A stretch of 64,000 nucleotides of DNA from contig NZ_AP025739.1 of assembly GCF_003574315.2 (NCBI RefSeq), positions 5,704,001 to 5,768,000 on the forward strand. Direction: 5' to 3'. Source of the stretch: Capsulimonas corticalis (GTDB lineage: Bacteria > Armatimonadota > Armatimonadia > Armatimonadales > Capsulimonadaceae). A program made the translations under genes and the position numbers. The notes under the pieces are model-generated. The model saw only the letters and a list, made by a program, of their open reading frames with translations. It was not told the origin of the DNA and did not search any database. Below are positions 1 through 64,000 of this stretch, in pieces. Positions within the stretch are counted from its first letter, which is position 1. Every line of letters begins with the position of its first letter.

Positions 1-2
1 AT

Positions 3-341
3 TCCGCCGGTGGATGGGGGCCGGATCGCTGCGCGGGATATCTGGATCAGGCCGGACCGAATATCGCTTACTCCAGCGGCCCGATGGGCAACCCGGTCCC
101 CAAATCGGACGGCTGCGGCCTTCCGCCCAAGGGATATTGGGTTTCCGCCACCGGTCGGCACACCGACCTCTCCAACTTTGCAATGGCCGACGGTCACGTG
201 AAAACACTGCGCGGCACATCGGTGTCGCCCGGACAATCGGCGGCTATCGAGACGGATCCCCAGTATAATGACGGCGGCGGAACGACACACTCCGCAGGGA
301 CCGGCGTTTCCGGATTTGGAGCAACGTTCAGCCATATTTAA
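3..341 (+). CDS. DUF1559-type prepilin-like protein, C-terminal part (5' truncated)
   Basis: Open from the left edge in frame 3 to a TAA; only the last 112 residues are present. The fragment carries the H-X9-DG type C-terminal signature (RHTDLSNFAMADGHVK, about residues 52-67 of the visible part), which in Planctomycetota and Armatimonadota closes proteins that begin with a prepilin N-methylation signal. The start, and therefore the prepilin signal, lies outside the window. A strong hairpin terminator follows 24 bases after the stop. The function of this family is unknown; they are treated as pseudopilin-like surface or secreted proteins. Family call is good, role unknown. Confidence 0.75.
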   Translation, partial: SAGGWGPDRCAGYLDQAGPNIAYSSGPMGNPVPKSDGCGLPPKGYWVSATGRHTDLSNFAMADGHVKTLRGTSVSPGQSAAIETDPQYNDGGGTTHSAGTGVSGFGATFSHI

Positions 342-365
342 TTCGGCCACGAAACATCGGATTGA

Positions 366-401
366 AAAGGAGCCTGGGGAATTTCTTCCCCAGGCTCCTT
401 T
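366..401 (+). terminator. Rho-independent terminator after the prepilin fragment
   Basis: A perfect 16-bp stem (366-381 and 386-401) encloses a TTTC loop. The 3' arm ends in a short T run. It lies just downstream of the stop at 341 and upstream of the deoR-type gene, so it separates the two units. Confidence 0.85.
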
Positions 402-445
402 GGCTTCTCGCATCCCTCGCTTGCTTAGGCGCGCTCATTGACAGG

Positions 446-451
446 TATAAT
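446..451 (+). promoter_or_regulatory. Candidate -10 box of the DeoR-type regulator
   Basis: A consensus TATAAT lies 18 bases upstream of the ATG at 469. An AAGGATG stretch at 459-464 could serve as ribosome binding site. The TTGACA at 436-441 is too close to be its -35 box, so the -35 is weak or absent. Confidence 0.4.
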
Positions 452-468
452 GGCCATAAGGATGAATC

Positions 469-1260
469 ATGGCTGTTAGAAAGCAAGTGGCGAGCCGGCG
501 CAGGCAAGAGATCTTACAAGACCTTCTCCTCGCGGGAGATGTCTCCGTGAACGAGCTGGCCGAACAATTGGGGGTTTCCGCGACGACTGTGCGGCGCAGT
601 CTGCGCGCGCTTGAGGAGCAGGGCTTGCTGCGCCGGCGGCATGGCGGAGCCGTGCCGATCGAATCGTCTCTGTACGAACACTTCCGCTACGACGCGGACT
701 TTCAGGAGCGCGACCAGCTTTACGCGGACGAAAAGCGCCGGATCGGGCTGGCGGCCAGCGAACACGTCAAGGATGGCGATATCGTCGCTCTGAGCGCCGG
801 CACCACCACCACGCAGATCGCACGCGCCCTCAAGCTTCACAAAGATGTCACCATCGTCACCAACGCCCTGAACATCGCGATGGAGTTCGCCCGCTCCACC
901 ACCCTGCGCGTGCTTCTGACCGGCGGGTACGTCAGCGGCGGCTGGTTTTCCGTCCTTGGGCCCACCAGCCTGGAGACAATCGCCGATACCGAAATCGACA
1001 TCACCTTCGTGGGGGTCGACGGCATTGAGCCAAAATCGGGCCTTACCGCGAACCACCCGGACGAGGCCGATGTCAACGCGGCGATGATCCGTCAGGCCCG
1101 CCGAAAAGTCGTCGTGGCGGACCACAGTAAGCTGGGCCGAACCGCGGACGCCTTCGTCTGTCCCCTGCACGCGGTAGACCTCATCATTACGGATACCGGC
1201 GCAACCGATGAAGCCCTCGCCCCATTCCGCAGCAAAAAGATCTCCATTCAGCAAGCCTGA
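469..1260 (+). CDS. DeoR/GlpR-family transcriptional regulator
   Basis: 263 residues, the usual length for DeoR-type repressors of sugar catabolism. The N-terminal winged HTH spans about residues 8-60 (VSVNELAEQLGVSATTVRRS). The C-terminal sugar-phosphate sensor domain shows the family ligand loop SAGTTTTQIA (109-118), VTNALNIA (129-136), LTGGYV (150-155), FVGVDGI (180-186) and VVVADHSK (214-221). DeoR proteins usually sense a phosphorylated sugar. No kinase or sugar gene lies beside it, so the effector cannot be named. Neighbours on both sides are DUF1559 prepilins. Family is clear, targets unknown. Confidence 0.92.
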   Translation: MAVRKQVASRRRQEILQDLLLAGDVSVNELAEQLGVSATTVRRSLRALEEQGLLRRRHGGAVPIESSLYEHFRYDADFQERDQLYADEKRRIGLAASEHVKDGDIVALSAGTTTTQIARALKLHKDVTIVTNALNIAMEFARSTTLRVLLTGGYVSGGWFSVLGPTSLETIADTEIDITFVGVDGIEPKSGLTANHPDEADVNAAMIRQARRKVVVADHSKLGRTADAFVCPLHAVDLIITDTGATDEALAPFRSKKISIQQA

Positions 1261-1368
1261 CACCCTGCTTTCACGCATTACGCCCCTTTACGCCCAAACA
1301 TAAATTTGCTCATTTGAATCGAAAAGGATCAAAATATTTATAAATCGATTCTATTTATGACCATAGTA

Positions 1369-1397
1369 TTGACGAATGCGCATATCTATGGTATTTT
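1369..1397 (+). promoter_or_regulatory. Sigma-70-type promoter of the DUF1559 prepilin gene
   Basis: TTGACG (1369-1374), 17-base spacer, TATTTT (1392-1397), in a markedly AT-rich stretch of this GC-rich genome. The predicted start of transcription is about 35 bases before the ATG at 1440. Confidence 0.6.
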
Positions 1398-1439
1398 AGG
1401 AATATACGCAATCAATTCTGTCAGCATATAGGAGAAATT

Positions 1440-2219
1440 ATGATGAACTCTCAAACTCATGCGTCTCGTCAGCGTCTGCTGGGTTTCACACTCATTGAAC
1501 TGCTAGTTGTCATCGCAATAATCGCAATACTTGCCGCCATTCTGTTTCCTGTCTTCGCCAAAGCGCGAGAGAAAGCGCGGCAGATCTCCTGTGCTTCCAA
1601 TCTCAAGCAGATCGGACTGGCGCATTTGCAATACTCGCAAGACTATGACGAGCAGCTCTGCGCGGCCTGGATCGGCGACGCCGATGGAAATCCCGGGAAT
1701 GGCGATAATTATCCGGGAACTGCACGCTGGATGGACTTGATTGGCCCCTATGTGAAGAGCCGGGATATCTTTGTCTGCCCCGACAGCCCGGAAGCCAAGT
1801 ATGTCCCGTTATCGACCAACTATCATGAGGAAGGCGGATACTGCATCAATGTCGCCTACTACGACGGCACGACGGGACATCCTCCCATTACCGACGGCAT
1901 CTTCCAGCGATCGCTCACGCTGGCTCAGCTGCCGGTTCCCTCCACCACCGTGCTGGTGACGGACTCGAACGCCGCCAACAACAACGATTTCCAGCTCGCC
2001 TGGTCGAATATTGGATCTCAGCCGGCCGGAATAGAACACAGTAATCTGGCCTGGGGCTGGATCTACGCCACCGCCGGCCGCCACACCGACAATCGATCCA
2101 ATACGCTCTTTTGCGATGGGCATGTGAAGGCGATGACGCTGGATGCGCTGCTGGAAAAATCGACGGTGTCCGGGCCGACCAACGGCGCTTATCGTTATTT
2201 CACGACGGAAGACGATTAG
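1440..2219 (+). CDS. DUF1559 (H-X9-DG) prepilin-type N-terminal cleavage/methylation protein
   Basis: 259 residues. The N-terminus has a type IV prepilin/pseudopilin signal: after a short basic leader, G15 precedes FTLIE (E20 is the usual Glu5 of the mature protein), then a long hydrophobic helix [19 protein letters not shown]. The middle has the DUF1559 hallmark of a Cys-containing [21 protein letters not shown]. The C-terminus ends with [10 protein letters not shown], the H-X-DG motif. A prepilin peptidase should cleave after G15. An ATG at 1443 is an alternative start; GGAG at 1431-1434 supports either. Probably a pseudopilin-like surface protein of unknown role. Confidence 0.9.
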
Positions 2220-2240
2220 CGTCAGGCAACACGGATGTCC

Positions 2241-2372
2241 GGCGATTAAAATCGCGGCTAGAAAATCACGATGCGCCCCTCCGGGCACTCCAGATTTGAG
2301 ATGCGATTGCGTTTCTACTCTGGAGTCCACGGAGGTGGACATCGTGCTTTTCTAGCCGCGATTTTAACCGCC
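2241..2372. repeat. Long near-perfect inverted repeat (hairpin element)
   Basis: Outer arms 2241-2273 and 2340-2372 are complementary at 31 of 33 positions. Complementarity continues, imperfectly, through roughly the next 20 bases of each arm and leaves a loop of about 25 bases. The element fills the gap between the convergent prepilin gene (ends 2219) and GH127 gene (ends 2424). It could act as a bidirectional terminator or be a non-autonomous mobile or REP-like element. It encodes nothing convincing. Confidence 0.75.
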
Positions 2373-2423
2373 GGGCGCTATGTGCGTAACGTCAGCGATT
2401 AAATCGAATTCTCCCCCGAATGC

Positions 2424-4883
2424 TTACCCCTCCAACACCCGCCATTGCAAGATCCCCGCAGACCACCCCGTCTGCATTTGCGCGACGAGTCGCAACGCAG
2501 TAGTGCGAATAGAGGGGAAGGTGACGCGGTTGAATTTGTCGACTTCGACGCCGTAAGGCGAGGTCGCTTCCACGGAGCGCCATTCGCCGCCGTCTTGGTA
2601 CTGCAAGCTCCACGATTGGGGGACGCGGCAGTCGCGGTGGACGCACTCCTCGTCCCACCAGTAGACTTCCACTCCGGAGATTTCCTGCGCGGACGGGAAG
2701 TCATACTGGACCCATTCCGAAGTTCCCCGATGATCCCACCAGGTAAAGCGCGGAATCGTCTCGTCGTCGGAGGCGCGCGGCTGGCGCGCGTTGTTCAGCG
2801 CCCAGACCGTGTCGGAGGGGTTGCAGCGGGACGCCGAGGGCGTGGCGGCGGCTGCGGTCGTCAATGGGAGCGCGTACTGGCGGTCATCGGCGATCCAGAC
2901 GGCCATATGCGTCGGCTCGCGGTTGGTGTTGGTATAGAACGGCAGCGCGGTGAATGTGGCCGCCTCGGCGGCGGGTTCGCCTTCGGGATGCGCCGCCGTC
3001 ATCCGCGCCCGCGCCACATGCGCGTCGCCGCGCAGCACGGTCACGCCGCCCAGAAGATCGGGACGATGCTCGGCGCGAATCACGGACGAGGGCGCGAGGA
3101 CGAGCGATTCCACATGCCCGCCATTGTCCAATCCCTCCAGACAATAGACGATAGGTCCGCACATCAGAGCGACGCGGCCGACATCTGCGGCGATTCTCGG
3201 GTCCGCTTTCAGGCGGCGCGCCGGCATCGGCAGGTTCATCTCCACCGAGTCGCCGGCGCGCCAGGTCCGCTCGATCCGCGCATAGCCGCGCACAATGGAC
3301 GGCGTGACAGACTTGCCGTTGACACGGAAAGACGCTTCGCTGCTCCATGCCGGAACGCGAAGGCTCAGCGCGAAGCGCGCCGGCTTTTTCGGCGCCAAGT
3401 CCAGGCGCACGCCCCCATTCCAGGGATAGCCCGTCGTCTGCCGCAGAGTCACGTCCCATCCGTCCTGCGCGATCTTCGCCTCGCTTCCCGTAAAGAGGTT
3501 GACATAGACTCCGTCCAAATCCGTGGCGTAGACGCCGCCTGGCAACGCGCCCATCAGCTTGAGGAACATCGGCGGGCAGCATGGACAGCCGTCCCAATCC
3601 CAGCGCCGACGCTCCGGGCCGGAGGCGAGGTAGTTCGTGTAGAAGTACGACGTTCCCGCGACGGAGACGCCGCACAGCGCGCCGTTGTAAAGCTCGCGCT
3701 CCAGCACATCGAAGTATTCGGCCTGCCCCGTCGCCAGGCCCAGGTTCCTGCTGAAGAATGCGCCTCCGACGGCGGCGCAGGTCTCCGCGTACCCGAAGTT
3801 GGGCAGTTCGTAGTCCGGGCCGAACCCTTCCGTCGAGGGGATCGCGCCCAAGCCGCCGGTCACGTACATTTTGGCCGCGACCATGTTGCTCCACCAGCGC
3901 TGCGCGGTGGCGTAATACTCCGGCCGCCCGTTCACTGACGCCGCGAGGGCGATGCCCGCCGCGAGCAGCGCGGATCGCACGGCGTGCCCCTCCATCGTCG
4001 GCTGAAACAGGGCCGACCGATCGTCCTGATCGTACACGCCCATATCCGCGCGTCCCGCGTGATTGCCCCGGTTCTCGATCCAGTATTCGGCCAGTTCCAG
4101 ATATCGCTTCTCATCGACTTTCTGGCCGATCCGAGCCTTCAATTTCGGATCGTCCCGGTACAGAAGATAAAGCTCCACGAAGGCCAGTTCCGCGATGGCG
4201 TGGCCGGGAATGATGTTCTGCCTGGGCGGCGGTCCCATAATACGACACATATAGTTCGCCATGCGCGTGGCGACGTCCAGCAGCTTCGTCTTCCCCGTCG
4301 CCTGATAGTGATGGACTCCCGCCTCGACGAGACACCCTGCGTTATAGACGGTATGGGGAAACCGGTCGTCGTGCATGTCGCCCGGCGCGGACGGATCGCT
4401 CCAGCGCGCCGCGACATGGCTGAGCGTCACCGCAGTATGGAGATACCCATCGGGGTCCACGGCGGCGGCCGCCGCGATGCGGTCGATATAGCCATCCAGC
4501 CGCTTTTCCAGCGCGGGATCGGGCTGGGCGATCAGAAAGTCCGACGCCGCCGCGATCATCTCATAGATCAGGCCGTCCCACCAGGGATCGCCGTGATGCC
4601 CGCCCTCGGCGCGAGCAGCCACGCGGTCGAAGTTGTCGAGCGCGCCCGTTTTCTCAAACTTGTCGAAGCAGTCGTTGATGGTCACACCGCGCCAGACGGC
4701 GAGTTTGGGCGACCAGAAATCGTCATGGATCGTCACATGGCGAATCGGAACCGCCGTCAGCGCCCGCGACTTCTTGGGATCACGGACGGCGCCCTTTGCG
4801 CCGGCGGCGCGCCCCGCAAGCGGCGCCGCCGTCATGGCGGCGGCTACGGTAAAGCATCCTTGAATAAACTGGCGTCGTAACAT
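2424..4883 (-). CDS. GH127 beta-L-arabinofuranosidase with C-terminal carbohydrate-binding-like domain
   Basis: 819 residues. The N-terminus (RRQFIQG, then a hydrophobic stretch ending at AGRAAGA) looks like a Tat signal peptide, so the enzyme is probably exported folded. The GH127 catalytic core shows E367 and C369 in AETCAAVG and the CPCCPP motif (C435, C436). In the characterised family member these positions bind zinc, and the first Cys of the pair is the nucleophile; E352 is placed like the acid/base. Residues from about 670 on resemble an F5/8 type C (CBM32-like) domain. Expected activity: release of L-arabinofuranose from plant glycans. Probably controlled by the XylR-type regulator encoded upstream. 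Confidence 0.9.
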   Translation of the reverse strand: MLRRQFIQGCFTVAAAMTAAPLAGRAAGAKGAVRDPKKSRALTAVPIRHVTIHDDFWSPKLAVWRGVTINDCFDKFEKTGALDNFDRVAARAEGGHHGDPWWDGLIYEMIAAASDFLIAQPDPALEKRLDGYIDRIAAAAAVDPDGYLHTAVTLSHVAARWSDPSAPGDMHDDRFPHTVYNAGCLVEAGVHHYQATGKTKLLDVATRMANYMCRIMGPPPRQNIIPGHAIAELAFVELYLLYRDDPKLKARIGQKVDEKRYLELAEYWIENRGNHAGRADMGVYDQDDRSALFQPTMEGHAVRSALLAAGIALAASVNGRPEYYATAQRWWSNMVAAKMYVTGGLGAIPSTEGFGPDYELPNFGYAETCAAVGGAFFSRNLGLATGQAEYFDVLERELYNGALCGVSVAGTSYFYTNYLASGPERRRWDWDGCPCCPPMFLKLMGALPGGVYATDLDGVYVNLFTGSEAKIAQDGWDVTLRQTTGYPWNGGVRLDLAPKKPARFALSLRVPAWSSEASFRVNGKSVTPSIVRGYARIERTWRAGDSVEMNLPMPARRLKADPRIAADVGRVALMCGPIVYCLEGLDNGGHVESLVLAPSSVIRAEHRPDLLGGVTVLRGDAHVARARMTAAHPEGEPAAEAATFTALPFYTNTNREPTHMAVWIADDRQYALPLTTAAAATPSASRCNPSDTVWALNNARQPRASDDETIPRFTWWDHRGTSEWVQYDFPSAQEISGVEVYWWDEECVHRDCRVPQSWSLQYQDGGEWRSVEATSPYGVEVDKFNRVTFPSIRTTALRLVAQMQTGWSAGILQWRVLEG

Positions 4884-4952
4884 TCATTCTCTCCTGCGGC
4901 TGGCGCCGATGCGGACGACGCTTCGGACACAAGACTCAATCAGCCCATAGAT

Positions 4953-4981
4953 ATGTTATCACGCCGCGCTTCTGACGACAA
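4953..4981 (-). promoter_or_regulatory. Promoter of the GH127 gene
   Basis: On the minus strand TTGTCG (4981-4976), 17-base spacer, TAACAT (4958-4953), about 70 bases before the ATG at 4883. It sits directly downstream of a 21-bp-spaced direct repeat. Confidence 0.5.
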
Positions 4982-4985
4982 TGAC

Positions 4986-5016
4986 ATTCTTTGTCCGTGG
5001 GATGAGATTGTTTGTC
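4986..5016 (-). promoter_or_regulatory. Candidate XylR/AraC-type operator (direct repeat)
   Basis: ATTCTTTGTC (4986-4995) and ATTGTTTGTC (5007-5016) match at 9 of 10 bases and are offset by exactly 21 bp, two helical turns. This is the usual spacing for direct-repeat half-sites of AraC-family activators. The pair lies immediately upstream of the -35 box of the GH127 promoter, the classic activator position. Confidence 0.55.
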
Positions 5017-5078
5017 AGGCGATGGGCTCCCTTTTCCCCCGCGAAGCGGCTTGTTGGGGAAAAATGGGAAGACGAGCT

Positions 5079-6260
5079 CTAGCGAGTTGGGGGAATAGGG
5101 ATTTCCGGAATAGAGTCTCCCCGCCGCCACTCCGTCGGCGTCTTGCCCAGTTCGCGCTTGAACTGAACCATCATGTATTCCGGGTATTCGTAGCCGGCCG
5201 CTTCGGCGATGCGCTCTAAGGGCCAGTCCGTCTCTCGGAGAAGCTGCTGGACGCGTTTGAGGCGCACGCGACGGATCTCTTCGTGCGGAGAGTGGCCCAG
5301 ATGGCGGCGGAAGCCGCGCTCCAGAGCGGAGCGCGAGACCGGGAGGGCGGCGAGGACATCGTCGACGCCGATCCCGGAACAGGCTTCTCGGCGGATGAAG
5401 TGGATGGCGCGGGCGATGGCGGGATCGTCCACCGCCATGATATCCGTGGACTGGCGGGTGACGACGCCGATGGGCGACAGGAGGCGGTCCTCATCTGGCG
5501 GCGCATCGCCGGCCATCAGACGGTCGAGCAGGGCCGCTGCCTCGAAGCCGACGCGTTCGGCGTCGGGAACCACGCTGGAGAGGGGCGGATCGCAGAGGTC
5601 GCAGAACGTTTCGGCGTTGTCCACGCCGATTACCGCGACTTCCTCGGGCGCGGCCAGCCCCAGCACGCGGCAGGCGTCCAGCACATGATGCCCGCGCACA
5701 TCGTTGCAGGCGACCACGCCGAGCGGACGAGGCAGTCCGCGCAGCCATTCCGCGATCTTATCTCGCTCCTCCTGCCACCGATGCTCGCGCAGCCCCTCGA
5801 ACGGCGATTCGAACGATTCGTGCAGTTCACCGCGCCCCAGTACGGCGGCCTCCACGCCCAGAAAGCGCTCCTGCGACCAGACCTCGCCGCGAAACCCGCA
5901 GAAGGCGATATGGCGAAAGCCGCGCTCCAGCAGATGCTCGGCGGCCATGCGGCCAATCGCCCGCATGTCCGACCGAATACGCGGCGCGCCCAAATTTCCA
6001 TAGCGATCGTTCAGATCCACCACGGCCAATCCGCGAGCGCGCAAACGCTCCGCCAGCGCCGGCGTTGTCGGGCGGCAGATGACGCCGTCGCCGTCCCAGT
6101 CCAGCAGCCAGTCCGGCGGCGGGGCCAGCAGCTCGCGCTCGTCCAGAAAGACGGACCACCCTCCGCGAGCGCGCATATAACGCGAAATCCCATGCAGGAT
6201 CTGCCGCCCGTAGACCACGGATGTCTCGACGATCAGAGCCACGTTGGGCCGCGACTTCAT
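5079..6260 (-). CDS. XylR-type AraC-family regulator (periplasmic-binding-like sensor plus AraC HTH)
   Basis: 393 residues from the ATG at 6260, which overlaps the stop of the upstream lnt gene as ATGA. An in-frame ATG farther upstream (6329) lies inside lnt and is unlikely. Residues 1-270 form a LacI/PBP-like sugar sensor (NVALIVETSVVYGRQILHGI at the start, then FRHIAFCGFRG, GVVACNDVRGHHVLDACR, VAVIGVDNAETFCDLCDP PLSSV). This is the arrangement of E. coli XylR. Residues about 285-385 are an AraC HTH pair (VSRSALERGFRRHLGHSPHEEI, then IAEAAGYEYPEYMMVQFKRELGKTP). The GH127 gene follows downstream on the same strand with its own promoter; it is the likely target. Confidence 0.88.
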   Translation of the reverse strand: MKSRPNVALIVETSVVYGRQILHGISRYMRARGGWSVFLDERELLAPPPDWLLDWDGDGVICRPTTPALAERLRARGLAVVDLNDRYGNLGAPRIRSDMRAIGRMAAEHLLERGFRHIAFCGFRGEVWSQERFLGVEAAVLGRGELHESFESPFEGLREHRWQEERDKIAEWLRGLPRPLGVVACNDVRGHHVLDACRVLGLAAPEEVAVIGVDNAETFCDLCDPPLSSVVPDAERVGFEAAALLDRLMAGDAPPDEDRLLSPIGVVTRQSTDIMAVDDPAIARAIHFIRREACSGIGVDDVLAALPVSRSALERGFRRHLGHSPHEEIRRVRLKRVQQLLRETDWPLERIAEAAGYEYPEYMMVQFKRELGKTPTEWRRGDSIPEIPIPPTR

Positions 6261-7843
6261 TGATCGCCCTCTGGTCTGCGCCGCAGCGCAGCGCCAAGAA
6301 TCACTGCCAGAACGCCCCAGCACAGCCAAACAAACCAGTCTCCCCAGCGCGTATAAAGTGTTCGCGTCGTTCGCGACTCAACGGGCGCGGTCAGCAGTCG
6401 GGATTCGAACAACGGCGCCTCCGTCAGAACGCGCCCGGCGGGATCCAGAATCTGTGAGATCCCGGTCGATCCGGCGCGCACCAGGTAGCGGTCGCACTCC
6501 GCCGCGCGGATCGCGGCGATCGCGGCATGCTGGCGCGCCGCCGCCGTGCGCCCGAACCAGGTGTCGTCGGTCACGACAGACAGCAGTCCCGCGCCACGCG
6601 CCACCTGCTCCCGCGTCAGCTCCCCATAGGACGATTCATAACAGATCGCCACGCCCACTCTGCCAATCGGCGCGCCGGCGTCCAGCAGCGCCTGACGCGC
6701 CGCGCCCTTCTTGCGGTCATAGATCGTCAGATGCAGGGCGACCAAAAACTTCAGCCAGTCTCGACCCGGCACATACTCTCCAAAGGGCACCAATTGGCGC
6801 TTCACATAAGAACCGCGAATGGTCCCCGATTTGTCCACGAGAAACACGGAGTTGCCGTCGGAGCGTGTCTGAGCGTCCCATTCATTGCCGCCGATCAGCA
6901 GTGTTTGACCGTTGTGGGCGCAATCGAGCGCAACCCGGCCCGCAAGCTCCGGGTCATCGCGCAGGTATCCGGGAAATGTCGCTTCGGGCCATGCAGCGAA
7001 GATGGCGCCGCGCGCGGCGGCGTCCGCCTCCATCTGGGAATAGCTCCGCATCGTGTTTTCCACATAAACGGGATCTTCCGGACGGCGCTGCGACCAGGGG
7101 ACATTGGGATTGATGTTTGTCTGCAAAGCGGCGGCCACATACCGAGGCCGCAAATGCTCGCTGCGCAGACTGACGCCGCCAAAAACCAGGACCAGGACAA
7201 AAGCGCAAAGCACGCCCTGGACGAATCGCGGCGGATTACGCCTGGCGATGACGCCCGCGACGGCCATATTCACCAACACGATCAGAAACGTCAGAGGCCA
7301 CACCCCGCCCAACTTGGTGAGCTGCAAGATGGTGAGCGCATTGTGCTGCGTGTAAGCAAGATCTCCCCATCCAGTTCCCAGTTCGCCGAGCTGACGCACC
7401 CATTCCAATGCCGTCCAGAGCGCCGGGATCCCCAGCGCCCACGCCCAGCGTCCTTTGACGCGGCTTAGCAAATGGGCGCCGAAGCCGAATAACAGCATGA
7501 CGCTGACCTGCGCCATGCTCCCGATCGCCCACGCCACCACTCCGAGCGCCGCGCCGAGCGCGTGCTGCGCCATGATCGCGAGCCAGTAAAGCACGCCGCC
7601 GAAGTAGAGAAATCCGAACACAAACGCCTGTCCGAGAGCGTCGCGGAGGCGCGCGTGCGGGTAAGTCAGCAGCATGGGAACGAGGGCGATCCACGCCAGC
7701 CATCCCCAATCGAGGTGCGGAAACGAGCCGAGAACGAGAAGGCCGGAAAGAACGGCGGCGCCGTAATTACGGAGTGCGAGGCGGGCGTCGGTGCGCCGCG
7801 AGGTCTGAAGCGGCTGCGGAGAGCCTAAATCGGTTATTGCCAA
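6257..7843 (-). CDS. lnt: Apolipoprotein N-acyltransferase
   Basis: 528 residues if translation starts at TTG 7843, which has AGGA about 10 bases upstream. Longer in-frame starts (ATG 7876 or beyond) would run into the divergent lipoprotein gene and give an atypical N-terminus. The first 230 residues hold six or so membrane helices; the rest is a nitrilase-fold domain. The catalytic triad is visible as E287 in AAWPEATFPGYL, K348 in SYVKRQLVPFGEYVPG and C401 in VGVAICYESSYGE. Lnt adds the third acyl chain to lipoproteins in the inner membrane. The downstream regulator overlaps its stop by four bases. Its divergent neighbour is itself a lipoprotein. Confidence 0.93.
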   Translation of the reverse strand: MAITDLGSPQPLQTSRRTDARLALRNYGAAVLSGLLVLGSFPHLDWGWLAWIALVPMLLTYPHARLRDALGQAFVFGFLYFGGVLYWLAIMAQHALGAALGVVAWAIGSMAQVSVMLLFGFGAHLLSRVKGRWAWALGIPALWTALEWVRQLGELGTGWGDLAYTQHNALTILQLTKLGGVWPLTFLIVLVNMAVAGVIARRNPPRFVQGVLCAFVLVLVFGGVSLRSEHLRPRYVAAALQTNINPNVPWSQRRPEDPVYVENTMRSYSQMEADAAARGAIFAAWPEATFPGYLRDDPELAGRVALDCAHNGQTLLIGGNEWDAQTRSDGNSVFLVDKSGTIRGSYVKRQLVPFGEYVPGRDWLKFLVALHLTIYDRKKGAARQALLDAGAPIGRVGVAICYESSYGELTREQVARGAGLLSVVTDDTWFGRTAAARQHAAIAAIRAAECDRYLVRAGSTGISQILDPAGRVLTEAPLFESRLLTAPVESRTTRTLYTRWGDWFVWLCWGVLAVILGAALRRRPEGDQ

Positions 7844-7860
7844 TGGAGAATAAATCCTGC

Positions 7861-7866
7861 TATAAT
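7861..7866 (+). promoter_or_regulatory. Candidate -10 box (TATAAT) in the lnt/lipoprotein divergent region
   Basis: TATAAT lies only 9 bases before the ATG at 7875. If used for that gene, the message would be nearly leaderless or start inside the gene. No good -35 is visible. Weak call. Confidence 0.25.
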
Positions 7867-7874
7867 GACCGGAC

Positions 7875-8621
7875 ATGACACGAAAGACATGGATGCTGGC
7901 GGCAAAGATCGCCCTGCCCGCCCTCCCGCTGCTTGCCGTCGCCGGCTGTGCGCGCGCGCCGGGCGGAGCGCAAAACTCGACCGGCGCGCAGTTGATCGTC
8001 TCGATGACGGTCGCGGGGCGCATCAACCCTGCGTTTTCCTATTTCGTCCTTTTTAACACCACGAACAGCCCGACGACATCCACCGGACCGATCCCCGTCG
8101 TCGCATCGCCGTGGGGAAACGGCTTCGCCGCCGGGCAATTCACACAGTTCGTGCGCTACGATTCGACACAGGGCAGCGCCGGCTATGGCGTCTATTCGGT
8201 TGTCCCCGGATCCAACCTGCGCTCGTTCCAGTTTCTCGGATCGCCGCTGCAATTTACTCCGCCCGGCGACAGCGGATCGACGCTCCAGTTCCGGATCCCA
8301 TTGTCTCAGCTCGCCGTGTCGGGAATCTCCGCCGATCAGATCCAGAATTTGCAGATCAATTTTATCGCGACAAATTCCACGCCCACGGATGCGAACACCT
8401 CGGCGACCAAACTCTTCGATGCGCTGGGCGATGCGCGCCAGGTCGGCGGCGTCAACAATCCGATCACGATTTCCACGGCGCAATCCCACATCTACCAGAA
8501 CAGCGATTCGGTAACCCCGGAACCATCAGGCGACGTCACCGAGGCGGGCAACGGAGTCTTCCAAACGACATCGGAACCGGACCTGGATATCGTCAACTGG
8601 AGCGTGGAAGTGCGCAACTAA
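7875..8621 (+). CDS. Predicted lipoprotein of unknown function
   Basis: 248 residues. The N-terminus is a lipoprotein signal: basic MTRK, a hydrophobic segment and the lipobox LAVAGC, giving lipidation at about Cys26. The mature part is rich in Ser, Thr, Gln and Asn and looks like a beta-rich exported protein (for example TVAGRINPAFSYFVLFNT, LQFRIPLSQLAVSGI). I do not recognise a named family. It starts divergently from lnt and is followed 57 bases later by the GH57 gene on the same strand. Confidence 0.7.
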   Translation: MTRKTWMLAAKIALPALPLLAVAGCARAPGGAQNSTGAQLIVSMTVAGRINPAFSYFVLFNTTNSPTTSTGPIPVVASPWGNGFAAGQFTQFVRYDSTQGSAGYGVYSVVPGSNLRSFQFLGSPLQFTPPGDSGSTLQFRIPLSQLAVSGISADQIQNLQINFIATNSTPTDANTSATKLFDALGDARQVGGVNNPITISTAQSHIYQNSDSVTPEPSGDVTEAGNGVFQTTSEPDLDIVNWSVEVRN

Positions 8622-8678
8622 GCTCAAGTATACCAGGAGCATAGCTCCCTTACGGCCGTAAATAATGGAAGTAACGCC

Positions 8679-9902
8679 ATGACATTGATCGTCCCTTTCT
8701 TTTTCGCCCATCAACCCTCCCGCCTGCGCCCGACCGAACAGCGCCAGGCGGGCGCCCAGAAGTCGCCGGAGGAGCTGGAAACTTACTACTTCGAGCAGGA
8801 ATTCGATCGCGAGATCTTCCTGAAAGTCGCGGACAAGTGCTATCGCCCGGCGACACGCTTGATTTTGGACCTCGTGCGCAAGCACGCGAACGACGAAAAA
8901 CCCTTCCGGGTAGCCTACGGCCTTTCGGGGACGCTGCTCGATCAGGCGGCCCGATACGCGCCCGACGTGCTGGACCTCTGGAAAGCGCTCGCCGACACCG
9001 GCCTCGTCGAATTCACCGGTGAAACCTACTACCATAGCCTCGCCGGTTTGTTTGACGACGAGCGGCGCGAGTTCCGCGAACAGGTTGCGCTGCATCAGGC
9101 CAAGATTCAGGAACTGTTCGGGCAAAAGACGACGATCTTCCGCAACACGGAGATGATGTATAACAACTCCGTCGCCGCCTGCGTGCAGGATATCGGTTTC
9201 AACGGCATCATTACCGAGGGCGTGGACTGGCTGATGGCCGGCTGGCGCTCCCCGGACTTCGTCTATCAGAGCACTTCGGGCCTGCCGGTGCTTTTGCGCA
9301 ACTATCGACTGAGCGACGATGTCGGGTACCGGTTCTCCAACAAAGGCTGGGAAGGCTACCCCCTGACCGCCGAAAAGTTCTCCGGATGGCTCGCAGGCAA
9401 TACCGATCCGATGGTGCTGCTGGCGCTGGACTACGAAGCGCTGGGCGAGCATATGTGGGCGGACACAGGCATTTTCGACTTTGTCGGCGCATTGCCTTCG
9501 CAGATCGCGCAGTACCCTCAGCTGGAGTGGGCGACGCCGGCGCAAGCGGTTTCGCGCCTGGAGACGGCCGGGACCGTGGATGTTCCGGACTTCTCGACGA
9601 TCTCCTGGGCGGACCGCGAGCGCGACACGAGCGCCTGGCTCGGCAACGAGATGCAGCAGTTCTGCTACGAAGAGATCAAGCGCATGGAGGACGCCGTCCG
9701 CGCGACGGGCGATCCGCACGTGCTCCACGTCTGGCGCCTGATGCAGACGAGCGATCATCTTTACTACATCTCGGACAAGGCCCTGAGCGACGGCGATGTC
9801 CATCAGTACTTCTCGGCTTACGGAACGGTCGTCGAATCATTCGTCCGCCTGCACACCGCCGTCTACGATCTGCGGCGGCGCGCGGAGCATTGGCGCGTTT
9901 AA
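8679..9902 (+). CDS. Glycoside hydrolase family 57 (alpha-amylase/glucanotransferase-like)
   Basis: 407 residues, the short single-domain GH57 form. Conserved regions appear in order: motif 1 FFFAHQPSRLR (His at about residue 10), FRVAYGLSGTLLDQ, FTGETYYHSLAGLF, a candidate nucleophile Glu in GFNGIITEGVDWLMAG, and a candidate acid/base Asp in LLALDYEALGEHMWADTGI. GH57 enzymes act on alpha-1,4 or alpha-1,6 glucans, usually in the cytoplasm, and no signal peptide is seen. Many bacteria carry such an enzyme for glycogen metabolism. It is 9 bases from the LptF/G permease gene, so the two are probably co-transcribed. Confidence 0.88.
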   Translation: MTLIVPFFFAHQPSRLRPTEQRQAGAQKSPEELETYYFEQEFDREIFLKVADKCYRPATRLILDLVRKHANDEKPFRVAYGLSGTLLDQAARYAPDVLDLWKALADTGLVEFTGETYYHSLAGLFDDERREFREQVALHQAKIQELFGQKTTIFRNTEMMYNNSVAACVQDIGFNGIITEGVDWLMAGWRSPDFVYQSTSGLPVLLRNYRLSDDVGYRFSNKGWEGYPLTAEKFSGWLAGNTDPMVLLALDYEALGEHMWADTGIFDFVGALPSQIAQYPQLEWATPAQAVSRLETAGTVDVPDFSTISWADRERDTSAWLGNEMQQFCYEEIKRMEDAVRATGDPHVLHVWRLMQTSDHLYYISDKALSDGDVHQYFSAYGTVVESFVRLHTAVYDLRRRAEHWRV

Positions 9903-9911
9903 GAGAGCCTC

Positions 9912-11021
9912 ATGAAGCGCATGGACCGCTACGTCCTCGGTGAGATGGCGCCGCCCTTTCTGGCCGGCGTCATGCTCATCGTCGTGATGCTGGTTGGGAA
10001 CACGCTGTTTCCGCTGATCGAGCAGATCGTCAAGAACGGCATTCCGTTCAAAGTCGTCGCCAAGCTCGTCGTCTTCAACATCCCCACCCTGCTTGTCCTC
10101 ACTCTGCCGGCCGGTACGGCGCTTTCGGCGTCCTGGGCCGTCAACCGGATGGCGCGCGATTCGGAAATCACCGTAATTCGCATGTCCGGAGTTTCCCTGC
10201 GCCGCCTCTTCCTGCCGATCTTTCTCGTGGGACTGCTGGCGAGTATTACGGCGTTCGTGGTCGCCGACCGTGTCGTCCCGCGCGCGCAGCACGAATTCCA
10301 GCAGACACAGGGACAGATGCTCAGCTATGCGCTGCAAGCGTCTCCCAGCCTCGCCGCCAACAAAGTCTTCACCTTCGAAGATTACGCGTTCCATATCCGC
10401 GAAATACGAAAAGATCCCTCGGGAGATCCGAATAAGCTCCAATTGTACGGCGTCACGATCTTCGAAAATCCGACCAACGGCGGTTTCCCCACGATCACCA
10501 CGGCGCAAAGCGCTACGTACAATCGGGATATTTGGGCGCTTCAGAATGTCGTGGTCCATCATCTGGCGCTGGACGGCTCGGAGCGCCTGGAGATTCAGGC
10601 GGCGGCCACGACGCTGAACTTGCGCGTCCCGTTGATGGACATCGCCTCCAGCGCCATGCAGCGGCCCGACGAACTGTCGATGGCGCAGCTTGGCCGGCGT
10701 ATGCGCGCGATGCAAAGCACGGGACAGGACGGCGGGGAAGACTTCCGGGAAGTCGCCGTCAACTATTACATGAAGCTTTCGCTGCCGTTCGTCTGCCTGG
10801 CGTTCGCGCTTTGCGCGCCTCCGCTCGCCCTGCGTTTTGCGCGCACCGGCGCTTATACGGGGATCTTTCTTTCATTGGTGATGGTATGGGTCGGCTGGAA
10901 CACGCTGCTGCTAACCAAGTTCCTGGGCCTCGGCGGCGCGCTCAATCCCATCCTCGCCGCCTGGGCGCCCGATATCCTGTTCACCGCGATCGGTCTCTAT
11001 TTCTTGTGGCGTATCGAATAA
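9912..11021 (+). CDS. LptF/LptG-family permease (YjgP/YjgQ), LPS export
   Basis: 369 residues with the LptF/G layout: three N-terminal membrane helices (residues about 15-35, 55-80, 98-122), a periplasmic beta-jellyroll segment (about 140-270) and three C-terminal helices. The signature MDRYVLGEMAPPFLAG and the LTLPAGTALSASWAVNRMARDSE segment match the family. Two such proteins with the LptB ATPase normally extract lipopolysaccharide from the inner membrane. Only one is present here. It supports a diderm envelope. Confidence 0.88.
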   Translation: MKRMDRYVLGEMAPPFLAGVMLIVVMLVGNTLFPLIEQIVKNGIPFKVVAKLVVFNIPTLLVLTLPAGTALSASWAVNRMARDSEITVIRMSGVSLRRLFLPIFLVGLLASITAFVVADRVVPRAQHEFQQTQGQMLSYALQASPSLAANKVFTFEDYAFHIREIRKDPSGDPNKLQLYGVTIFENPTNGGFPTITTAQSATYNRDIWALQNVVVHHLALDGSERLEIQAAATTLNLRVPLMDIASSAMQRPDELSMAQLGRRMRAMQSTGQDGGEDFREVAVNYYMKLSLPFVCLAFALCAPPLALRFARTGAYTGIFLSLVMVWVGWNTLLLTKFLGLGGALNPILAAWAPDILFTAIGLYFLWRIE

Positions 11022-11072
11022 TCGCGCGATACAGAGCGTCAGATCAGAAAAGCAACAGATCGACGCAGAAAA

Positions 11073-11098
11073 AGGCCCGGACATCAATGTCCGGGCCT
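11073..11098 (-). terminator. Terminator between the convergent permease and GlsB-like genes
   Basis: A 12-bp stem (11073-11084 and 11087-11098), in practice 11 bp with a 4-base loop. On the minus strand it is followed by a TTTTT run, so it best serves the small minus-strand gene ending at 11139. It may also stop the + strand permease transcript. Confidence 0.75.
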
Positions 11099-11138
11099 GA
11101 TTGGCGTTAAGCGCCTTTATATTAATCGATGGTGATCG

Positions 11139-11420
11139 TTACAACGCACGGCGGCCGCTGAGCATACGGCTGATCATCACGACAACGATCGCTCCGATGG
11201 CCGCCCATACGATGCTCATGATGTCGAGCGTCGTGGTAAATGACCGGCTTCCGGTAATCAAGTGATAGATGAACCCGCCGACAACGGCGCCGACGATACC
11301 CAGAACCGTAGTCCCTACAAAACCGCCGGGTTCATCGGCAGTACCGGGAACAATCGCCTTAGCCAGAAGGCCGGCAAGAAAACCAACAACAATCCACATC
11401 AAAATCGTAAACATCGACAT
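11139..11420 (-). CDS. GlsB/YeaQ/YmgE-family stress response membrane protein
   Basis: 93 residues with three membrane helices and the glycine-rich pattern of the transglycosylase-associated (GlsB/YeaQ/YmgE) family: WIVVGFLAGLLAKAIVPG, then GFVGTTVLGIVGAVVGGF and IVWAAIGAIVVVMISRM. Family members are small inner-membrane proteins linked to envelope stress and biofilm; their molecular role is unclear. A single-gene unit with its own terminator. Confidence 0.9.
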   Translation of the reverse strand: MSMFTILMWIVVGFLAGLLAKAIVPGTADEPGGFVGTTVLGIVGAVVGGFIYHLITGSRSFTTTLDIMSIVWAAIGAIVVVMISRMLSGRRAL

Positions 11421-11725
11421 TTTCCTCCCTGGGTGAACTTGACTTCCTGTCTCTCCAAAAGCGCCATCCTAGCGCCGCGCTGCATGTTTTTCTGTAAGTT
11501 CTTATCAACTAAGTGTTCAGTATTTCACTGACACACATATATATCCGTTTCCCGAACGCCCTCAAACATTCGCCGAAAAAAGTTTTGTAAGATATGAGAC
11601 ACCCGGAACCTGGCGTTTCTGGCGAACGGGCGGAAACCTGGTGTATAATCCTGTATCTTGCCGCTTGCCCGGCGCAAACGCGATCCGCGTCGCGCCTCGA
11701 AATCCATCGTCGTGAAAGAGCATTC
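11421..11725. other. Intergenic region between divergent genes
   Basis: About 300 bases between the GlsB-like gene and the glycosyltransferase cluster. A consensus TATAAT at 11644-11649 could be the -10 box of the cluster; no clear -35 is seen. The stretch 11495-11580 is AT-rich. An in-frame extension of the next gene to 11594 is possible but lacks the family's features. Nothing else is recognised. Confidence 0.4.
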
Positions 11726-12823
11726 ATGAGTAAGCCTGCATGGGCTGTCTGGAATTCCAGCCGGCTTCGCTCCCTTGTTACCGTTCTGGCCGCTTTGCAT
11801 GTGGTCTATCAAGCTTTCTTTTTCATACCGGCGCACTGGAACCGCAGCGACTCCCTTCGCGACACTCCCGCCTTTTACCTGGCGGCGCAGAACTCCGTAA
11901 ACCATCACACCCTGTATCGCGCGCGGCCCGGCTACGGCCCTGACAAGATGATGTCTGGCCCGTATTTCCTGTATTTGCCGCAGTTTGCCGTTCTAGAAGC
12001 GCCGCTTGGGCGCCTATCTCCGATGGCGTTTTCGCGGGTTTGGTATGGGCTGATCCTCGCCGCGTTTTGGATATTCGCGGCGAGTCTCGCCCGCATCGCG
12101 TTCGGCCGGTTTTCCCTGGATGGAACTCTGGTCTGGGGATTGATTGTCGGGGCGACGCCGGGCGTCTATTTCGCCATCTCCACCGCAAACGCCGATCCAA
12201 TGATGTGGGCGCTCGTGGGGATGGCGATTGCGACCAATCGACGCGGGATCTTTTTTGCGCTCGCAGCTCAGCTGAAGCTGTATACGCTGCTGCCGCTCAC
12301 GCTCGCCGTCTGGAAAGAAGGACGCCGCGTCGCGATTCCCGCCTCAATTTTGCTGGTTATCGGTTTCGCCGCCGGCATTGGCTACTGCGGCGTCCAGTCG
12401 TACTGGCAGTGGGCGCACTGGGTGCTGCCGATGATCCGTCAGGGCACGTTTTTCCCGGGCGATATCTCCCTGTCGCTGGGTTGTTTACGCCTGGCGAGGC
12501 ATTTGGGATGGAATTACGTTTCCGGACCGCTTCCGCCGGGGCCGCGCTTGTTTCTCTCGGTATTGGGAGTGTTAGGGCCGGTCTGCGTTTCCTACCTGGC
12601 CCGTAAGCAGGAGCCGCTGAAGCTGTATTGTTATTCGACGATCGCTTCCGTTTTGTTTTCGCCATACTGCTGGAGCTTCTATATTCCGATCTGTTACCCC
12701 TTGATTGCGCTGTTTATTCGAGACAGTCGTCAGGCGTGGATGGCGGCGAAAGAGCAAACGGCGGCCCCGCGCGCGGACGCAATTGCGGCCCAGCAATCCG
12801 TTCCCTCGGGCAGTGTTATTTGA
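11726..12823 (+). CDS. GT87-like polytopic membrane protein (DUF2029 type)
   Basis: 365 residues from the ATG at 11726, with about eight to ten membrane helices. The N-terminal periplasmic loop has the pattern of polyprenol-phosphate-dependent mannosyltransferases of the GT87 kind (DTPAFYLAAQNSVNHHTLY, then GPYFLYLPQFAVLEAPL). Asp in the first loop (SLRDTPAF) is placed like the catalytic acid of GT-C enzymes. It starts a run of four membrane-protein genes with junctions of zero to a few bases, running into the pilin leader. The sugar acceptor is unknown; envelope glycan or pilin glycosylation are both possible. Confidence 0.72.
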   Translation: MSKPAWAVWNSSRLRSLVTVLAALHVVYQAFFFIPAHWNRSDSLRDTPAFYLAAQNSVNHHTLYRARPGYGPDKMMSGPYFLYLPQFAVLEAPLGRLSPMAFSRVWYGLILAAFWIFAASLARIAFGRFSLDGTLVWGLIVGATPGVYFAISTANADPMMWALVGMAIATNRRGIFFALAAQLKLYTLLPLTLAVWKEGRRVAIPASILLVIGFAAGIGYCGVQSYWQWAHWVLPMIRQGTFFPGDISLSLGCLRLARHLGWNYVSGPLPPGPRLFLSVLGVLGPVCVSYLARKQEPLKLYCYSTIASVLFSPYCWSFYIPICYPLIALFIRDSRQAWMAAKEQTAAPRADAIAAQQSVPSGSVI

Positions 12824-14494
12824 ATGAACTATCGACCTTCTTTGAAAATATCCGTTTCCGTTATACTCCTGGGACTGGCGCTGGCGTCGTTCGTCATCGC
12901 ATTGTGTTTCAATCCAGAGCCGGCGACGGACTTGTTTTGGCAAATGCGGACCGGTCGGCTCATCGCCTTGACGCACCAGTTCCCATATCACGACACCTAC
13001 TCCTGGTCGCGCCGCGGAACGCCCTGGATCGTTCACGAATGGGGAATGTGCGTCCTTCTGTGGAAGCTCTTCTCGGCGGGCGGCTACGCCGCAGTCTGGA
13101 TATTTGAAGTCGTCATCCTGCTGGCGACATTCTGCGCATTCTATACGATCATGCTCCATGAGACCGAAGGCTCGCCGATCATCGCCTTGGCGATGTCGAT
13201 CTGGGCGGCGTGGATGATGAGCACGCTGATCTCTCCCCGTCCGCACCTGATGACCTATCTGGGATTCACGCTGCTGCTCGGCGTCATTTTGCAGTCCAAG
13301 CGCGCGGAAGCGCCGAAGCGCCTTCTTTGGCTCGCTCCGATCATCTGCGTGATCTGGGCGAACTTCCATGCGGGGGTCATCTTTGGCGCGGCGATCCTCG
13401 CGGCGTTCGGCGTGTGCGATCTGGCGGACGCCCGGTTTGGCGGCAGCTCCGACGACTCCGACCGGCGCGGCCGCTTTGCCGCGAATGGACGCCGGGAATT
13501 ACTCGCGTCGGCCGCCTGTTTCGCCGTGATGCTCGCAAACCCGTACGGCGTTCGCATCTTTGAAATCTTTCGCGCAACAGTCGGCGACAAGACGATGCCG
13601 GAGTTTATCAATGAGTGGCAGGCTGTGAACTTGCACAGCGCCATCGGACACTCTCTCGTGTTTTTGATCGTGATCTGCGCGCTTGGACTGGCGTTCTCCC
13701 GGCAGCGACGCGACTTCGCGGAAGTGGCGATCTTTATCGCCCTCGCTTATTTCGCGCTGAATACGAATCGGAATGTATCGCTGTTCGCCCTTGCCGCCGG
13801 ACCGCTCACGGCGCGTCATCTCCAGTCCTCAATCGAGCGCGCCATGGAGATGCTCTCGCCAAAATCCCATAACGCCGCCGCATTCTTTGGGCCCGCCCCG
13901 CCCATCCCAATCACATTGGCCCTGGGGATCCTCATCACGTTCTGCTCTTTGGCGTCCGCCGTCAAAAGTTACGAGGTTAGCAGAGATTCGAGCGTTGGAC
14001 CAGTGGAATCGGCGGCGCATCAGGCGTTCTTTCTCGATTATTTCCCGATGGCGGCCTGCGATTTTATGGAGCGCGAGCGCTTTCCGCTGACTGGGCGAAT
14101 GTATAACTCTTACAATATGGGCTCTTATCTCGAATGGCGTATTCCACAGTATCCGGTCTTCATCTCCACGCAGACCGACGTCTATTTTGGTGAAGTCCTC
14201 TCAGATTACGCCGCTATCAGCGCGCAGCCCTACGCCTGGAGACAAACGCTGAGCAAATATCACCCGGATTATATTTTCACATCGGCCGACGCCATTCAAG
14301 CCAGGCTCTTCATCCATGCGCCGGAATGGAAGCTTGTGTACGCGGACCGCCCCGATCTCGATGTGGACAATGGGCATCTCAACGCCCTGATTTTCGTGCT
14401 CGACCGTCCAGAAAATAAAGCATTGATCGAGCGCTGTCGCGCGGACTGCCCCACCGCCGTCGCTGTATCGAAGTCATTAAGCGAGGCGCTGTGA
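12824..14494 (+). CDS. Polytopic membrane protein, paralogue of the next gene (GT-C-like)
   Basis: 556 residues, ATG immediately after the previous stop, with about ten membrane helices followed by a C-terminal soluble part. The N-terminal loop contains DLFWQMRTGRLIALTHQFP and GTPWIVHEWGMC, a pattern repeated in the downstream paralogue and seen in uncharacterised bacterial membrane proteins that resemble GT-C glycosyltransferases. The C-terminal domain (NSYNMGSYLEWRIPQYPVF) is also shared. An acidic or aromatic first loop and a soluble C-terminus fit a lipid-linked sugar transferase, but no specific activity can be given. Confidence 0.7.
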   Translation: MNYRPSLKISVSVILLGLALASFVIALCFNPEPATDLFWQMRTGRLIALTHQFPYHDTYSWSRRGTPWIVHEWGMCVLLWKLFSAGGYAAVWIFEVVILLATFCAFYTIMLHETEGSPIIALAMSIWAAWMMSTLISPRPHLMTYLGFTLLLGVILQSKRAEAPKRLLWLAPIICVIWANFHAGVIFGAAILAAFGVCDLADARFGGSSDDSDRRGRFAANGRRELLASAACFAVMLANPYGVRIFEIFRATVGDKTMPEFINEWQAVNLHSAIGHSLVFLIVICALGLAFSRQRRDFAEVAIFIALAYFALNTNRNVSLFALAAGPLTARHLQSSIERAMEMLSPKSHNAAAFFGPAPPIPITLALGILITFCSLASAVKSYEVSRDSSVGPVESAAHQAFFLDYFPMAACDFMERERFPLTGRMYNSYNMGSYLEWRIPQYPVFISTQTDVYFGEVLSDYAAISAQPYAWRQTLSKYHPDYIFTSADAIQARLFIHAPEWKLVYADRPDLDVDNGHLNALIFVLDRPENKALIERCRADCPTAVAVSKSLSEAL

Positions 14495-16158
14495 TGCCCC
14501 CTTCTCTCAATCGGCCGATCCCGTGGATTCTCGGACTGGTCCTGATCGTCTTCGTCGTCTCCCTTTGCTTTAATCCGGCGGAGTGCAACGATCTGTTCTG
14601 GCAGATACGCACCGGCCATGACATCGCCGTCACCGGGCATGCTCCGCATTCCGACACATTCTCATGGACTCGGTACGGGACGCCCTGGATCGCGCATGAG
14701 TGGCTTTGTTTCTTGCTGATGTGGAAGCTCATGCAGATCGGCGGCTTTTCGGCGATCTGGATCGCCGAAAGCGCCATGGTCGCTCTGACTTTCATTGTCG
14801 TTTACATTCACATACTGCGCGAGACGGAAGGCAGCCCGATCACGTCGTTTCTGCTCGCTCTGTCGGCGGCGATTGTGTCCTGCGGCTTTTTTCAGCCGCG
14901 TCCCCATCTCTGGACATATCTCTTTCTCGCGATTACGATCGCCACGATCATGCGCCTAAGAAAGCCGGATGCTTCCTGGAAAAACTCATGGCTGCTGCTC
15001 ATCGTCTTCTTGATCTGGTCGAACGTCCATGCCGGCGTGATTGTCGGCGTGGGAATGGTGTTTGCTTTCGCCATCGGAGACGCGCTGCAAGCCTGGAGTT
15101 CGCCCGCCGAGCGCGGCGATCTTCTGGCGCGCGCGAAGCGCACCGCCCTCCTGGGAATCGCGTGCGCCGCCACGACATTCTTCACGCCGTACAGCTGGCA
15201 TATTTACGAAAACATGGGGGCGACGCTCGGCAACACGACGATGCTCAACATTGTCAGCGAGTGGGCGTCGCCAAACTTTCACGACGCGGACGGCAAAGTC
15301 CTGGAGGTATTCCTGGGACTTCTCGCCTATGGCGTAGCGTTTACGCGCCGGAAGCGCGAATGGGCGCCGATCCTCATCTTGATTTTGCTTGTCCACGAAG
15401 CGCTCGCCGCAAGCCGTAACGTCCCGTTGCTGGCCGTTGCCGGAATGATGCTGATTTCGCCCGACATTTATTCGGGAATCAAGAGGCATTTGCTGACTTC
15501 AAGAGACGCCGGCGCGTCGCTCTTCGCCGCCAGCCCCACCCTGGTTTCCGTGATCGCGGTGGCCGTGGCGATCGTCGCCGCGTCCGCAATGCGATCCGCG
15601 TCCGCATTGCAAAACATCGGATACCCCCACGAGCCGCTTGCTCCCCGAATCGCCACGGCGAGCTACCAACTGGGATCGTTTCCCTCCGCCGCATGCCGCT
15701 TTATGGAAGCGGAGCAGTTTCCAGCTTCCGTGAAAATCTATAATATCTACGATATCGGGGGCTACTTGATCTGGCGACTGCCGCAGTACCCGGTGTTTGT
15801 CGATGGCCGCGCGGACGTCTATTTCGGCAAGACGCTGGAGGATACGAATAAGATCTACAGTTTGCCCTACAATTGGCGCTCGCTCATGGACAGTTACGGC
15901 GTCGATGTGATCTTTACGACCGCCACGCAAAATCAAACGAAAATCTATTTGGACGCCCCCGATTGGGCGCTCGTGTACGCGGACCGGGCGGCGCTCGCCG
16001 GCAGCCCCAAGAGCAAATCGACTAAGGTCAATGCGTTGATATTCGTCAAGCGGCTTCCTAAGTACAGCGCCCTTATCGCGCGCTGCCGCAGGGATTGCCC
16101 GGCCATATCACAGATGCAGGCGACGCCAGCGCCCTGCAATTACGCCGCATTGCAGTAG
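14494..16158 (+). CDS. Polytopic membrane protein, paralogue of the preceding gene (GT-C-like)
   Basis: 554 residues from ATG 14494, whose first base is the last of the upstream TGA; a GTG at 14491 is an alternative. It is collinear with the preceding protein throughout: DLFWQIRTGHDIAVTGHAP, GTPWIAHEWLCFLLMWKL, HILRETEGSPI, and YDIGGYLIWRLPQYPVFVDG near the C-terminus. The latter carries an extra Asp (FVDGRADVYFG versus FISTQTDVYFG), the form more common in homologues I know. This is a tandem duplication that has diverged. Translational coupling is likely. Confidence 0.72.
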   Translation: MPPSLNRPIPWILGLVLIVFVVSLCFNPAECNDLFWQIRTGHDIAVTGHAPHSDTFSWTRYGTPWIAHEWLCFLLMWKLMQIGGFSAIWIAESAMVALTFIVVYIHILRETEGSPITSFLLALSAAIVSCGFFQPRPHLWTYLFLAITIATIMRLRKPDASWKNSWLLLIVFLIWSNVHAGVIVGVGMVFAFAIGDALQAWSSPAERGDLLARAKRTALLGIACAATTFFTPYSWHIYENMGATLGNTTMLNIVSEWASPNFHDADGKVLEVFLGLLAYGVAFTRRKREWAPILILILLVHEALAASRNVPLLAVAGMMLISPDIYSGIKRHLLTSRDAGASLFAASPTLVSVIAVAVAIVAASAMRSASALQNIGYPHEPLAPRIATASYQLGSFPSAACRFMEAEQFPASVKIYNIYDIGGYLIWRLPQYPVFVDGRADVYFGKTLEDTNKIYSLPYNWRSLMDSYGVDVIFTTATQNQTKIYLDAPDWALVYADRAALAGSPKSKSTKVNALIFVKRLPKYSALIARCRRDCPAISQMQATPAPCNYAALQ

Positions 16159-16169
16159 GAGCGTCCGAA

Positions 16170-17675
16170 TTGACCGAAGCGCCTGCGAATCTTCGCGTGG
16201 ATCGTCCGCTCCACTTTCTGATCGCCCTGTTCGTTCTGGAGATCGTTGCGTTCGCGCTCCTTCAATACGGCGTTCCGACGGGGCTTCAATCGCTTTGGGC
16301 AACCGGTAAGCTGGACACGCTCCCGTTCGCGACGGCGTTGTTCGGTCACGCCGTACGGCCGCTAACGCCTGGCGCCTTTCGCATCGCCTTTCGCGTGCTT
16401 CTCGTGGCGCTGTACGCCGTCTACGCCGCGATTTTACTGCGCCTGAGCGCCAATTCTTCCATCACACCCCGGCGAGCTCTCACCATTGTGATCGTCACGG
16501 GCGCGGCCATCGCAATTCTCTTTCCCGCATCTCTTTCATCGGATTTGTACTCGTATGTCGCTTATGCAAAGCTGCCTGGATATCACCTCAACCCCTACTT
16601 CCATTCTCCGCGGGTTTTGATTGACGCCGGGGATCCGATGGCCGGGTTCCTGCCGCGATCGATACGCGATCCTTCGAAACATCGCATCGCCTGGGATATC
16701 CCCACCGTCTATGGACCTGTCTGGACAGCGCTTTCCATCGGGGTCGTGAGAATGATCGGGGCTTCCCAACTGTGGCTGGCCCTGCTCGGCATGAAGCTGA
16801 TTGAGCTGGGCGCTTTGATGGTCGCATCCATGAGCGCGGGACGGATTACGCGGCGTCAATATCCTGACCGGATCGGAGCGGCGATTCTCACCATAGGCCT
16901 GAATCCCCTCGCATTGATTGAGGGTGTCGGCTCCGGACATAACGACCTGCTGATGATCGCGTTCGCTCTTCTGGCCGCCGCATTGCTCCAGGAGCGAAAA
17001 CCATTGCTGGGCGGACTGGCGCTGGGGGTGTCGATTGGGGTGAAGTTTGTAACCCTTGCCCTCTTGCCGTGGCTGCTGATCGATCTGTGGAAGTCATCTC
17101 AGCCGAAAATGGCCCGGGTATCGGCAATGGCGGCGTTCTGCGCCGGCGCCGCTGCGCCCGTCATTCTTTGTTTTGCGCCGTTTTGGCATGGGCTCGCAAC
17201 GCTGGGAGCGCTCGCGAACCGCAATCAAGTGATCCAGAAAGCCGGCGCTTCGGCGACTGATGCTTCTCACGGCTTACATCACGGCGTTCTTTTCTCAGCT
17301 TTGCATGAACATCAAACGATCTTGATCCTATATGCGGCGCTGACAATTGCCGTGGCCCTCTTTCGAATCCGCGACGGCTGGGTTTGGGCATGGACAATCT
17401 TTTCGTCAGCTTTCATCTACTATTCGATGGGCATCTGGTTCCCCTGGTATCTGCTTTGGCCGTGGCTTGTGATGCTCGCCTGCGGGGCGCGAACGCCGGG
17501 GCGCGCCGTCATTGCCTTTGCCATCGGCGCCGTGGCGCTGACGCTGACGACATTTTACACCATCGCCTCTGGAGCATACGCCCTGCGGCTTTTAGAGGCC
17601 GTCTTCTACCTTTGCGCCGCAGGCTCCGGCCTCTATTTCATCGGGATTCTTCGGCGGCGCAGGGTAGCGGAATGA
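16170..17675 (+). CDS. Mannosyltransferase-like polytopic membrane protein (MptA/MptB/GT87-like)
   Basis: 501 residues from a TTG at 16170, chosen because TAGGAG (16156-16161) lies 8 bases upstream. The longer frame from 16095 overlaps the previous gene. About twelve membrane helices. The first large loop carries ASLSSDLYSYVAYAKLPGYHLNPYFHSP, with the SSDLYSY pattern of polyprenol-phosphate mannose-dependent alpha-mannosyltransferases, followed by YGPVWTALS and NPLALIEGVGSGHNDLLM. It closes the four-gene cluster; the Tad pilin leader begins about 190 bases later. Predicted to transfer a hexose from a lipid carrier outside the cytoplasm. Confidence 0.72.
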   Translation: MTEAPANLRVDRPLHFLIALFVLEIVAFALLQYGVPTGLQSLWATGKLDTLPFATALFGHAVRPLTPGAFRIAFRVLLVALYAVYAAILLRLSANSSITPRRALTIVIVTGAAIAILFPASLSSDLYSYVAYAKLPGYHLNPYFHSPRVLIDAGDPMAGFLPRSIRDPSKHRIAWDIPTVYGPVWTALSIGVVRMIGASQLWLALLGMKLIELGALMVASMSAGRITRRQYPDRIGAAILTIGLNPLALIEGVGSGHNDLLMIAFALLAAALLQERKPLLGGLALGVSIGVKFVTLALLPWLLIDLWKSSQPKMARVSAMAAFCAGAAAPVILCFAPFWHGLATLGALANRNQVIQKAGASATDASHGLHHGVLFSALHEHQTILILYAALTIAVALFRIRDGWVWAWTIFSSAFIYYSMGIWFPWYLLWPWLVMLACGARTPGRAVIAFAIGAVALTLTTFYTIASGAYALRLLEAVFYLCAAGSGLYFIGILRRRRVAE

Positions 17676-18099
17676 CCATAGGACAATAGTGGGATTTTCA
17701 AAAATTCCTTCTTTTCTCAGTCGAATTGTCACGCAGGATGCGAAATATTAACCGTATATTAACCAAGCAGACAGCAACTTCGGACGCAGTGTTGACCTTC
17801 AAAACTCAGCGAAAAAAAAATTAGCAAAAATACTGAGAAAAATGTGCGGATTAAGCAAATAGGCTGTATAATGAACTCGGCAGGGGAAAGAGAGCGAAGC
17901 GAGCAGACACCAAGTTTGTAAGCAGACTTCCGTCCACCAGACTGGATATTTATCCCTCTGTTCGCCATTCTCATTTTCGCCAGCCGGTACTTTTACGGTT
18001 GGCAAAGCCGAACCGCCGAAATTTGACGGTTTGGAGTTCGCAACAATATCCCTTAAGGGATTAGACAAAAAAGCCCAAGGGCTAAGGAGTTTCGTTCAA
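17676..18099 (+). promoter_or_regulatory. Promoter region and long structured leader of the first Flp pilin gene
   Basis: 424 bases without a gene. ATATTAACC occurs twice, at 17745-17753 and 17756-17764 (11-bp offset), in an AT-rich stretch. TATAAT lies at 17867-17872. This predicts a leader of about 220 bases. Within it are a hairpin at 17979-18003 (8-bp stem), a second at 18008-18034 (8-bp stem), the palindrome ATCCCTTAAGGGAT at 18048-18061 and a small AGCC/GGCT hairpin next to AAGGAG (18084-18089). The fold matches no riboswitch class I can name with confidence. Confidence 0.5.
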
Positions 18100-18285
18100 A
18101 TGATCAGCACCCTGAAGACTGTCACCAGCAAGTTCATCCGCGAAGAAGATGGCGCGACCATGGTCGAGTACGTCCTGCTCGTCGCTCTGATCGGCGTTAT
18201 CGCGATCGGCGCTATGAAGTTCCTCGGATCCTCCGCGGGCAACAAGCTGAACGTCGTCTCCGGCAACGTTACCTCCAGCAACTAA
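18100..18285 (+). CDS. Flp/Fap-type (type IVb) pilin 1
   Basis: 61 residues from the ATG at 18100, which follows AAGGAG (18084-18089). Features are a short basic leader, then EEDGATMVEYVLLVALIGVIAIGAM, the Flp pilin signature with Glu-Tyr in the helix, and a short Ser/Asn-rich tail. The Tad prepilin peptidase is expected to cleave before the hydrophobic helix, just after the acidic segment. Probably the major fibre subunit: it is first in the locus and has the long leader. A strong hairpin at 18303-18338 follows, which suggests that most transcripts end here. Confidence 0.93.
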   Translation: MISTLKTVTSKFIREEDGATMVEYVLLVALIGVIAIGAMKFLGSSAGNKLNVVSGNVTSSN

Positions 18286-18302
18286 TCTCAGTTCGTTCTA
18301 CT

Positions 18303-18338
18303 CCTTCAGCCTCTCTTTACCAAAAGAGAGGCTGAAGG
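18303..18338 (+). terminator. Strong hairpin after pilin 1
   Basis: Perfect 16-bp stem (18303-18318 and 18323-18338) with loop ACCA. No long T tract follows (CATAATTTC), so it may be a partial terminator or a message stabiliser that sets a high pilin-to-assembly-protein ratio. Confidence 0.7.
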
Positions 18339-18425
18339 CATAATTTCTACCGGCGTCTTTCCAACCATCGCCGCCACTATATTTGGCGAGCATGTCGCGC
18401 CTTTGATTAATGTAAAGCTCCATTC

Positions 18426-18608
18426 ATGCAATCCACCAAACAAATCGCTCTGAAGTTCATTCGCGAAGAAGATGGCGCGACCATGGTCGAGTACGTCCTG
18501 CTCGTCGCTCTGATCGGCGTTATCGCGATCGGCGCTATGAAGTTCCTCGGATCCTCCGCAGGCAACAAGCTGAACAAAGTCGCCGGCAACGTCACATCAA
18601 GCAATTAA
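18426..18608 (+). CDS. Flp/Fap-type pilin 2
   Basis: 60 residues, same architecture as pilin 1. DNA from 18462 to 18559 is identical, base for base, to 18139-18236 of pilin 1, while the leader peptide and the 3' end differ. This implies a very recent duplication or ongoing gene conversion. The ribosome binding site is weaker than that of pilin 1. Function: alternative or minor subunit of the Tad pilus, or a second copy for dosage. Confidence 0.92.
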   Translation: MQSTKQIALKFIREEDGATMVEYVLLVALIGVIAIGAMKFLGSSAGNKLNKVAGNVTSSN

Positions 18609-18676
18609 ACCGGCATGGTTTGCTGTTGAACGAATTTATTTAGCACTGCTCAGACATGGATATCGGAGATATTAAG

Positions 18677-18865
18677 ATGACGTCCCTCAACTCGTTTGTA
18701 ATGGAATTAGCAAGCAATGAAGATGGGGCGGTTGTCGTGGAATACGTCTTTCTTCTCATCTTCATCGTGATGGTCGCCCTCGGCGCGATCAAAACGTTCG
18801 GCGGCTCCGTCGTGAACAAGATGGGCGATAACAACAACAGCGTGTCCAGCGCATTCGGTCCGTAG
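18677..18865 (+). CDS. Flp/Fap-type pilin 3 (divergent)
   Basis: 62 residues from ATG 18677, with GGAG about 10 bases upstream; ATG 18656 is an alternative start. The pattern NEDGAVVVEYVFLLIFIVMVALGAI is that of Flp pilins. The helix and the tail (NKMGDNNNSVSSAFGP) differ clearly from pilins 1 and 2. A terminator follows at 18876-18911. Likely a minor pilin or a pilin for another condition. Confidence 0.85.
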   Translation: MTSLNSFVMELASNEDGAVVVEYVFLLIFIVMVALGAIKTFGGSVVNKMGDNNNSVSSAFGP

Positions 18866-18875
18866 TCATACTTTC

Positions 18876-18911
18876 AAAGCCGCCGGATCCGTAAAGGATT
18901 ACGGCGGTTTT
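18876..18911 (+). terminator. Rho-independent terminator after pilin 3
   Basis: AAAGCCGCCG (18876-18885) pairs with CGGCGGTTTT (18902-18911), with an inner GATCC/GGATT extension. It ends in a TTTT run and separates the pilins from the tadE unit. Confidence 0.75.
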
Positions 18912-19021
18912 GATGGTATGACCCTGATTGAAAAACTTTTAGATAGGGTACTATCGTTCAGTTCTTGTCGTTCGCCGCATTTTGCGGCTCTCCTTGCTTA
19001 CCTGCTAGAAAGAGAATATTC

Positions 19022-19552
19022 ATGAGAAAATATTCGCGTGTAATTCTCGACTTGAAATCTCATCGACACGCCCGCCACAGCCGAGGCGCACTTGTCGCAG
19101 AAATGGCAGTCTGCCTACCGATCCTAATCTGGCTGACGTTTGCGATTATCGAGTATGGCATCGTTATTAACACAACGATTACTCTCACGCAATTAACACG
19201 AGATACTGCCCGTTTTGTCGCGATCCACGGTGGGGAAGCGACAACGGCGGATGCTTCTGCTAGTACTACCGGCAGTATAAGAGCATTTCTGCAAACCGAA
19301 TGCAGCGGCACATCTATTAACTATTCAGATTTGACCTTGACAGTGGGCACACTGACTGCCCCAGGCGTCGTGACCCCTAACAACGCATCCGCACGGACTC
19401 AAGGCAGTACAGAAACCGTTCAAATCTCTTACCCGCTCGGTAAAAAGATTTCCGTTTCCGCAAAGTTCATTCCTGGGCTTTCCGCGTTCATTGATCCTAA
19501 CGCCCCCTATGTCAAAAGATCCTCGGTAATCATGGAAAAGGTTCCAGGTTAG
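19022..19552 (+). CDS. tadE: TadE/TadG-family minor pseudopilin
   Basis: 176 residues from ATG 19022. The N-terminus has a basic leader, then SRGALVAEMAVCLPILIWLTFAIIEYGIVINTT, the TadE-like segment with Glu after the processing site and a membrane helix. The rest is an exported, Thr/Ser-rich domain. TadE-like proteins are minor pseudopilins needed for Tad pilus biogenesis. Base composition is visibly lower in GC than the flanking genes, and the drop continues through the next gene. Eleven bases separate it from the tadG-like gene. Confidence 0.85.
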   Translation: MRKYSRVILDLKSHRHARHSRGALVAEMAVCLPILIWLTFAIIEYGIVINTTITLTQLTRDTARFVAIHGGEATTADASASTTGSIRAFLQTECSGTSINYSDLTLTVGTLTAPGVVTPNNASARTQGSTETVQISYPLGKKISVSAKFIPGLSAFIDPNAPYVKRSSVIMEKVPG

Positions 19553-19563
19553 GCGCAAAAAAT

Positions 19564-21192
19564 ATGTCAAGCGTAATAAAAACGAGAGTATCATCCCAAC
19601 ACAAGGGATTTGTAATCGTGTGGGTAACTCTGGGCATTACAGGCCTTATGGGAATGGCTGCGATCGCGATTGATGTGAGCATGTGGTATGCTCGAAAAGC
19701 AGATCTGCAAAAAACGGCGGATAACGCGGCTCTTGCCGGTGCATACACACTCGCTCACGGCGGCTCAACATCCGATGCGGTGGAAAAGGCCGCGCAGATT
19801 GCAGCCCTTAACGGATACGCCATAACAATGCCGGTCGATCATACCAATCCCGATGGGGATTCTCACTCAGATATCACGTATCCGGTCACCGGACACAGCA
19901 GTTGGTTTTCTGTTCGAGTGCAGACGAACGAAATGCCTTATTTCGCGAGAGTGCTTAATCATGGCGTTCAGCATCTCCAGGCATCGTCGACGGCCGAGTA
20001 TCAATCCTACATTGATGCTCCCATTCCCGTTCAGGATGCGGGATATAATGGTCTCAATACCAACTACTCTCTATTCGGGCCTTACGCATGGAGAGCATAT
20101 GGCGATCAGTACAGTCCATATTACGAGAGTACAAATGCTCCTGCTGTAAAATACGCCAACGGAACAAGTGGTCCACGCCAGCTCAATGGGGATAACACAA
20201 AGAACCCAAACGGCTATGATTTCACGATTTCCGTTCCAAATGACTTTGCTAGTAAAAATCCTGGTAAGAAACTCCAAATAGATTTATTCGATCCTGACTG
20301 CTATAACAACGGGAATGCTACCGATGCAAGTCCGATTACCAAGGACGCTAACGGAAATATCACAGGTGGTTCTATAGACGAAATCCGTGATGGCCAGTCA
20401 GGCAGAACGGATAATTATACAAAAACTGATTTCAAAGTTGTATTTACACCCGACAATCCAGCTTATCCAGATCAGACAGTGGCAGACCAGGTTTATTGGA
20501 AGGATACTGCAACGGATCTACAGTGGGTTACTCCACCTGGGTTTAAGTTCGACCCAGCAACGCTAGTCAATCAGTATGGCCCTGGACGCTATCACTTAGA
20601 AGTTGACTCGATTGACGGCTCAAGTGAAAATGGTTTCAACATTCGATCAGGCCCTGAAGTCGCTACTAGTGATACGAAGACGGTGACTGTAGGTAGTCAG
20701 CAATATGTACTCTCAAATATCACGGAAACGGCTTGGCATAATAAATACAGTGGCGATCCGGCGACGGCAAGCGCCGGTAAAAACGGCACTAGCGTCGCCG
20801 CACATGGCCGTATTCCATTGAACTTCAACACTAATGGTGAAGCTGACATTTCTCTGGGCTATGTACCAGCGAAAGCCGCAGGAACCACCTTTTATGTCGA
20901 TCGCTTTGATACAGACATTGCGCCTTCTGGACAAAGTAACATCAAAGTCACCTACACTTGCGACGCATATGGTAGCTCCGACTATCCAAATGTCGCATTT
21001 GGATCCTTTTCTCCTTCTGTCTGCAATAATACAGTTGTGACAGATAACATCTCGTTGCTGGCCAATTATCCAGGCGGTAACTGGACGGCTCACTATTGGG
21101 CGGGCGGTCAGGACTCCTCAACATGGACGTTGCGCGCCGATGTTCCTGGCGGCAGCATCAACTTAGTTGGTGACACCGGACGGCTATACTAG
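19564..21192 (+). CDS. tadG: TadG-like protein with large exported domain
   Basis: 542 residues. N-terminal HKGFVIVWVTLGITGLMGMAAIAIDVSMWYARKADLQKTADNAALAGAYTLA is the pilus-assembly TadG N-terminal (Tad_N) signature: a membrane helix, then D-x-x-x-W and the K.D LQ.TADAAALAGA block at residues 15-66. The remaining 470 residues are an Asn/Tyr/Thr/Asp-rich, probably beta-structured domain with no vWA motif that I can see. The gene is much less GC-rich than its neighbours and uses A/T-ending codons freely, so the exported part may have been acquired or be under diversifying pressure. It abuts the prepilin peptidase gene. Confidence 0.8.
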   Translation: MSSVIKTRVSSQHKGFVIVWVTLGITGLMGMAAIAIDVSMWYARKADLQKTADNAALAGAYTLAHGGSTSDAVEKAAQIAALNGYAITMPVDHTNPDGDSHSDITYPVTGHSSWFSVRVQTNEMPYFARVLNHGVQHLQASSTAEYQSYIDAPIPVQDAGYNGLNTNYSLFGPYAWRAYGDQYSPYYESTNAPAVKYANGTSGPRQLNGDNTKNPNGYDFTISVPNDFASKNPGKKLQIDLFDPDCYNNGNATDASPITKDANGNITGGSIDEIRDGQSGRTDNYTKTDFKVVFTPDNPAYPDQTVADQVYWKDTATDLQWVTPPGFKFDPATLVNQYGPGRYHLEVDSIDGSSENGFNIRSGPEVATSDTKTVTVGSQQYVLSNITETAWHNKYSGDPATASAGKNGTSVAAHGRIPLNFNTNGEADISLGYVPAKAAGTTFYVDRFDTDIAPSGQSNIKVTYTCDAYGSSDYPNVAFGSFSPSVCNNTVVTDNISLLANYPGGNWTAHYWAGGQDSSTWTLRADVPGGSINLVGDTGRLY

Positions 21193-21738
21193 ATGCTTAT
21201 GATGCATGATATTGTGATTCCACTTCTTCTCAGTATAGTTTTGCTAGTCGCTGTGATTACCGATTTAGGCAAGAAGAAGATCTATAATTGGCTCACATTC
21301 CCAGCAATAGTGATGGGAATAATTCTCAACACAGTCTCGCATGGCTGGCACGGGCTGTCGTTTGCCTTCTGCGGAATGGGCATCGCCTGCTTGTCCCTGT
21401 TTATCACCGGCGGCATGAAATTCGGCGATATGAAGCTGTTCATGGCGGTGGGCGCGATGACCGGGCCGGGATTCATGCTTTGGGCGCTGCTGTGCACGTT
21501 TGTGATATCCGGTGTGTTAGGAATACTCTATGCCTGGAAAAAGGGGGTTCTTGGCTATACCGTCAAGAACACTCTTACCGGATTGCAACTGCTGCTCACC
21601 TTGAAATCCCTGCAAAGCCTCAAAGCCATGTCGAACGCATCCAAAGCCGGATATATGGCCTATGCGCCTTCAATCGCGCTCGGCGTCGCCGCAGCTGCTT
21701 ATCTGATCAAAACAGGCGCAGTCGTAAAACCTTTTTAA
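21193..21738 (+). CDS. tadV: Prepilin peptidase, CpaA/TadV type (A24)
   Basis: 181 residues, the short form without the N-terminal methylase domain. The two active-site Asp residues are visible: D24 in VITDLGKKKIYNWLTFP and the one in GGMKFGDMKLFMAVGAMTG (FGD, about residue 79). Six or so membrane helices. It should process the three Flp pilins and the TadE/TadG-like proteins; whether it also cuts the DUF1559 prepilins is unknown. The start codon directly follows the tadG stop, so coupling is likely. GC content returns to the genome norm along this gene. Confidence 0.92.
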   Translation: MLMMHDIVIPLLLSIVLLVAVITDLGKKKIYNWLTFPAIVMGIILNTVSHGWHGLSFAFCGMGIACLSLFITGGMKFGDMKLFMAVGAMTGPGFMLWALLCTFVISGVLGILYAWKKGVLGYTVKNTLTGLQLLLTLKSLQSLKAMSNASKAGYMAYAPSIALGVAAAAYLIKTGAVVKPF

Positions 21739-21770
21739 AATCCCTCGCGATTAAACGAGCACAATGTTAG

Positions 21771-21797
21771 TTCTCGTGTTATAATTCAGAACGAGAA
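21771..21797 (+). promoter_or_regulatory. Promoter -10 box inside an inverted repeat upstream of cpaB
   Basis: TTCTCGT (21771-21777) and ACGAGAA (21791-21797) are exact reverse complements and flank TATAAT (21780-21785). A repressor dimer bound here would cover the -10 box. The leader to the cpaB ATG would be about 190 bases. Confidence 0.5.
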
Positions 21798-21983
21798 GAT
21801 GCCGTGAAGTGCTTTAGACGACGTTCAGATTAGTTGTAACCACTCCCACATCAAACCTCGTATCGCCGAGACCGCAATCGTCTGGTTCATCACACAGCAA
21901 CACGATTTTCGGCGCCATCGCCCTGACGATCTAAACCCGCGAGCCGATCGCAAACAGAACACTATCGATAGGATTACAGCAAT

Positions 21984-22988
21984 ATGTCCACTCCTTCCGA
22001 CAAAACACTTCGCCTTGAGCGCACGAAGCTCAACCCGCAGGGACCCAAGGGGCGCAACACAACGCTGATCATCGCAGTGGTCGCTGGAGCGGCGGCCGCT
22101 TTGCTGGCGTTTTTCTTTTTGAATAAGCCGGCGGCTCCCACGGCGGCCCCCGCTCCGGTCGCAGCGCCGACGCTTTCTCCGATCGTTGTCGCAAGCAAGG
22201 ACATCCCGGCTCGTACGATCGTCACGAACGATATGGTGAAGATTGATAATGTCCCCCAATCCAAGCTCACCGGCCAGGAATCGGCGACGCCCAACGATGT
22301 CCTTGGCAAAGTCGCTTCCGTTCCGATCGCCGCAGGATCTCCGATCCTGAACAACGCCGTGATGGCTAAAGACCCGGGCATCGGCCTTGCCTACGCGTTC
22401 CCTGCGACTTACCGTGCGATGACCGTCGCGCTGGATCCGGTCAGCAGCGTCGCCGGCTTCCTCAAGCCGGGCGATCATGTCGATGTCCTGGCTACGTTTG
22501 ACGCTGGACACGGGCAGTCGCTGACGCGAACCGTATTGCAGGACGTGACGCTGCTCGCCACGGGCCAGCAGGCAATGCAAAGCTATTCGGCGGGCTCCGG
22601 CGGAGTTCTGAACAATGGCGCCAACCCCGTCGCTTCGGACGGCACAGCTCCGAAGGCTCAGGATATCCCGAACGCCACCATGCTCGTGTCGCCTGGAGAC
22701 GCGCAAAAATTAATGCTGGCCGCCTCCAAGGGTAAGCTCATGCTGACTTTGCGACCTGCCGGCGATACTGTCAAGCAGGATATCCCTTCCGTCCGCCTCA
22801 GCGCGGTTTCCACGGTCCCGCCGGACTATGGCGCAATGCCGCGGCCCGCAGCGCCTTACACGCCTCCGGCTCCGCCCGTTCCGCCGCTGCCCGCACCCAC
22901 CGCCGATAAGTCATTTCTGGCGCCGATGCCCAGCACCATCACGGTCATCCGCGGTTCAGATGCTAAGTCGGTGTCCGTCGGACAGTAA
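21984..22988 (+). CDS. cpaB: Flp pilus assembly protein CpaB/RcpC
   Basis: 334 residues. One membrane helix at about 28-46 (TLIIAVVAGAAAALLAFFFL), an Ala/Pro linker, then a SAF domain (IVVASKDIPARTIVTNDMVKID, about residues 71-95) and the RcpC/CpaB core (PATYRAMTVALDPVSSVAGFLKPGDHVDVLATF). The C-terminus is Pro-rich and of low complexity. CpaB acts in the periplasm beside the secretin and may bind peptidoglycan through the SAF domain. It opens the second half of the Tad locus, with its own promoter-like site upstream. Confidence 0.93.
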   Translation: MSTPSDKTLRLERTKLNPQGPKGRNTTLIIAVVAGAAAALLAFFFLNKPAAPTAAPAPVAAPTLSPIVVASKDIPARTIVTNDMVKIDNVPQSKLTGQESATPNDVLGKVASVPIAAGSPILNNAVMAKDPGIGLAYAFPATYRAMTVALDPVSSVAGFLKPGDHVDVLATFDAGHGQSLTRTVLQDVTLLATGQQAMQSYSAGSGGVLNNGANPVASDGTAPKAQDIPNATMLVSPGDAQKLMLAASKGKLMLTLRPAGDTVKQDIPSVRLSAVSTVPPDYGAMPRPAAPYTPPAPPVPPLPAPTADKSFLAPMPSTITVIRGSDAKSVSVGQ

Positions 22989-23087
22989 GTTTCCCGCCGA
23001 AAGCTGTGTTTTCAGACTGCAAACGCGGCGAATAAATTGGCGATGGCGGCAAGCGCCATCGCCGCGACGAGAGATACAATTTCAAAA

Positions 23088-25061
23088 ATGAACCAAACAC
23101 GGAATACATGCGCAATCCTTGCATTGACACTGACGACCCTCCCCGCTCTGACGCTGACGGCAAATGCCGCCGCGCAAGTCGTGAAGCCAAGTTATCGTCC
23201 GGCGCACACCCGCGCGGTAACACGTCGTGTTCACTATCGCTCCTGGCGCCACCGCCAGCGCCCCCAGCCGCTCAGCGCCGCCGCAGTCGTGGCCACGCCA
23301 TCGACTTTGCCCTCTCTGGCTGGGTGTTATGATCCTAAGGCGAGCACGCTGCGTATTTCGTCGCGATTGAGCCCGGCGCCGATCATCCCGCTTTTGCAGC
23401 CTGCGCCTCCCGCTCCAATGCCGATGGCGACGGGAACAATGGCCGCTCCCGAGAAGCCAAAGACGATCGTCAAAACGCTTCATGTCGGCGAGTCGGATGT
23501 GCTGGAATTCGACGGGATTACGACGACCGCTGTTGGCGATCCCGCCGTCGCGGACATTGTCCCCCTCTCCGCTCGCCGTTTGCTTATCAACGGCAAGGGC
23601 GCAGGCAAGACAACGATCTTTGTTTTTGATTCGCGCGGCAAAAACGTCGTGCGCGTCAGCATCGAGCCGGGTCAGAACATGATCCCGATTGCGCAGCGCA
23701 TCGAGGAAGAAATCGGCATCCCCACGGTTACCGTGCGCGCCGTCAACGACACCATCTTCCTGGAAGGCTCCGCCCCCACGCAATCGGCGTCCGCAATGGC
23801 CGAAGCAATCGCCACTGCCTACACCGCAAAGGTCAAAAATTTGCTGGTTGTCGGCGAACAGACGCATGTCCTGACACTTTCTGAGCGCTATGAGAAACTG
23901 CTGTCGGAAAACTTGGCGAATTCGGGCATTCAAGTAAGCGTGATTGATGAGAAGACAATTGCCTTGACTGGTAAGTATGCATCTCCCATTGGATCGGCAG
24001 GCACGCAGACCTTCAGTGGCGACGTTGAAGGATCGACCAGCACGGCTGTTAAGAAATACGTGGATCCGCTTGAGCGCCTGCTTGCATCCTTGCCGACAGA
24101 GCTAAAAGTCGTCAACCTGATCAATTTCCAACAAAGAGAAGCACAGCAGATTCTGGTGCGAACCCGAATTATCGATATTGATCGTAACTCGACTAAAGAT
24201 CTTGGATTGGACTGGGGCGCAATCAATTACTCTGGCGGTACAGATGGTGGTCGCGTCACTTTTTCTGCGCCGACTCAGCCAATTGTATTTGGGCAAGCGG
24301 ATTCTTCAAACACTGGCAATTTGCTGACAGGCGGCGGAAATCTTAAGCGTCTGCAACCATTTGGCGCGTCGCTTTCGGCTTTAATTACAGAAAACAAAGC
24401 GCGAGTTCTTTCCGAACCCAGTATGCTTGTTCTAGACGGTAACGAAGGTAGTATCCTCGTCGGCGGCGAGCTGCCAATTCCCGTCATTCAGCCTGGATCT
24501 GGTAACGCCACGACGGTTCTTTATCGACCATTCGGTATTCGACTTAACGTGGCTCCGACAGTCGTTTCGGAAGATACGATACAGCTGACGGTTACGCCTG
24601 AAGTCAGCGAGATCGACAACGCGAATGCGATTATCTCCAACTCGAACCGTATTCCGGCTCTATCCGTACGCCGCGAGACTTCGACATTGCAGCTGAAGGA
24701 TGGTCAGACGTTAGTGATCGGCGGACTTTACTCCAACGAAATGTCACGTGTTGTCAAACAAATTCCGCTGCTTTCCCAAATACCGATTCTCGGTGAGTTC
24801 TTCAAATCTACATCGACCTCAAAAAAGGCAACAGAGTTGATGGTTCTTGTTGAAGCGCAGATTGTGAAGCCCACCACCAAGGGTATTCAGCCTCCGACAC
24901 CCGGCAGTCTGGAAAACCTTGGCATTGAAAAACCGCACATTCGCCGTCACGAATTTGACCAGGACTTCCCGGATATCCAGAACTTCCTGCGCCCGGATCC
25001 GGAGCGGCCGAAAGAGCCGGACTACATGCCTGACAAACCGACCACGCCTGATGGAAAGTAA
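23088..25061 (+). CDS. cpaC: Tad pilus secretin CpaC/RcpA
   Basis: 657 residues from ATG 23088, which gives a good signal peptide (MNQTRNTCAILALTLTTLPALTLTANAAA when read as consecutive segments); a longer frame from 23037 lacks one. After a His/Arg/Pro-rich spacer comes the pilus/BON-like domain (KTLHVGESDVLEF, TAVGDPAVADIVPLS, GKGAGKTTIFVFD). The secretin domain follows (VLSEPSMLVLDGNEGSILVGGE, GIRLNVAPTVV, LSVRRETSTLQLKDGQTLVIGGL). It forms the outer-membrane pore for the pilus. A Pro/Asp-rich tail of about 70 residues ends it. Confidence 0.93.
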   Translation: MNQTRNTCAILALTLTTLPALTLTANAAAQVVKPSYRPAHTRAVTRRVHYRSWRHRQRPQPLSAAAVVATPSTLPSLAGCYDPKASTLRISSRLSPAPIIPLLQPAPPAPMPMATGTMAAPEKPKTIVKTLHVGESDVLEFDGITTTAVGDPAVADIVPLSARRLLINGKGAGKTTIFVFDSRGKNVVRVSIEPGQNMIPIAQRIEEEIGIPTVTVRAVNDTIFLEGSAPTQSASAMAEAIATAYTAKVKNLLVVGEQTHVLTLSERYEKLLSENLANSGIQVSVIDEKTIALTGKYASPIGSAGTQTFSGDVEGSTSTAVKKYVDPLERLLASLPTELKVVNLINFQQREAQQILVRTRIIDIDRNSTKDLGLDWGAINYSGGTDGGRVTFSAPTQPIVFGQADSSNTGNLLTGGGNLKRLQPFGASLSALITENKARVLSEPSMLVLDGNEGSILVGGELPIPVIQPGSGNATTVLYRPFGIRLNVAPTVVSEDTIQLTVTPEVSEIDNANAIISNSNRIPALSVRRETSTLQLKDGQTLVIGGLYSNEMSRVVKQIPLLSQIPILGEFFKSTSTSKKATELMVLVEAQIVKPTTKGIQPPTPGSLENLGIEKPHIRRHEFDQDFPDIQNFLRPDPERPKEPDYMPDKPTTPDGK

Positions 25062-25067
25062 CTACTT

Positions 25068-26318
25068 ATGATCCGTGTACTGATAGCGGACAGTAATCCT
25101 CCCTCGCGAGAGCAGCTTCGGGCGCATTTGGCGTCCGATGCGGAGATGGAGATTGTCGGATTGGCGCGGGATGGGCAAGAGGCGCTGCAGCTTGCCCACC
25201 AGTTCCGGCCCGATGTCGCCCTCCTCGCTGCTGATCTTTCGGTCCAGGACGGATTCCAAACGGCGGAGTATTTGGCCGGCGTCGGATACCTTCCGACGCA
25301 GAGCATTATTCTGTCGGGCACCAACAGCGTCGACCAGCTCCGCCGCGCCATGCGCAGCGGAGCCCGCGAGCACTTGAGTCTTCCTGTCAATCGCGCTGAT
25401 CTGGTCAAGACGGTGCGGGAAGTCTATCAGGAAGAGCAGCGGCGGCACACGCCGTCCTTCGCTCAGGCCGCGGATCCTAAAAAGACGACGAAAGTGATCT
25501 CGATCACGGGCGCAAAAGGCGGGATCGGGAAAACGACGCTCGCCACCAACCTGGCGATCTCGCTGGCGCAGGAAACACGTGAGCCGACGATTCTGATCGA
25601 CCTGTACGTTCAATTTGGCGATGTCGGCATGCTGCTCAATATGGCGCCGCAGCGCACCATTGCTGAGCTTGCGACTCTGGATCCTTCCGAAGTCGATGAG
25701 CAGCTGGTCGCCGACTGCATCGCGCAGCACGAATCCGGCCTGCATGTGTTGTTCAGCTCAAAAACACCGGTGGCGCTGGACTCGATCACGGTCCCCTGCA
25801 TCGAAAATGTGATCGGTCACTTGAAGCAGCACTATCGATATATCGTCATTGATGTGCCGCCCATTCTTCACACGACGACGCTTTATGTCCTGGCCCACGC
25901 CACGACAGCGCTGATTGTCGCCAACTTGTTTGACCTCACGACGGTGAATGACACGCGCCAGCTGCTCCAGACCATTCAGGGCAAGTATGTGGCGCGCGAA
26001 AAGATCAGCGTCGTCCTCAACCGGGTCTCGAAGCAGAATCGACTTCAAGTCTCCGATATCGAGTCGACGCTTGGCTATCCGGTCAGCGCGCAGATCCCGA
26101 ACGATGGCATGGTGGTGCCAGGCGCCGTCAACCAGGGAATGCCGTTCGTCGTATCACAGCCCAATACCGCCGTGTCGCAAAGCATCCGCCAATTCGCGCG
26201 TTCGCTGGCGGGAATTGTCAACATGGAAAAGACCATGATGATGAGCGCCGATGAACTTGCCGGCGGGCGCAAGCGCGGCTTCTTCTTTGGCGGGCAGGCA
26301 GCCCGTCCCGAAGGTTAA
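25068..26318 (+). CDS. cpaE: CpaE/TadZ: degenerate receiver plus ParA/MinD-like ATPase
   Basis: 416 residues, 6 bases after cpaC. Residues 1-120 are a response-regulator-like fold (IRVLIADSNPPSREQLRAHL). The phosphoacceptor position reads VALLAADLSVQDG, with Ala where active receivers have Asp, so it is probably not phosphorylated. Residues about 140-390 are a MinD-type ATPase with deviant Walker A (ITGAKGGIGKTTLATN) and VIDVPPIL as Walker B. TadZ proteins place the Tad machine in the cell. The pseudo-receiver is typical of this family. Confidence 0.92.
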   Translation: MIRVLIADSNPPSREQLRAHLASDAEMEIVGLARDGQEALQLAHQFRPDVALLAADLSVQDGFQTAEYLAGVGYLPTQSIILSGTNSVDQLRRAMRSGAREHLSLPVNRADLVKTVREVYQEEQRRHTPSFAQAADPKKTTKVISITGAKGGIGKTTLATNLAISLAQETREPTILIDLYVQFGDVGMLLNMAPQRTIAELATLDPSEVDEQLVADCIAQHESGLHVLFSSKTPVALDSITVPCIENVIGHLKQHYRYIVIDVPPILHTTTLYVLAHATTALIVANLFDLTTVNDTRQLLQTIQGKYVAREKISVVLNRVSKQNRLQVSDIESTLGYPVSAQIPNDGMVVPGAVNQGMPFVVSQPNTAVSQSIRQFARSLAGIVNMEKTMMMSADELAGGRKRGFFFGGQAARPEG

Positions 26319-26323
26319 ACAAC

Positions 26324-27853
26324 ATGGCATTTTTTCGCAAGCGAGACGATCAGCAGCAGCCGCCGGCGGAGCTCCCTCCCTATGAGCCGCCGCCGTCGCG
26401 CGCGCTGAACCTCGACCCTACCCCCGTCGAAGCGCCCTTGCCGACATTCTCCGTCGCGGACCGCTTGGCTTCCGTGATCGAGGCGGAGGGAGCGGACGAT
26501 ACGTTCTTCAATATGCGTCGTCACGGCGGCGATTCCGGCGTGTCGCTTCCCAGTCAGTCGGCCATGGAAGGCGAACACGCGGTTCCGAACGCCGAAGAGC
26601 TCACGGAGCTCAAACAAAAAATTCACCGGCGATTTGTAAAAGAGTCCGAGGACGACATCGCCGCGGTAAGCCGCCTGTCTCGTGAGGCGCTGACGGAGCA
26701 GATCCGCGCGCAGACGAATCAGGTCATCCAGGAAGAAGGGGTCACCCTCCCCCAAACCCTGCGCCGCCAGCTTTTGGACGCCGTCGTCAGCGAAATTGTC
26801 GGCTTTGGTCCTTTGGAAGCGCTGCTGAAAGACGAGAACGTCACGGAAGTTATGGTCAACAGCGCCCATCAGATTTATGTTGAGCGTAAGGGCAAGCTTA
26901 CCCGGGCCGTCGAGACATTCGAAGACGACGCGCATGTTTTGCGGATTATCGAGCGAATCGTCGCGCCGCTCGGACGGCGTATCGACGAAAGCTCGCCGAT
27001 GGTCGATGCGCGCCTGCCTGATGGATCCCGCGTCAACGCCATCATCCCTCCCCTGGCGATCAAAGGCCCATCGCTCACGATTCGAAAGTTCTCGAAGGAC
27101 CCGTACAAGTCCGATGACCTAGTCCGCTTTGGAACCGTCACGCCCCAGATGGTGGAGTTCCTGCGCGCCTGTGTCTATGGACGTTTGAACATCATTGTGT
27201 CCGGAGGAACGGGCAGCGGTAAAACGACCACCCTCAATGTCCTTTCGTCGTTTATTCCCGACGACGAGCGCATTGTCACGATTGAAGACGCGGCTGAGCT
27301 TCAGCTCCAGCAGGACCATGTCGTGACGCTGGAAAGCCGCCCCTCCAACTTGGAAGGCAAGGGCGAAATCTCCATCCGGCAGCTGGTCAAAAACTCTCTG
27401 CGTATGCGTCCCGACCGAATCATCGTCGGAGAGTGCCGCGCCGGAGAAGCGCTGGACATGCTTCAGGCGATGAATACCGGTCACGACGGTTCGCTGTCCA
27501 CCGCGCACGCCAATACCCCGCGAGACGCCGTCGCGCGTCTTGAGACCATGGTGTTGATGGCGGGGACCGCGCTTCCGGTCAAAGCGATCCGTGAACAGAT
27601 CGCCTCCGCCGTTCAGCTGATCGTTCAGCAGGGACGACTTCGTGATGGAAGCCGCAAGATCACGCACATCACCGAAGTTCAGGGGATGGAAGGCGAAGTC
27701 GTCGTTCTTCAGGATATTTTCCGCTTTGAGCAGCGCGGCGTGGACGCGAACGGGAAAATCATCGGCGAGATGCGCCCTACGGGCCTGCGTCCGAAGTTTA
27801 TGACGACGCTGACCGCTCAGGGCATCAACTTTCCGAAAGACCTATTTCTTTAA
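26324..27853 (+). CDS. cpaF: Tad pilus secretion ATPase CpaF/TadA
   Basis: 509 residues. A variable Pro-rich N-terminus is followed by the CpaF N-domain ([20 protein letters not shown]) and the type II/IV secretion ATPase core. Walker A is [15 protein letters not shown] (about residues 290-303). Also visible are the Asp box ([13 protein letters not shown]), the [23 protein letters not shown] segment (Walker B and His box) and the arginine finger region. It is the hexameric motor that powers pilus assembly and, in this family, retraction. It lies 5 bases after cpaE and 12 before tadB. Confidence 0.95.
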
Positions 27854-27865
27854 GGAGTATCGCAC

Positions 27866-28858
27866 ATGTCGCCACTCATCATCGTCGCAGCAATATTCGT
27901 GGTGACCTGCGGCGGTGTGTACGCAATCACGGAAGTCATGGCGCAGCGCAGCCGGCGCGTGCGTGAGCGTCTCAGCAACATCACCGGCGGGTTTACTTAC
28001 GGCGCCGCCGGCGTTCTGGAGCCCATGGAAGAACCGGCCGTCGCGAAGAGCATGTTCTCGTCCGCCGGCGGAGATATCCTCCCGACGGTTTCCGCCTACC
28101 TTCAAGGAAGCAACCTCGGCCGCGATCTGCGCATGGCGATGCACCGCGCGGGCATTAAGCTTCGCCCGGCGGAGTTTGTCGGGATCTGTATCGCCTCCAT
28201 CATCGGAATGGCGATGATCGGTCTCTTTCTGACGAGCCGTATCTGGATGGCGCTCGTCATGGGCGCAGTCGGTTATATCGTGCCCGTCGTGATGCTCAAG
28301 ATGAAGCAGGAGACGCGCCGCAAGGATTTCGACGCTCAGCTGCCGGACGCCCTCACGCTGATCTCGTCCTCGCTTCGGACTGGCTACTCGTTCACCAGCT
28401 CCTGCGAGATGATCATCACCGAAATGCCCGCTCCTATCTCGGAGGAATTCGCCTGGGCGCGCGGCGAGGCTCAGCTCGGCGTCCCGATGGAAATCGCGCT
28501 CGGCCGCATGGTGGACCGCGTCAATTCGTACGATCTCGACCTGGCCGTCACCGCCGTCTCGATCCAGATCCAGGTCGGCGGCAACCTCGCGGAGATTTTG
28601 GATACGATCGCGAAAACGATTCGTGAGCGCGTGCGGATTAAGGGCGAAATCAACTCGCTCACCGCCGAAGGCAAGCTGTCGGGCGTCATCGTCTTCCTGC
28701 TGCCCATCGTCCTCGGATTGTTCCTGAACCTGCGCTCGCCGGACTACTTCAAACCCATGCTTGAAGATCCCATAGGCATGCCGATGATTATCGCGACGTT
28801 CGTCTTCCAAGTGGTTGGCGGCTTGATTATCAAAAAAATGGTCGCTATCGACGTCTGA
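27866..28858 (+). CDS. tadB: Tad inner-membrane platform protein TadB
   Basis: 330 residues. GspF/T2SSF domain with an N-terminal helix, a paired helix at about 105-150 and two helices near the C-terminus. The core reads FDAQLPDALTLISSSLRTGYSFTSSCEMI and EGKLSGVIVFLLPIVLGLFL. TadB and TadC form the platform on which CpaF acts. GGAG precedes the start. It is followed 12 bases later by tadC. Confidence 0.93.
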   Translation: MSPLIIVAAIFVVTCGGVYAITEVMAQRSRRVRERLSNITGGFTYGAAGVLEPMEEPAVAKSMFSSAGGDILPTVSAYLQGSNLGRDLRMAMHRAGIKLRPAEFVGICIASIIGMAMIGLFLTSRIWMALVMGAVGYIVPVVMLKMKQETRRKDFDAQLPDALTLISSSLRTGYSFTSSCEMIITEMPAPISEEFAWARGEAQLGVPMEIALGRMVDRVNSYDLDLAVTAVSIQIQVGGNLAEILDTIAKTIRERVRIKGEINSLTAEGKLSGVIVFLLPIVLGLFLNLRSPDYFKPMLEDPIGMPMIIATFVFQVVGGLIIKKMVAIDV

Positions 28859-28870
28859 GGCACGAAACCT

Positions 28871-29806
28871 ATGCTCCTTGCTATCGCACTTTTAATCTTT
28901 GTTGGCACCATGGCTCTGGTGATCGGTCTGGCTTCTCCCAGTCAGGATCGAAATCAGCTAAACATGCGCATCAGCAATATCGCGCGCACGATGGACGACG
29001 ACACCACGATGAAGTCGCTGCCGGACTCGGAGCTGGACGAATCCTTCGGCCAGCGCGTCGTCCGACCAGCCCTGCGTCAGCTCGCGAGCGTCGCCGTAAA
29101 GCTAAGTCCCAGCGGCGCCAGCGATGCGACCCGCTTGCTCCTGATACGCGCCGGCAATCCGGGCAAGATCGGCGTTATGGAGTTTATGGGCATTAAGCTC
29201 ATTTCATTCGTTGTTCTTGCAGCCGGCGGTTTCTACATCTCCACCATCATCGCCAACGACATGCTGACGAGGGTCGTGGTCATTCTCTTCGGCGCCGTCG
29301 CTGGCCTGACGCTGCCCGACAGCGCGATGCAGCAGATGGTTGGCGCGCGCCAATATCAGATCCGGAAAAAGCTTCCGGACACCATCGACCTGCTCATTGT
29401 CAGCGTCGAGGCAGGCCTGGGATTTGACGCCGCGATGGCGAAAGTCGTGGAAAAGGTCAAAGGGCCGATCTCGGAAGAGTTTGGCAAGGCGCTCGACGAG
29501 ATGCGGGTCGGTAAGACCCGCGCACGAGCGCTAAAGGATATGGCGATCCGCATTGAGATCGCCGAAGTCACATCGTTCGTCGCCGCGATCTATCAGTCGG
29601 AACAGCTCGGCGTCAGTATCGCCAGCGTGCTGCGCGTCCAGAGCGAAAGCATCCGAATCGCACGCACGCAGCAGATCCGTGAGGCCGCGGCGAAACTGCC
29701 CGTCAAGATGCTCTTCCCGCTGATTTTCTGTATCTTTCCGGCCATCTTCACGGTCCTTCTTGGACCGGGCATCATCAGCATTATGAAGGCGTTCCGAACC
29801 ATGTAA
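28871..29806 (+). CDS. tadC: Tad inner-membrane platform protein TadC
   Basis: 311 residues, T2SSF domain. Helices lie at about 2-20, 105-145 and 285-305. The core reads KLPDTIDLLIVSVEAGLGFDAAMAKV and IREAAAKLPVKMLFPLIFCIFPAIFTVLLGPGI. It is the last gene of the locus; a terminator follows at 29833-29863. TadD, TadF and a kinase-type regulator are not seen in the window. Confidence 0.93.
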   Translation: MLLAIALLIFVGTMALVIGLASPSQDRNQLNMRISNIARTMDDDTTMKSLPDSELDESFGQRVVRPALRQLASVAVKLSPSGASDATRLLLIRAGNPGKIGVMEFMGIKLISFVVLAAGGFYISTIIANDMLTRVVVILFGAVAGLTLPDSAMQQMVGARQYQIRKKLPDTIDLLIVSVEAGLGFDAAMAKVVEKVKGPISEEFGKALDEMRVGKTRARALKDMAIRIEIAEVTSFVAAIYQSEQLGVSIASVLRVQSESIRIARTQQIREAAAKLPVKMLFPLIFCIFPAIFTVLLGPGIISIMKAFRTM

Positions 29807-29832
29807 TCGGTCGCCGACGGAAACAAAAGCGC

Positions 29833-29863
29833 AAAAGCCGGAGGGATTTCCCTCCGGCTTTTT
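29833..29863 (+). terminator. Rho-independent terminator of the Tad operon
   Basis: AAAAGCCGGAGGGA (29833-29846) pairs with TCCCTCCGGCTTTT (29849-29862), then a further T. A textbook intrinsic terminator 27 bases after tadC. Confidence 0.92.
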
Positions 29864-29890
29864 GCATGTTCGAGGCGGGTAGTGTATAAT
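29862..29890 (+). promoter_or_regulatory. Promoter directly after the Tad terminator
   Basis: TTGCAT (29862-29867), 17-base spacer, TATAAT (29885-29890). It drives the HTH/J-like gene that starts at 29930 and overlaps the T tail of the terminator. Confidence 0.6.
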
Positions 29891-29929
29891 TGTCGCATTG
29901 AGTTACTCTGGGAGACGCACCGTAAGACA

Positions 29930-30547
29930 ATGGCCAACTCTCGCGACGACGCCCCGCGTTCCAAACAAAAACAAATCCGTATCCCCGGCGTCAAGCCCGC
30001 CGATCCCAAAGACCGCGCCGCTCAGGTCGCGCAGGCGCTCCGCGACCTGGAGAGGATCGGAGCCGCCTTCTCGGTGACCGATGTCTGCGATCGCACCGGC
30101 ATCTCGCGCGCGACGATCTATCGGCATAAGGAGCTTCGCGACCTGATCGGCGCGCGCGGCGATGCGCCGCGCAAAGTCGACGCCGCCGTCCACGAGAAAC
30201 TGGAGTCGCGCCACCACACCATGAAGGCGAAGGCGCGCGATCTGCGCCGTCAGCTTGCCGAAACCGAAACCAGCTGGGAGGTGATGCGCGAGCGCGCCCT
30301 TCAGGCGGAACGGCGGCTAGGCCACGCGGAGCAGCGCATTGAAGAACTGAGCCAGCAGCTGGCGCGCGCGACGCAGACTAACGGCTCCTCGCATGCGCTC
30401 GATCAGGTCGCGCGCGAACTTGGCGCCGAAACCGTTCGCCGCGCCAAGCGGCAGCTCGCGCGCGCCCTCCATCCCGACCTGTTCGCCAAGGATGCGGCGG
30501 CGGCGGCGCTGGCGACAGAAATTTTGAAGGCGCTCAACGCTCTCTGA
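29930..30547 (+). CDS. Unrecognised protein: HTH domain, coiled coil and J-domain-like C-terminus
   Basis: 205 residues from ATG 29930; the frame extends up to 29882 but that would overlap the -10 box. Residues about 20-75 form a TetR/DUF6262-like HTH (ALRDLERIGAAFSVTDVC, then RTGISRATIYRHKELRDLIG). Residues about 85-150 are a charged coiled coil. The C-terminal 40 residues (RRAKRQLARALHPDLF, then LATEILKALNAL) resemble the HPD-containing hairpin of J-domains. DUF6262-like HTH proteins often sit beside integrases, but none is here. Possibly a DNA-bound co-chaperone or nucleoid protein. No function is assigned. Confidence 0.6.
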   Translation: MANSRDDAPRSKQKQIRIPGVKPADPKDRAAQVAQALRDLERIGAAFSVTDVCDRTGISRATIYRHKELRDLIGARGDAPRKVDAAVHEKLESRHHTMKAKARDLRRQLAETETSWEVMRERALQAERRLGHAEQRIEELSQQLARATQTNGSSHALDQVARELGAETVRRAKRQLARALHPDLFAKDAAAAALATEILKALNAL

Positions 30548-30618
30548 ACTCCCACCCTGCCCCGCCGTCTTATCGATCGATCTCATATTCCACCGACACA
30601 ATCACAGGAGCGTCACCC

Positions 30619-31095
30619 ATGGCCGATCTGCTTGTCCCGCTTTACCGTTTGCCCGCGCGATCCGAGGGTGAGGGATCGCTGAGCGATCAAAATATCTTGA
30701 TCCGCCGTCCCAACACATTTGAGTACACTCCCGTGATGGAGTTTATCAAGAGCAATTTTTCCCAGGGCTGGGCGGACGAGATGGGCGCGACCTTCGGGCG
30801 TCAGCCAATCTCCAGCTACATCGCGATTGAGAACGGAAAGACCGTCGGATTCGCGGCCTTCGATTCGACGCGGCGCGCTTTCTTCGGTCCGACCGGCGTC
30901 GCCGTCTCGCATCGCGGCAAAGGCATCGGCAAGGCGCTTTTGATCGCCAGTCTCTGGGGGCTCGCCGATCTGGGATACGCCTATGGAATTATCGGCAGCG
31001 CCGGTCCCGTCGAGTTTTATCAAAAAACGGTCGGCGCAATCGTAATTCCCGACAGCTCGCCAGGCGTCTATGCAAATCTTCTGGATCGAACCTGA
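30619..31095 (+). CDS. GNAT-family N-acetyltransferase
   Basis: 158 residues. The acetyl-CoA-binding motif A is clear: FGPTGVAVSHRGKGIGKALLIASL (about residues 94-116), with GKGIGKAL as the R/Q-x-x-G-x-G/A loop. The C-terminal PVEFYQKTVGAIVIPDS fits the GNAT end. The substrate is unknown. AGGAG lies about 10 bases upstream of the ATG. It stands alone between the HTH/J-like gene and an oxidoreductase pair. Confidence 0.88.
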   Translation: MADLLVPLYRLPARSEGEGSLSDQNILIRRPNTFEYTPVMEFIKSNFSQGWADEMGATFGRQPISSYIAIENGKTVGFAAFDSTRRAFFGPTGVAVSHRGKGIGKALLIASLWGLADLGYAYGIIGSAGPVEFYQKTVGAIVIPDSSPGVYANLLDRT

Positions 31096-31175
31096 CTTTC
31101 CCGGGTCACGATGCAGGATTTGCGCGCGCACTGTAGAACAATGGGGCGTTCCGAAACGGACAAAGGAGCTTGGAC

Positions 31176-32165
31176 TTGACCAATACAAAATTTCGCTGGG
31201 GCATCATCGGCCTCGGCAGCATCGCCGGCCAGTTCGCAACCGGATTACAGTCGGTTCCCGACGCTGAGCTGGCGGCAGTCGCCTCCCGCACTCAGGAGAA
31301 AGCGGACGCGTTTGGCGAGAAGTTTGGAGCCGCGAAGCGCTACGGAAGCTATCGCGAGCTGGCCGCCGATCCAGATATCGACGCGGTTTACATCGCGACG
31401 CCCCACCCGATGCACGCCGAAGATTCGATCCTCTGTCTGGAAGCAGGCAAGGCCGTGCTGACGGAAAAGCCGTTCACGATCAACGCCGCGCAGGCGCGTG
31501 CGACCATTGACGCCGCTCGCGCGAACAACGTCTTCCTGATGGAGGCGATGTGGACCCGCTTCTTCCCGGTCATGGTCAAAGTGCGCGAGCTGATTGCTTC
31601 CCAGGCGATTGGCGATCTGCGCATCGTTCAGGCGGACTTTGGCTTCCGCGCGGGCGTGAACCCGGAAGGACGTCTCTTCAATCCGGCTCTGGGCGGAGGG
31701 GCGCTGCTGGATGTCGGCAGCTACTGTGTTTCGCTGGCGTCGATGCTGCTGGGCGCGCCCGTGCAGACGACCGGAGTCGCCCATATCGGCGAAACCGGCA
31801 TTGATGAACAGGCGGCCATGCTGCTGCGCTATTCCGAAGGTCAAATCGCCGTTCTCTCCACCGCCGTACGGACGAATACTCCGCAGGAAGTCTATTTGAT
31901 TGGGACCGAAGGCAAGATCCATATCCCCTCGCCCTGGTGGAAGCCGTCCAAGCTGACACTCTCCCGGGATGGCCAGGAGACCGAAACGCTGGATCTGCCG
32001 TACGAAGGCAATGGCTACAACTATCAGGCCGTGGAAGTCGCGGAGTGCGTGCGCGCCGGCAAAACGCAGAGCAGCGTCATGCCGCAGGACGAAACGCTCC
32101 GCATCATGGAGACCATGGACGCCCTGCGCGCCCAGTGGGGTCTCAAGTATCCGATGGAGAATTAA
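31176..32165 (+). CDS. Gfo/Idh/MocA-family oxidoreductase
   Basis: 329 residues from TTG 31176, which follows AAAGGAG (31162-31168); TTG 31170 is an alternative. The N-terminal Rossmann fold reads RWGIIGLGSIAGQFATGL. The conserved Lys is in VLTEKPFTINAAQA and the C-terminal domain has EAMWTRFFPVMVKVRELI. Members oxidise or reduce sugars and cyclitols with NAD(P). It resembles the dimeric dihydrodiol/1,5-anhydrofructose type. Its stop is 5 bases from the aldo/keto reductase start, so they form an operon that probably handles one sugar substrate. Confidence 0.9.
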   Translation: MTNTKFRWGIIGLGSIAGQFATGLQSVPDAELAAVASRTQEKADAFGEKFGAAKRYGSYRELAADPDIDAVYIATPHPMHAEDSILCLEAGKAVLTEKPFTINAAQARATIDAARANNVFLMEAMWTRFFPVMVKVRELIASQAIGDLRIVQADFGFRAGVNPEGRLFNPALGGGALLDVGSYCVSLASMLLGAPVQTTGVAHIGETGIDEQAAMLLRYSEGQIAVLSTAVRTNTPQEVYLIGTEGKIHIPSPWWKPSKLTLSRDGQETETLDLPYEGNGYNYQAVEVAECVRAGKTQSSVMPQDETLRIMETMDALRAQWGLKYPMEN

Positions 32166-32170
32166 GCAAG

Positions 32171-33151
32171 ATGGCAATGGAATACAGCGAAGTACCAGGT
32201 GTCGACAAGCAGGTGTCGCGGCTCATCCATGGCACAATCACGCTGTCTCCGGACGCGGTAGAGGAAGGCTTTGCGCTGCTCGACGACGTGTACGCCCTGG
32301 GCTACAACACGTTTGACACGGCGCATGTCTACGGCGGCGGCCATAATGAGCGGCTCTTCGGGCGCTGGATCCGTGAGCGAGGCATCCGCGACCATGTGGT
32401 GATCCTCGGCAAGGGCGCTCATCACAATCAGGATCGCCGCCGCGTGACGCCATACGATATCACCGCCGACCTGCACGATACTCTGGCGCGCATGCAGGTC
32501 GATCACATTGATATCTACATCCTGCACCGCGACGATCCCAATGTCCCGGTCGGTCCGATTGTCGAAATCCTCAACGAGCATGCCCGCGCCGGAAAGATCG
32601 GCGCGTTCGGCGGATCGAACTGGACCTCGGAGCGGATCGCGGAAGCAAATGAATACGCGGAGAAGAACGGCCTGACGCCGTTCATCGTGAGCAACCCGAA
32701 CTACAGCCTCGCCGAGATGGTAAAGGAGCCGTGGGAAAACTGCGTCACGATCAGCGGCCCCGCAGGCGCCCCGTCGCGTCAATGGTATGGCGACCACGGG
32801 CAGATCCTGTTTACCTGGTCCAGCCTCGCCGGCGGATTCTTTTCCGGACGGTTCCGGCGCGACAACCTGGACCAGTTCACTTCGTACTTCGACAAGCTCT
32901 GCGTGGAGTGTTACTGCTACGAACAGAACTTTGAGCGGCTGGAACGGGCCGAAAAACTCGCGATCGAGAAAGACGCCACGCTCGCGCAGATCGCTTTGTC
33001 GTTCGTCCTGAACCAGCCGCTGAAGATATTCACACTCGCGGCGGCCGGCAACAAGTCCGAAGCGCAGGCGAATGTGGACGCGCTCGCGATCAAGCTTACG
33101 CCGGGCGAACTCGCGTGGCTCGACCTGCGCGCCCACTCGCCGGTGGGATAG
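32171..33151 (+). CDS. Aldo/keto reductase
   Basis: 326 residues from ATG 32171 (ATG 32177 possible). The (beta/alpha)8 AKR tetrad is visible: Asp and Tyr in YNTFDTAHVYGGGHNERLFG, Lys in VVILGKGAHHN and His in HIDIYILHRDDP. The C-terminal half has GAFGGSNWTSERIAEA and FTWSSLAGGFFSG. It lies 5 bases after the Gfo/Idh/MocA gene. The two probably act on the same sugar or polyol with NADP(H). Substrate not predictable. Confidence 0.9.
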   Translation: MAMEYSEVPGVDKQVSRLIHGTITLSPDAVEEGFALLDDVYALGYNTFDTAHVYGGGHNERLFGRWIRERGIRDHVVILGKGAHHNQDRRRVTPYDITADLHDTLARMQVDHIDIYILHRDDPNVPVGPIVEILNEHARAGKIGAFGGSNWTSERIAEANEYAEKNGLTPFIVSNPNYSLAEMVKEPWENCVTISGPAGAPSRQWYGDHGQILFTWSSLAGGFFSGRFRRDNLDQFTSYFDKLCVECYCYEQNFERLERAEKLAIEKDATLAQIALSFVLNQPLKIFTLAAAGNKSEAQANVDALAIKLTPGELAWLDLRAHSPVG

Positions 33152-33167
33152 TCCCGGTTTTCTTCAC

Positions 33168-33210
33168 TGATGTTACGCGCCAGGCGCCGACCGCACGGTG
33201 CGTAACATCA
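33168..33210. repeat. Palindromic intergenic repeat with TGCGTAACRTC motif
   Basis: TGATGTTACGC (33168-33178) and GCGTAACATCA (33200-33210) are exact 11-base reverse complements, with a GC-rich 21-base centre. It lies between convergent genes, just after the aldo/keto reductase. The TGCGTAACRTC core recurs at 2383-2393 and 42615-42625. Confidence 0.65.
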
Positions 33211-33236
33211 ACTTTTAGGTCATCGCGGAAACTCTT

Positions 33237-33473
33237 CTAAGGGCCAAGGTTTGTCCAGCCAAGGTAATCGTGTACGGCGTAGCCGGCAAACGATGGCCTT
33301 GCCTGAAAGGCGGACAAATCGCCGGACAGCACATTCTCCATAACGGCGTCCCCGCTCCCGTAGAACGACACGGCGCTTCCCGCATTGGTCGTCTCCACTC
33401 CAATCCACACTGGCTTATTGTGCGCCGACGCGTACGCCATCTCCGTTTGAAGAAAGTTCGTATCGAACGCTCC
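33237..33473 (-). pseudogene. Decayed 3' fragment of a paralogue of the 38.7 kb secreted protein gene
   Basis: Seventy-eight codons on the minus strand after an in-frame TGA (33474-33476). The peptide contains NKPVWIGVETT, FYGSGDAVMEN, FQARPSFAGYAVHDY. The intact gene at 38721-39614 has HKGVWIGVETN, FYGSGNTVLER, FKAQPSFRGYAIHDY in the same order at its C-terminus. The upstream part of the protein is missing; AT-rich non-coding DNA takes its place at 33480-33553. A small internal ATG (33440) could restart translation, but a truncated relic is more likely. Confidence 0.75.
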
Positions 33474-33553
33474 TCAAACAGACTAAAAATCTATGTATCA
33501 CACACATATTAAATTACCATTCAGAAAATAACTCACCCTCTCTAGAGTAGAAT

Positions 33554-35545
33554 TCACGGAGTGTTAGGGCCGGCGGAGGAAGTGATCGCCTGCGCTTCCC
33601 GTCGTACATAACCGTCGTCAAGCGGATCTCGGGCGACGGTCTTCAGCAGCTTGAGCGCGGCGGTCATGTCCTTCAATCCGCCGAGGGTAAACCAGACGAT
33701 CGCCGGCGCGCTTTGCGTCACTAAGATCAGAAGGTAGACATGCCAGAACGTCGGCCAGAATGAGTCCGGGACGGCGTTCCAGAGAAAATGCAGCGCGCAG
33801 ACCACGAGGAACGTCGCCCACCAGCCGAACGTCCAGACAGCGTAGGCGATCGCCAGTCCCCGATCGCCTTTGGAGAACTCATGGCCCATTCCGAGCAGTT
33901 CCCGCCACCGGCTGAGGACCACGGACTTTGTTTCGTGTTCGCGCGGATCGATCGTGTACGCGCCGCGATGGAGCATTCGTTCAAGATTGAAGGGACGCCG
34001 CGCGCCGCCCGTAGCCAGAGATACGATCGCGTACAAAGCGACGGCGAGCACGATTGAGATCAGCCCCTGCCATTGCCCATTGATGGGAAATGGAGCCGAA
34101 TAGTGCGCCTGCCAGAGGACCGGGACGATCAATCCGCCGACTCCAAAGACGGCGCCCACGATCAGCGCCGCGAATGCGCCCGCCGTCGTTCCAAACCGCG
34201 TGTACAAACCGCCGATCATTACCGATCCGGCGCCGCCGATCCAGATTGTGCCGGTGATAATCTGGAAAAAGTAGATCTTGTCTGTTTCCGTATAGACCAT
34301 GCTGAAACAGAACGCGAAGAACGCGACAAAGAAGATTGACCAGCGCAGCCAGCGGACATGCTCGCCCGGCGCCATCGGCTTATTGCGAAGCGGCATGACG
34401 ACATCCTGGACAAAGATGCTGCCCCACGAATGCATATACGTATCGTGACAGGTGAACGACAGGAAAACCACGACCATCACGAGGAGGCCCTTAATGCCGG
34501 CCGGCAGAAAATGCGCCAGCGTCACCGGAACCATCATTTCGTTTTGGATCGCCTTATTGCCGATATGCGACAGGACGCCGTTCACGCCGGCCGCCTGGGC
34601 GGCGTAGTGGGCGTCATGCAGTACAGTGAACGCCGCCAGCGGCAGAACCAGCGTCATAAGCTTCAGCGGCGCCTGCCGCCACACGCCGATCAAACTGCCC
34701 ATGCGCTGTTCGTGCGGATTACGCGCCGACGTCATAAACCCCTGCGCGCCAAGCCACGTCTGACTTCCATAGACCATCACGACGATGCTGATGAGATAAT
34801 ACCAGACGTTGAAATCCTTGACCTGCCCGGTATGAAAGGGATTGAGCATGGACGCGCCCGCGGGCGCCGTCTGGAGGGCGGAAATCGTATGGCTCCAGGG
34901 AATTCGAATCAGCGTCACGACCGCGATCACGAGATACGCGAGGGCGGCGAGTATGCCCTGCGCGCATTCGGTGATCATGATCGAGATCTGTCCGCCGGAG
35001 TTGACAAAGAAAAGCGCCAGGCCAAGATCCGCGATCATCAGGGCCGGATAAGTCGCGATGCGCAGGCCCGCCACGGTAAAGACATCGGGCAGACCGCAGA
35101 AGTAGATCAAAAAGCGCGCCGCGATGGCCGGGAAAATCCCAAAGTTCAAAATCCCGGAGAACCAGCAGAGCAGCCCCGCGAAGATCCGAAACTTGCGGCT
35201 GTAGCGCACCTCAAAGAATTGTCCGACGGTCAGCGAGCGCGTTTCACGCAATCGGTAGAAAACCCAGCCGGTCAGGGCAAAGATGATCGGCAGCGGCGAG
35301 GACATCAGCCCCCACCAGAGGGTTGGAAAGCCCGCCGTGGTGAACGCCTGCCAGCCGGCGACCAGGGAAATGACTCCGAAATTCGCCATTTCGCCGCTGA
35401 TCGTGAGCAGATAGCGTCCGGCCGTGCGGTTCGCCGAGAGAAAGTCGGCGACGCCGCGCATCAGCGAGCCCGAACTCCAGCTAACCCAGCGGACAAAGAG
35501 AATGGCGGCGGCGACAATCGCCCAATCAATCGCGCTGAGGTTCAC
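33554..35545 (-). CDS. Sodium:solute symporter family transporter (SSS-like)
   Basis: 663 residues, about 14 membrane helices. The N-terminal helices read MNLSAIDWAIVAAAILFVRWV and FLSANRTAGRYLLTISGEMANFG, a pattern of SSS (SLC5-like) proteins that accompany glycosidases in Planctomycetota and Armatimonadota. A soluble loop (about 540-590) separates the last helices. It is the last gene of an operon with the GH20 enzyme and a GntR/LacI regulator (36-base gap), so its likely cargo is N-acetylglucosamine or a related sugar, driven by Na+. Cargo is inferred from context only. Confidence 0.85.
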   Translation of the reverse strand: MNLSAIDWAIVAAAILFVRWVSWSSGSLMRGVADFLSANRTAGRYLLTISGEMANFGVISLVAGWQAFTTAGFPTLWWGLMSSPLPIIFALTGWVFYRLRETRSLTVGQFFEVRYSRKFRIFAGLLCWFSGILNFGIFPAIAARFLIYFCGLPDVFTVAGLRIATYPALMIADLGLALFFVNSGGQISIMITECAQGILAALAYLVIAVVTLIRIPWSHTISALQTAPAGASMLNPFHTGQVKDFNVWYYLISIVVMVYGSQTWLGAQGFMTSARNPHEQRMGSLIGVWRQAPLKLMTLVLPLAAFTVLHDAHYAAQAAGVNGVLSHIGNKAIQNEMMVPVTLAHFLPAGIKGLLVMVVVFLSFTCHDTYMHSWGSIFVQDVVMPLRNKPMAPGEHVRWLRWSIFFVAFFAFCFSMVYTETDKIYFFQIITGTIWIGGAGSVMIGGLYTRFGTTAGAFAALIVGAVFGVGGLIVPVLWQAHYSAPFPINGQWQGLISIVLAVALYAIVSLATGGARRPFNLERMLHRGAYTIDPREHETKSVVLSRWRELLGMGHEFSKGDRGLAIAYAVWTFGWWATFLVVCALHFLWNAVPDSFWPTFWHVYLLILVTQSAPAIVWFTLGGLKDMTAALKLLKTVARDPLDDGYVRREAQAITSSAGPNTP

Positions 35546-35581
35546 GGACTCTCCCCTTCCCTATCTACGTAAATTTCTACG

Positions 35582-37234
35582 TCAATAGTCCGCCACGGAC
35601 GCGTGAACATCCGCTGGAATGTCCAGCGGCCGGTAATTCACGTTAAGCGCTTTCAAGCGCTCCAAATGCGCCGTGAGGCGGCGGCGGAAATCGGGATAGG
35701 TTCGCCCATCGCGGCGTGACCATGTCACTTCGGCTAACGCCGCCAGCCTTGGAAACGCCATAAACTCAACCTGGGCGGGATTGGGCATATATTCCGTCCA
35801 GAGCTGCCCCTGCGCGCCCAGGACGTGATGCGCCTGATTGGCGGGGACTCCGGCCGGAACCGGCTCGTAGCCGTAAATGGTCTCCAGCGTCACGGTATCG
35901 CGAAACGCCAGCGGATCCCGCGACCAGTCTTCTGATTGGTAATAATCCAGGTAGGTATGCGTATACGGCGCCATGATGACATCGCGCCCCTGGCTGGCGG
36001 CCGTGACGCCGCCGATCTCGCCGCGCCACGACATCACCACCGCGTCCTCGGCAAGTCCGTCCTGAAGGATCTCGTCCCAGCCGACCAGCCGCCGCCCCTT
36101 TCCATTCAGGAACTCATCCATGCGGCCGATGAAATACGATTGCAGCGCTTCTTCGTCGGGCAGCTCCAGCGCGCGCCGGCGCTCCTGAGCCGCAGCGCTG
36201 TTTCGCCACTGGGTTTTGACAGCCTCATCCCCGCCGACATGAATGTAGGGCGACGGGAAGATGTCCAGCACTTCCGACAGCACATCCTGCAAAAAACGGA
36301 TCGTCGTCTCCCGTGGATTGAAGAGCTCGGCGTGAATCCCCCAGCGCGGACTGACTTCGACCGGATCCTCGGAGCCTCCCAGCTCGGGATACGCCGCCAC
36401 GGCGGCCTGCGCGTGCCCAGGCATCTCGATCTCGGGGACAATGACGACATGGCGCAGACGCGCGTATTCGACAATCTCGCGCATCTGTTCCTGCGTGTAA
36501 TAGCCGCCGTGCGGAGTGCTGTCAAAGGTCTGTGCGACGGCGTCGAATCCGGTATCGATCGGACTTTTCTCGGCAAACCCAACCATCGTCTTTTCCCGGA
36601 ACGCGCCGACCGATGTCAGCTTCGGATACTTCTTGATCTCAATCCGCCATCCCTGATCGTCGGTGAGATGGAGATGCAGAACGTTCAGTTTATGCAGAGC
36701 GAGGGTGTCGATAAACTTGCGAAGGAATTCGACGGGCATGAAATGCCGTGAAACATCCAGCATGGCGCCGCGCCAGGAGAAACGCGGCGTGTCTTCGATC
36801 TCGGCACACGGAATTGTCCACTCCCGGTCTTCAAGCCCATTTTCTCCCAGGGCCTTGGGGGGCAGCAACTGAAGCAGAGTTTGCGTCCCGTAAAAGAGCC
36901 CCGCGTCTTCAGCGGCGGAGATTGTCACGCGCTTTGGCGTCACGGAAAGGCGGTATCCCTCGTCGCCAAGATAAGCCAGCGCCAGATCCCGGCGAAACTC
37001 AATGCTCGATGCATTGCCGGGCAGAGTCTCCAAAATCGCGAGCGCGCCGCGAACCGCCGGAGCCAGGCGCTTCGCCAGCAGGTCCGCCGCAGCGCACGCC
37101 GGCTGCGCGGCGACCAATACCGTCTCACGACGCAAGAGAAAATATCCTTCGCGCTGCTTGATGGAAACCGGCTTAGGAATGATGTTCAGATCGGGAAGAG
37201 CAAAATCGTCGGGCGTCGGATCGATGTAGGACAT
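35582..37234 (-). CDS. GH20 beta-N-acetylhexosaminidase
   Basis: 550 residues. Residues about 15-150 form the GH20b domain (NIIPKPVSIKQREGYFLL). The catalytic TIM barrel begins at FSWRGAMLDVSRHFMPVEFL, with LHLTDDQGWRIEIKKYP, VVIVPEIEMPGHAQA and the catalytic Asp-Glu pair in YIHVGGDEAVKTQW (about residue 335). VGWDEILQDGL and LGAQGQLWTEYM complete the active site. The enzyme removes terminal GlcNAc/GalNAc by substrate-assisted catalysis. No signal peptide is visible, so it may act on imported oligosaccharides. Co-transcribed with the regulator (30-base gap) and the symporter. Confidence 0.95.
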   Translation of the reverse strand: MSYIDPTPDDFALPDLNIIPKPVSIKQREGYFLLRRETVLVAAQPACAAADLLAKRLAPAVRGALAILETLPGNASSIEFRRDLALAYLGDEGYRLSVTPKRVTISAAEDAGLFYGTQTLLQLLPPKALGENGLEDREWTIPCAEIEDTPRFSWRGAMLDVSRHFMPVEFLRKFIDTLALHKLNVLHLHLTDDQGWRIEIKKYPKLTSVGAFREKTMVGFAEKSPIDTGFDAVAQTFDSTPHGGYYTQEQMREIVEYARLRHVVIVPEIEMPGHAQAAVAAYPELGGSEDPVEVSPRWGIHAELFNPRETTIRFLQDVLSEVLDIFPSPYIHVGGDEAVKTQWRNSAAAQERRRALELPDEEALQSYFIGRMDEFLNGKGRRLVGWDEILQDGLAEDAVVMSWRGEIGGVTAASQGRDVIMAPYTHTYLDYYQSEDWSRDPLAFRDTVTLETIYGYEPVPAGVPANQAHHVLGAQGQLWTEYMPNPAQVEFMAFPRLAALAEVTWSRRDGRTYPDFRRRLTAHLERLKALNVNYRPLDIPADVHASVADY

Positions 37235-37264
37235 GAAGCGTTCCTTGAAAAATGGAGGACGGCG

Positions 37265-38371
37265 CTAACGCGCCGCCATCAGCGCCGACAGATTTTCCGA
37301 GGTCGAGTCGCGCAGCATCAGATCCGCGCTGAGCACGACGTTCGAAATATCTTTGCCGGATGCAAGTTCAATCAGCGACTCCGCCGCCGTACGGCCCAGC
37401 GCGAGGCGGGCTTGCCGGACAGTCGTCAGAGCGGGCAGCATATAGTCGGCGACGGAGAAGTCGCCAAAACCGACAATGGACAGGCCGCGCGGCACGGAAA
37501 GGCCAAGGTCGCGCGCGGCTTTGATCGCCCCAAGCGCCGCGAGGTCGCTGGCGCAGATAATCGCGGTCGGACGGTGCGACTGTGTCAGCATCTGTATCGC
37601 GCCGGCGTAACCGGCGGCTTCATTGAAGCCCTCGCCCGCTTCCACGGCGCCGCGCAGGCCATGCTGCTTCACAGCGTCCCGAAAGCCGCGCAGGCGGTCC
37701 ATGGCGTCGAAGTTCGTCGCCGGGCCACGGACAAAGCCGATGCGCTCGTGTCCGAGGCCGACGAGATGATCCACCGCGCTCCCGATCCCCATGGCGTCGT
37801 CGATATAGACGCTGGGAATAGAGCGTCGCCCCGAGTACCGGTTGATCGACAGTACGCGCAGTCCGCTGTCGCGAAGGCGCTCGATCATCTGCACCTGGGC
37901 GTCTTCGAATAGCAAGCACGCGATCGCCGATCCCGGCTCCAGAAGATGCGCCGTGTCGGCGATCTCGTCACTAAAGATCGCGGCCCGGTGGCCGGCTTCC
38001 TCCATCGCCCTTTGAAAGCCTTCCAGCAGCTCCGGGAAGTAATACGGGTCCAGCCGCTGCGAATCCGAGGGAAAGAGCAGGGCCATCGGATGCAGCGTGC
38101 GGGAGACGGCGGGCTGCTGATCTTTCGGGACGATATAAGTCCCCTTGCCGCGCACGCGCAGCAGCACGCCCTCCTCGACAAGGTTCGCGATGGCCTGACG
38201 CATGGTCATATGCGCGACTTCAAAGCGGCGCGCGAGCTCCAGCTCACCGGGAAGTCTCTCGTCGGACTTCCAAAGGCCGGACACGATCTCTTGACGCAAA
38301 GCGCTCGCCACTTCACGATGCTTTACCACAGACGCCTTTTTTATTTTTGCCGGCGATGTTTTTTTAATCAT
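37265..38371 (-). CDS. GntR-HTH/LacI-sensor transcriptional regulator (AraR-like architecture)
   Basis: 368 residues. A Lys-rich start is followed by a GntR winged helix (about 18-85: ALRQEIVSGLWKSDERLPGE, VAHMTMRQAIANLVEEGVLL, RGKGTYIV). A LacI/PBP-like sensor follows (about 95-368: YFPELLEGFQRAMEEAGHRA, IDDAMGIGSAVDHLVGLGHERIGFV, AIICASDLAALGAIKAARDLG). This chimera is that of Bacillus AraR. It heads the operon with GH20 and the symporter and is the obvious local regulator. A TACCAA/TTGGTA dyad lies about 90 bases upstream of its ATG. Confidence 0.92.
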   Translation of the reverse strand: MIKKTSPAKIKKASVVKHREVASALRQEIVSGLWKSDERLPGELELARRFEVAHMTMRQAIANLVEEGVLLRVRGKGTYIVPKDQQPAVSRTLHPMALLFPSDSQRLDPYYFPELLEGFQRAMEEAGHRAAIFSDEIADTAHLLEPGSAIACLLFEDAQVQMIERLRDSGLRVLSINRYSGRRSIPSVYIDDAMGIGSAVDHLVGLGHERIGFVRGPATNFDAMDRLRGFRDAVKQHGLRGAVEAGEGFNEAAGYAGAIQMLTQSHRPTAIICASDLAALGAIKAARDLGLSVPRGLSIVGFGDFSVADYMLPALTTVRQARLALGRTAAESLIELASGKDISNVVLSADLMLRDSTSENLSALMAAR

Positions 38372-38461
38372 AACGGATCATTTGCCTTTGCCATCGAATT
38401 ATGCTGTAGAAGCGGACAATCCATTGCTATCTATCACACATTGGATTCAACAACTCTATAT

Positions 38462-38477
38462 TACCAAGTGTTTGGTA
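38462..38477 (-). promoter_or_regulatory. Candidate operator of the GntR/LacI-type regulator
   Basis: TACCAAGTGTTTGGTA: 6-bp inverted half-sites with a 4-base spacer, in the AT-rich region upstream of the regulator-GH20-symporter operon. An operator here would allow autoregulation. Confidence 0.4.
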
Positions 38478-38533
38478 TTTTTCCGTGATGACTCTCAAAA
38501 AATCCATCGCGCGGCGAAGTTTCAGTGCGAAGA

Positions 38534-38719
38534 TCAATGCGCGGCGGGGCCAATCATGTCGCGCCGCATCGCCTGGCGCTCCACCGGATTCATGGCGCCC
38601 TGGCGGACGGCGCTTTTGGGAGCACTGTGACCGCAGCCGGCGATCGCGGCGGCGCAGACGATCAGGAACGCCAGGCCAATGGGAACGGCGGCGAAACGGT
38701 GGGTGAAGTTCGGTTTCAT
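38534..38719 (-). CDS. Small predicted lipoprotein
   Basis: 61 residues. Basic start, hydrophobic helix and the lipobox IAGC (Cys at about residue 29), then a short hydrophilic tail ending in a PVERQAMRRDMIGPA segment. Its ATG is one or two bases from the stop of the upstream secreted-protein gene, so the two are coupled. Short lipoproteins of this shape are frequent beside DUF1559 and glycosidase genes in this kind of genome; the role is unknown. Confidence 0.6.
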   Translation of the reverse strand: MKPNFTHRFAAVPIGLAFLIVCAAAIAGCGHSAPKSAVRQGAMNPVERQAMRRDMIGPAAH

Positions 38720-38720
38720 A

Positions 38721-39614
38721 TTAAGGCTTCAGTGTTTGATATCGGATATAGTCGTGGATGGCGTAGCCTCGGAAGGAGGGCTGCGCTTTGAACTTCGGCA
38801 AGGCTTCGGCAAGCTCGCGCTCCAGCACGGTATTTCCAGAGCCGTAGAATGTCGCGCGCGGCGTATCTCCCAGCGGGTTGGTCTCCACTCCGATCCAGAC
38901 GCCCTTGTGCTTGCTGCTGGCGTAGGACAGGATCTCCGCGGGATCACCGACCATCTGCTCCACCGTCGTCACATAGTCCATAACGGCGACTTCATCGACC
39001 TGGTCCATAATCAGACGGCCAAGCAGCCCAAACTGCGCGCCGGTAAACCAGCGCGGGATAGCCTGGGAAAGGATGACGCGCTGGCCGGAGGCGCGAATCA
39101 TCGCATGCGAGCGTCCCAGCAGATCCACCAGACCGTTCTGCACCGTCATGGACGGCCAGCCGTTCGGCCCTGTCAGCGTGTAGGGCTCGACATCGTATTG
39201 AAACCCATCATAGCGCGCGGCGGCGTTCGATGACTTATTGTAATTCAGGATCGCCGTGAGATTGCGCAGGCCCTCCGGCTGCCCCTGCGCCGTCGCCCAG
39301 CTTGGATCGCCACATAGGAAATCGACGCGCAGGCGCTTGTGGTGCGCGGCGGTGATAAAGGCCCGCAAGCGCGAGACCGTACCGGCGTCCTGAAAATCGC
39401 GCGGCTGCATGCCGTCGAAGTAGATCGTTTTGATGGCGTGTCCGGCGTCGCCGCGCGGCGCGGCGAGGAACTGAAAGAACTTCGCCTGATTTGCGGGATC
39501 CTGCCGAATCGCGGCGGTGTTCCAGACCCACAAAGCGCGCGGCGCGGCGCCGGTGGCGATGGGGAGAACCGCGAGCGCCGCCGCCGCGATGCAAGTCAGT
39601 AGATTGCGTTTCAT
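38721..39614 (-). CDS. Secreted protein of unknown function, TIM-barrel-like
   Basis: 297 residues. Signal peptide at about 1-23 (LLTCIAAAALAVLPIATGAA). The body alternates strands and helices in a barrel-like order: RALWVWNTAAI, AIKTIYFDGM, LRVDFLCGDPSWA, YDGFQYDVEPYTL, QRVILSQAIPRWF, VDEVAVMDYVTT, GVWIGVETNP, FRGYAIHDYIRY. YDVEPY has the acidic pair placed like the catalytic end of a glycosidase-type barrel strand, but I cannot assign a family. A decayed paralogue lies at 33237-33473, across the GlcNAc operon. The small lipoprotein gene follows directly. Confidence 0.7.
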   Translation of the reverse strand: MKRNLLTCIAAAALAVLPIATGAAPRALWVWNTAAIRQDPANQAKFFQFLAAPRGDAGHAIKTIYFDGMQPRDFQDAGTVSRLRAFITAAHHKRLRVDFLCGDPSWATAQGQPEGLRNLTAILNYNKSSNAAARYDGFQYDVEPYTLTGPNGWPSMTVQNGLVDLLGRSHAMIRASGQRVILSQAIPRWFTGAQFGLLGRLIMDQVDEVAVMDYVTTVEQMVGDPAEILSYASSKHKGVWIGVETNPLGDTPRATFYGSGNTVLERELAEALPKFKAQPSFRGYAIHDYIRYQTLKP

Positions 39615-39641
39615 AAAAGAGTGTGCGCCTTTGAAGATTAC

Positions 39642-39673
39642 CGGGCTCGCTTGGATCGAACGTCACGAGCCCG
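39642..39673 (-). terminator. Possible hairpin terminator of the DUF1559 prepilin gene
   Basis: CGGGCTCG (39642-39649) and CGAGCCCG (39666-39673) form an 8-bp stem with a 16-base loop between the prepilin and the secreted-protein genes. No T run follows, so it is weak. Confidence 0.35.
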
Positions 39674-39682
39674 ATGACAATG

Positions 39683-40477
39683 TTATCGGATGGAGCGATA
39701 CTGTGCGGGGGAGCCCGTCAGGGTATCGGGAGCGTCGCCGCCGATCTGCCAGTTCCAAATCGTGACCGATCCCCGATGCATCGCTTTGGCGTGCCCGTCG
39801 CAGAATACGAAATTCGCCATCTTGTTATGGCGATAGCGCACCTGTCCCGGCGATGTGCCGTCGACATTGGTGTCGTTGTCGATCGAGTCCCAGTCCTTGT
39901 CCTTGGTCGGCGCTTCGAACGCGTTCCATGGGCCGCCGTTAACGGAGCCGGGATTGACGCGGTAGACGGTAGTGGTTTGATTGGCGTAGGCGGGGATCTG
40001 ATTGGCGTCGCCAAAGATGATCGTCTCCGCCGGATGCGTCTGCATCGATAGGGACGACGGAAGCGAATAGTCGAAATTCATGTTGAACGGATTGCCGACA
40101 TCCGTGGAGTCGCCGCCGACGCGTCCGTTCATCGAGTAGCCGATCTTCTCGGTATGCGGCGACGAAGGACAGAAGTTCAGCGTGGCGATATTCGCATTGG
40201 CGCTGGAGACATAGGGCATGATGCTGTAGTACCAATAGTCTTCATTGCGGGAGCCATCGTCGCCGTATCCAATAATGCTCATCTCATCATAGTCCTGCGA
40301 GTACTGCAAGCTGGCCAGCCCCAGCTGCTTCAGGTTGCTGGCGCATGTGGACTGACGCGCCTTCTCACGGGCCGTCGCAAAGACCGGGAACAGGATCGCC
40401 GCGAGAATCGCAATGATAGCGATGACAACGAGAAGCTCAATGAGGGTAAAACCTCGTTTATTAATTCCGGCAAGCAT
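39683..40477 (-). CDS. DUF1559 (H-X9-DG) prepilin-type protein
   Basis: 264 residues. Prepilin signal with cleavage expected after G9 (KRG|FTLIE14), then [22 protein letters not shown]1559 features follow: [22 protein letters not shown] and a C-terminal [13 protein letters not shown]-terminal 60 residues are nearly the same as those of the prepilin at 1440-2219; the rest differs widely. It is preceded by a consensus promoter with a leader of about 200 bases. Surface or secretion role unknown. Confidence 0.92.
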
Positions 40478-40895
40478 GACTTTTTCTCCTGATTGACAAC
40501 GATGATCGCCGGCGGGTATCCCCTGCGCGGCGTCAACTTGAGAACGAAATTATGATGGCGTCTTGCGACACGCGTCTCTTCGCTGAGTGGGCGTTCAGAG
40601 CGTCTTTGCTCGCCGATTCGTTGGAGGACGGCGACTTCGTCATTGATACCGCCGCAGGATCCAATTTATAGATGACTGAATTTATAATACAATATATCCT
40701 GAGAAATGTCAACATATATAGAGCAGTTGTAAAAGATTCTTTTTCCTGTCCGAAATTGCCGGCGGCGATGTCACCGTCGGCGCCGCCGGCGATCTTCCGA
40801 ACAAAGGACGCCATTGAGTAAGCTTCCCTGCATCCGGGTATAATGTCCTTTAAATACTCCGACGTATATTTCCACGTGAGAAGGTTAAAACGTAC
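40478..40895. other. Divergent intergenic region with two promoters
   Basis: 418 bases between the prepilin (minus) and methyltransferase (plus) genes. It holds the minus-strand promoter at 40684-40712 and a plus-strand TTGAGT (40814-40819), 19-base spacer, TATAAT (40839-40844). The segment 40478-40676 would be the prepilin leader; no clear fold or ORF is recognised in it. Confidence 0.45.
40684..40712 (-). promoter_or_regulatory. Sigma-70-type promoter of the DUF1559 prepilin gene
   Basis: Minus strand: TTGACA (40712-40707), 17-base spacer, TATTAT (40689-40684). The -35 box is perfect and the surroundings are AT-rich, as for the promoter at 1369-1397 of the other prepilin gene. Confidence 0.7.
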
Positions 40896-41768
40896 ATGCT
40901 CTCCAAGGATATCCTTTCCCTCGCCATGCGCGAGACGATGTCCCGTACGTCGATGGAACGCCGCCCCCGGACAAGCATCGACGCTGTTGCGCCCGACGCC
41001 GAGCTGCAGCAAGTCTCGGAAGCCGCGGATCGGGCTTACCAGGCCGCGTACCACTTCAACGCGCTGGCGGCGAGCCGCCTGATTCCTGAAGGCGGTCTGG
41101 TGCTGGATCTGGGCTGCGGGTCCGGCGGTTTTCTGGTTTACCTCGCCCAGCATCGCCCGGATATTCAGATCATCGGGATCGATCCTTCGGAGCGCCTGGT
41201 CGCGCGCGGGCAGCAGACGGTAGAGGATCATGCGCTGACGGATCGCGTCAGCGTCAACCACTGTGATTTGACAAGCTTCAGCGAACGAATCCCCGGGCGC
41301 GTTGATATGATCACCGGCGTCTTCACGCTCAACCAGCTTTTGACCATGGACGATCTGCTGCGCTGTTTCCAGCAGATCTCCCAGGTCCGAATCCGATGCG
41401 GCTGCGCGGCTTGGCTCTTCGATTTCGCCCGCCCCAAGGCGCTCAATACGGCGGAGGAGTTCGCCGGCACGCTGATGCCCGGCCTGCCCGTGCTGTTCCG
41501 CCGCGAGAACCGCAATGCGCTGATGTCGGCGTTCACATACAACGAAGTGTCCGACGCCGTGAACAAAGTCTCGCTGGGCACCGTGCACCACGCGCAGTCC
41601 AAGAACCTGCATGTCTATCAGGCGCACTGGCTGGAGCGCGAGGACGAGCACAAAAACAGCAAGAACAATCCATGGGTCGAGGGCCGCCTGTCGGCGAACG
41701 TCTTGCAGCAGTTCAAGCAGATTTGTGAGATGTTCCCAACCGTTCCCCTGCCCCAGCACCTCAAATAG
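40896..41768 (+). CDS. Class I SAM-dependent methyltransferase
   Basis: 290 residues. Motif I is GLVLDLGCGSGGFLVYLAQ (about residues 68-86), followed by IIGIDPSERLVARGQ (motif II region) and VDMITGVFTLNQLL (motif IV). The N-terminal 50 residues are a charged helix region and the C-terminus has a YQAHWLEREDEH segment. The substrate is unknown. A TATAAT lies about 50 bases upstream. The next gene, ung, begins 16 bases after its stop and is probably co-transcribed. Confidence 0.85.
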   Translation: MLSKDILSLAMRETMSRTSMERRPRTSIDAVAPDAELQQVSEAADRAYQAAYHFNALAASRLIPEGGLVLDLGCGSGGFLVYLAQHRPDIQIIGIDPSERLVARGQQTVEDHALTDRVSVNHCDLTSFSERIPGRVDMITGVFTLNQLLTMDDLLRCFQQISQVRIRCGCAAWLFDFARPKALNTAEEFAGTLMPGLPVLFRRENRNALMSAFTYNEVSDAVNKVSLGTVHHAQSKNLHVYQAHWLEREDEHKNSKNNPWVEGRLSANVLQQFKQICEMFPTVPLPQHLK

Positions 41769-41784
41769 AAAGCCCGTCATCACC

Positions 41785-42456
41785 ATGGATCTCACCCTGC
41801 CGGAATCCTGGCGCGACCATCTCGCCGGAGAGTTCGAAAAGCCTTACTTTCATAAGCTGACGGAGTTTGTGGACGCCGAGCGCGCCGCGTATACCGTGTT
41901 CCCGCCGGAATCTCAGGTCTTCTCCGCGCTCAAGCTCACGCCTTTGGAGGACGTCCGCGTCATGATCCTGGGCCAGGACCCGTATCATGACGACGGTCAG
42001 GCCCACGGCCTCTGCTTCTCCGTTCAGCCCGGCGTCAAATCGCCGCCGTCTCTGGTGAACATCTTTAAAGAACTGAAATCCGACCTGGACGCTCCCATTC
42101 CCAGCAGCGGCTATCTCGTTCCCTGGGCCGAGCAGGGCGTCCTCCTTCTCAACGCCGTCCTGACAGTCCGAGCCCACGAGGCGAACTCGCACAAGAACAA
42201 AGGCTGGGAAACCTTCACGGACGCCGTGATCCAGACGGTCAGCGCCAAGGATTCTCCGGTCGTCTTCGTTCTCTGGGGCGCGTACGCGCAGAAAAAAGTC
42301 CCATTGATCGATGCGAGCAAGCACGTGATCCTCCAGTCCGCGCACCCGTCGCCGCTCTCGGCGCGCGCCGGCTTCTTCGGCAGCAAACCTTTCTCCAAAA
42401 TCAATGAGGCGCTGCGCGCGAATGGAACGCCGGAGATCGACTGGCGATTGCCATAG
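41785..42456 (+). CDS. ung: Uracil-DNA glycosylase (family 1)
   Basis: 223 residues, the usual UNG length. The water-activating motif is MILGQDPYHDDGQAHGLCFSV, with catalytic D65. FKELKSDLDAPIP and GVLLLNAVLTV are conserved, FVLWGAYAQKK follows, and the minor-groove loop HPSPLSARAGFFG supplies the catalytic His. The enzyme excises uracil from DNA in base excision repair. The longer frame from 41611 overlaps the upstream gene and lacks family similarity, so ATG 41785 is chosen. An inverted-repeat element follows at once. Confidence 0.97.
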   Translation: MDLTLPESWRDHLAGEFEKPYFHKLTEFVDAERAAYTVFPPESQVFSALKLTPLEDVRVMILGQDPYHDDGQAHGLCFSVQPGVKSPPSLVNIFKELKSDLDAPIPSSGYLVPWAEQGVLLLNAVLTVRAHEANSHKNKGWETFTDAVIQTVSAKDSPVVFVLWGAYAQKKVPLIDASKHVILQSAHPSPLSARAGFFGSKPFSKINEALRANGTPEIDWRLP

Positions 42457-42458
42457 GT

Positions 42459-42604
42459 CAAACCCACCCCGGCCCTTCGGGCCACCCCTCCCGCCGCCGG
42501 GAAGGGTTGGTAGGATTGCCTCGTACGAAAGCCGCTTTCGCTATTTGTCCGAATAACCCTTCCCGGCGGCGGGAGGGGTGGCCCGAAGCGCCGGGGTGGG
42601 TTTG
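42459..42604. repeat. Inverted repeat with 50-bp arms
   Basis: Arms 42459-42508 and 42555-42604 are complementary at 49 of 50 positions. The 46-base centre contains a smaller hairpin (CGAAAG/CTTTCG). The element starts two or three bases after the ung stop and could act as a terminator. A partial third copy of an arm lies at 42625-42672. The arms are extremely GC-rich and non-coding. Confidence 0.8.
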
Positions 42605-42624
42605 CAAGGGGTGGTGCGTAACGT

Positions 42625-42672
42625 CGGGTGGGTTTGCCCCGGAAGGGTCACCCGAAGCGCGGCGGTGGGTTT
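42625..42672. repeat. Partial, diverged copy of the 50-bp repeat arm
   Basis: GGGTGGGTTTGCCCCGGAAG onwards resembles parts of the right arm at 42555-42604 (CCCGAAGCGC and GGTGGGTTTG are shared). It follows a TGCGTAACGTC motif at 42615-42625. Suggests that this site has taken repeat insertions more than once. Confidence 0.45.
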
Positions 42673-42736
42673 GCCGTTTGCCAAGGGGCAGGAATAATTC
42701 CGAAGCGCACAAACGAGCTAGTCAGGAAAAGACCCG

Positions 42737-44185
42737 ATGACGATTTACGATGTGGTCGTGCTGGGAGGCGGACCGGCTGGGACAACGGCGGCGCTGCGCG
42801 CTCGTGAGCTGGGCGCGTCCGTCGCGCTGCTGGAGCGTGGGGAGATGGGCGGTGTCTGCACGAACGATGGCTGCATCCCCACCCGCGTGCTCGCGAAAGC
42901 GGCCCGCCTGGTCCGCGACGCCGATCAGTTCGACGCCTATGGGCTGAGCGGCGCGCGGCCGACCGTCGATCTCGCGCGCGTGATGGCGCGCGTCCAGCAG
43001 ATGATCGGTCGGATCCACGAGAAGAAGCAGATCGTCAGCCACCTGGAATCCGCCGGCGTGTTGGTAAGAGCGAACGCCGGTGAGGCGAGGTTCGTTGACG
43101 CCGCATCCGTCATCCTGCCGACGGGCGAGACTTTTCAAGGGAAAACATTTATCCTTTGTATCGGCGGCCACGCCCGCCGTCTCCCGATCCCCGGCGGCGA
43201 ATACGCGCTGACACACAGCGATCTCTGGTCGCTGCGCGCGCTGCCGAGGTCCATGGCGGTGGTCGGCGGGGCGGCGACGGGCTGCCAGATCGCCTCGATC
43301 TTCGCCGCCTTCGGCTCACACGTCACGCTGCTGGACTTCGCGGACCGTATCGTCGTCGGCGAAGACATTCATACCTCCCAGGCCCTCACGCGCGCGTTCT
43401 CACAGCACGGCATCGACATTGTCACCAGCGCCGAGGTCCAGACGCTTCAGAAAAACGAAGACGGGATGCATCTTGGATATTCCGTGGCGGGTGAATTGCG
43501 CACACTGGATGTGGAAACCGTGGTGGTCGCCGCCGGGTGGCCGGGAAACGTGGACACTCTCAATCTGGAGGCGGCGGGGATCGAAACGGCGCGCGGATAT
43601 ATCTCGGTCGACGAATCGCTGCGCACGACCGCCCCGAACATCTACGCCGCCGGCGACATCACCGGCCGAATGATGCTGGTGCAGAGCGCGGGCGACGAGG
43701 CGCGGGTGGCGGCGGAGAACGCCGTGCTCGGGCGCAATCGCCGGCAGCCGCACACCGTGGTTCCCCATGGCAGCTTCACCGACCCCGAATACGCCAGCGT
43801 CGGCCTGACGGAAGCCGCCGCGCGTAACGCGCACGAATGCGCTGTCGCCCTCGTACCTTACGCCGACCTGGACCGCGCGATTGTCGATGGGTACCGCGAT
43901 GGGTTTTTCAAGCTGATTGTCGAACGGGAAACCCGGCAGATACTCGGCGCGCACGTCGTGGGGGAACAGGCCGTTGAAATCGTACAGCTCGTCGCGGCCG
44001 CGATGACCGGCGGGACCCGCGTGGAGCAGCTCGCGGAGCTGGAGCTCGCCTACCCCACCTATACAGGCATCGTCGGGCTGGCCGCGCGCCAGATCAGCCG
44101 AGAACTGGGCGTCGTCCCGCTCTCCGACGAATGGCGCGCGCAGCAAGCCCCGCGATCGTCGGAGTGGGAGCGCAGTCCGGAATAA
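42737..44185 (+). CDS. FAD-dependent pyridine nucleotide-disulfide oxidoreductase (LPD/mercuric reductase-like)
   Basis: 482 residues. N-terminal FAD fold VVVLGGGPAGTTAALRAREL, redox-active-type cysteines C41 and C46 in GGVCTNDGCIPTRVL, NAD(P)-binding fold MAVVGGAATGCQIASIFAAFG and second FAD contact NIYAAGDITGRMMLVQSAGDEA. The dimerisation domain is present, but where lipoamide dehydrogenases have a His-Pro...Glu dyad this protein reads AYPTYTGIVGLAA, without the His. So it is probably not a true lipoamide dehydrogenase. No 2-oxoacid dehydrogenase genes are near. Substrate unknown. Confidence 0.88.
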   Translation: MTIYDVVVLGGGPAGTTAALRARELGASVALLERGEMGGVCTNDGCIPTRVLAKAARLVRDADQFDAYGLSGARPTVDLARVMARVQQMIGRIHEKKQIVSHLESAGVLVRANAGEARFVDAASVILPTGETFQGKTFILCIGGHARRLPIPGGEYALTHSDLWSLRALPRSMAVVGGAATGCQIASIFAAFGSHVTLLDFADRIVVGEDIHTSQALTRAFSQHGIDIVTSAEVQTLQKNEDGMHLGYSVAGELRTLDVETVVVAAGWPGNVDTLNLEAAGIETARGYISVDESLRTTAPNIYAAGDITGRMMLVQSAGDEARVAAENAVLGRNRRQPHTVVPHGSFTDPEYASVGLTEAAARNAHECAVALVPYADLDRAIVDGYRDGFFKLIVERETRQILGAHVVGEQAVEIVQLVAAAMTGGTRVEQLAELELAYPTYTGIVGLAARQISRELGVVPLSDEWRAQQAPRSSEWERSPE

Positions 44186-44221
44186 TAAGCCGCCAGGCGA
44201 ATCCCCCGGGCAGTGAGACCT

Positions 44222-44725
44222 CTAAAACTCGACGCGACCATTCTGGCCGCCGTCATAGGATTTTCCCGTCGCCAGCGCCTTCACCATCCCGGCCGCGAAT
44301 GCGACGAAGCTCGAAGGGCCTTCCCAAAACTCCGCGCTTTCGACGTTGATTTTCAGCAGCGCGAGGTCCGGCTCATCCACCCCATCCGGGAACCACGCCT
44401 TTAGCTCCGGCTCCCAAAGCTCCTTGATCTTTTCCTTGTCGCGCACCAGTTCCGCCGTTCCCGCCACGGAGACATAACGCTGGTCCTTAGGCTGGGTAAA
44501 GCTGACGTTGACCTGATGATGCGCCAGCGCCTCATCGACTTTCAGCGTCGACGCCTTGGTAAAAAACCAGAGGTCGCCGTCGAAGTCCACATTTTTATTC
44601 GTTGACATCGGCCGGCTATGCAGCGAACCGTCCGCCGCCACCGTCGTCAGCATGCCAAAGTCGATGTCCTTGATAATCTCTCGAACTTTTTGGATCTTCT
44701 CATCGTGTGTCAGTGTATCGCTCAT
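44222..44725 (-). CDS. Pyridoxamine 5'-phosphate oxidase-like protein (general stress protein 26 type)
   Basis: 167 residues. Split-barrel flavin-binding fold: FGMLTTVAADGSLHSRPMSTN, DLWFFTKASTLKVDEAL, VNVSFTQPKDQRYVSVAGTAEL, then IKELWEPELKAWFPDG and LALLKINVESAEFWEGP. This is the order in general stress protein 26/YdaG proteins, which bind FMN or a related cofactor and are induced by stress. It converges with the disulfide-oxidoreductase gene; 36 bases separate the stops. Confidence 0.9.
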   Translation of the reverse strand: MSDTLTHDEKIQKVREIIKDIDFGMLTTVAADGSLHSRPMSTNKNVDFDGDLWFFTKASTLKVDEALAHHQVNVSFTQPKDQRYVSVAGTAELVRDKEKIKELWEPELKAWFPDGVDEPDLALLKINVESAEFWEGPSSFVAFAAGMVKALATGKSYDGGQNGRVEF

Positions 44726-44802
44726 GATCTCGTTTCCCTTCCGTGATGGTCTCTTTTACCCAAACGCACGGAAGGTTCAGACATCATGGCGAGCGATAAG
44801 AT

Positions 44803-45309
44803 TTACTTCAAATGCACCGAGGCGAGCATCTGCGTGAAGTCCCCATTGTATTTCGCGAAGACCGCGTCCGGCGCCGTGCAGGTGAAGACATAGCTCTTGG
44901 GTCCGCGAATCACCGCCACCTGACGCATCCGAAGATGGTTGTCACCAGAGATGTAAGTTCCCGCGCTCAGGATCGCCGGATAGCCCCCGATCGAGCCGCG
45001 CGTGAGCTGCACTGAATGGTAATGCGTAAAGATATGCGGATACATGCTCTTGATCTGCTGCATCCCTGTCGCGAGGGTGTCGCCCGGCGTGGTCGGCGTA
45101 ACGACGACGTTCAGGTTCGGAGCAAACCCGTGGACGGGCATGGTGTAGAAAAAAACGTCCGTGCCCATCATGCCGCTGCTGTTGGTCTTCCAGGCGGACG
45201 CCGGAGTGATCGAATAGCCTTTGGCGCTGGTGAATGTCTGCGCCGATACCGGCGCCAGGGCGGCGAGGGCGACGGCGGCGGTTCCTGTCATCATTTGGGT
45301 GAAACGCAT
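44803..45309 (-). CDS. Secreted protein, DcrB/PsbP-like
   Basis: 168 residues from ATG 45309, which gives a signal peptide (MTGTAAVALAALAPVSA, cleavage before QTF). The mature protein (FTSAKGYSITPASAWKTN, NLNVVVTP, YPAILSAGTYISG, VFTCTAPDAVFAKYNGDF QMLASVHLK in pieces) has the order of DcrB/PsbP-like proteins: a sheet opened by Y-S-I/F-P-x-W and closed by F-x-x-M-L-x-S. The family has no common activity. It is divergent from the ADP-ribosylglycohydrolase gene. Confidence 0.7.
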   Translation of the reverse strand: MRFTQMMTGTAAVALAALAPVSAQTFTSAKGYSITPASAWKTNSSGMMGTDVFFYTMPVHGFAPNLNVVVTPTTPGDTLATGMQQIKSMYPHIFTHYHSVQLTRGSIGGYPAILSAGTYISGDNHLRMRQVAVIRGPKSYVFTCTAPDAVFAKYNGDFTQMLASVHLK

Positions 45310-45411
45310 GGAGTTAAGTCCTTGGTGAGCAACGGCTCTCACGATTGTTCTGTGGTAAACTCAGTGTACCCCGGTTCGCCGGGGAAATTCGTTTACGGCA
45401 AGGAAGTGCTC

Positions 45412-46407
45412 ATGTCCCACAATGCTTCGGGATGTCTTTATGGCCTGGCCTTTGGCGATGCGCTTGGAGCGGACACGGAGTTCCTGCAAGTGGAGCGCAT
45501 CCTGGCGAAGTATCCGCCGGACGGGCCGAGCGGTCTTTCCGGAGATCCCATACGCGTCACGGACGACACACAAATGGCGATCGCCGTGGGCGAAGCCCTG
45601 TACCGAGCGGGCGCGGATCTGACGCCTGCGGTCGTCGAGGCGGAACTTCGAAAAACGTTCCTGCGCTGGTTTCGCAGCCCGGACAACAATCGTTCGCCGG
45701 GAATCACGTGTCAGCGGGCGTGCGAAAACCTGGAAAAAGGCTGGGATTGGCGCAAATCGACGATTGAAGAATCCAAGGGATGCGGCGCCAATATGCGCGT
45801 CGCGCCGGTCGGACTAATGGCTGCGGACCCGGCGACGCGGGCGGCCATCGCGCAGTTTCAGGCGGCGCTCACGCATGGACACGCCACGGGACTGGCGGCG
45901 GCCGACCTGACGGCGGAGGCGATTGCGGACCTGTCGAGCGGAGGAGAACCGAGCGGCCTGTCCGGACGGCTCCGCGAATACGCCCAGCGCCAGTCGGAAG
46001 TTTATCACCACGAATGGCTCGGGGATCTCTGGCTGCAGCCGATGACAAAATCGCCGGAAGCATTTATCGCGCGTGGCTGGGAGGAGTGCCTGTGGCGGCT
46101 GGACGATCTGGACGCCGCCATGAAGTCTCCGAATCGAGATGTCGATCCGTGCACGCTGACGGGCGCGGGCTGGGTCGCGGAAGAAGCGTTCGCGACGGGG
46201 CTTCTCTGCTTCCTCTTATTCCCGGACGATCCCATCGCCGCCATCCGCCGCGCCGCCGTCTCCAGCGGAGACTCGGACTCAATTGCCTGTCTCACCGGAG
46301 CCTTCGCCGGCGCCTATCATGGCCTAGCGGCTTGGCCCGAGGATTGGATCGCCAACATCGAGTACCGAGACCAGTTGGAGAAGCTCGGCGCCTACTGGGA
46401 TCGATAG
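45412..46407 (+). CDS. ADP-ribosylglycohydrolase family protein (DraG-like)
   Basis: 331 residues from ATG 45412 with AAGGAAG upstream; the longer frame from 45016 overlaps the divergent gene. Metal-binding motifs of the family are present: GLAFGDALGADTEF (residues 11-24), VTDDTQMAIAVGEAL (about 49-63) and AVSSGDSDSIACLTGAFAGAYHG near the C-terminus. DraG-type enzymes remove ADP-ribose from proteins or related substrates with two Mg or Mn ions. No ADP-ribosyltransferase is encoded nearby, so the target is unknown. Confidence 0.93.
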   Translation: MSHNASGCLYGLAFGDALGADTEFLQVERILAKYPPDGPSGLSGDPIRVTDDTQMAIAVGEALYRAGADLTPAVVEAELRKTFLRWFRSPDNNRSPGITCQRACENLEKGWDWRKSTIEESKGCGANMRVAPVGLMAADPATRAAIAQFQAALTHGHATGLAAADLTAEAIADLSSGGEPSGLSGRLREYAQRQSEVYHHEWLGDLWLQPMTKSPEAFIARGWEECLWRLDDLDAAMKSPNRDVDPCTLTGAGWVAEEAFATGLLCFLLFPDDPIAAIRRAAVSSGDSDSIACLTGAFAGAYHGLAAWPEDWIANIEYRDQLEKLGAYWDR

Positions 46408-46412
46408 AGTCG

Positions 46413-47540
46413 TTACTGCTCCAAAATTTCGACATTGGCGCGCGGAACGGTGACGATGCTTCCGTCGGCGAGCTTGGCGTCGAGGACGCGAACAACGGTG
46501 CCGGATTCGAGTTTGGTAAGCTGTGGCGGTAGGGCGCTGACGGTGGCGAGGGAGCCGAAGTAGGGTTCGCGGATCAATCGGATCGGCGTGCCGATGCTCA
46601 AGTTGCCGCTCTCTTCCGCTTCGCTGGCCTTGGCCTTCTGCGCATCCTCGGCAAGCGGGACGATGATCTCCGGACGGATGACGCCGGCGCGGATCTGTGT
46701 CGCCCCGTTGATGCTGCCTTCCTTGCCTTCCAGAGACGCCAGCAGTTCATAAGTTCGCCGCGCCATCGCGATCGTCCCAAAGCCCTCGGTAATCACCAGC
46801 GTGATATTGATATTCTCATGCCCCGTGATCGCGACGCCGATATCGTAACCGAGAAACTCGATCAAGTCCTTGTCGATGATGCCGCCAACGATGATCCCGT
46901 TGACACCGACCTCCGACGCCTTTCGCAGCGCCGCCCCCGAGATATTCGCGCCGCCGATGATGATCTTGCCCGCGAGATCCGGCGTAATATCGGACTCCGT
47001 CAGGTTGCTTTCGGGAGAGGGGGAAACGACCTTTAGCTGGCCGACGCGCTCGCCGCCGACGCCGAAGATGCCCTGAATCAAAGCGCCGGCGGTCTCGACA
47101 ATCACGCCCTCGCCCGACAGGATTTCCGACACCGCGCCGGAGATATAGGCGGTGAGGTTGACCGGAGACGAAGGCTGGCGGATGCCGACGTTTCCGGAGA
47201 CGCCCGAGATCGTTTCCACCTTGCCCGCGAGCGGCGACTTCACCTCGGACTTGAAAAGACCAAAGAACGACTTGGTGGAGGCGAGAATCTGTCCCTTCTC
47301 CACCTGATCGCCTTCCTTGACGATCAGGGAGTCCGGCATTTCATCTGCATCGATACCCAGCTGCGCGGCGACTTTCACGCTCTGCATCAGCCCGGGCAAT
47401 GCGGCGCGGGCGACAATCGTATCGGGGGCCACCGTCGCGCCGGAGGCGACAAGCACTTCGCCCTTCAGCGGCAGGCGCCGGGTGCGGCGCACGATCGTGT
47501 AGGGGCTGACCTTCAGTCCAGGGGTATACGCGTTTCCCAA
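46413..47540 (-). CDS. Conserved-looking protein of unknown function with barrel-sandwich and central GG-rich domain
   Basis: 375 residues from TTG 47540, preceded by AGAGGAG; the frame extends to 47576 without a better start. Three parts are visible. Residues about 15-135 are beta-rich with a lipoyl/biotinyl-like hairpin (VKEGDQVEKGQILASTKSFFG, then VKSPLAGKVETISG). A central alpha/beta part has GKIIIGGANISGAALRKASE and NGIIVGGIIDKDLIEFLGYD. A C-terminal small beta part (GSLATVSALP, SGTVVRVLDAKLADG) looks KOW-like. No signal peptide. I recognise no named family. It is last in a minus-strand run after a methyltransferase. Confidence 0.65.
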   Translation of the reverse strand: MGNAYTPGLKVSPYTIVRRTRRLPLKGEVLVASGATVAPDTIVARAALPGLMQSVKVAAQLGIDADEMPDSLIVKEGDQVEKGQILASTKSFFGLFKSEVKSPLAGKVETISGVSGNVGIRQPSSPVNLTAYISGAVSEILSGEGVIVETAGALIQGIFGVGGERVGQLKVVSPSPESNLTESDITPDLAGKIIIGGANISGAALRKASEVGVNGIIVGGIIDKDLIEFLGYDIGVAITGHENINITLVITEGFGTIAMARRTYELLASLEGKEGSINGATQIRAGVIRPEIIVPLAEDAQKAKASEAEESGNLSIGTPIRLIREPYFGSLATVSALPPQLTKLESGTVVRVLDAKLADGSIVTVPRANVEILEQ

Positions 47541-47578
47541 TAGAACTCCTCTTGCAAATGACGCCGACAGGCGCATTC

Positions 47579-48376
47579 TCAGTGTTTTTTACACTGAGTG
47601 ATATAAAGATAGACGAGAATTCCGGTGATGCGCTCCACCCGGAAACACGTTCCGAGCAGATCTTTCAGCTCGCGCATCGTAAACCGGAAAAAGGGAATTC
47701 CGCCGTCGTGCGCCCCTTCCTTTTCGCCGAACATGCGCGTGAAGAGCGAATGCTTATAGGCGGAGAGGACCAGAGTGGCGCTTGGGCGCAGGACCCGGGA
47801 TAGTTCGGAGACGGCGCCGCGTCGCGCCTCCTCCCCCGGAACATGCTCTAGAACCTGACACGAAACGGCGCGCGTGAACGCGCCCGGAGCGAACGGCAGA
47901 TGGCAAAGGTCCGCCTGGACGAGATGGACATTGGTGACGCCGGCGGCCAGCAGCTTTTTGCGGTTGACGCGCAGCGATTCGAACGAGAAGTCGATGGCGA
48001 CCATTTCCTTGACGCCGCGCGCCAGGGTCTGCGACATACGGCCCGTGCCGCAGCCGCCTTCCAGCAGGCGATCGTCCGGACGAGGTCCGAGAAGCTTTAA
48101 CGTCAGCGGGATCTCGATCTTGCCGAAAAGGTTCAGAAACGCCATGCGGTCGTAATCGCCCACCTGCGAGTCGCGGGCGGCGATCTCGGAGCGCTGCGCC
48201 TCCAAAAGCTCCGTGGGGAGAAGGCGCGGGATCCCGTCTTCAATCGGATAGACCCGGCCGGCGGCGTCCGTCAGAGACCCTTCGAGGATCTCCTCGCCTT
48301 CCTGCTTGCTGACGGTCAAAGTCAGCGTTCCGCCGCCTTCCGGCGCCATCAGAAACGACAATAGTGAGCGATGCAT
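47579..48376 (-). CDS. Methyltransferase with Trm112-like N-terminus
   Basis: 265 residues. Residues 1-55 have the Trm112-like pattern (LTLTVSKQEGEEILEGSLTD, then GRVYPIEDGIPRLLP) without the zinc cysteines. The SAM fold follows: DRLLEGGCGTGRMSQTLA (motif I), EMVAIDFSFESL, VHLVQADLCHLPFAPGAF and SCQVLEHVPGEEAR. The order fits UbiE/Methyltransf_11 enzymes acting on lipids, quinones or sugars. It lies 38 bases before the unknown 46.4 kb gene and 9 after the secreted protein gene, all on the same strand. Substrate unknown. Confidence 0.85.
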   Translation of the reverse strand: MHRSLLSFLMAPEGGGTLTLTVSKQEGEEILEGSLTDAAGRVYPIEDGIPRLLPTELLEAQRSEIAARDSQVGDYDRMAFLNLFGKIEIPLTLKLLGPRPDDRLLEGGCGTGRMSQTLARGVKEMVAIDFSFESLRVNRKKLLAAGVTNVHLVQADLCHLPFAPGAFTRAVSCQVLEHVPGEEARRGAVSELSRVLRPSATLVLSAYKHSLFTRMFGEKEGAHDGGIPFFRFTMRELKDLLGTCFRVERITGILVYLYITQCKKH

Positions 48377-48385
48377 GAAAGGCCT

Positions 48386-49240
48386 CTACCGCTCAGGGGT
48401 GGGTATGGGAATGGCGGCGCCGGGCGCCGGCGCCTCAGTGGCGGGAAGAATGGTCAGCTGAAGCCGGTAGTCGTCGCCAAGCACCTGCACGCCGTTCGCA
48501 GGATCGCCGTCGGGAGTGCGCCCCGCGACCTGCCGCTGGCTCGCGAGGTCATCGAAGAGACGCGTTTCGCCAAGACGCGTGATCTGAGTTGACGACGCGC
48601 TCCAGATCTGCGCGGGCACGAAGACACCGGGCGCCGGATGCGTATCGGACGCATCCGGCGCAATCGGCGAAGGCGGCAGCTGCATACTGTACTGATAGGC
48701 GATGTCGATCGATCCGTCCGCACTCGCATGCAGGTGGAGCTGATAATCGCGGTCCAGACCATCGACATTGAACATCAGCTTTTGCAGTTTGTCAGGCGTC
48801 ACCGAATCCAGCGTCTCGCGCGCCACGGATTCCGGCTGGTTGTTTCGCACCCGAAACAGCTCCGCTTCGATCCGCCAGCGCGGCGGCGCGACATCGGCGG
48901 CGAGCACCGTCTGCCGAAACTTGGCGCAGCCTTCCGGCGTGCCTCGGATGATCAGCGTCTTATCGGCGTCATACGGCACGATGTCGGTCATGCCGGCGGG
49001 AAAATTCGGGTCCGTCCCGGCCTTGCCGTCGCCTCGGGTGTGGCCGTAGCGGACGGTATGATCGAGCCCAAGCGACGCAAAAACCTGCGAAGGGCGCATA
49101 TATCTCAGGTGGATCTTTTCCCATTTGAACGAAGGAGCTTTGGCATGGGAAGGAGCGCCGGCGATCAAAGAAGCGAGCATCACGATGAGTGGCAGGGCCT
49201 TCGAGCATCGCCCGCCGTGTCCACGGGTAAGTTTGGACAT
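48386..49240 (-). CDS. Secreted protein with secretin N-domain-like segment
   Basis: 284 residues from ATG 49240, which follows AAGGAG. Signal peptide at about 10-33 (LPLIVMLASLIAGAPSHAKA). Residues 38-115 (IHLRYMRPSQVFASLGLDH, TDIVPYDADKTLIIRGTPEGCAKFR) resemble a secretin short domain (STN/NolW-like: repeat with a GT/S-xx-G-xx-F turn). The rest is beta-rich with a Pro-rich end. No pore-forming secretin domain is present, so it may be a pilotin-like or regulatory partner, or an orphan. No firm assignment. Confidence 0.6.
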   Translation of the reverse strand: MSKLTRGHGGRCSKALPLIVMLASLIAGAPSHAKAPSFKWEKIHLRYMRPSQVFASLGLDHTVRYGHTRGDGKAGTDPNFPAGMTDIVPYDADKTLIIRGTPEGCAKFRQTVLAADVAPPRWRIEAELFRVRNNQPESVARETLDSVTPDKLQKLMFNVDGLDRDYQLHLHASADGSIDIAYQYSMQLPPSPIAPDASDTHPAPGVFVPAQIWSASSTQITRLGETRLFDDLASQRQVAGRTPDGDPANGVQVLGDDYRLQLTILPATEAPAPGAAIPIPTPER

Positions 49241-49340
49241 AGCTTCTCCTTGTATGATTGCGGGGTATTCTTTACAATGTAACATAAATGGAGGCGTTTT
49301 GCAAGGCGGCATGCAGTCGGGAGCCCCATCTCCCCGGTCC

Positions 49341-51074
49341 CTACCCGCCCGCCCGCCGAATATCCTTGATCAGCAGCTGCACGCTACGTCGGCCGTTCCA
49401 TTCGTTGATCTGCGGCGAGTAAAGAAGGTCTAACGACTCGCCGGGGCCAACTTCATCCGACCAGCCGCCGTGGCCCCAGCCGACACAATCCATCGGATCC
49501 ATTTCCTCGGTGCGCACGCGCATCTTCAGGTGGCTCAGATCCTTGCCGATCCGGCGCGTTTCGCAGACGCGAACGCCCGTGGACGAGAAGCGCGGCTCGG
49601 GGTTCTTGTCGCCGAACGGCGCGAACTGCTCCCATTCGTCGAGCAAAGAAATCGTGATCTGGCCGGGGTCGATCACACCGTCGTGCGAGATCCGCGGAAT
49701 AAAGTCGTCGTCGGTCAGCACCGAGGCGGCGTGCGCGTTGATCGTCGAAACAAACGTGTCGAACTGCGCCATCTTGAGCGACAGTCCGGCGGCCATCTCG
49801 TGCCCCCCGCAGCTGTCGAGCAGATCGCGGCAGATTTGAATGCCCTTGAACATATCGAAGCCGGGAATGGAGCGCGCGGAGCCCTTGCCATTGGTCTCGG
49901 TTTCGTCGACGCCGATGACGATCGAGGGGCGCTGGAACATCTCGACCAGCTTGCCGGCGACGATGCCGACGACGCCGGCGTTCCAGCCGGGCGACGCCAC
50001 CACCAGCACTTTGGTCAGGTCCATATCACGGTCGGCGACCTGCGCGATCGCTTCGGCCAAGATGCGCTTTTGCGCGATCTGACGCTCGGCATTGAAATTG
50101 TTCAGTGTCTCCACCAAACGCAGCGCCTCTTCCGGATCGCCCGTCAGCATCAGGTCTAAGGCGATCGCGGCGTCGTCCAGGCGGCCCACAGCGTTGATGC
50201 GGGGCCCGATCCCAAAACCGACCGCTTCGGCGGAGAGCGGCTTGCTGGTGTCGATGCGCGCGCCTTCGAGCAGCGCACGCAGGCCGACCTTGCGTGTGCG
50301 CGCCAGCGCCTTCAGGCCGAAGGAGGCAAAGACGCGGTTTTCCCCCTGAAGCGGCATCACATCGGCCACAGTGCCGCAGGCGACAAGGTCTAAAAACTTC
50401 TGGATGTACGCCGTCTCGTGCTCCGGGCGCACCAGGCGAACCACGGCCTGCATCGTCTTGAACGCCACGCCGACGCCGGCGAGGAAGGGAAACGGATAGG
50501 TCGAATCGTGCCGATGCGGGTTCACGACGGCGTAAGCCGGCGGCAGCGTTTCGCCGGGCTCATGGTGATCGGTGACAATGACCGTCAGGCCTAGGCTGTT
50601 CGCGTAAGTGACGGCCTCGCGCGCCTGTATGCCGCAGTCCGAGGTGATGACGAGCGTCGCCCCCTGCTCCTTCGCATGGTCGATCGCGCGGCTCTTGAGA
50701 TCGTATCCGTCGAGCTTGCGATGCGGCACGCGGTACACGATCTTGCCGCCGAGCGCCGTCAGCGTGCGCACATACAGCGCGGTGCTGGTGACGCCGTCCA
50801 CATCGTAGTCGCCATGAATAAAGATCGTTTCTTCATTGGCGAGCGCTTCGGCGATCCGATGCGCGGCTTTGTCCATATCGGGCAGACCGAAGGGGTCGTG
50901 CAGCTGGGAAAGGTCGGGGCGGAGAAAGGCGTCGGCCTTGGCGGGATCGCTCAGCCCTCGGTTGACCAGAAGGCGGGCGGTCAGGGGGTGGACGCAAAGT
51001 TCGCGCACCAGCTCGGCCTCGGCGCGCGCGTCGGTTTCGGTCTGGGTCCAGATTTTTTTGAGGGTGTCAGGCAT
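49341..51074 (-). CDS. recJ: Single-stranded-DNA-specific exonuclease RecJ
   Basis: 577 residues. DHH phosphoesterase motifs: IFIHGDYDVDGVTSTALYV (about 83-101), VITSDCGIQA, the DHH itself in VTDHHEPGETLPPAYAVVNP and PFPFLAGVGVAFKTMQ. The DHHA1 part has DSCGGHEMAAGLSLKM. The C-terminal OB domain ends the protein. RecJ degrades single-stranded DNA 5' to 3' in recombination and repair. It is downstream of secDF on the same strand, an association found in several bacterial phyla, but a terminator-like hairpin lies between them. Confidence 0.96.
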   Translation of the reverse strand: MPDTLKKIWTQTETDARAEAELVRELCVHPLTARLLVNRGLSDPAKADAFLRPDLSQLHDPFGLPDMDKAAHRIAEALANEETIFIHGDYDVDGVTSTALYVRTLTALGGKIVYRVPHRKLDGYDLKSRAIDHAKEQGATLVITSDCGIQAREAVTYANSLGLTVIVTDHHEPGETLPPAYAVVNPHRHDSTYPFPFLAGVGVAFKTMQAVVRLVRPEHETAYIQKFLDLVACGTVADVMPLQGENRVFASFGLKALARTRKVGLRALLEGARIDTSKPLSAEAVGFGIGPRINAVGRLDDAAIALDLMLTGDPEEALRLVETLNNFNAERQIAQKRILAEAIAQVADRDMDLTKVLVVASPGWNAGVVGIVAGKLVEMFQRPSIVIGVDETETNGKGSARSIPGFDMFKGIQICRDLLDSCGGHEMAAGLSLKMAQFDTFVSTINAHAASVLTDDDFIPRISHDGVIDPGQITISLLDEWEQFAPFGDKNPEPRFSSTGVRVCETRRIGKDLSHLKMRVRTEEMDPMDCVGWGHGGWSDEVGPGESLDLLYSPQINEWNGRRSVQLLIKDIRRAGG

Positions 51075-51135
51075 TCGGTCTCATCACGCTCCGCTCGTCC
51101 ACTCGGTCATAAGGTCGTCAACCGGCTTAAAAATA

Positions 51136-51159
51136 AGGGGCGAGGTTGCCCTCGCCCCT
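51136..51159 (-). terminator. Terminator of secDF
   Basis: Stem AGGGGCGAGG/CCTCGCCCCT (51136-51145 and 51150-51159), loop of four. On the minus strand it is followed by TTATTTTTAAG. It sits 7 bases after the secDF stop and before recJ. Confidence 0.8.
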
Positions 51160-51165
51160 GGTCGT

Positions 51166-54069
51166 TTAGAAACGCCGTATCGGACGCTTCTTCTTCGGCC
51201 TGAGTCGGGAGTCCTCTTCTTCCGCAGTGTCCGCCGGCTTCGCGATGCTCGCGGCCGGGCGGGTCGGCGTGCTGGAAAGCGTCGCGCCGTTCGCGGCGGC
51301 AAGCGTCGGGATCGTGGCGTTGTTGACGCCGCTGCCCTTCTTCGCCAGCCAGTTCTCCCAGTCCACGAGAATGCTCGCGGCGTTGAAGATCGACGAGTAC
51401 GTTCCGCTAAGAATGCCGATGAACAGCGCCACGTTCAGCAGAAGCGTCGATTCGCCGCCGAACAGGATCAGCGCGCCCAGCGTCATCAGAACCGTCAGCG
51501 ACGTGCGCACCGAGCGGCGGAACGTCTGAAGGATCGAGTCATTGACCAGCGCCTCGAACTGCTCGCCGCGCTGACGCTTGCGCAGGTTCTCGCGGACACG
51601 GTCGAAGATAACGACCGTATCGTGGACCGAGAAACCGATCACTGTCAGCAGCGCCGTCACAAAGAGGCTGTCGATCTTCCAATTCAGGAAGTAGCCAAGC
51701 ATCGCGAATACGCCGATCAGCAGGACAACGTCATGCAGCAGCGCCGCGATCGCCGAAACGCCCATGCGCAGACCGGCCGCGAAGCCGCCCGTCGCGAACG
51801 CAATGGCGAGATAAAGCACGATCAGCGCGGACGCCAGCGCCACCGCCTGGATCGCCCGGCTGGTGAGTTCGTTGGAGATCAGCGGCTTCACGCGGTCGAA
51901 CGAGAGACGCGTTGTCTGCCGGATCGTGCTGAGCGCCTTGGTGAGCTTGACTTCGACAAGGTCTCGGTTCGTCGTCGGATCGACGTTTTTCGCCGCATCC
52001 GAGTTCGTCGTGATCTCCTCCGTCGTAATGATCGCCTGCTTGCCGCCTTCCGCCATCTGGACCAGCGGGTCTTCAACGCCCCCCGAATGCAAAGCATTGA
52101 GGACTTCCTGCTGCGTCGCCGGCTTATCGAACGCGACCTCAAGCTGCGAGCCGCCCTTGAACTCAATGCTCTTCTTCAGGCCCGACGGGTGAACCACCAG
52201 CCAGAAGAACAGGCCCGGGATGATGATCGCGGCGCTGATGCCGTAAAACAGCTTGCGGCGGCCAACGATATTATATCCAGGCTTCGTATCGACGGGAGCG
52301 TTCGGGTTGACGCCGAACAGCTTCGGGCTATTGCCGAAGCCGGCCTCCACGAGCGCATAGAGTAAGGTTCGAGTAACCGTAATCGCCGAGAACAGCGAGA
52401 CGATGACGCCCAGAAGAAGCGTCAGCGCGAAGCCGCGCACGCTGGGCGTTCCCATCGACAGAAGAACGATCGATGTGATAATCGTACAGATATTCGAGTC
52501 GCGGATCGCGGGGAACGCGCGGCTGAAGCCGGCATCGATGGCGCCGCGCAGACCGCGTCCATTGCGAAGTTCTTCCTTCATGCGCTCGAAGATCAGAATA
52601 TTCGCGTCAACCGCCATACCGATCGACAGGATAAAGCCCGCGATGCCCGGCAGGGTCAGCGTTACCGCCGGGATCCCCAGCCACTGCAGTCCGCCCCGGA
52701 AGATCGCCAGAGTAAAGAGCGAGTAGATGAGCAGCGCGATACAGGCGACAACACCCGGGAGGCGATACCATACCAGCATGAACAGGACGACGATCGCCAG
52801 ACCGATCAAGCCGGCGTGAAGGCTCTTATTGACGGCGCCCTTGCCCAGGCTCGCTTCGATGGTCTGTGTCTGCACCTGCTCCAGCGGCACCGGCAGCGCG
52901 CCGGCGTTGAGCATATCGGCGAGCGCCTTCGCTTCGGTCAGATTCTTGAAGCCGCCGCTGATTTCCGCGCGGCCGTCCGGAATATACGCGTTGATGGTCG
53001 GAGCCGAGAGTACGCCGTCATCCAGTACGATTCCCATGTACTCGTCGGTATGATCGCGCGTGAAGTCAGCGAACGCCTGCGTACCCTTCGCGCTGAATTC
53101 CTGCGACACAGCTGGCTCGGTGCCCATGGCTCCGCTCAGATGCGCTTCGGATTTCGGCAAAATATCGGCGCCTTGAAGGATTGCGGGGCTACAGTCCGCG
53201 ATAAACGTCTGCCACGCCGTCATTTCGCGATTCAGCATCGCGATGCGGCCTTGCTGATCCGGCGTCAGGTAAACTTGCAGGTCATGCTCGACGAGCGGAG
53301 GAGTCACTGTCGCTGGAACCGCGCCGGCTCGAGGAGCGCTTCCATCTCCCATGATCGAATTGAATTCGGAGCGAATTTGAGCTCCGTCCCGGAATGTGTG
53401 CGACAGATCGCGATTGAGCGCTTCGATGTACGATTGCTGGTCGGGCGTAAGATACGCCTTCTCTTCAATGCCGCCCAGGGGCGCGGGTATTGGCGTCAGT
53501 ACCGCGTTAGGCCGCGCCGTGGAGCCTTGCGCTAGCACTTGTTTGTATTCGCCGCGAATCTGAGATTCGTCGCGGAACGTCGGCAGGTTACGCCGATCAG
53601 TAAACGTATATCCTTCACGTCCCGTCAGAGGGTCGCGCGTAGTGTTCATCGCCACGGGGCGGCTGGGATCGCGCTTACACGCGACTTCCTTGAAGTAATA
53701 GAACTGCATGGACGCCGTGGTGCCAAGCGTCTTCAAGACGGCGTCGGGATCCTTGACGTCAGGAATCTCGATGACGAACTGGTCGTTCCCCTTGGGCTGT
53801 ACGGTCGCTTCCCCCACTCCGGAGGCGTTGATGCGATTCTCGAGAATATGACGGACCGTCGCCTGATCGTAAAGACCTTTGGGCGCCTTATCCGTCTCGG
53901 CGTGCAGAATCGTCCGGATACCGCCCCGGATATCCAAACCGTACTTGACCGGAAACGCCGCGACGCGCTTATGTAGCTTCGCGTCGTATGTCGTTCCCAC
54001 CATGACCCAAATGGACGCCGCGATCAGCAACACGATGACCAGCGGCAGCCAGACCTTCTGCAGTTTCAA
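51166..54069 (-). CDS. secDF: Fused protein translocase subunit SecDF with duplicated insert
   Basis: 967 residues, longer than most SecDF fusions. The SecD half starts with a membrane helix (LPLVIVLLIAASIWVMV) and LDIRGGIRTILHAE. It has the P1 head, then DDGVLSAPTINAYIPDGRAEISGGF and the helix bundle with SIGMAVDANILIFERMKEELR. The SecF half begins near residue 605 (NIVGRRKLFYGISAAIIIPG) and ends with SVHDTVVIFDRVRENLRK. Between residues 164 and 286 the P1 region holds two copies of a 61-62-residue unit. The C-terminal tail is charged (DSRLRPKKKRP). SecDF uses the proton gradient to aid Sec export. Confidence 0.95.
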   Translation of the reverse strand: MKLQKVWLPLVIVLLIAASIWVMVGTTYDAKLHKRVAAFPVKYGLDIRGGIRTILHAETDKAPKGLYDQATVRHILENRINASGVGEATVQPKGNDQFVIEIPDVKDPDAVLKTLGTTASMQFYYFKEVACKRDPSRPVAMNTTRDPLTGREGYTFTDRRNLPTFRDESQIRGEYKQVLAQGSTARPNAVLTPIPAPLGGIEEKAYLTPDQQSYIEALNRDLSHTFRDGAQIRSEFNSIMGDGSAPRAGAVPATVTPPLVEHDLQVYLTPDQQGRIAMLNREMTAWQTFIADCSPAILQGADILPKSEAHLSGAMGTEPAVSQEFSAKGTQAFADFTRDHTDEYMGIVLDDGVLSAPTINAYIPDGRAEISGGFKNLTEAKALADMLNAGALPVPLEQVQTQTIEASLGKGAVNKSLHAGLIGLAIVVLFMLVWYRLPGVVACIALLIYSLFTLAIFRGGLQWLGIPAVTLTLPGIAGFILSIGMAVDANILIFERMKEELRNGRGLRGAIDAGFSRAFPAIRDSNICTIITSIVLLSMGTPSVRGFALTLLLGVIVSLFSAITVTRTLLYALVEAGFGNSPKLFGVNPNAPVDTKPGYNIVGRRKLFYGISAAIIIPGLFFWLVVHPSGLKKSIEFKGGSQLEVAFDKPATQQEVLNALHSGGVEDPLVQMAEGGKQAIITTEEITTNSDAAKNVDPTTNRDLVEVKLTKALSTIRQTTRLSFDRVKPLISNELTSRAIQAVALASALIVLYLAIAFATGGFAAGLRMGVSAIAALLHDVVLLIGVFAMLGYFLNWKIDSLFVTALLTVIGFSVHDTVVIFDRVRENLRKRQRGEQFEALVNDSILQTFRRSVRTSLTVLMTLGALILFGGESTLLLNVALFIGILSGTYSSIFNAASILVDWENWLAKKGSGVNNATIPTLAAANGATLSSTPTRPAASIAKPADTAEEEDSRLRPKKKRPIRRF

Positions 54070-54131
54070 ACTCTTCCTCCGCGAAGAAAACTCTTCCGAA
54101 ATTCCTCGTAAAATGAACGTTCCATTATAAC

Positions 54132-55421
54132 TTACGGGGTGACCGATGTCAAGGCGCGCGGCGGCTCCGCCGCGGCCTCCGTAATGTCGCCCAGCACGCT
54201 TTCCAGAATTTCCGCGCTCCGTTCGGCCCCCGGCTCCGCCCGCATGCGCTTCCCAAGCTCGCTCACGCGTTCATGGATATCCTTCGAATCCAGCAGTCGC
54301 TGGAGGCGGCGGCGCAGCAGCTGCGGCGACAGATTCGACGGCAGCAAACGCAGCCCCCACCCGTTGCGCTGCAAGTGCGCCGCGTTCTCAAATTGATCGA
54401 AACCGCGCGGCACCACAAGCCCCGGCACGCCGTAATAGCACGCCGCCTGAGTCGTCCCCACCCCGCCCTGATGCACGATCGCCTGTGCGTGCGGAAAGAG
54501 TTCGTGATACGGCGCATACCGAAGCGCGAAGACACGCGCGCTTAACTCCGAGGGAATGACGAAATCGGACGGCGCTCCGAGCAGAACGGCGCGGCAGTTC
54601 ATCGCGCCGATCGATTCCAGCGCCGTCTCCCAGAAGCCGTTCGCGTGATTGATCACGGAGGACCCCAGGGTGAACACGACCAGCGGCGCATCGCCCTCCG
54701 GGATTTGCAGGGGCGGCGCATCGGCCGGCGCCGGGCCGTCCCAGCGCGCGTAAGCGCCCATTTGCAGAAAATCGGGCCAATCCGAAGGACGCGGGAAGAA
54801 GCTCTCGGACCACAAACATAGCGTTAGGAGCTGCGAATAACATCCGCCAAGCACCACGTTCTTGCGCGGCGGCGCCCCGAGGCGCTCGTACTGCGCGTTC
54901 GCCAGCTGATCGATCGGCGCCAGCATATCGTGCGCCGTCTTCCAGGCGAGCTTTCCCACCAGCGCCGGCGGATTGCGCCACGCGATGGAGGGGATCGGCC
55001 CAACCTCGGTAGGATAGCAGTTCGTCACGGGGGTCGCCGTCACCCAGGGAATCCCCGTCTTATACGCCACCGCCGGCGACGCCAATTGAATGGGGTGCGA
55101 CACAAACACATCGGCGTCGGCGCACAGCTCCACAAGGCCCTCGGTGGCCGGGACAATCGCGGGAACCAGCATTTCCCGAAAAAGAACGTCGATCGGCTCC
55201 GTCAGCGACGCCTTGAGCATGCGGCGCATGAGGTCCGATTCCGGATCCATATCCGGTCCTGCGTCCACCGCGTCCAGGCCCAGCGCGCGGATCTTCGCGG
55301 CGTTCGCGGGATTGACGGCGAATCGGGGCTCGTGCCCGCGCTCGCGCAGAGCGAACGCGAGGGCGATAAACGGATTGAAGTCGCCGGACGAACCGAGCGT
55401 ATGCAGCAAAATTCTGGCCAT
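54132..55421 (-). CDS. UGT/MurG-like glycosyltransferase (GT1-type, sterol glucosyltransferase-like)
   Basis: 429 residues. GT-B fold. The N-terminal domain begins ARILLHTLGSSGDFNPFIALAFALRERGHEPRFAV, with the Gly-rich loop of GT28/GT1. The C-terminal donor-binding domain reads VIHQGGVGTTQAACYYGVPGLVVPRGFDQFENAAHLQR when taken in pieces; HQGGVGT and PRGFDQFENA are the family's UDP-sugar signature. Members glucosylate sterols, polyketides or lipids. No partner pathway is nearby. It is divergent from the acyl-CoA dehydrogenase-like gene, with 55 bases between the starts. Confidence 0.88.
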   Translation of the reverse strand: MARILLHTLGSSGDFNPFIALAFALRERGHEPRFAVNPANAAKIRALGLDAVDAGPDMDPESDLMRRMLKASLTEPIDVLFREMLVPAIVPATEGLVELCADADVFVSHPIQLASPAVAYKTGIPWVTATPVTNCYPTEVGPIPSIAWRNPPALVGKLAWKTAHDMLAPIDQLANAQYERLGAPPRKNVVLGGCYSQLLTLCLWSESFFPRPSDWPDFLQMGAYARWDGPAPADAPPLQIPEGDAPLVVFTLGSSVINHANGFWETALESIGAMNCRAVLLGAPSDFVIPSELSARVFALRYAPYHELFPHAQAIVHQGGVGTTQAACYYGVPGLVVPRGFDQFENAAHLQRNGWGLRLLPSNLSPQLLRRRLQRLLDSKDIHERVSELGKRMRAEPGAERSAEILESVLGDITEAAAEPPRALTSVTP

Positions 55422-55476
55422 GGCGAAATTATACCCGGCTCCTCGGCGTAAGGATAATGGGTATACTTCCCCTACG

Positions 55477-56562
55477 ATGGAAGAAGCCTTATTGACACGA
55501 GCCCGGGAACTGGCCGACGGCGTGTTTCGCCCCCGCGCGCAGGACGCCGACCAGGGCGATATTCACGGTCAGGTCGGCGAAAATATCCGTTTGCTCGCCG
55601 AAGCCGGTTACTTCGGTCTCGGGATCTCGGCGGAGCACGGCGGCCTTGGCGCCGACGAAGAAACGCGCCGGGAATACGCCGAGCTGATGGCCAGCGCCTG
55701 CGGCGTCACGGCGTTCGTCCAGCAGCAGCTCCATGCCGGCGGATTTGTCGGCGGCGCGCCTGACGAAGCGTTCCGGCGCGAAATGCTCCCACAGTTCGCC
55801 TCCGGCAAAAAATTCTGCGGGGTCGCCTTCGCCCACCTGCGCCGCCCCGGTCCGCCCACCGTCACCGCCGAGCGCGTTTCCGGCGGTTTTCTCGTCAACG
55901 GCGTCGCCCCCTGGGTTACCGGCTGGTCTCTGCTGGATGGCTTTTCCCTCGGCGCCGTCATGGCCGACGAGCACCTCTTTGTGTACGTCCCCAAAGAAGG
56001 CAATGAAAAGGCGCTCACACCCGGCCCGCGCATTCCGCTCGCCGTGATGAACGCCTCGGACACGGTGCAGGTCACGATGACCGACCTGTTTGTCCCCGAA
56101 CGCGCCCTGCTCAGCGTGCGTCCCACCGACGCGCTTCGCCAGAGCGACCACTGCGGCATCACCGGTCATGTTTATCTTCCGCTCGGCTGCGCGCGCGGCT
56201 CGATCGATTACCTGCGCGCCCTCGCTGAAAAGCGTGCGAACGCGCGTCTTATCGAAGTCGCCGACGCCTTTGCTGAAGAAGTTGACCGCTGCCGCGCCGA
56301 AGCCCTCGCCTGGACCGGCGCCTGCGCCAACCTCCCCGAATACAAAGAGCGCGCTCTGCACGCTCGCGCCAGCGCCATCGTCCTCGCCGTCCGCGCCGCC
56401 CACGCCGCCGTCACCGCCACCGGCGGCAGCGCCCATCTGCTCACCCAGCCGCCCCAGCGGCTGCTCCGCGAAGCGATTTTCTACACCACGACGGCGCAAA
56501 CTCAAGACGTGCAGGCCGAGACGCTGGATTTACTGGTGTCGCCGGACTGCTGGCGAGCGTAA
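55477..56562 (+). CDS. Acyl-CoA dehydrogenase-like flavoprotein
   Basis: 361 residues from ATG 55477; the frame extends to 55090 but that overlaps the divergent gene. Acyl-CoA dehydrogenase order is seen: LAEAGYFGLGISAEHGGLGAD, QQLHAGGFVGGAPDEAFRREMLPQFASGKKFCGVAFAHLRRPGPP in pieces, a beta domain with NGVAPWVTGWSLLDGFSLG, and a helical C-terminus. The catalytic Glu position is not obvious to me, and the helical domain is shorter than usual (family about 380). Could be an acyl-CoA dehydrogenase or a flavin monooxygenase of the DszC kind. No fatty-acid genes are near. Confidence 0.78.
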   Translation: MEEALLTRARELADGVFRPRAQDADQGDIHGQVGENIRLLAEAGYFGLGISAEHGGLGADEETRREYAELMASACGVTAFVQQQLHAGGFVGGAPDEAFRREMLPQFASGKKFCGVAFAHLRRPGPPTVTAERVSGGFLVNGVAPWVTGWSLLDGFSLGAVMADEHLFVYVPKEGNEKALTPGPRIPLAVMNASDTVQVTMTDLFVPERALLSVRPTDALRQSDHCGITGHVYLPLGCARGSIDYLRALAEKRANARLIEVADAFAEEVDRCRAEALAWTGACANLPEYKERALHARASAIVLAVRAAHAAVTATGGSAHLLTQPPQRLLREAIFYTTTAQTQDVQAETLDLLVSPDCWRA

Positions 56563-56595
56563 CGTTATCATGTCAACGCCAGGAGGCATTTACCA

Positions 56596-57060
56596 ATGGC
56601 AATCAAGGAATACGTTGCGTTCTTCGCCTTCATGATTAGTATGTGCCTATGGACTGCCGCCAACGATACGATCAACACTCAATATTTCGCGGCCAATCAC
56701 GGATTGAGCGCCGGCACTTGGTGGTTCGGAACTTTACTCATTACGATTGTCTTTTTCATCGGTCTAGCTCATATGGGACGGGCCGCGCGGCAGCAAGAAG
56801 CTTCGGGACAACTTCCATACCCTGCACCTAAAAATCCACGCAACTGGATCCTATTTTTCAGCAGCCTATTTTGGGGATTGTCCGCTGTGGAGCGGATACA
56901 AACGTGTTTGACGCGACTGAACGCGCCGCAGCTCCCCTCGGATATTAAGTTCTGGTTCGCGGTTTTGACGATTGTGAACGTTGGGGCGTGGCTCCTCTGG
57001 GTGATTCATACCTACGGCATGTGGCGCTCGCAGCGAACTCAATCGATCACACAGATCTAA
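56596..57060 (+). CDS. Small integral membrane protein of unknown function
   Basis: 154 residues with four predicted helices (about 5-22, 42-62, 85-100, 115-138). AGGAGG (56581-56586) stands ideally before the ATG at 56596. Segments such as GTWWFGTLLITIVFFIGLAHMG and KFWFAVLTIVNVGAWLLWVIHTYG are unlike any family I know. Base composition is lower in GC than the neighbours. It lies 33 bases after the acyl-CoA dehydrogenase-like gene and converges with the small TPR-like gene. Confidence 0.6.
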   Translation: MAIKEYVAFFAFMISMCLWTAANDTINTQYFAANHGLSAGTWWFGTLLITIVFFIGLAHMGRAARQQEASGQLPYPAPKNPRNWILFFSSLFWGLSAVERIQTCLTRLNAPQLPSDIKFWFAVLTIVNVGAWLLWVIHTYGMWRSQRTQSITQI

Positions 57061-57066
57061 TAGCTT

Positions 57067-57387
57067 TCACGATTCCAGTGGACGATCCGTCAGCGTCAGC
57101 ACCTTGCGCCATTCATCGCGCGCCTCGTCACTCAGCCCCAACGCCTGCAATGCGAGTCCGCTTAAGTAATGGCTGAGCGGGTTCGCCGGTTCGTCGGCGG
57201 CGGCTTCGAAGAATTCCCAGAGGGCTTCGGTAGTGCAGCCGTGCGTGTAGAGCGATAAGCCGTTTTGTAAATGCTCGCGCGCATTGGCGTTTTTCTGGGT
57301 GGTATCGCCGGCGCCATTGTCCGTCCAGCGATGTATGGCGACGGATGACGCCTGACGCAGAAGATGTAATGTGGATTCGTTGTCCAT
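57067..57387 (-). CDS. Small TPR-like protein
   Basis: 106 residues. The second half reads AREHLQNGLSLYTHGCTTEALWEFFEAAADEP and PLSHYLSGLALQALGLSDEARDEWRKVLTL in pieces, two tandem helix pairs with the TPR spacing of small and aromatic residues (G-L-Y...A...F-A, L-G...A-L...A). GGAGG lies upstream of the ATG. Likely a scaffold for protein contacts. No partner is known. Confidence 0.6.
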   Translation of the reverse strand: MDNESTLHLLRQASSVAIHRWTDNGAGDTTQKNANAREHLQNGLSLYTHGCTTEALWEFFEAAADEPANPLSHYLSGLALQALGLSDEARDEWRKVLTLTDRPLES

Positions 57388-57517
57388 TGCAGGCCTCCGA
57401 TGTTTGCCAGAAACAACCGCTCAGAGCTGAGCGCTGGAAAAGTCGAGGAGCAAGACGGCCAGGCGGAAGAGTGCGGAAAACGGCGCGGGTGGCGGTGATG
57501 CATCCGAAATTCGTTCG

Positions 57518-57551
57518 AGGGCGCCGGCGGCGTCATTGACGGCGGCGCCCT
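57518..57551 (-). terminator. Possible hairpin terminator after the MscS-type gene
   Basis: AGGGCGCCG (57518-57526) pairs with CGGCGCCCT (57543-57551), with a GTCA/TGAC inner pair. It lies 10 bases after the channel gene stop on the minus strand. No T run follows, so it is weak. The rest of 57388-57560 shows nothing recognisable. Confidence 0.35.
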
Positions 57552-57560
57552 CTCCCCTTG

Positions 57561-59165
57561 TCATACGGCGGCCGGATGGGAATTGTTACCGGATTGTCCC
57601 GGCAATTCTTCGGAATTTGAGGAATTTTCCGATACGGCCTGGCCTTCCGTCGGCGCGCTTTGCCGAGCATCGACCAGCGTCACGCGGGTATTCGTATACG
57701 GGGCGATGGTCGCGATCCCAGCGGCGTCAAAGGCTTCCTTGAGACGCAGGCGAAGCTCGCGCGTGACCGGGCTTTGATCGCCGGGCAGCGTGCGAACGAG
57801 CATGCGAAGGGTGATGTCGCCGGCGTTGATGGCGTCGACGCCCAGCATGGTCGGCGGGGCGAGAATACGCTCCGGCCACTCCTCCAGCAGCGCATTGCCC
57901 GTGGATTCCATGATCTTGAGGGCTTCGCGCAGATCGGTGTCCGGCTGTACGTTGATCTGGACATCGGCCTGCGCCCAGCGCAGAGTCTGGTTCGCCACGG
58001 CGTCGATGATCCGGTTGGGAAAGGTCACCAGGCGCCCTTTGACGTCCCGAATTTGCGTCACGCGCAGGTTCAGCACTTCGACCGTCCCCGAGAACTCCTT
58101 GATATCCACAACGTCCCCTACCCCAAATCGGTCGTCAATCAAGATGTTGACGCCCGCCACGAGATCCTTCGTCGTGTCCTGAGTGGCGAGACCGATGGCG
58201 ACGCCGATCAATCCGGCGGACGCCAGCAGGGCCGCCAGGTTCACGCCGATCCATGACAGCGCCACCACGGCGGCGATGGCCCAGATCACCGAAACGCCGG
58301 TGACGACCGCGACGCTGCCCAGAGTCGCCCGGCGCCGAAATGTCCGCTCGGTGCGCTCGCCCGGCGACAGCGTTTCCGGAAGCGGCGGGAAGATATGGCG
58401 CAGGAACAGCCGCAGCAGACGCGAGAGGCCCGCCGCCGCCAGCGACACGATGATCAAAATACTGATCGGGCGCAGGACGCCGTGCCCCAGCAGGGAATGC
58501 AGCGGCTGAGTCAGCGGGAAAAGATCGGTAATGACAAACGCGGCGAACAGCCACACCAGCGACTGCATGGCCCAGCCCGGACGATCCAGGAATCGGCGCG
58601 CGAGACGCCAGATCAGCAGGTTCACGAGGATCGCCATGCCGACGATCTGCGCCGTCTCGATCAGCGCCTCGCGCAGGTAATGGGGCTGGCGCTCGCGCTG
58701 CGCCTGATCCAGACGGCGCTCGAGCATCGCGGCCCACTCGGAAGCGACCTGATCGACCGTCTCGCCCTTCGCGGCGGCGTCGGCGGCGGACACGGTCACC
58801 AGGGGCTTCCCCGCCACCTGAATCGCCACCTCGTCGTTCGGCGCGGCCTGCATGGTGACGGCCGGCGGGGCGGCGTCCGTGGGCGTTTCGCGCAGCGCGG
58901 AGTCGAGACGCAGGCCGACGAGATCGGCGCGGTCCTGCGCCTTCTGCGCGTCGTCGCCCGTCACCTGGAACAGCGTGCGCCCGGCCAGCGCGACGACCGG
59001 CTTTTGCGGCTTCGCGTTCGAAGGCAGCGCCGGCGGACCAAGCGTGACGGCGCTGGGAAGACCGGGAATCTTGAATCCGGGAATTTGCGCGGCCGATGGC
59101 GCTACGCCGGCGAAGGCCCACGCAAGCCCGAGAAGGACAATGACGAAGTATCGGATGAGGCGCAT
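57561..59165 (-). CDS. MscS-family mechanosensitive ion channel
   Basis: 534 residues from ATG 59165, preceded by AAAGGAACGG. Signal peptide (about 1-28), a periplasmic domain of about 150 residues (FQVTGDDAQKAQDRADLVGL), then four membrane helices. The MscS pore helix and beta domain read ALLASAGLIGVAIGLATQDTTKDLVAGVNILIDDRFGVGDVVDI in pieces, then VTFPNRIIDAVANQTLRW and AGDITLRMLVRTLPGDQ. The Gly/Ala-rich TM3 is typical. Channels of this class release solutes on osmotic downshift. The AraC regulator gene ends 18 bases upstream on the same strand. Confidence 0.92.
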   Translation of the reverse strand: MRLIRYFVIVLLGLAWAFAGVAPSAAQIPGFKIPGLPSAVTLGPPALPSNAKPQKPVVALAGRTLFQVTGDDAQKAQDRADLVGLRLDSALRETPTDAAPPAVTMQAAPNDEVAIQVAGKPLVTVSAADAAAKGETVDQVASEWAAMLERRLDQAQRERQPHYLREALIETAQIVGMAILVNLLIWRLARRFLDRPGWAMQSLVWLFAAFVITDLFPLTQPLHSLLGHGVLRPISILIIVSLAAAGLSRLLRLFLRHIFPPLPETLSPGERTERTFRRRATLGSVAVVTGVSVIWAIAAVVALSWIGVNLAALLASAGLIGVAIGLATQDTTKDLVAGVNILIDDRFGVGDVVDIKEFSGTVEVLNLRVTQIRDVKGRLVTFPNRIIDAVANQTLRWAQADVQINVQPDTDLREALKIMESTGNALLEEWPERILAPPTMLGVDAINAGDITLRMLVRTLPGDQSPVTRELRLRLKEAFDAAGIATIAPYTNTRVTLVDARQSAPTEGQAVSENSSNSEELPGQSGNNSHPAAV

Positions 59166-59183
59166 GGCCGTTCCTTTCACGGC

Positions 59184-60194
59184 CTACAGCAGTCCGAAGC
59201 GTCCGAGACGCACCACGCTGCCCTGACGCCGAAATTGATTGGGAGTAGTCTGCATCACCTGCCGGAAGACACGGATAAAGTTCGTGTAGTCGGAATATCC
59301 GATCTTCGCCGAGATCTCCTTGACCGTCATCGTCGTATCCTTGAGAAGTATGCACGAATCGTGGATCTTCTGCTCCAGAATGACCTGATGCGGCGAGCGG
59401 TCGAGACGCGCCCGGAAGACCCGCGACAGCCGCTCCCGAGAGACGCCGACGCGGCGGGCCAGCTCCTCGACATTCAGCTCCGATCCGTCCGTTTCGCCGA
59501 TGATCTGCATGGCGCGTTTGACCAGGTCCATTGCGGCGTCGTTTTTCTCCTGCGCGCGTCCCGAGGCGGCGAGGGCCAGCAGAAGCTCGATCGTCAGCTC
59601 GGAAGCGTCTACCGGATGGGGATGCATAATGGCGTACGGCGGTCCGGCCAGGGCCATCAAGCGGCGCAGGATCGCCGTATCCGGCGCCAAGGTAAAGATC
59701 GGGCCGTAATGCTGCACAAGGCCGTTCATCATGGACATCGCCGCTTCGCCCGCGAACTCACAGACGAAGTAGCTCCAGGTCTCGTCGGACTCTGGCGGAT
59801 AGTAATAGGACATGTTCAGATCGCTGATCTGAACGAGAAACCCCTGCCCGGCGGTGGTGCGGTACTCCGTGTCTTTGTATCGGAAGCCGCCGACGCCGCC
59901 GAGCGTGTAGCAAAAGTAGGCGAAGTTTTCCCGGAACCGAAACCGCCCATCGCAGCGATACCGGGCGTCCCGGCACGACTGCACGCCGATGCTGATCGGG
60001 CGCGGCAGCAGCGGGATCACAGGGAGTGGTTCGAAGAAGAGACGCCAGCGCCATTCGAATGTCTTCACATGCGTGGCGAAAAAATCGTTGGACTCCTCCA
60101 GTGTCGCATACTGGACCGGAGGCGACGCCGCGCGCGCCTCCTCCGTCTCCGCCATATTGGGCGAACGCGAGAGGTCGAGATCACAAATTGACAT
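59184..60194 (-). CDS. AraC-family transcriptional regulator
   Basis: 336 residues. Residues about 70-190 look like a cupin-type arabinose-binding sensor (CRDARYRCDGRFRFRENFA, FRYKDTEYRTTAGQGFLVQI, SYFVCEFAG). Residues about 225-325 are the AraC HTH pair: NVEELARRVGVSRERLSRVF and VKEISAKIGYSDYTNFIRVFRQVMQTTPNQFR in pieces. It is divergent from the GH38 gene; the 92-base gap holds three ACGTCA elements and a good promoter for GH38. It is probably the activator of that gene and perhaps its own regulator. Confidence 0.92.
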   Translation of the reverse strand: MSICDLDLSRSPNMAETEEARAASPPVQYATLEESNDFFATHVKTFEWRWRLFFEPLPVIPLLPRPISIGVQSCRDARYRCDGRFRFRENFAYFCYTLGGVGGFRYKDTEYRTTAGQGFLVQISDLNMSYYYPPESDETWSYFVCEFAGEAAMSMMNGLVQHYGPIFTLAPDTAILRRLMALAGPPYAIMHPHPVDASELTIELLLALAASGRAQEKNDAAMDLVKRAMQIIGETDGSELNVEELARRVGVSRERLSRVFRARLDRSPHQVILEQKIHDSCILLKDTTMTVKEISAKIGYSDYTNFIRVFRQVMQTTPNQFRRQGSVVRLGRFGLL

Positions 60195-60197
60195 TAA

Positions 60198-60258
60198 ACG
60201 TCACATTTCTCTGTCTTGATATTTTCTACAGGATGACGTATTCTAGGGATTAACGTCA
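60198..60258. promoter_or_regulatory. Three ACGTCA elements between the AraC and GH38 genes
   Basis: ACGTCA at 60198-60203 and 60253-60258, and its reverse complement TGACGT at 60234-60239. The last two form an inverted pair 13 bases apart that covers the -10 region of the GH38 promoter; the first lies over the regulator's own start. Confidence 0.45.
60216..60244 (+). promoter_or_regulatory. Promoter of the GH38 alpha-mannosidase gene
   Basis: TTGATA (60216-60221), 17-base spacer, TATTCT (60239-60244), about 42 bases before the ATG at 60287. Confidence 0.5.
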
Positions 60259-60286
60259 AGCCCCCGCAAGGTTCACAAATATCACT

Positions 60287-63200
60287 ATGGTTGTCAAGAA
60301 CACACGCCTCGCCATTCCGCTGGCTCTCCTGCTGGCTTCGGTCGCGAGTTCCGCCCATTCCCAGCAAGCGGCCAAGGCGCCCCATCCCAAGGTTGATGTC
60401 TCGAAAACGGACACGCTTTACCTCGTGGGATACGCGCACCTGGACACCCAGTGGCGCTGGTCTTACCCACAGGTGATCCGCGACTTCCTTCCGGACACCC
60501 TGCACAATAACTTCCATCTGTTCGACCTGTACCCCGACTACGTGTTCAACTTCAGCGGCTCCCGACGCTACGAGATGATGAAGGAATATTATCCCGCCGA
60601 TTACGCCAAGCTGAAGACGTATGTCAAATCCGGACAATGGTTCCCCTGCGGCTCATCCGTGGACGAAGGCGACGCCAACGTTCCCTCCGAAGAATCGCTG
60701 GTGCGGCACACGCTCTATGGCAACCATTACTTCCAGCGCGAGTTCGGCGTCACCAGCCATGAGTTCATGCTGCCGGACTGCTTCGGCTTCCCATTTGCCC
60801 TGCCGACCATCCTGAACCACTGCGGCGTGCAAGGCTTCTCCACGCAAAAGCTGACCTGGGGATCCGCCGTCGGCATTCCGTTCAAAGTCGGAACGTGGGA
60901 AGGGCCGGACGGGTCCAGCGTCATCGCGGCGTTCGATCCCGGCAGCTACAATGCCGGCTTCAAGGAAGACCTCAGCCAGAATACGAGCTGGCTTGCGCGC
61001 ATCCAGAATACGCGCAAGCTCTCCGGCGCCGGCGTCGATTACCACTACTACGGCGTGGGAGACCGGGGCGGATCGCCCGACGAAACGTCGGTCAAGTGGA
61101 TGGAAAAGAGCATCGTCGGGACCGGCCCGGTGCATGTCGTCTCGTCCAACGCCGAGGAGATGTTTCGCGCGCTCACTCCCGATCAGACTTCCAAGCTTCC
61201 CCGCTACAAGGGCGAGCTGCTGCTGACCCAGCACTCCGCCGGCTCGATCACCTCCGAAGCCTATATGAAGCGCTGGAACCGCAAGAACGAACTGCTCGCC
61301 GACGCCGCCGAGCGCGCCTCCGTCGCGGCGATGTGGCTGGGCGGCGCGGATTACCCGTCCGATCGCCTGTATCAGGCGTGGGACCTGGTCCTCGGCTCCC
61401 AGATGCACGACATGCTTCCCGGCACCAGCCTTCCCAAAGCTTACGAATTCTGTTGGAACGATGAGCTGCTGGCCCTCAACCAGTTCGCCGCCGTCACACA
61501 AAACGCCGTCGGCTCGGTTTCGTCCGCGCTGGATACGCGCGTTTCGGGCGCCGCCCTGGTGGTTTACAACCCGCTCTCGATCTCCCGCGAAGATGTCGTC
61601 GAAGCGTCGGTGAAGACGCCCGCGAGCGCGCTCCAGGTTTACGGTCCCGACGGTAAGCCCGTGCCGACTCAGGTCGTGGGGCGCGACGGATCCTCGCTCA
61701 AGATCTTATTCCTCGCCAAAGCGCCTTCCACGGGGTATGTCGTCTACGACGCGCGCCCGACCTCGGCGCTTGCGCCTGGAACGGGCTCGCTGAAGATCGA
61801 CAGCCGGACGATTGAGAACGCGCAGTATAAAGTCACGCTGAACGACGCCGGCGATATCGCCTCGATCTACGACAAAAAGAATGGACGCGAAGCGCTGAAA
61901 TCTCCCGCGCGTCTCGCCTTCCAATATCATAACCCCAGCGCCTTCCCGGCGTGGAACATGGACTGGGACGACGCCAAGCTGCCCCCGCGCGCCTTTGTGG
62001 ACGGCGCCGCGACCATCAAAGTCGTGGAGGCCGGCCCGGTCCGCGTGGCGCTCGAAGTGACACGCGAAAAAGATGGGTCCAAGTTCGTCCAGCGAATCCG
62101 CCTGTCGAGCGGACCTGCGGGCGACCGGATCGAAGTCGCCAACAAGATCGATTGGCGGACGCACGAGAGCGCCCTCAAAGCCTCCTTTACGCTGCCCGAC
62201 GGCAACCCGGAAGCGACATATGATCTGCAGGTCGGCGCGATCGAGCGCGGCAACAACGACCCCAAGAAGTATGAAGTCCCGCAGCATCAATGGTTCGATC
62301 TGACCGGCGCGGACGGCAAATATGGCGTCGCCGTCCTGAACGACAGCAAGTTCGGCTCCGACAAGCCCGACGACAACACCGTGCGGCTGACCCTGCTCTA
62401 CTCGCCCGGCGTGCGCAGCGGCTACCAGGACCAGGCGACCCAGGACTTCGGCAAGCACGATATCCTCTACGCCATCGCGCCGCACGCCGGCGACTGGCGC
62501 AGCGGCGATGTGCCCTGGCGCGCCAAGCGGCTGAACCAGCCGCTACTGGCCTTCCAGAGTGAGCCGCATCCCGGCGCGCTCGGCAAGACCTTCTCCCTGG
62601 CCGCCTTGAACACCCCGCAGGTCCAGATCGTCGCGATCAAAAAGGCGGAAGATTCCAATGAGATCGTCGTCCGCCTGCGTGAACTCGAAGGCAAGGACGC
62701 GCAAAACGTTCAGCTGCGCTTCGCCGGGCGCATTCTCTCCGCCCGCGAGGTGACTGGGCAGGAAGCGCCGATGCGCGGCGCCGTTAATCTCAAGAACGGC
62801 GTGCTCACGACCAGCGTCAAGGGCTATGGCCTGCGCGCATTCGCCGTGACCCTGGCGCCTTCGAAACCCGCGATGGCCTTGCTGATCTCATCGGTCGCCC
62901 GCGATTTCTTCTTTCCGCTGCCGCTGCGCTACGATCTGGACGCCGTCAGCGGCAATACCGGCGCGGCCGACGGCGCGTTCGACAGCGAAGGCCGCTCCCT
63001 CCCCGGCGAGCAGCTTCCAAAGACCATCGTCAACGGCGGCGTTCCCTTCAAGCTGGGCCCGACCGGCGCCGGCGCGAAGAACGCCCTCATCGCGCACGGA
63101 CAAACCCTCGCTATTCCCGCCGGCGCCGATCATGTGTATATCCTTGCGGCGGCGACACAGGACACGCCCACGAATTTCGTCATCGGCGGGCATTCCATCC

Positions 63201-64000
63201 CGACGACGGTCGAGAACTGGACGGGTTACGTCGGGCAGTGGGACAACCGCGCCTGGGCCGGCGATGTCCCCGAGCTGACCTACGACTGGCGCAACGCCTA
63301 TGCGGGACTCACCCCGGGGTATGTCAAAACGAGCGAAGTCGCCTGGTTCAGCTCACATCGGCATAATGCGAAGGGAGCCAACGATCTTTATCAGTACAGC
63401 TACCTCTTCAAGTACGGCTTCGCCGTACCCAAGGGGGCAAAGACGCTGACGCTGCCAAACGATTCGCACGTCCGCATCTTCGCCGTGACAGCCGCGCACA
63501 ATCCCGCCGACTCGGTGCGCCCCGCGCAGCCGCTCTACGACACGCTGGCCGATCACAAATCGACCGACGGCCCGGAGATTACGCCCAGCGCCGGCAGCTT
63601 CCATGACGCAACTCAGATCTCGCTGAACCCGCCGCTCTACTGGAACGCGAACACCCTGCGCTACACGCTGGACGGCTCGAAGCCTGGCCTGACCTCCCCT
63701 CTCTATGCGGGACCGATCACGCTGAACAAGCCGACGACCGTGACGGCGGCCGAAGTGCAGCCCGATGGCGCCGTCGGCGCCGTGAGCGTCGCGAAGCTGG
63801 ACATTCAGGACACGACCCCGCCCACCATCGCCGCCGCCGAAGCCCTGCAAGGTCTTGGCAAAGCGAATGTCCGCTTCTCCGAGCCGGTCACAAAAGAGTC
63901 CGCGGAAGATGTCAGCCACTACAAGTTCGCCGGCAATGTTCAGGTGCAGTCGGCGGCGCTGAACGCCACCGCGACCGGCGTGGAGTTGACGCTGAACGCC
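60287..64000 (+). CDS. GH38 alpha-mannosidase, secreted, with C-terminal chitobiase-like domain (3' truncated)
   Basis: 1238 codons are open to the right edge. Signal peptide at about 7-25 (RLAIPLALLLASVASSAHS). The GH38 catalytic domain has the zinc motif AHLDTQWRW (H51, D53), the nucleophile D164 in EFMLPDCFGFPF, YGVGDRGGSPDE and HDMLPGTSLPKAYEF. The mid and C-terminal beta domains of the family follow to about residue 870. Then comes a long beta-rich region. From about 1098 a CHB_HEX_C-like repeat (ITPSAGSFHDATQISLN, LRYTLDGSKP, YAGPITLNKPTTVTA) and a Big-like start complete the visible part. It hydrolyses alpha-mannosides outside the cell; the end is outside the window. Confidence 0.93.
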   Translation, partial: MVVKNTRLAIPLALLLASVASSAHSQQAAKAPHPKVDVSKTDTLYLVGYAHLDTQWRWSYPQVIRDFLPDTLHNNFHLFDLYPDYVFNFSGSRRYEMMKEYYPADYAKLKTYVKSGQWFPCGSSVDEGDANVPSEESLVRHTLYGNHYFQREFGVTSHEFMLPDCFGFPFALPTILNHCGVQGFSTQKLTWGSAVGIPFKVGTWEGPDGSSVIAAFDPGSYNAGFKEDLSQNTSWLARIQNTRKLSGAGVDYHYYGVGDRGGSPDETSVKWMEKSIVGTGPVHVVSSNAEEMFRALTPDQTSKLPRYKGELLLTQHSAGSITSEAYMKRWNRKNELLADAAERASVAAMWLGGADYPSDRLYQAWDLVLGSQMHDMLPGTSLPKAYEFCWNDELLALNQFAAVTQNAVGSVSSALDTRVSGAALVVYNPLSISREDVVEASVKTPASALQVYGPDGKPVPTQVVGRDGSSLKILFLAKAPSTGYVVYDARPTSALAPGTGSLKIDSRTIENAQYKVTLNDAGDIASIYDKKNGREALKSPARLAFQYHNPSAFPAWNMDWDDAKLPPRAFVDGAATIKVVEAGPVRVALEVTREKDGSKFVQRIRLSSGPAGDRIEVANKIDWRTHESALKASFTLPDGNPEATYDLQVGAIERGNNDPKKYEVPQHQWFDLTGADGKYGVAVLNDSKFGSDKPDDNTVRLTLLYSPGVRSGYQDQATQDFGKHDILYAIAPHAGDWRSGDVPWRAKRLNQPLLAFQSEPHPGALGKTFSLAALNTPQVQIVAIKKAEDSNEIVVRLRELEGKDAQNVQLRFAGRILSAREVTGQEAPMRGAVNLKNGVLTTSVKGYGLRAFAVTLAPSKPAMALLISSVARDFFFPLPLRYDLDAVSGNTGAADGAFDSEGRSLPGEQLPKTIVNGGVPFKLGPTGAGAKNALIAHGQTLAIPAGADHVYILAAATQDTPTNFVIGGHSIPTTVENWTGYVGQWDNRAWAGDVPELTYDWRNAYAGLTPGYVKTSEVAWFSSHRHNAKGANDLYQYSYLFKYGFAVPKGAKTLTLPNDSHVRIFAVTAAHNPADSVRPAQPLYDTLADHKSTDGPEITPSAGSFHDATQISLNPPLYWNANTLRYTLDGSKPGLTSPLYAGPITLNKPTTVTAAEVQPDGAVGAVSVAKLDIQDTTPPTIAAAEALQGLGKANVRFSEPVTKESAEDVSHYKFAGNVQVQSAALNATATGVELTLNA

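Follow-up and report, generated by a model that had tools for sequence, protein, structure and literature searches.

The gene of the Flp pilin flp1 is preceded by a leader whose predicted folding is significant and sense-biased. We consider it quite possible, although short of probable, that this stretch is a structured 5' UTR, specific to the lineage, which stabilises or tunes the abundant flp1 pilin mRNA. The predicted transcript (17879–18099) folds with −72.5 kcal/mol and z −3.77, and none of 500 shuffles was as good. The reverse complement of the same region yields z −1.6, and the AT-rich DNA 5' of the promoter is not folded beyond chance (z 0.17). In the folding model the significant structure is therefore sense-biased and begins where transcription is predicted to begin, as it would for a transcribed, selected RNA; this is not proof. 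The preliminary description of a structured but unassigned leader 5' of the major Flp pilin gene agrees with these results, with the Tad cluster located 3' of the leader and with the absence of any Rfam family from it.

Locus and promoter

The window, that is, the whole 64-kb stretch of DNA analysed, comprises positions 5704001–5768000 of the single contig C1 of a 7.65-Mb genome. The intergenic gap upstream of flp1 is 424 nt long and follows a GT87 glycosyltransferase gene ending at 17675. The leader is followed by flp1, flp2, a divergent third pilin gene and genes for TadE, a TadE/G-like protein, prepilin peptidase, RcpC/CpaB and secretin, which by their sequences form a Flp/Tad pilus cluster. 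The third pilin had no match in the Pfam search. The near-duplicated parts of flp1 and flp2 are 18130–18285 and 18453–18608; the leader itself is present once and was not copied. An antisense 89-aa open reading frame had no match in NCBIfam. Candidate upstream reading frames of the leader, namely one 16-codon ATG frame overlapping the −10 box and TTG frames lacking an evident Shine-Dalgarno (SD) sequence, were rejected. The features of the locus are listed in Table 1.

Table 1. Features of the flp1 leader and its surroundings (positions in the window).
Feature	Position	Strand	Score or basis
Two copies of ATATTAACC, weak candidate for a regulator site 5' of the promoter	17745–17764	+	sequence
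TATAAT, presumed −10 box of the flp1 promoter	17867–17872	+	sequence
Branched 5' domain: four-way junction with three small hairpins, at the end of a long imperfect arm	17879–17985	+	folding z
Hairpin 1, 8 bp including one G-U	17979–18003	+	−13.7 kcal/mol
Hairpin 2, 8 bp including one G-U, plus 3 inner pairs	18008–18034	+	−11.1 kcal/mol; pair probability 0.99
Perfect 14-nt palindrome ATCCCTTAAGGGAT	18048–18061	+	−5.0 kcal/mol; single occurrence in genome
Small hairpin AGCC-CAAG-GGCT, then SD AAGGAG	18072–18089	+	sequence
flp1, Flp/Fap pilin, 61 aa	18100–18285	+	PF04964, 34.2 bits
Hairpin of 16 perfect base pairs in the flp1–flp2 gap, no good U-run	18303–18338	+	−27.9 kcal/mol
flp2, near-duplicate of flp1	18426–18608	+	PF04964, 36.2 bits; 94% over 156 nt
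flp3-like divergent pilin	18656–18865	+	38% identity to flp1, E 9.8e-7
Very long hairpin between flp3 and tadE	18865–18922	+	−39.4 kcal/mol

Since no −35 box is recognisable at a spacing of 15–19 bp from the TATAAT (at best two of six positions match), the flp1 start site is a predicted one. The sequence GCTGTATAATGAACTCGGCAGGG in the TATAAT region aligns with the −10 and start region of one flp promoter of the family-mate G004 (TTGACA-17-TATAAT); with 19 identities and an uncorrected p of 0.02 at one of 32 loci tested, this apparent similarity is weak. Farther upstream, the copies of ATATTAACC start at 17745 and 17756, and the pair occurs once in the whole genome; a 9-mer repeat as close as this one arises in 2.5% of shuffles. 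Both the TATAAT and the direct repeat with an 11-bp offset had been noted in the preliminary description and are present. The leader of about 220 nt that it deduced from the TATAAT fits the onset of folding at the predicted start, while the start itself stays provisional given the missing −35 box.

Folding of the leader

The 107-nt branched 5' domain, absent from the preliminary description, yields z −4.38 on the forward strand, a value reached by none of 500 shuffles, and z −2.55 on the reverse strand. Its closing helix, which extends through 17979–17985, competes with hairpin 1. The inner arms of hairpins 1 and 2 may pair with each other as well, an alternative also absent from that description. 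Taken together, hairpins 1 and 2 have z −4.34 (0 of 500 shuffles) and share the arm CGGTT(T)GG; the folding energies and this z-score bear out the two consecutive 8-bp hairpins described earlier. The palindrome and the small hairpin next to the ribosome binding site are also present as reported, the latter with AGCCCAAGGGCT (18073–18084) abutting the SD (18084–18089), but the folding of the 64 nt that contain them (18036–18099) is not significant for RNA (z −1.24).

The palindrome, being perfect as DNA and weak as RNA, is what a DNA-level explanation would start from. By this explanation, dimeric regulators would bind, close to the promoter, to the palindrome and the two hairpin sequences; the arm common to both hairpins and the helical-turn spacing of the ATATTAACC repeat upstream are in line with it. 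However, both hairpins contain G-U pairs and the sense strand folds better than the antisense one. Moreover, neither the palindrome nor the repeat recurs in the 7.6-Mb genome, and hence no regulon is seen. We regard this explanation as quite unlikely.

As a background, the 64 kb was scored in 200-nt windows, 256 in all, with a mean z of −0.31 (sd 1.25); six of them reached z ≤ −3. Two of the three strongest-folding windows sit on hairpins of the flp operon. The strongest of all is 2251–2450 (z −6.5). The hairpin after flp1 has a local z of about −9; neither this hairpin nor the one after flp3 has a clear U-run.

Riboswitch and thermosensor searches

The Infernal search against Rfam proposed in the preliminary description, which had hinted at a riboswitch, was run and matched no family on the sense strand of the leader even at E 10 (261 nt) or E 5 (2 kb). 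At gathering and permissive thresholds, the window and the flp loci of relatives gave nothing for the leader. Matches to msr and CRISPR-DR17 were antisense and at chance level, and were rejected. Membership in the c-di-GMP-I family (GEMM-I, RF01051) was defined by a covariance-model score above the gathering threshold, 35 bits; the leader was undetected at every threshold applied. This absence is informative because the family is detected in the same genome (three hits, two of them scoring 70 bits) and in 173 of the 291 genomes of the phylum. The leader has a GGCAAAGCC-like stretch, and its likeness to the c-di-GMP-I aptamer is limited to these letters, as had been suspected: the fold differs.

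Riboswitches act through an expression platform, either a terminator or sequestration of the SD. No terminator-like site was found within the leader, and its SD is predicted to be mostly open. An RNA thermosensor occludes the SD in the cold and opens it when warm, whereas here the predicted openness between 10 and 45 °C shows no trend, being 0.73–0.75 in the model extended to 18140 and 0.56–0.63 in that extended to 18180. A thermosensor, the other function hinted at earlier, is thus not supported by these predictions.

When the model ends at the start codon, two states are close in energy (−72.5 and −71.1 kcal/mol) and hairpin 1 has a probability of 0.45; once it is opened, its loop ACUUUU (17989–17994) can pair with the SD. 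The near-isoenergetic states, along with the aptamer-like branched domain 5' of a competing helix, are what an undescribed riboswitch-like RNA sensing a ligand or a protein might display, the 5' domain competing with hairpin 1 and the opened loop pairing with the SD. Yet with coding sequence in the model hairpin 1 forms with a probability of 0.98–1.0 (0.99 with 40 nt) and the SD is open; the anti-SD helix, short and containing two G-U pairs, becomes minor. The switch between the loop and the SD depends on where the model ends, and we give it little weight. Further, Rfam has no match, and none of the genomes searched has a homologue, which is unusual for a riboswitch. Such a sensing RNA is improbable, and its more specific version, a lineage-restricted RNA in which a ligand or a protein would set the pairing of the hairpin 1 loop with the pilin SD via competition with the four-way junction, is highly improbable.

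The literature search retrieved no paper linking Flp pilins, or Armatimonadetes, with riboswitches. Two c-di-GMP-I sites were observed in other contexts. At L050, an flp locus from another part of the phylum, a c-di-GMP-I-GGC aptamer lies 1.4 kb upstream, with a GGDEF-like open reading frame (by eye) in between. In the genome studied (G000), an aptamer at C1:1535704–1535824 (L065) is located just 5' of a 102-aa open reading frame, FlgM-like by eye.

Comparison with relatives

A DNA search among 60 relatives yielded no homologue of the leader, its two matches being no longer than 30 bases, and two single-sequence covariance models yielded none in the 19 genomes of the order. A covariance-model match in G005 (E 0.17) was located inside a long open reading frame and was rejected. 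The search for a repeat family in the own genome recovered the leader alone. Of the genomes of the order, only G002, G004 and G006 have flp genes close to flp1; the genus-mate G001, represented by a 69%-complete assembly, has neither an flp match nor a close match to the tad secretin.

The flp leaders of family-mates are unlike that of the window: they are roughly 80–90 nt long and have sigma-54-like or consensus sigma-70 promoters. In G002 and G006 a sigma-54-like site TGGCATRAATTATGCA is located 103 nt upstream of the flp ATG, and sigma-54 genes are found throughout the family. In G004 the promoter is TTGACA-17-TATAAT, with the −10 box about 80–85 nt upstream of the ATG. Elsewhere in the phylum, flp leaders are mostly without unusual structure. 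Given these mostly ordinary leaders and the short ones of family-mates, Flp pilins do not in general require a structured leader.

Two groups of relatives' leaders have common elements of their own. Three flp genes from two family-mates (L004, L005, L013) share TGGCATRAATTATGCA and a conserved leader GCAGCAAGCAGGAACGCTGCCGGTC, unlike that of the window. On contig C274 of G004 (L067; L010, L012), both flp genes have TTGACA-17-TATAAT and a hairpin with the conserved loop GGAAGACAGCA, the stems differing, by eye, by an A-U to G-U change.

The comparison bears on the main rival of a structured 5' UTR, namely that the folding is incidental to a long, loosely constrained intergenic leader having no role of its own. 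The leader is conserved in no relative searched, family-mates manage without one, and some unrelated windows of the 64 kb fold equally well. Against this rival stand two distinct domains, both of them significant and sense-biased, and a start of folding at the predicted promoter; we consider incidental folding rather unlikely.

Discussion

With no match to a known riboswitch, no visible switch and no relative for comparison, an ordinary folded leader is the reading we favour, and a stabilising or tuning 5' UTR assisted by 3' hairpins seems the most economical account of the models. The flp1 mRNA would be transcribed from the TATAAT at 17867 with a leader of about 220 nt (17879–18099), folding into the branched 5' domain and the two stable hairpins and leaving the SD mostly open. 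This structure would protect the 5' end of this abundant and very short mRNA against decay while keeping the ribosome site accessible. On the 3' side, the hairpins after flp1 and flp3 may limit decay or read-through, so that pilin would be produced in larger amounts than the products of the assembly genes. Stabilising 5' UTRs have stable structure near the 5' end of the mRNA, and such structure is found here (z −3.8 for the leader, −4.4 for the 5' domain) provided that transcription starts at about 17879.

The 5' UTR of E. coli ompA carries a stabilising stem-loop. The ompA mRNA is a classic stable mRNA, and stem-loops in the 5' UTR stabilise the recA and vacA mRNAs (PMC7509114). The flp1 leader resembles those of E. 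coli ompA, A. baumannii recA and H. pylori vacA in having stable stem-loops before an open SD; it differs in that its structure is a predicted one and its architecture is not homologous. Its resemblance to c-di-GMP-I, a family present in both genome and phylum, extends to the GGCAAAGCC-like letters, whereas the family model does not detect it, the fold is mismatched and an expression platform is lacking. Kram et al. reportedly described, in 2008, a 'termination cascade' in the tad locus of Aggregatibacter. The window likewise has predicted hairpins 3' of early pilin genes in a tad operon, but these have no clear U-runs.

At present the flp1 leader is a plausible, ordinary candidate. Confirmation would make it a structured leader that controls the output of Flp pilin in a phylum that has been little studied; c-di-GMP riboswitches are common there, yet none was found adjoining flp in this family. 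It would then point to a pilin dosage set partly by RNA structure in this organism, while its family-mates rely on different promoters.
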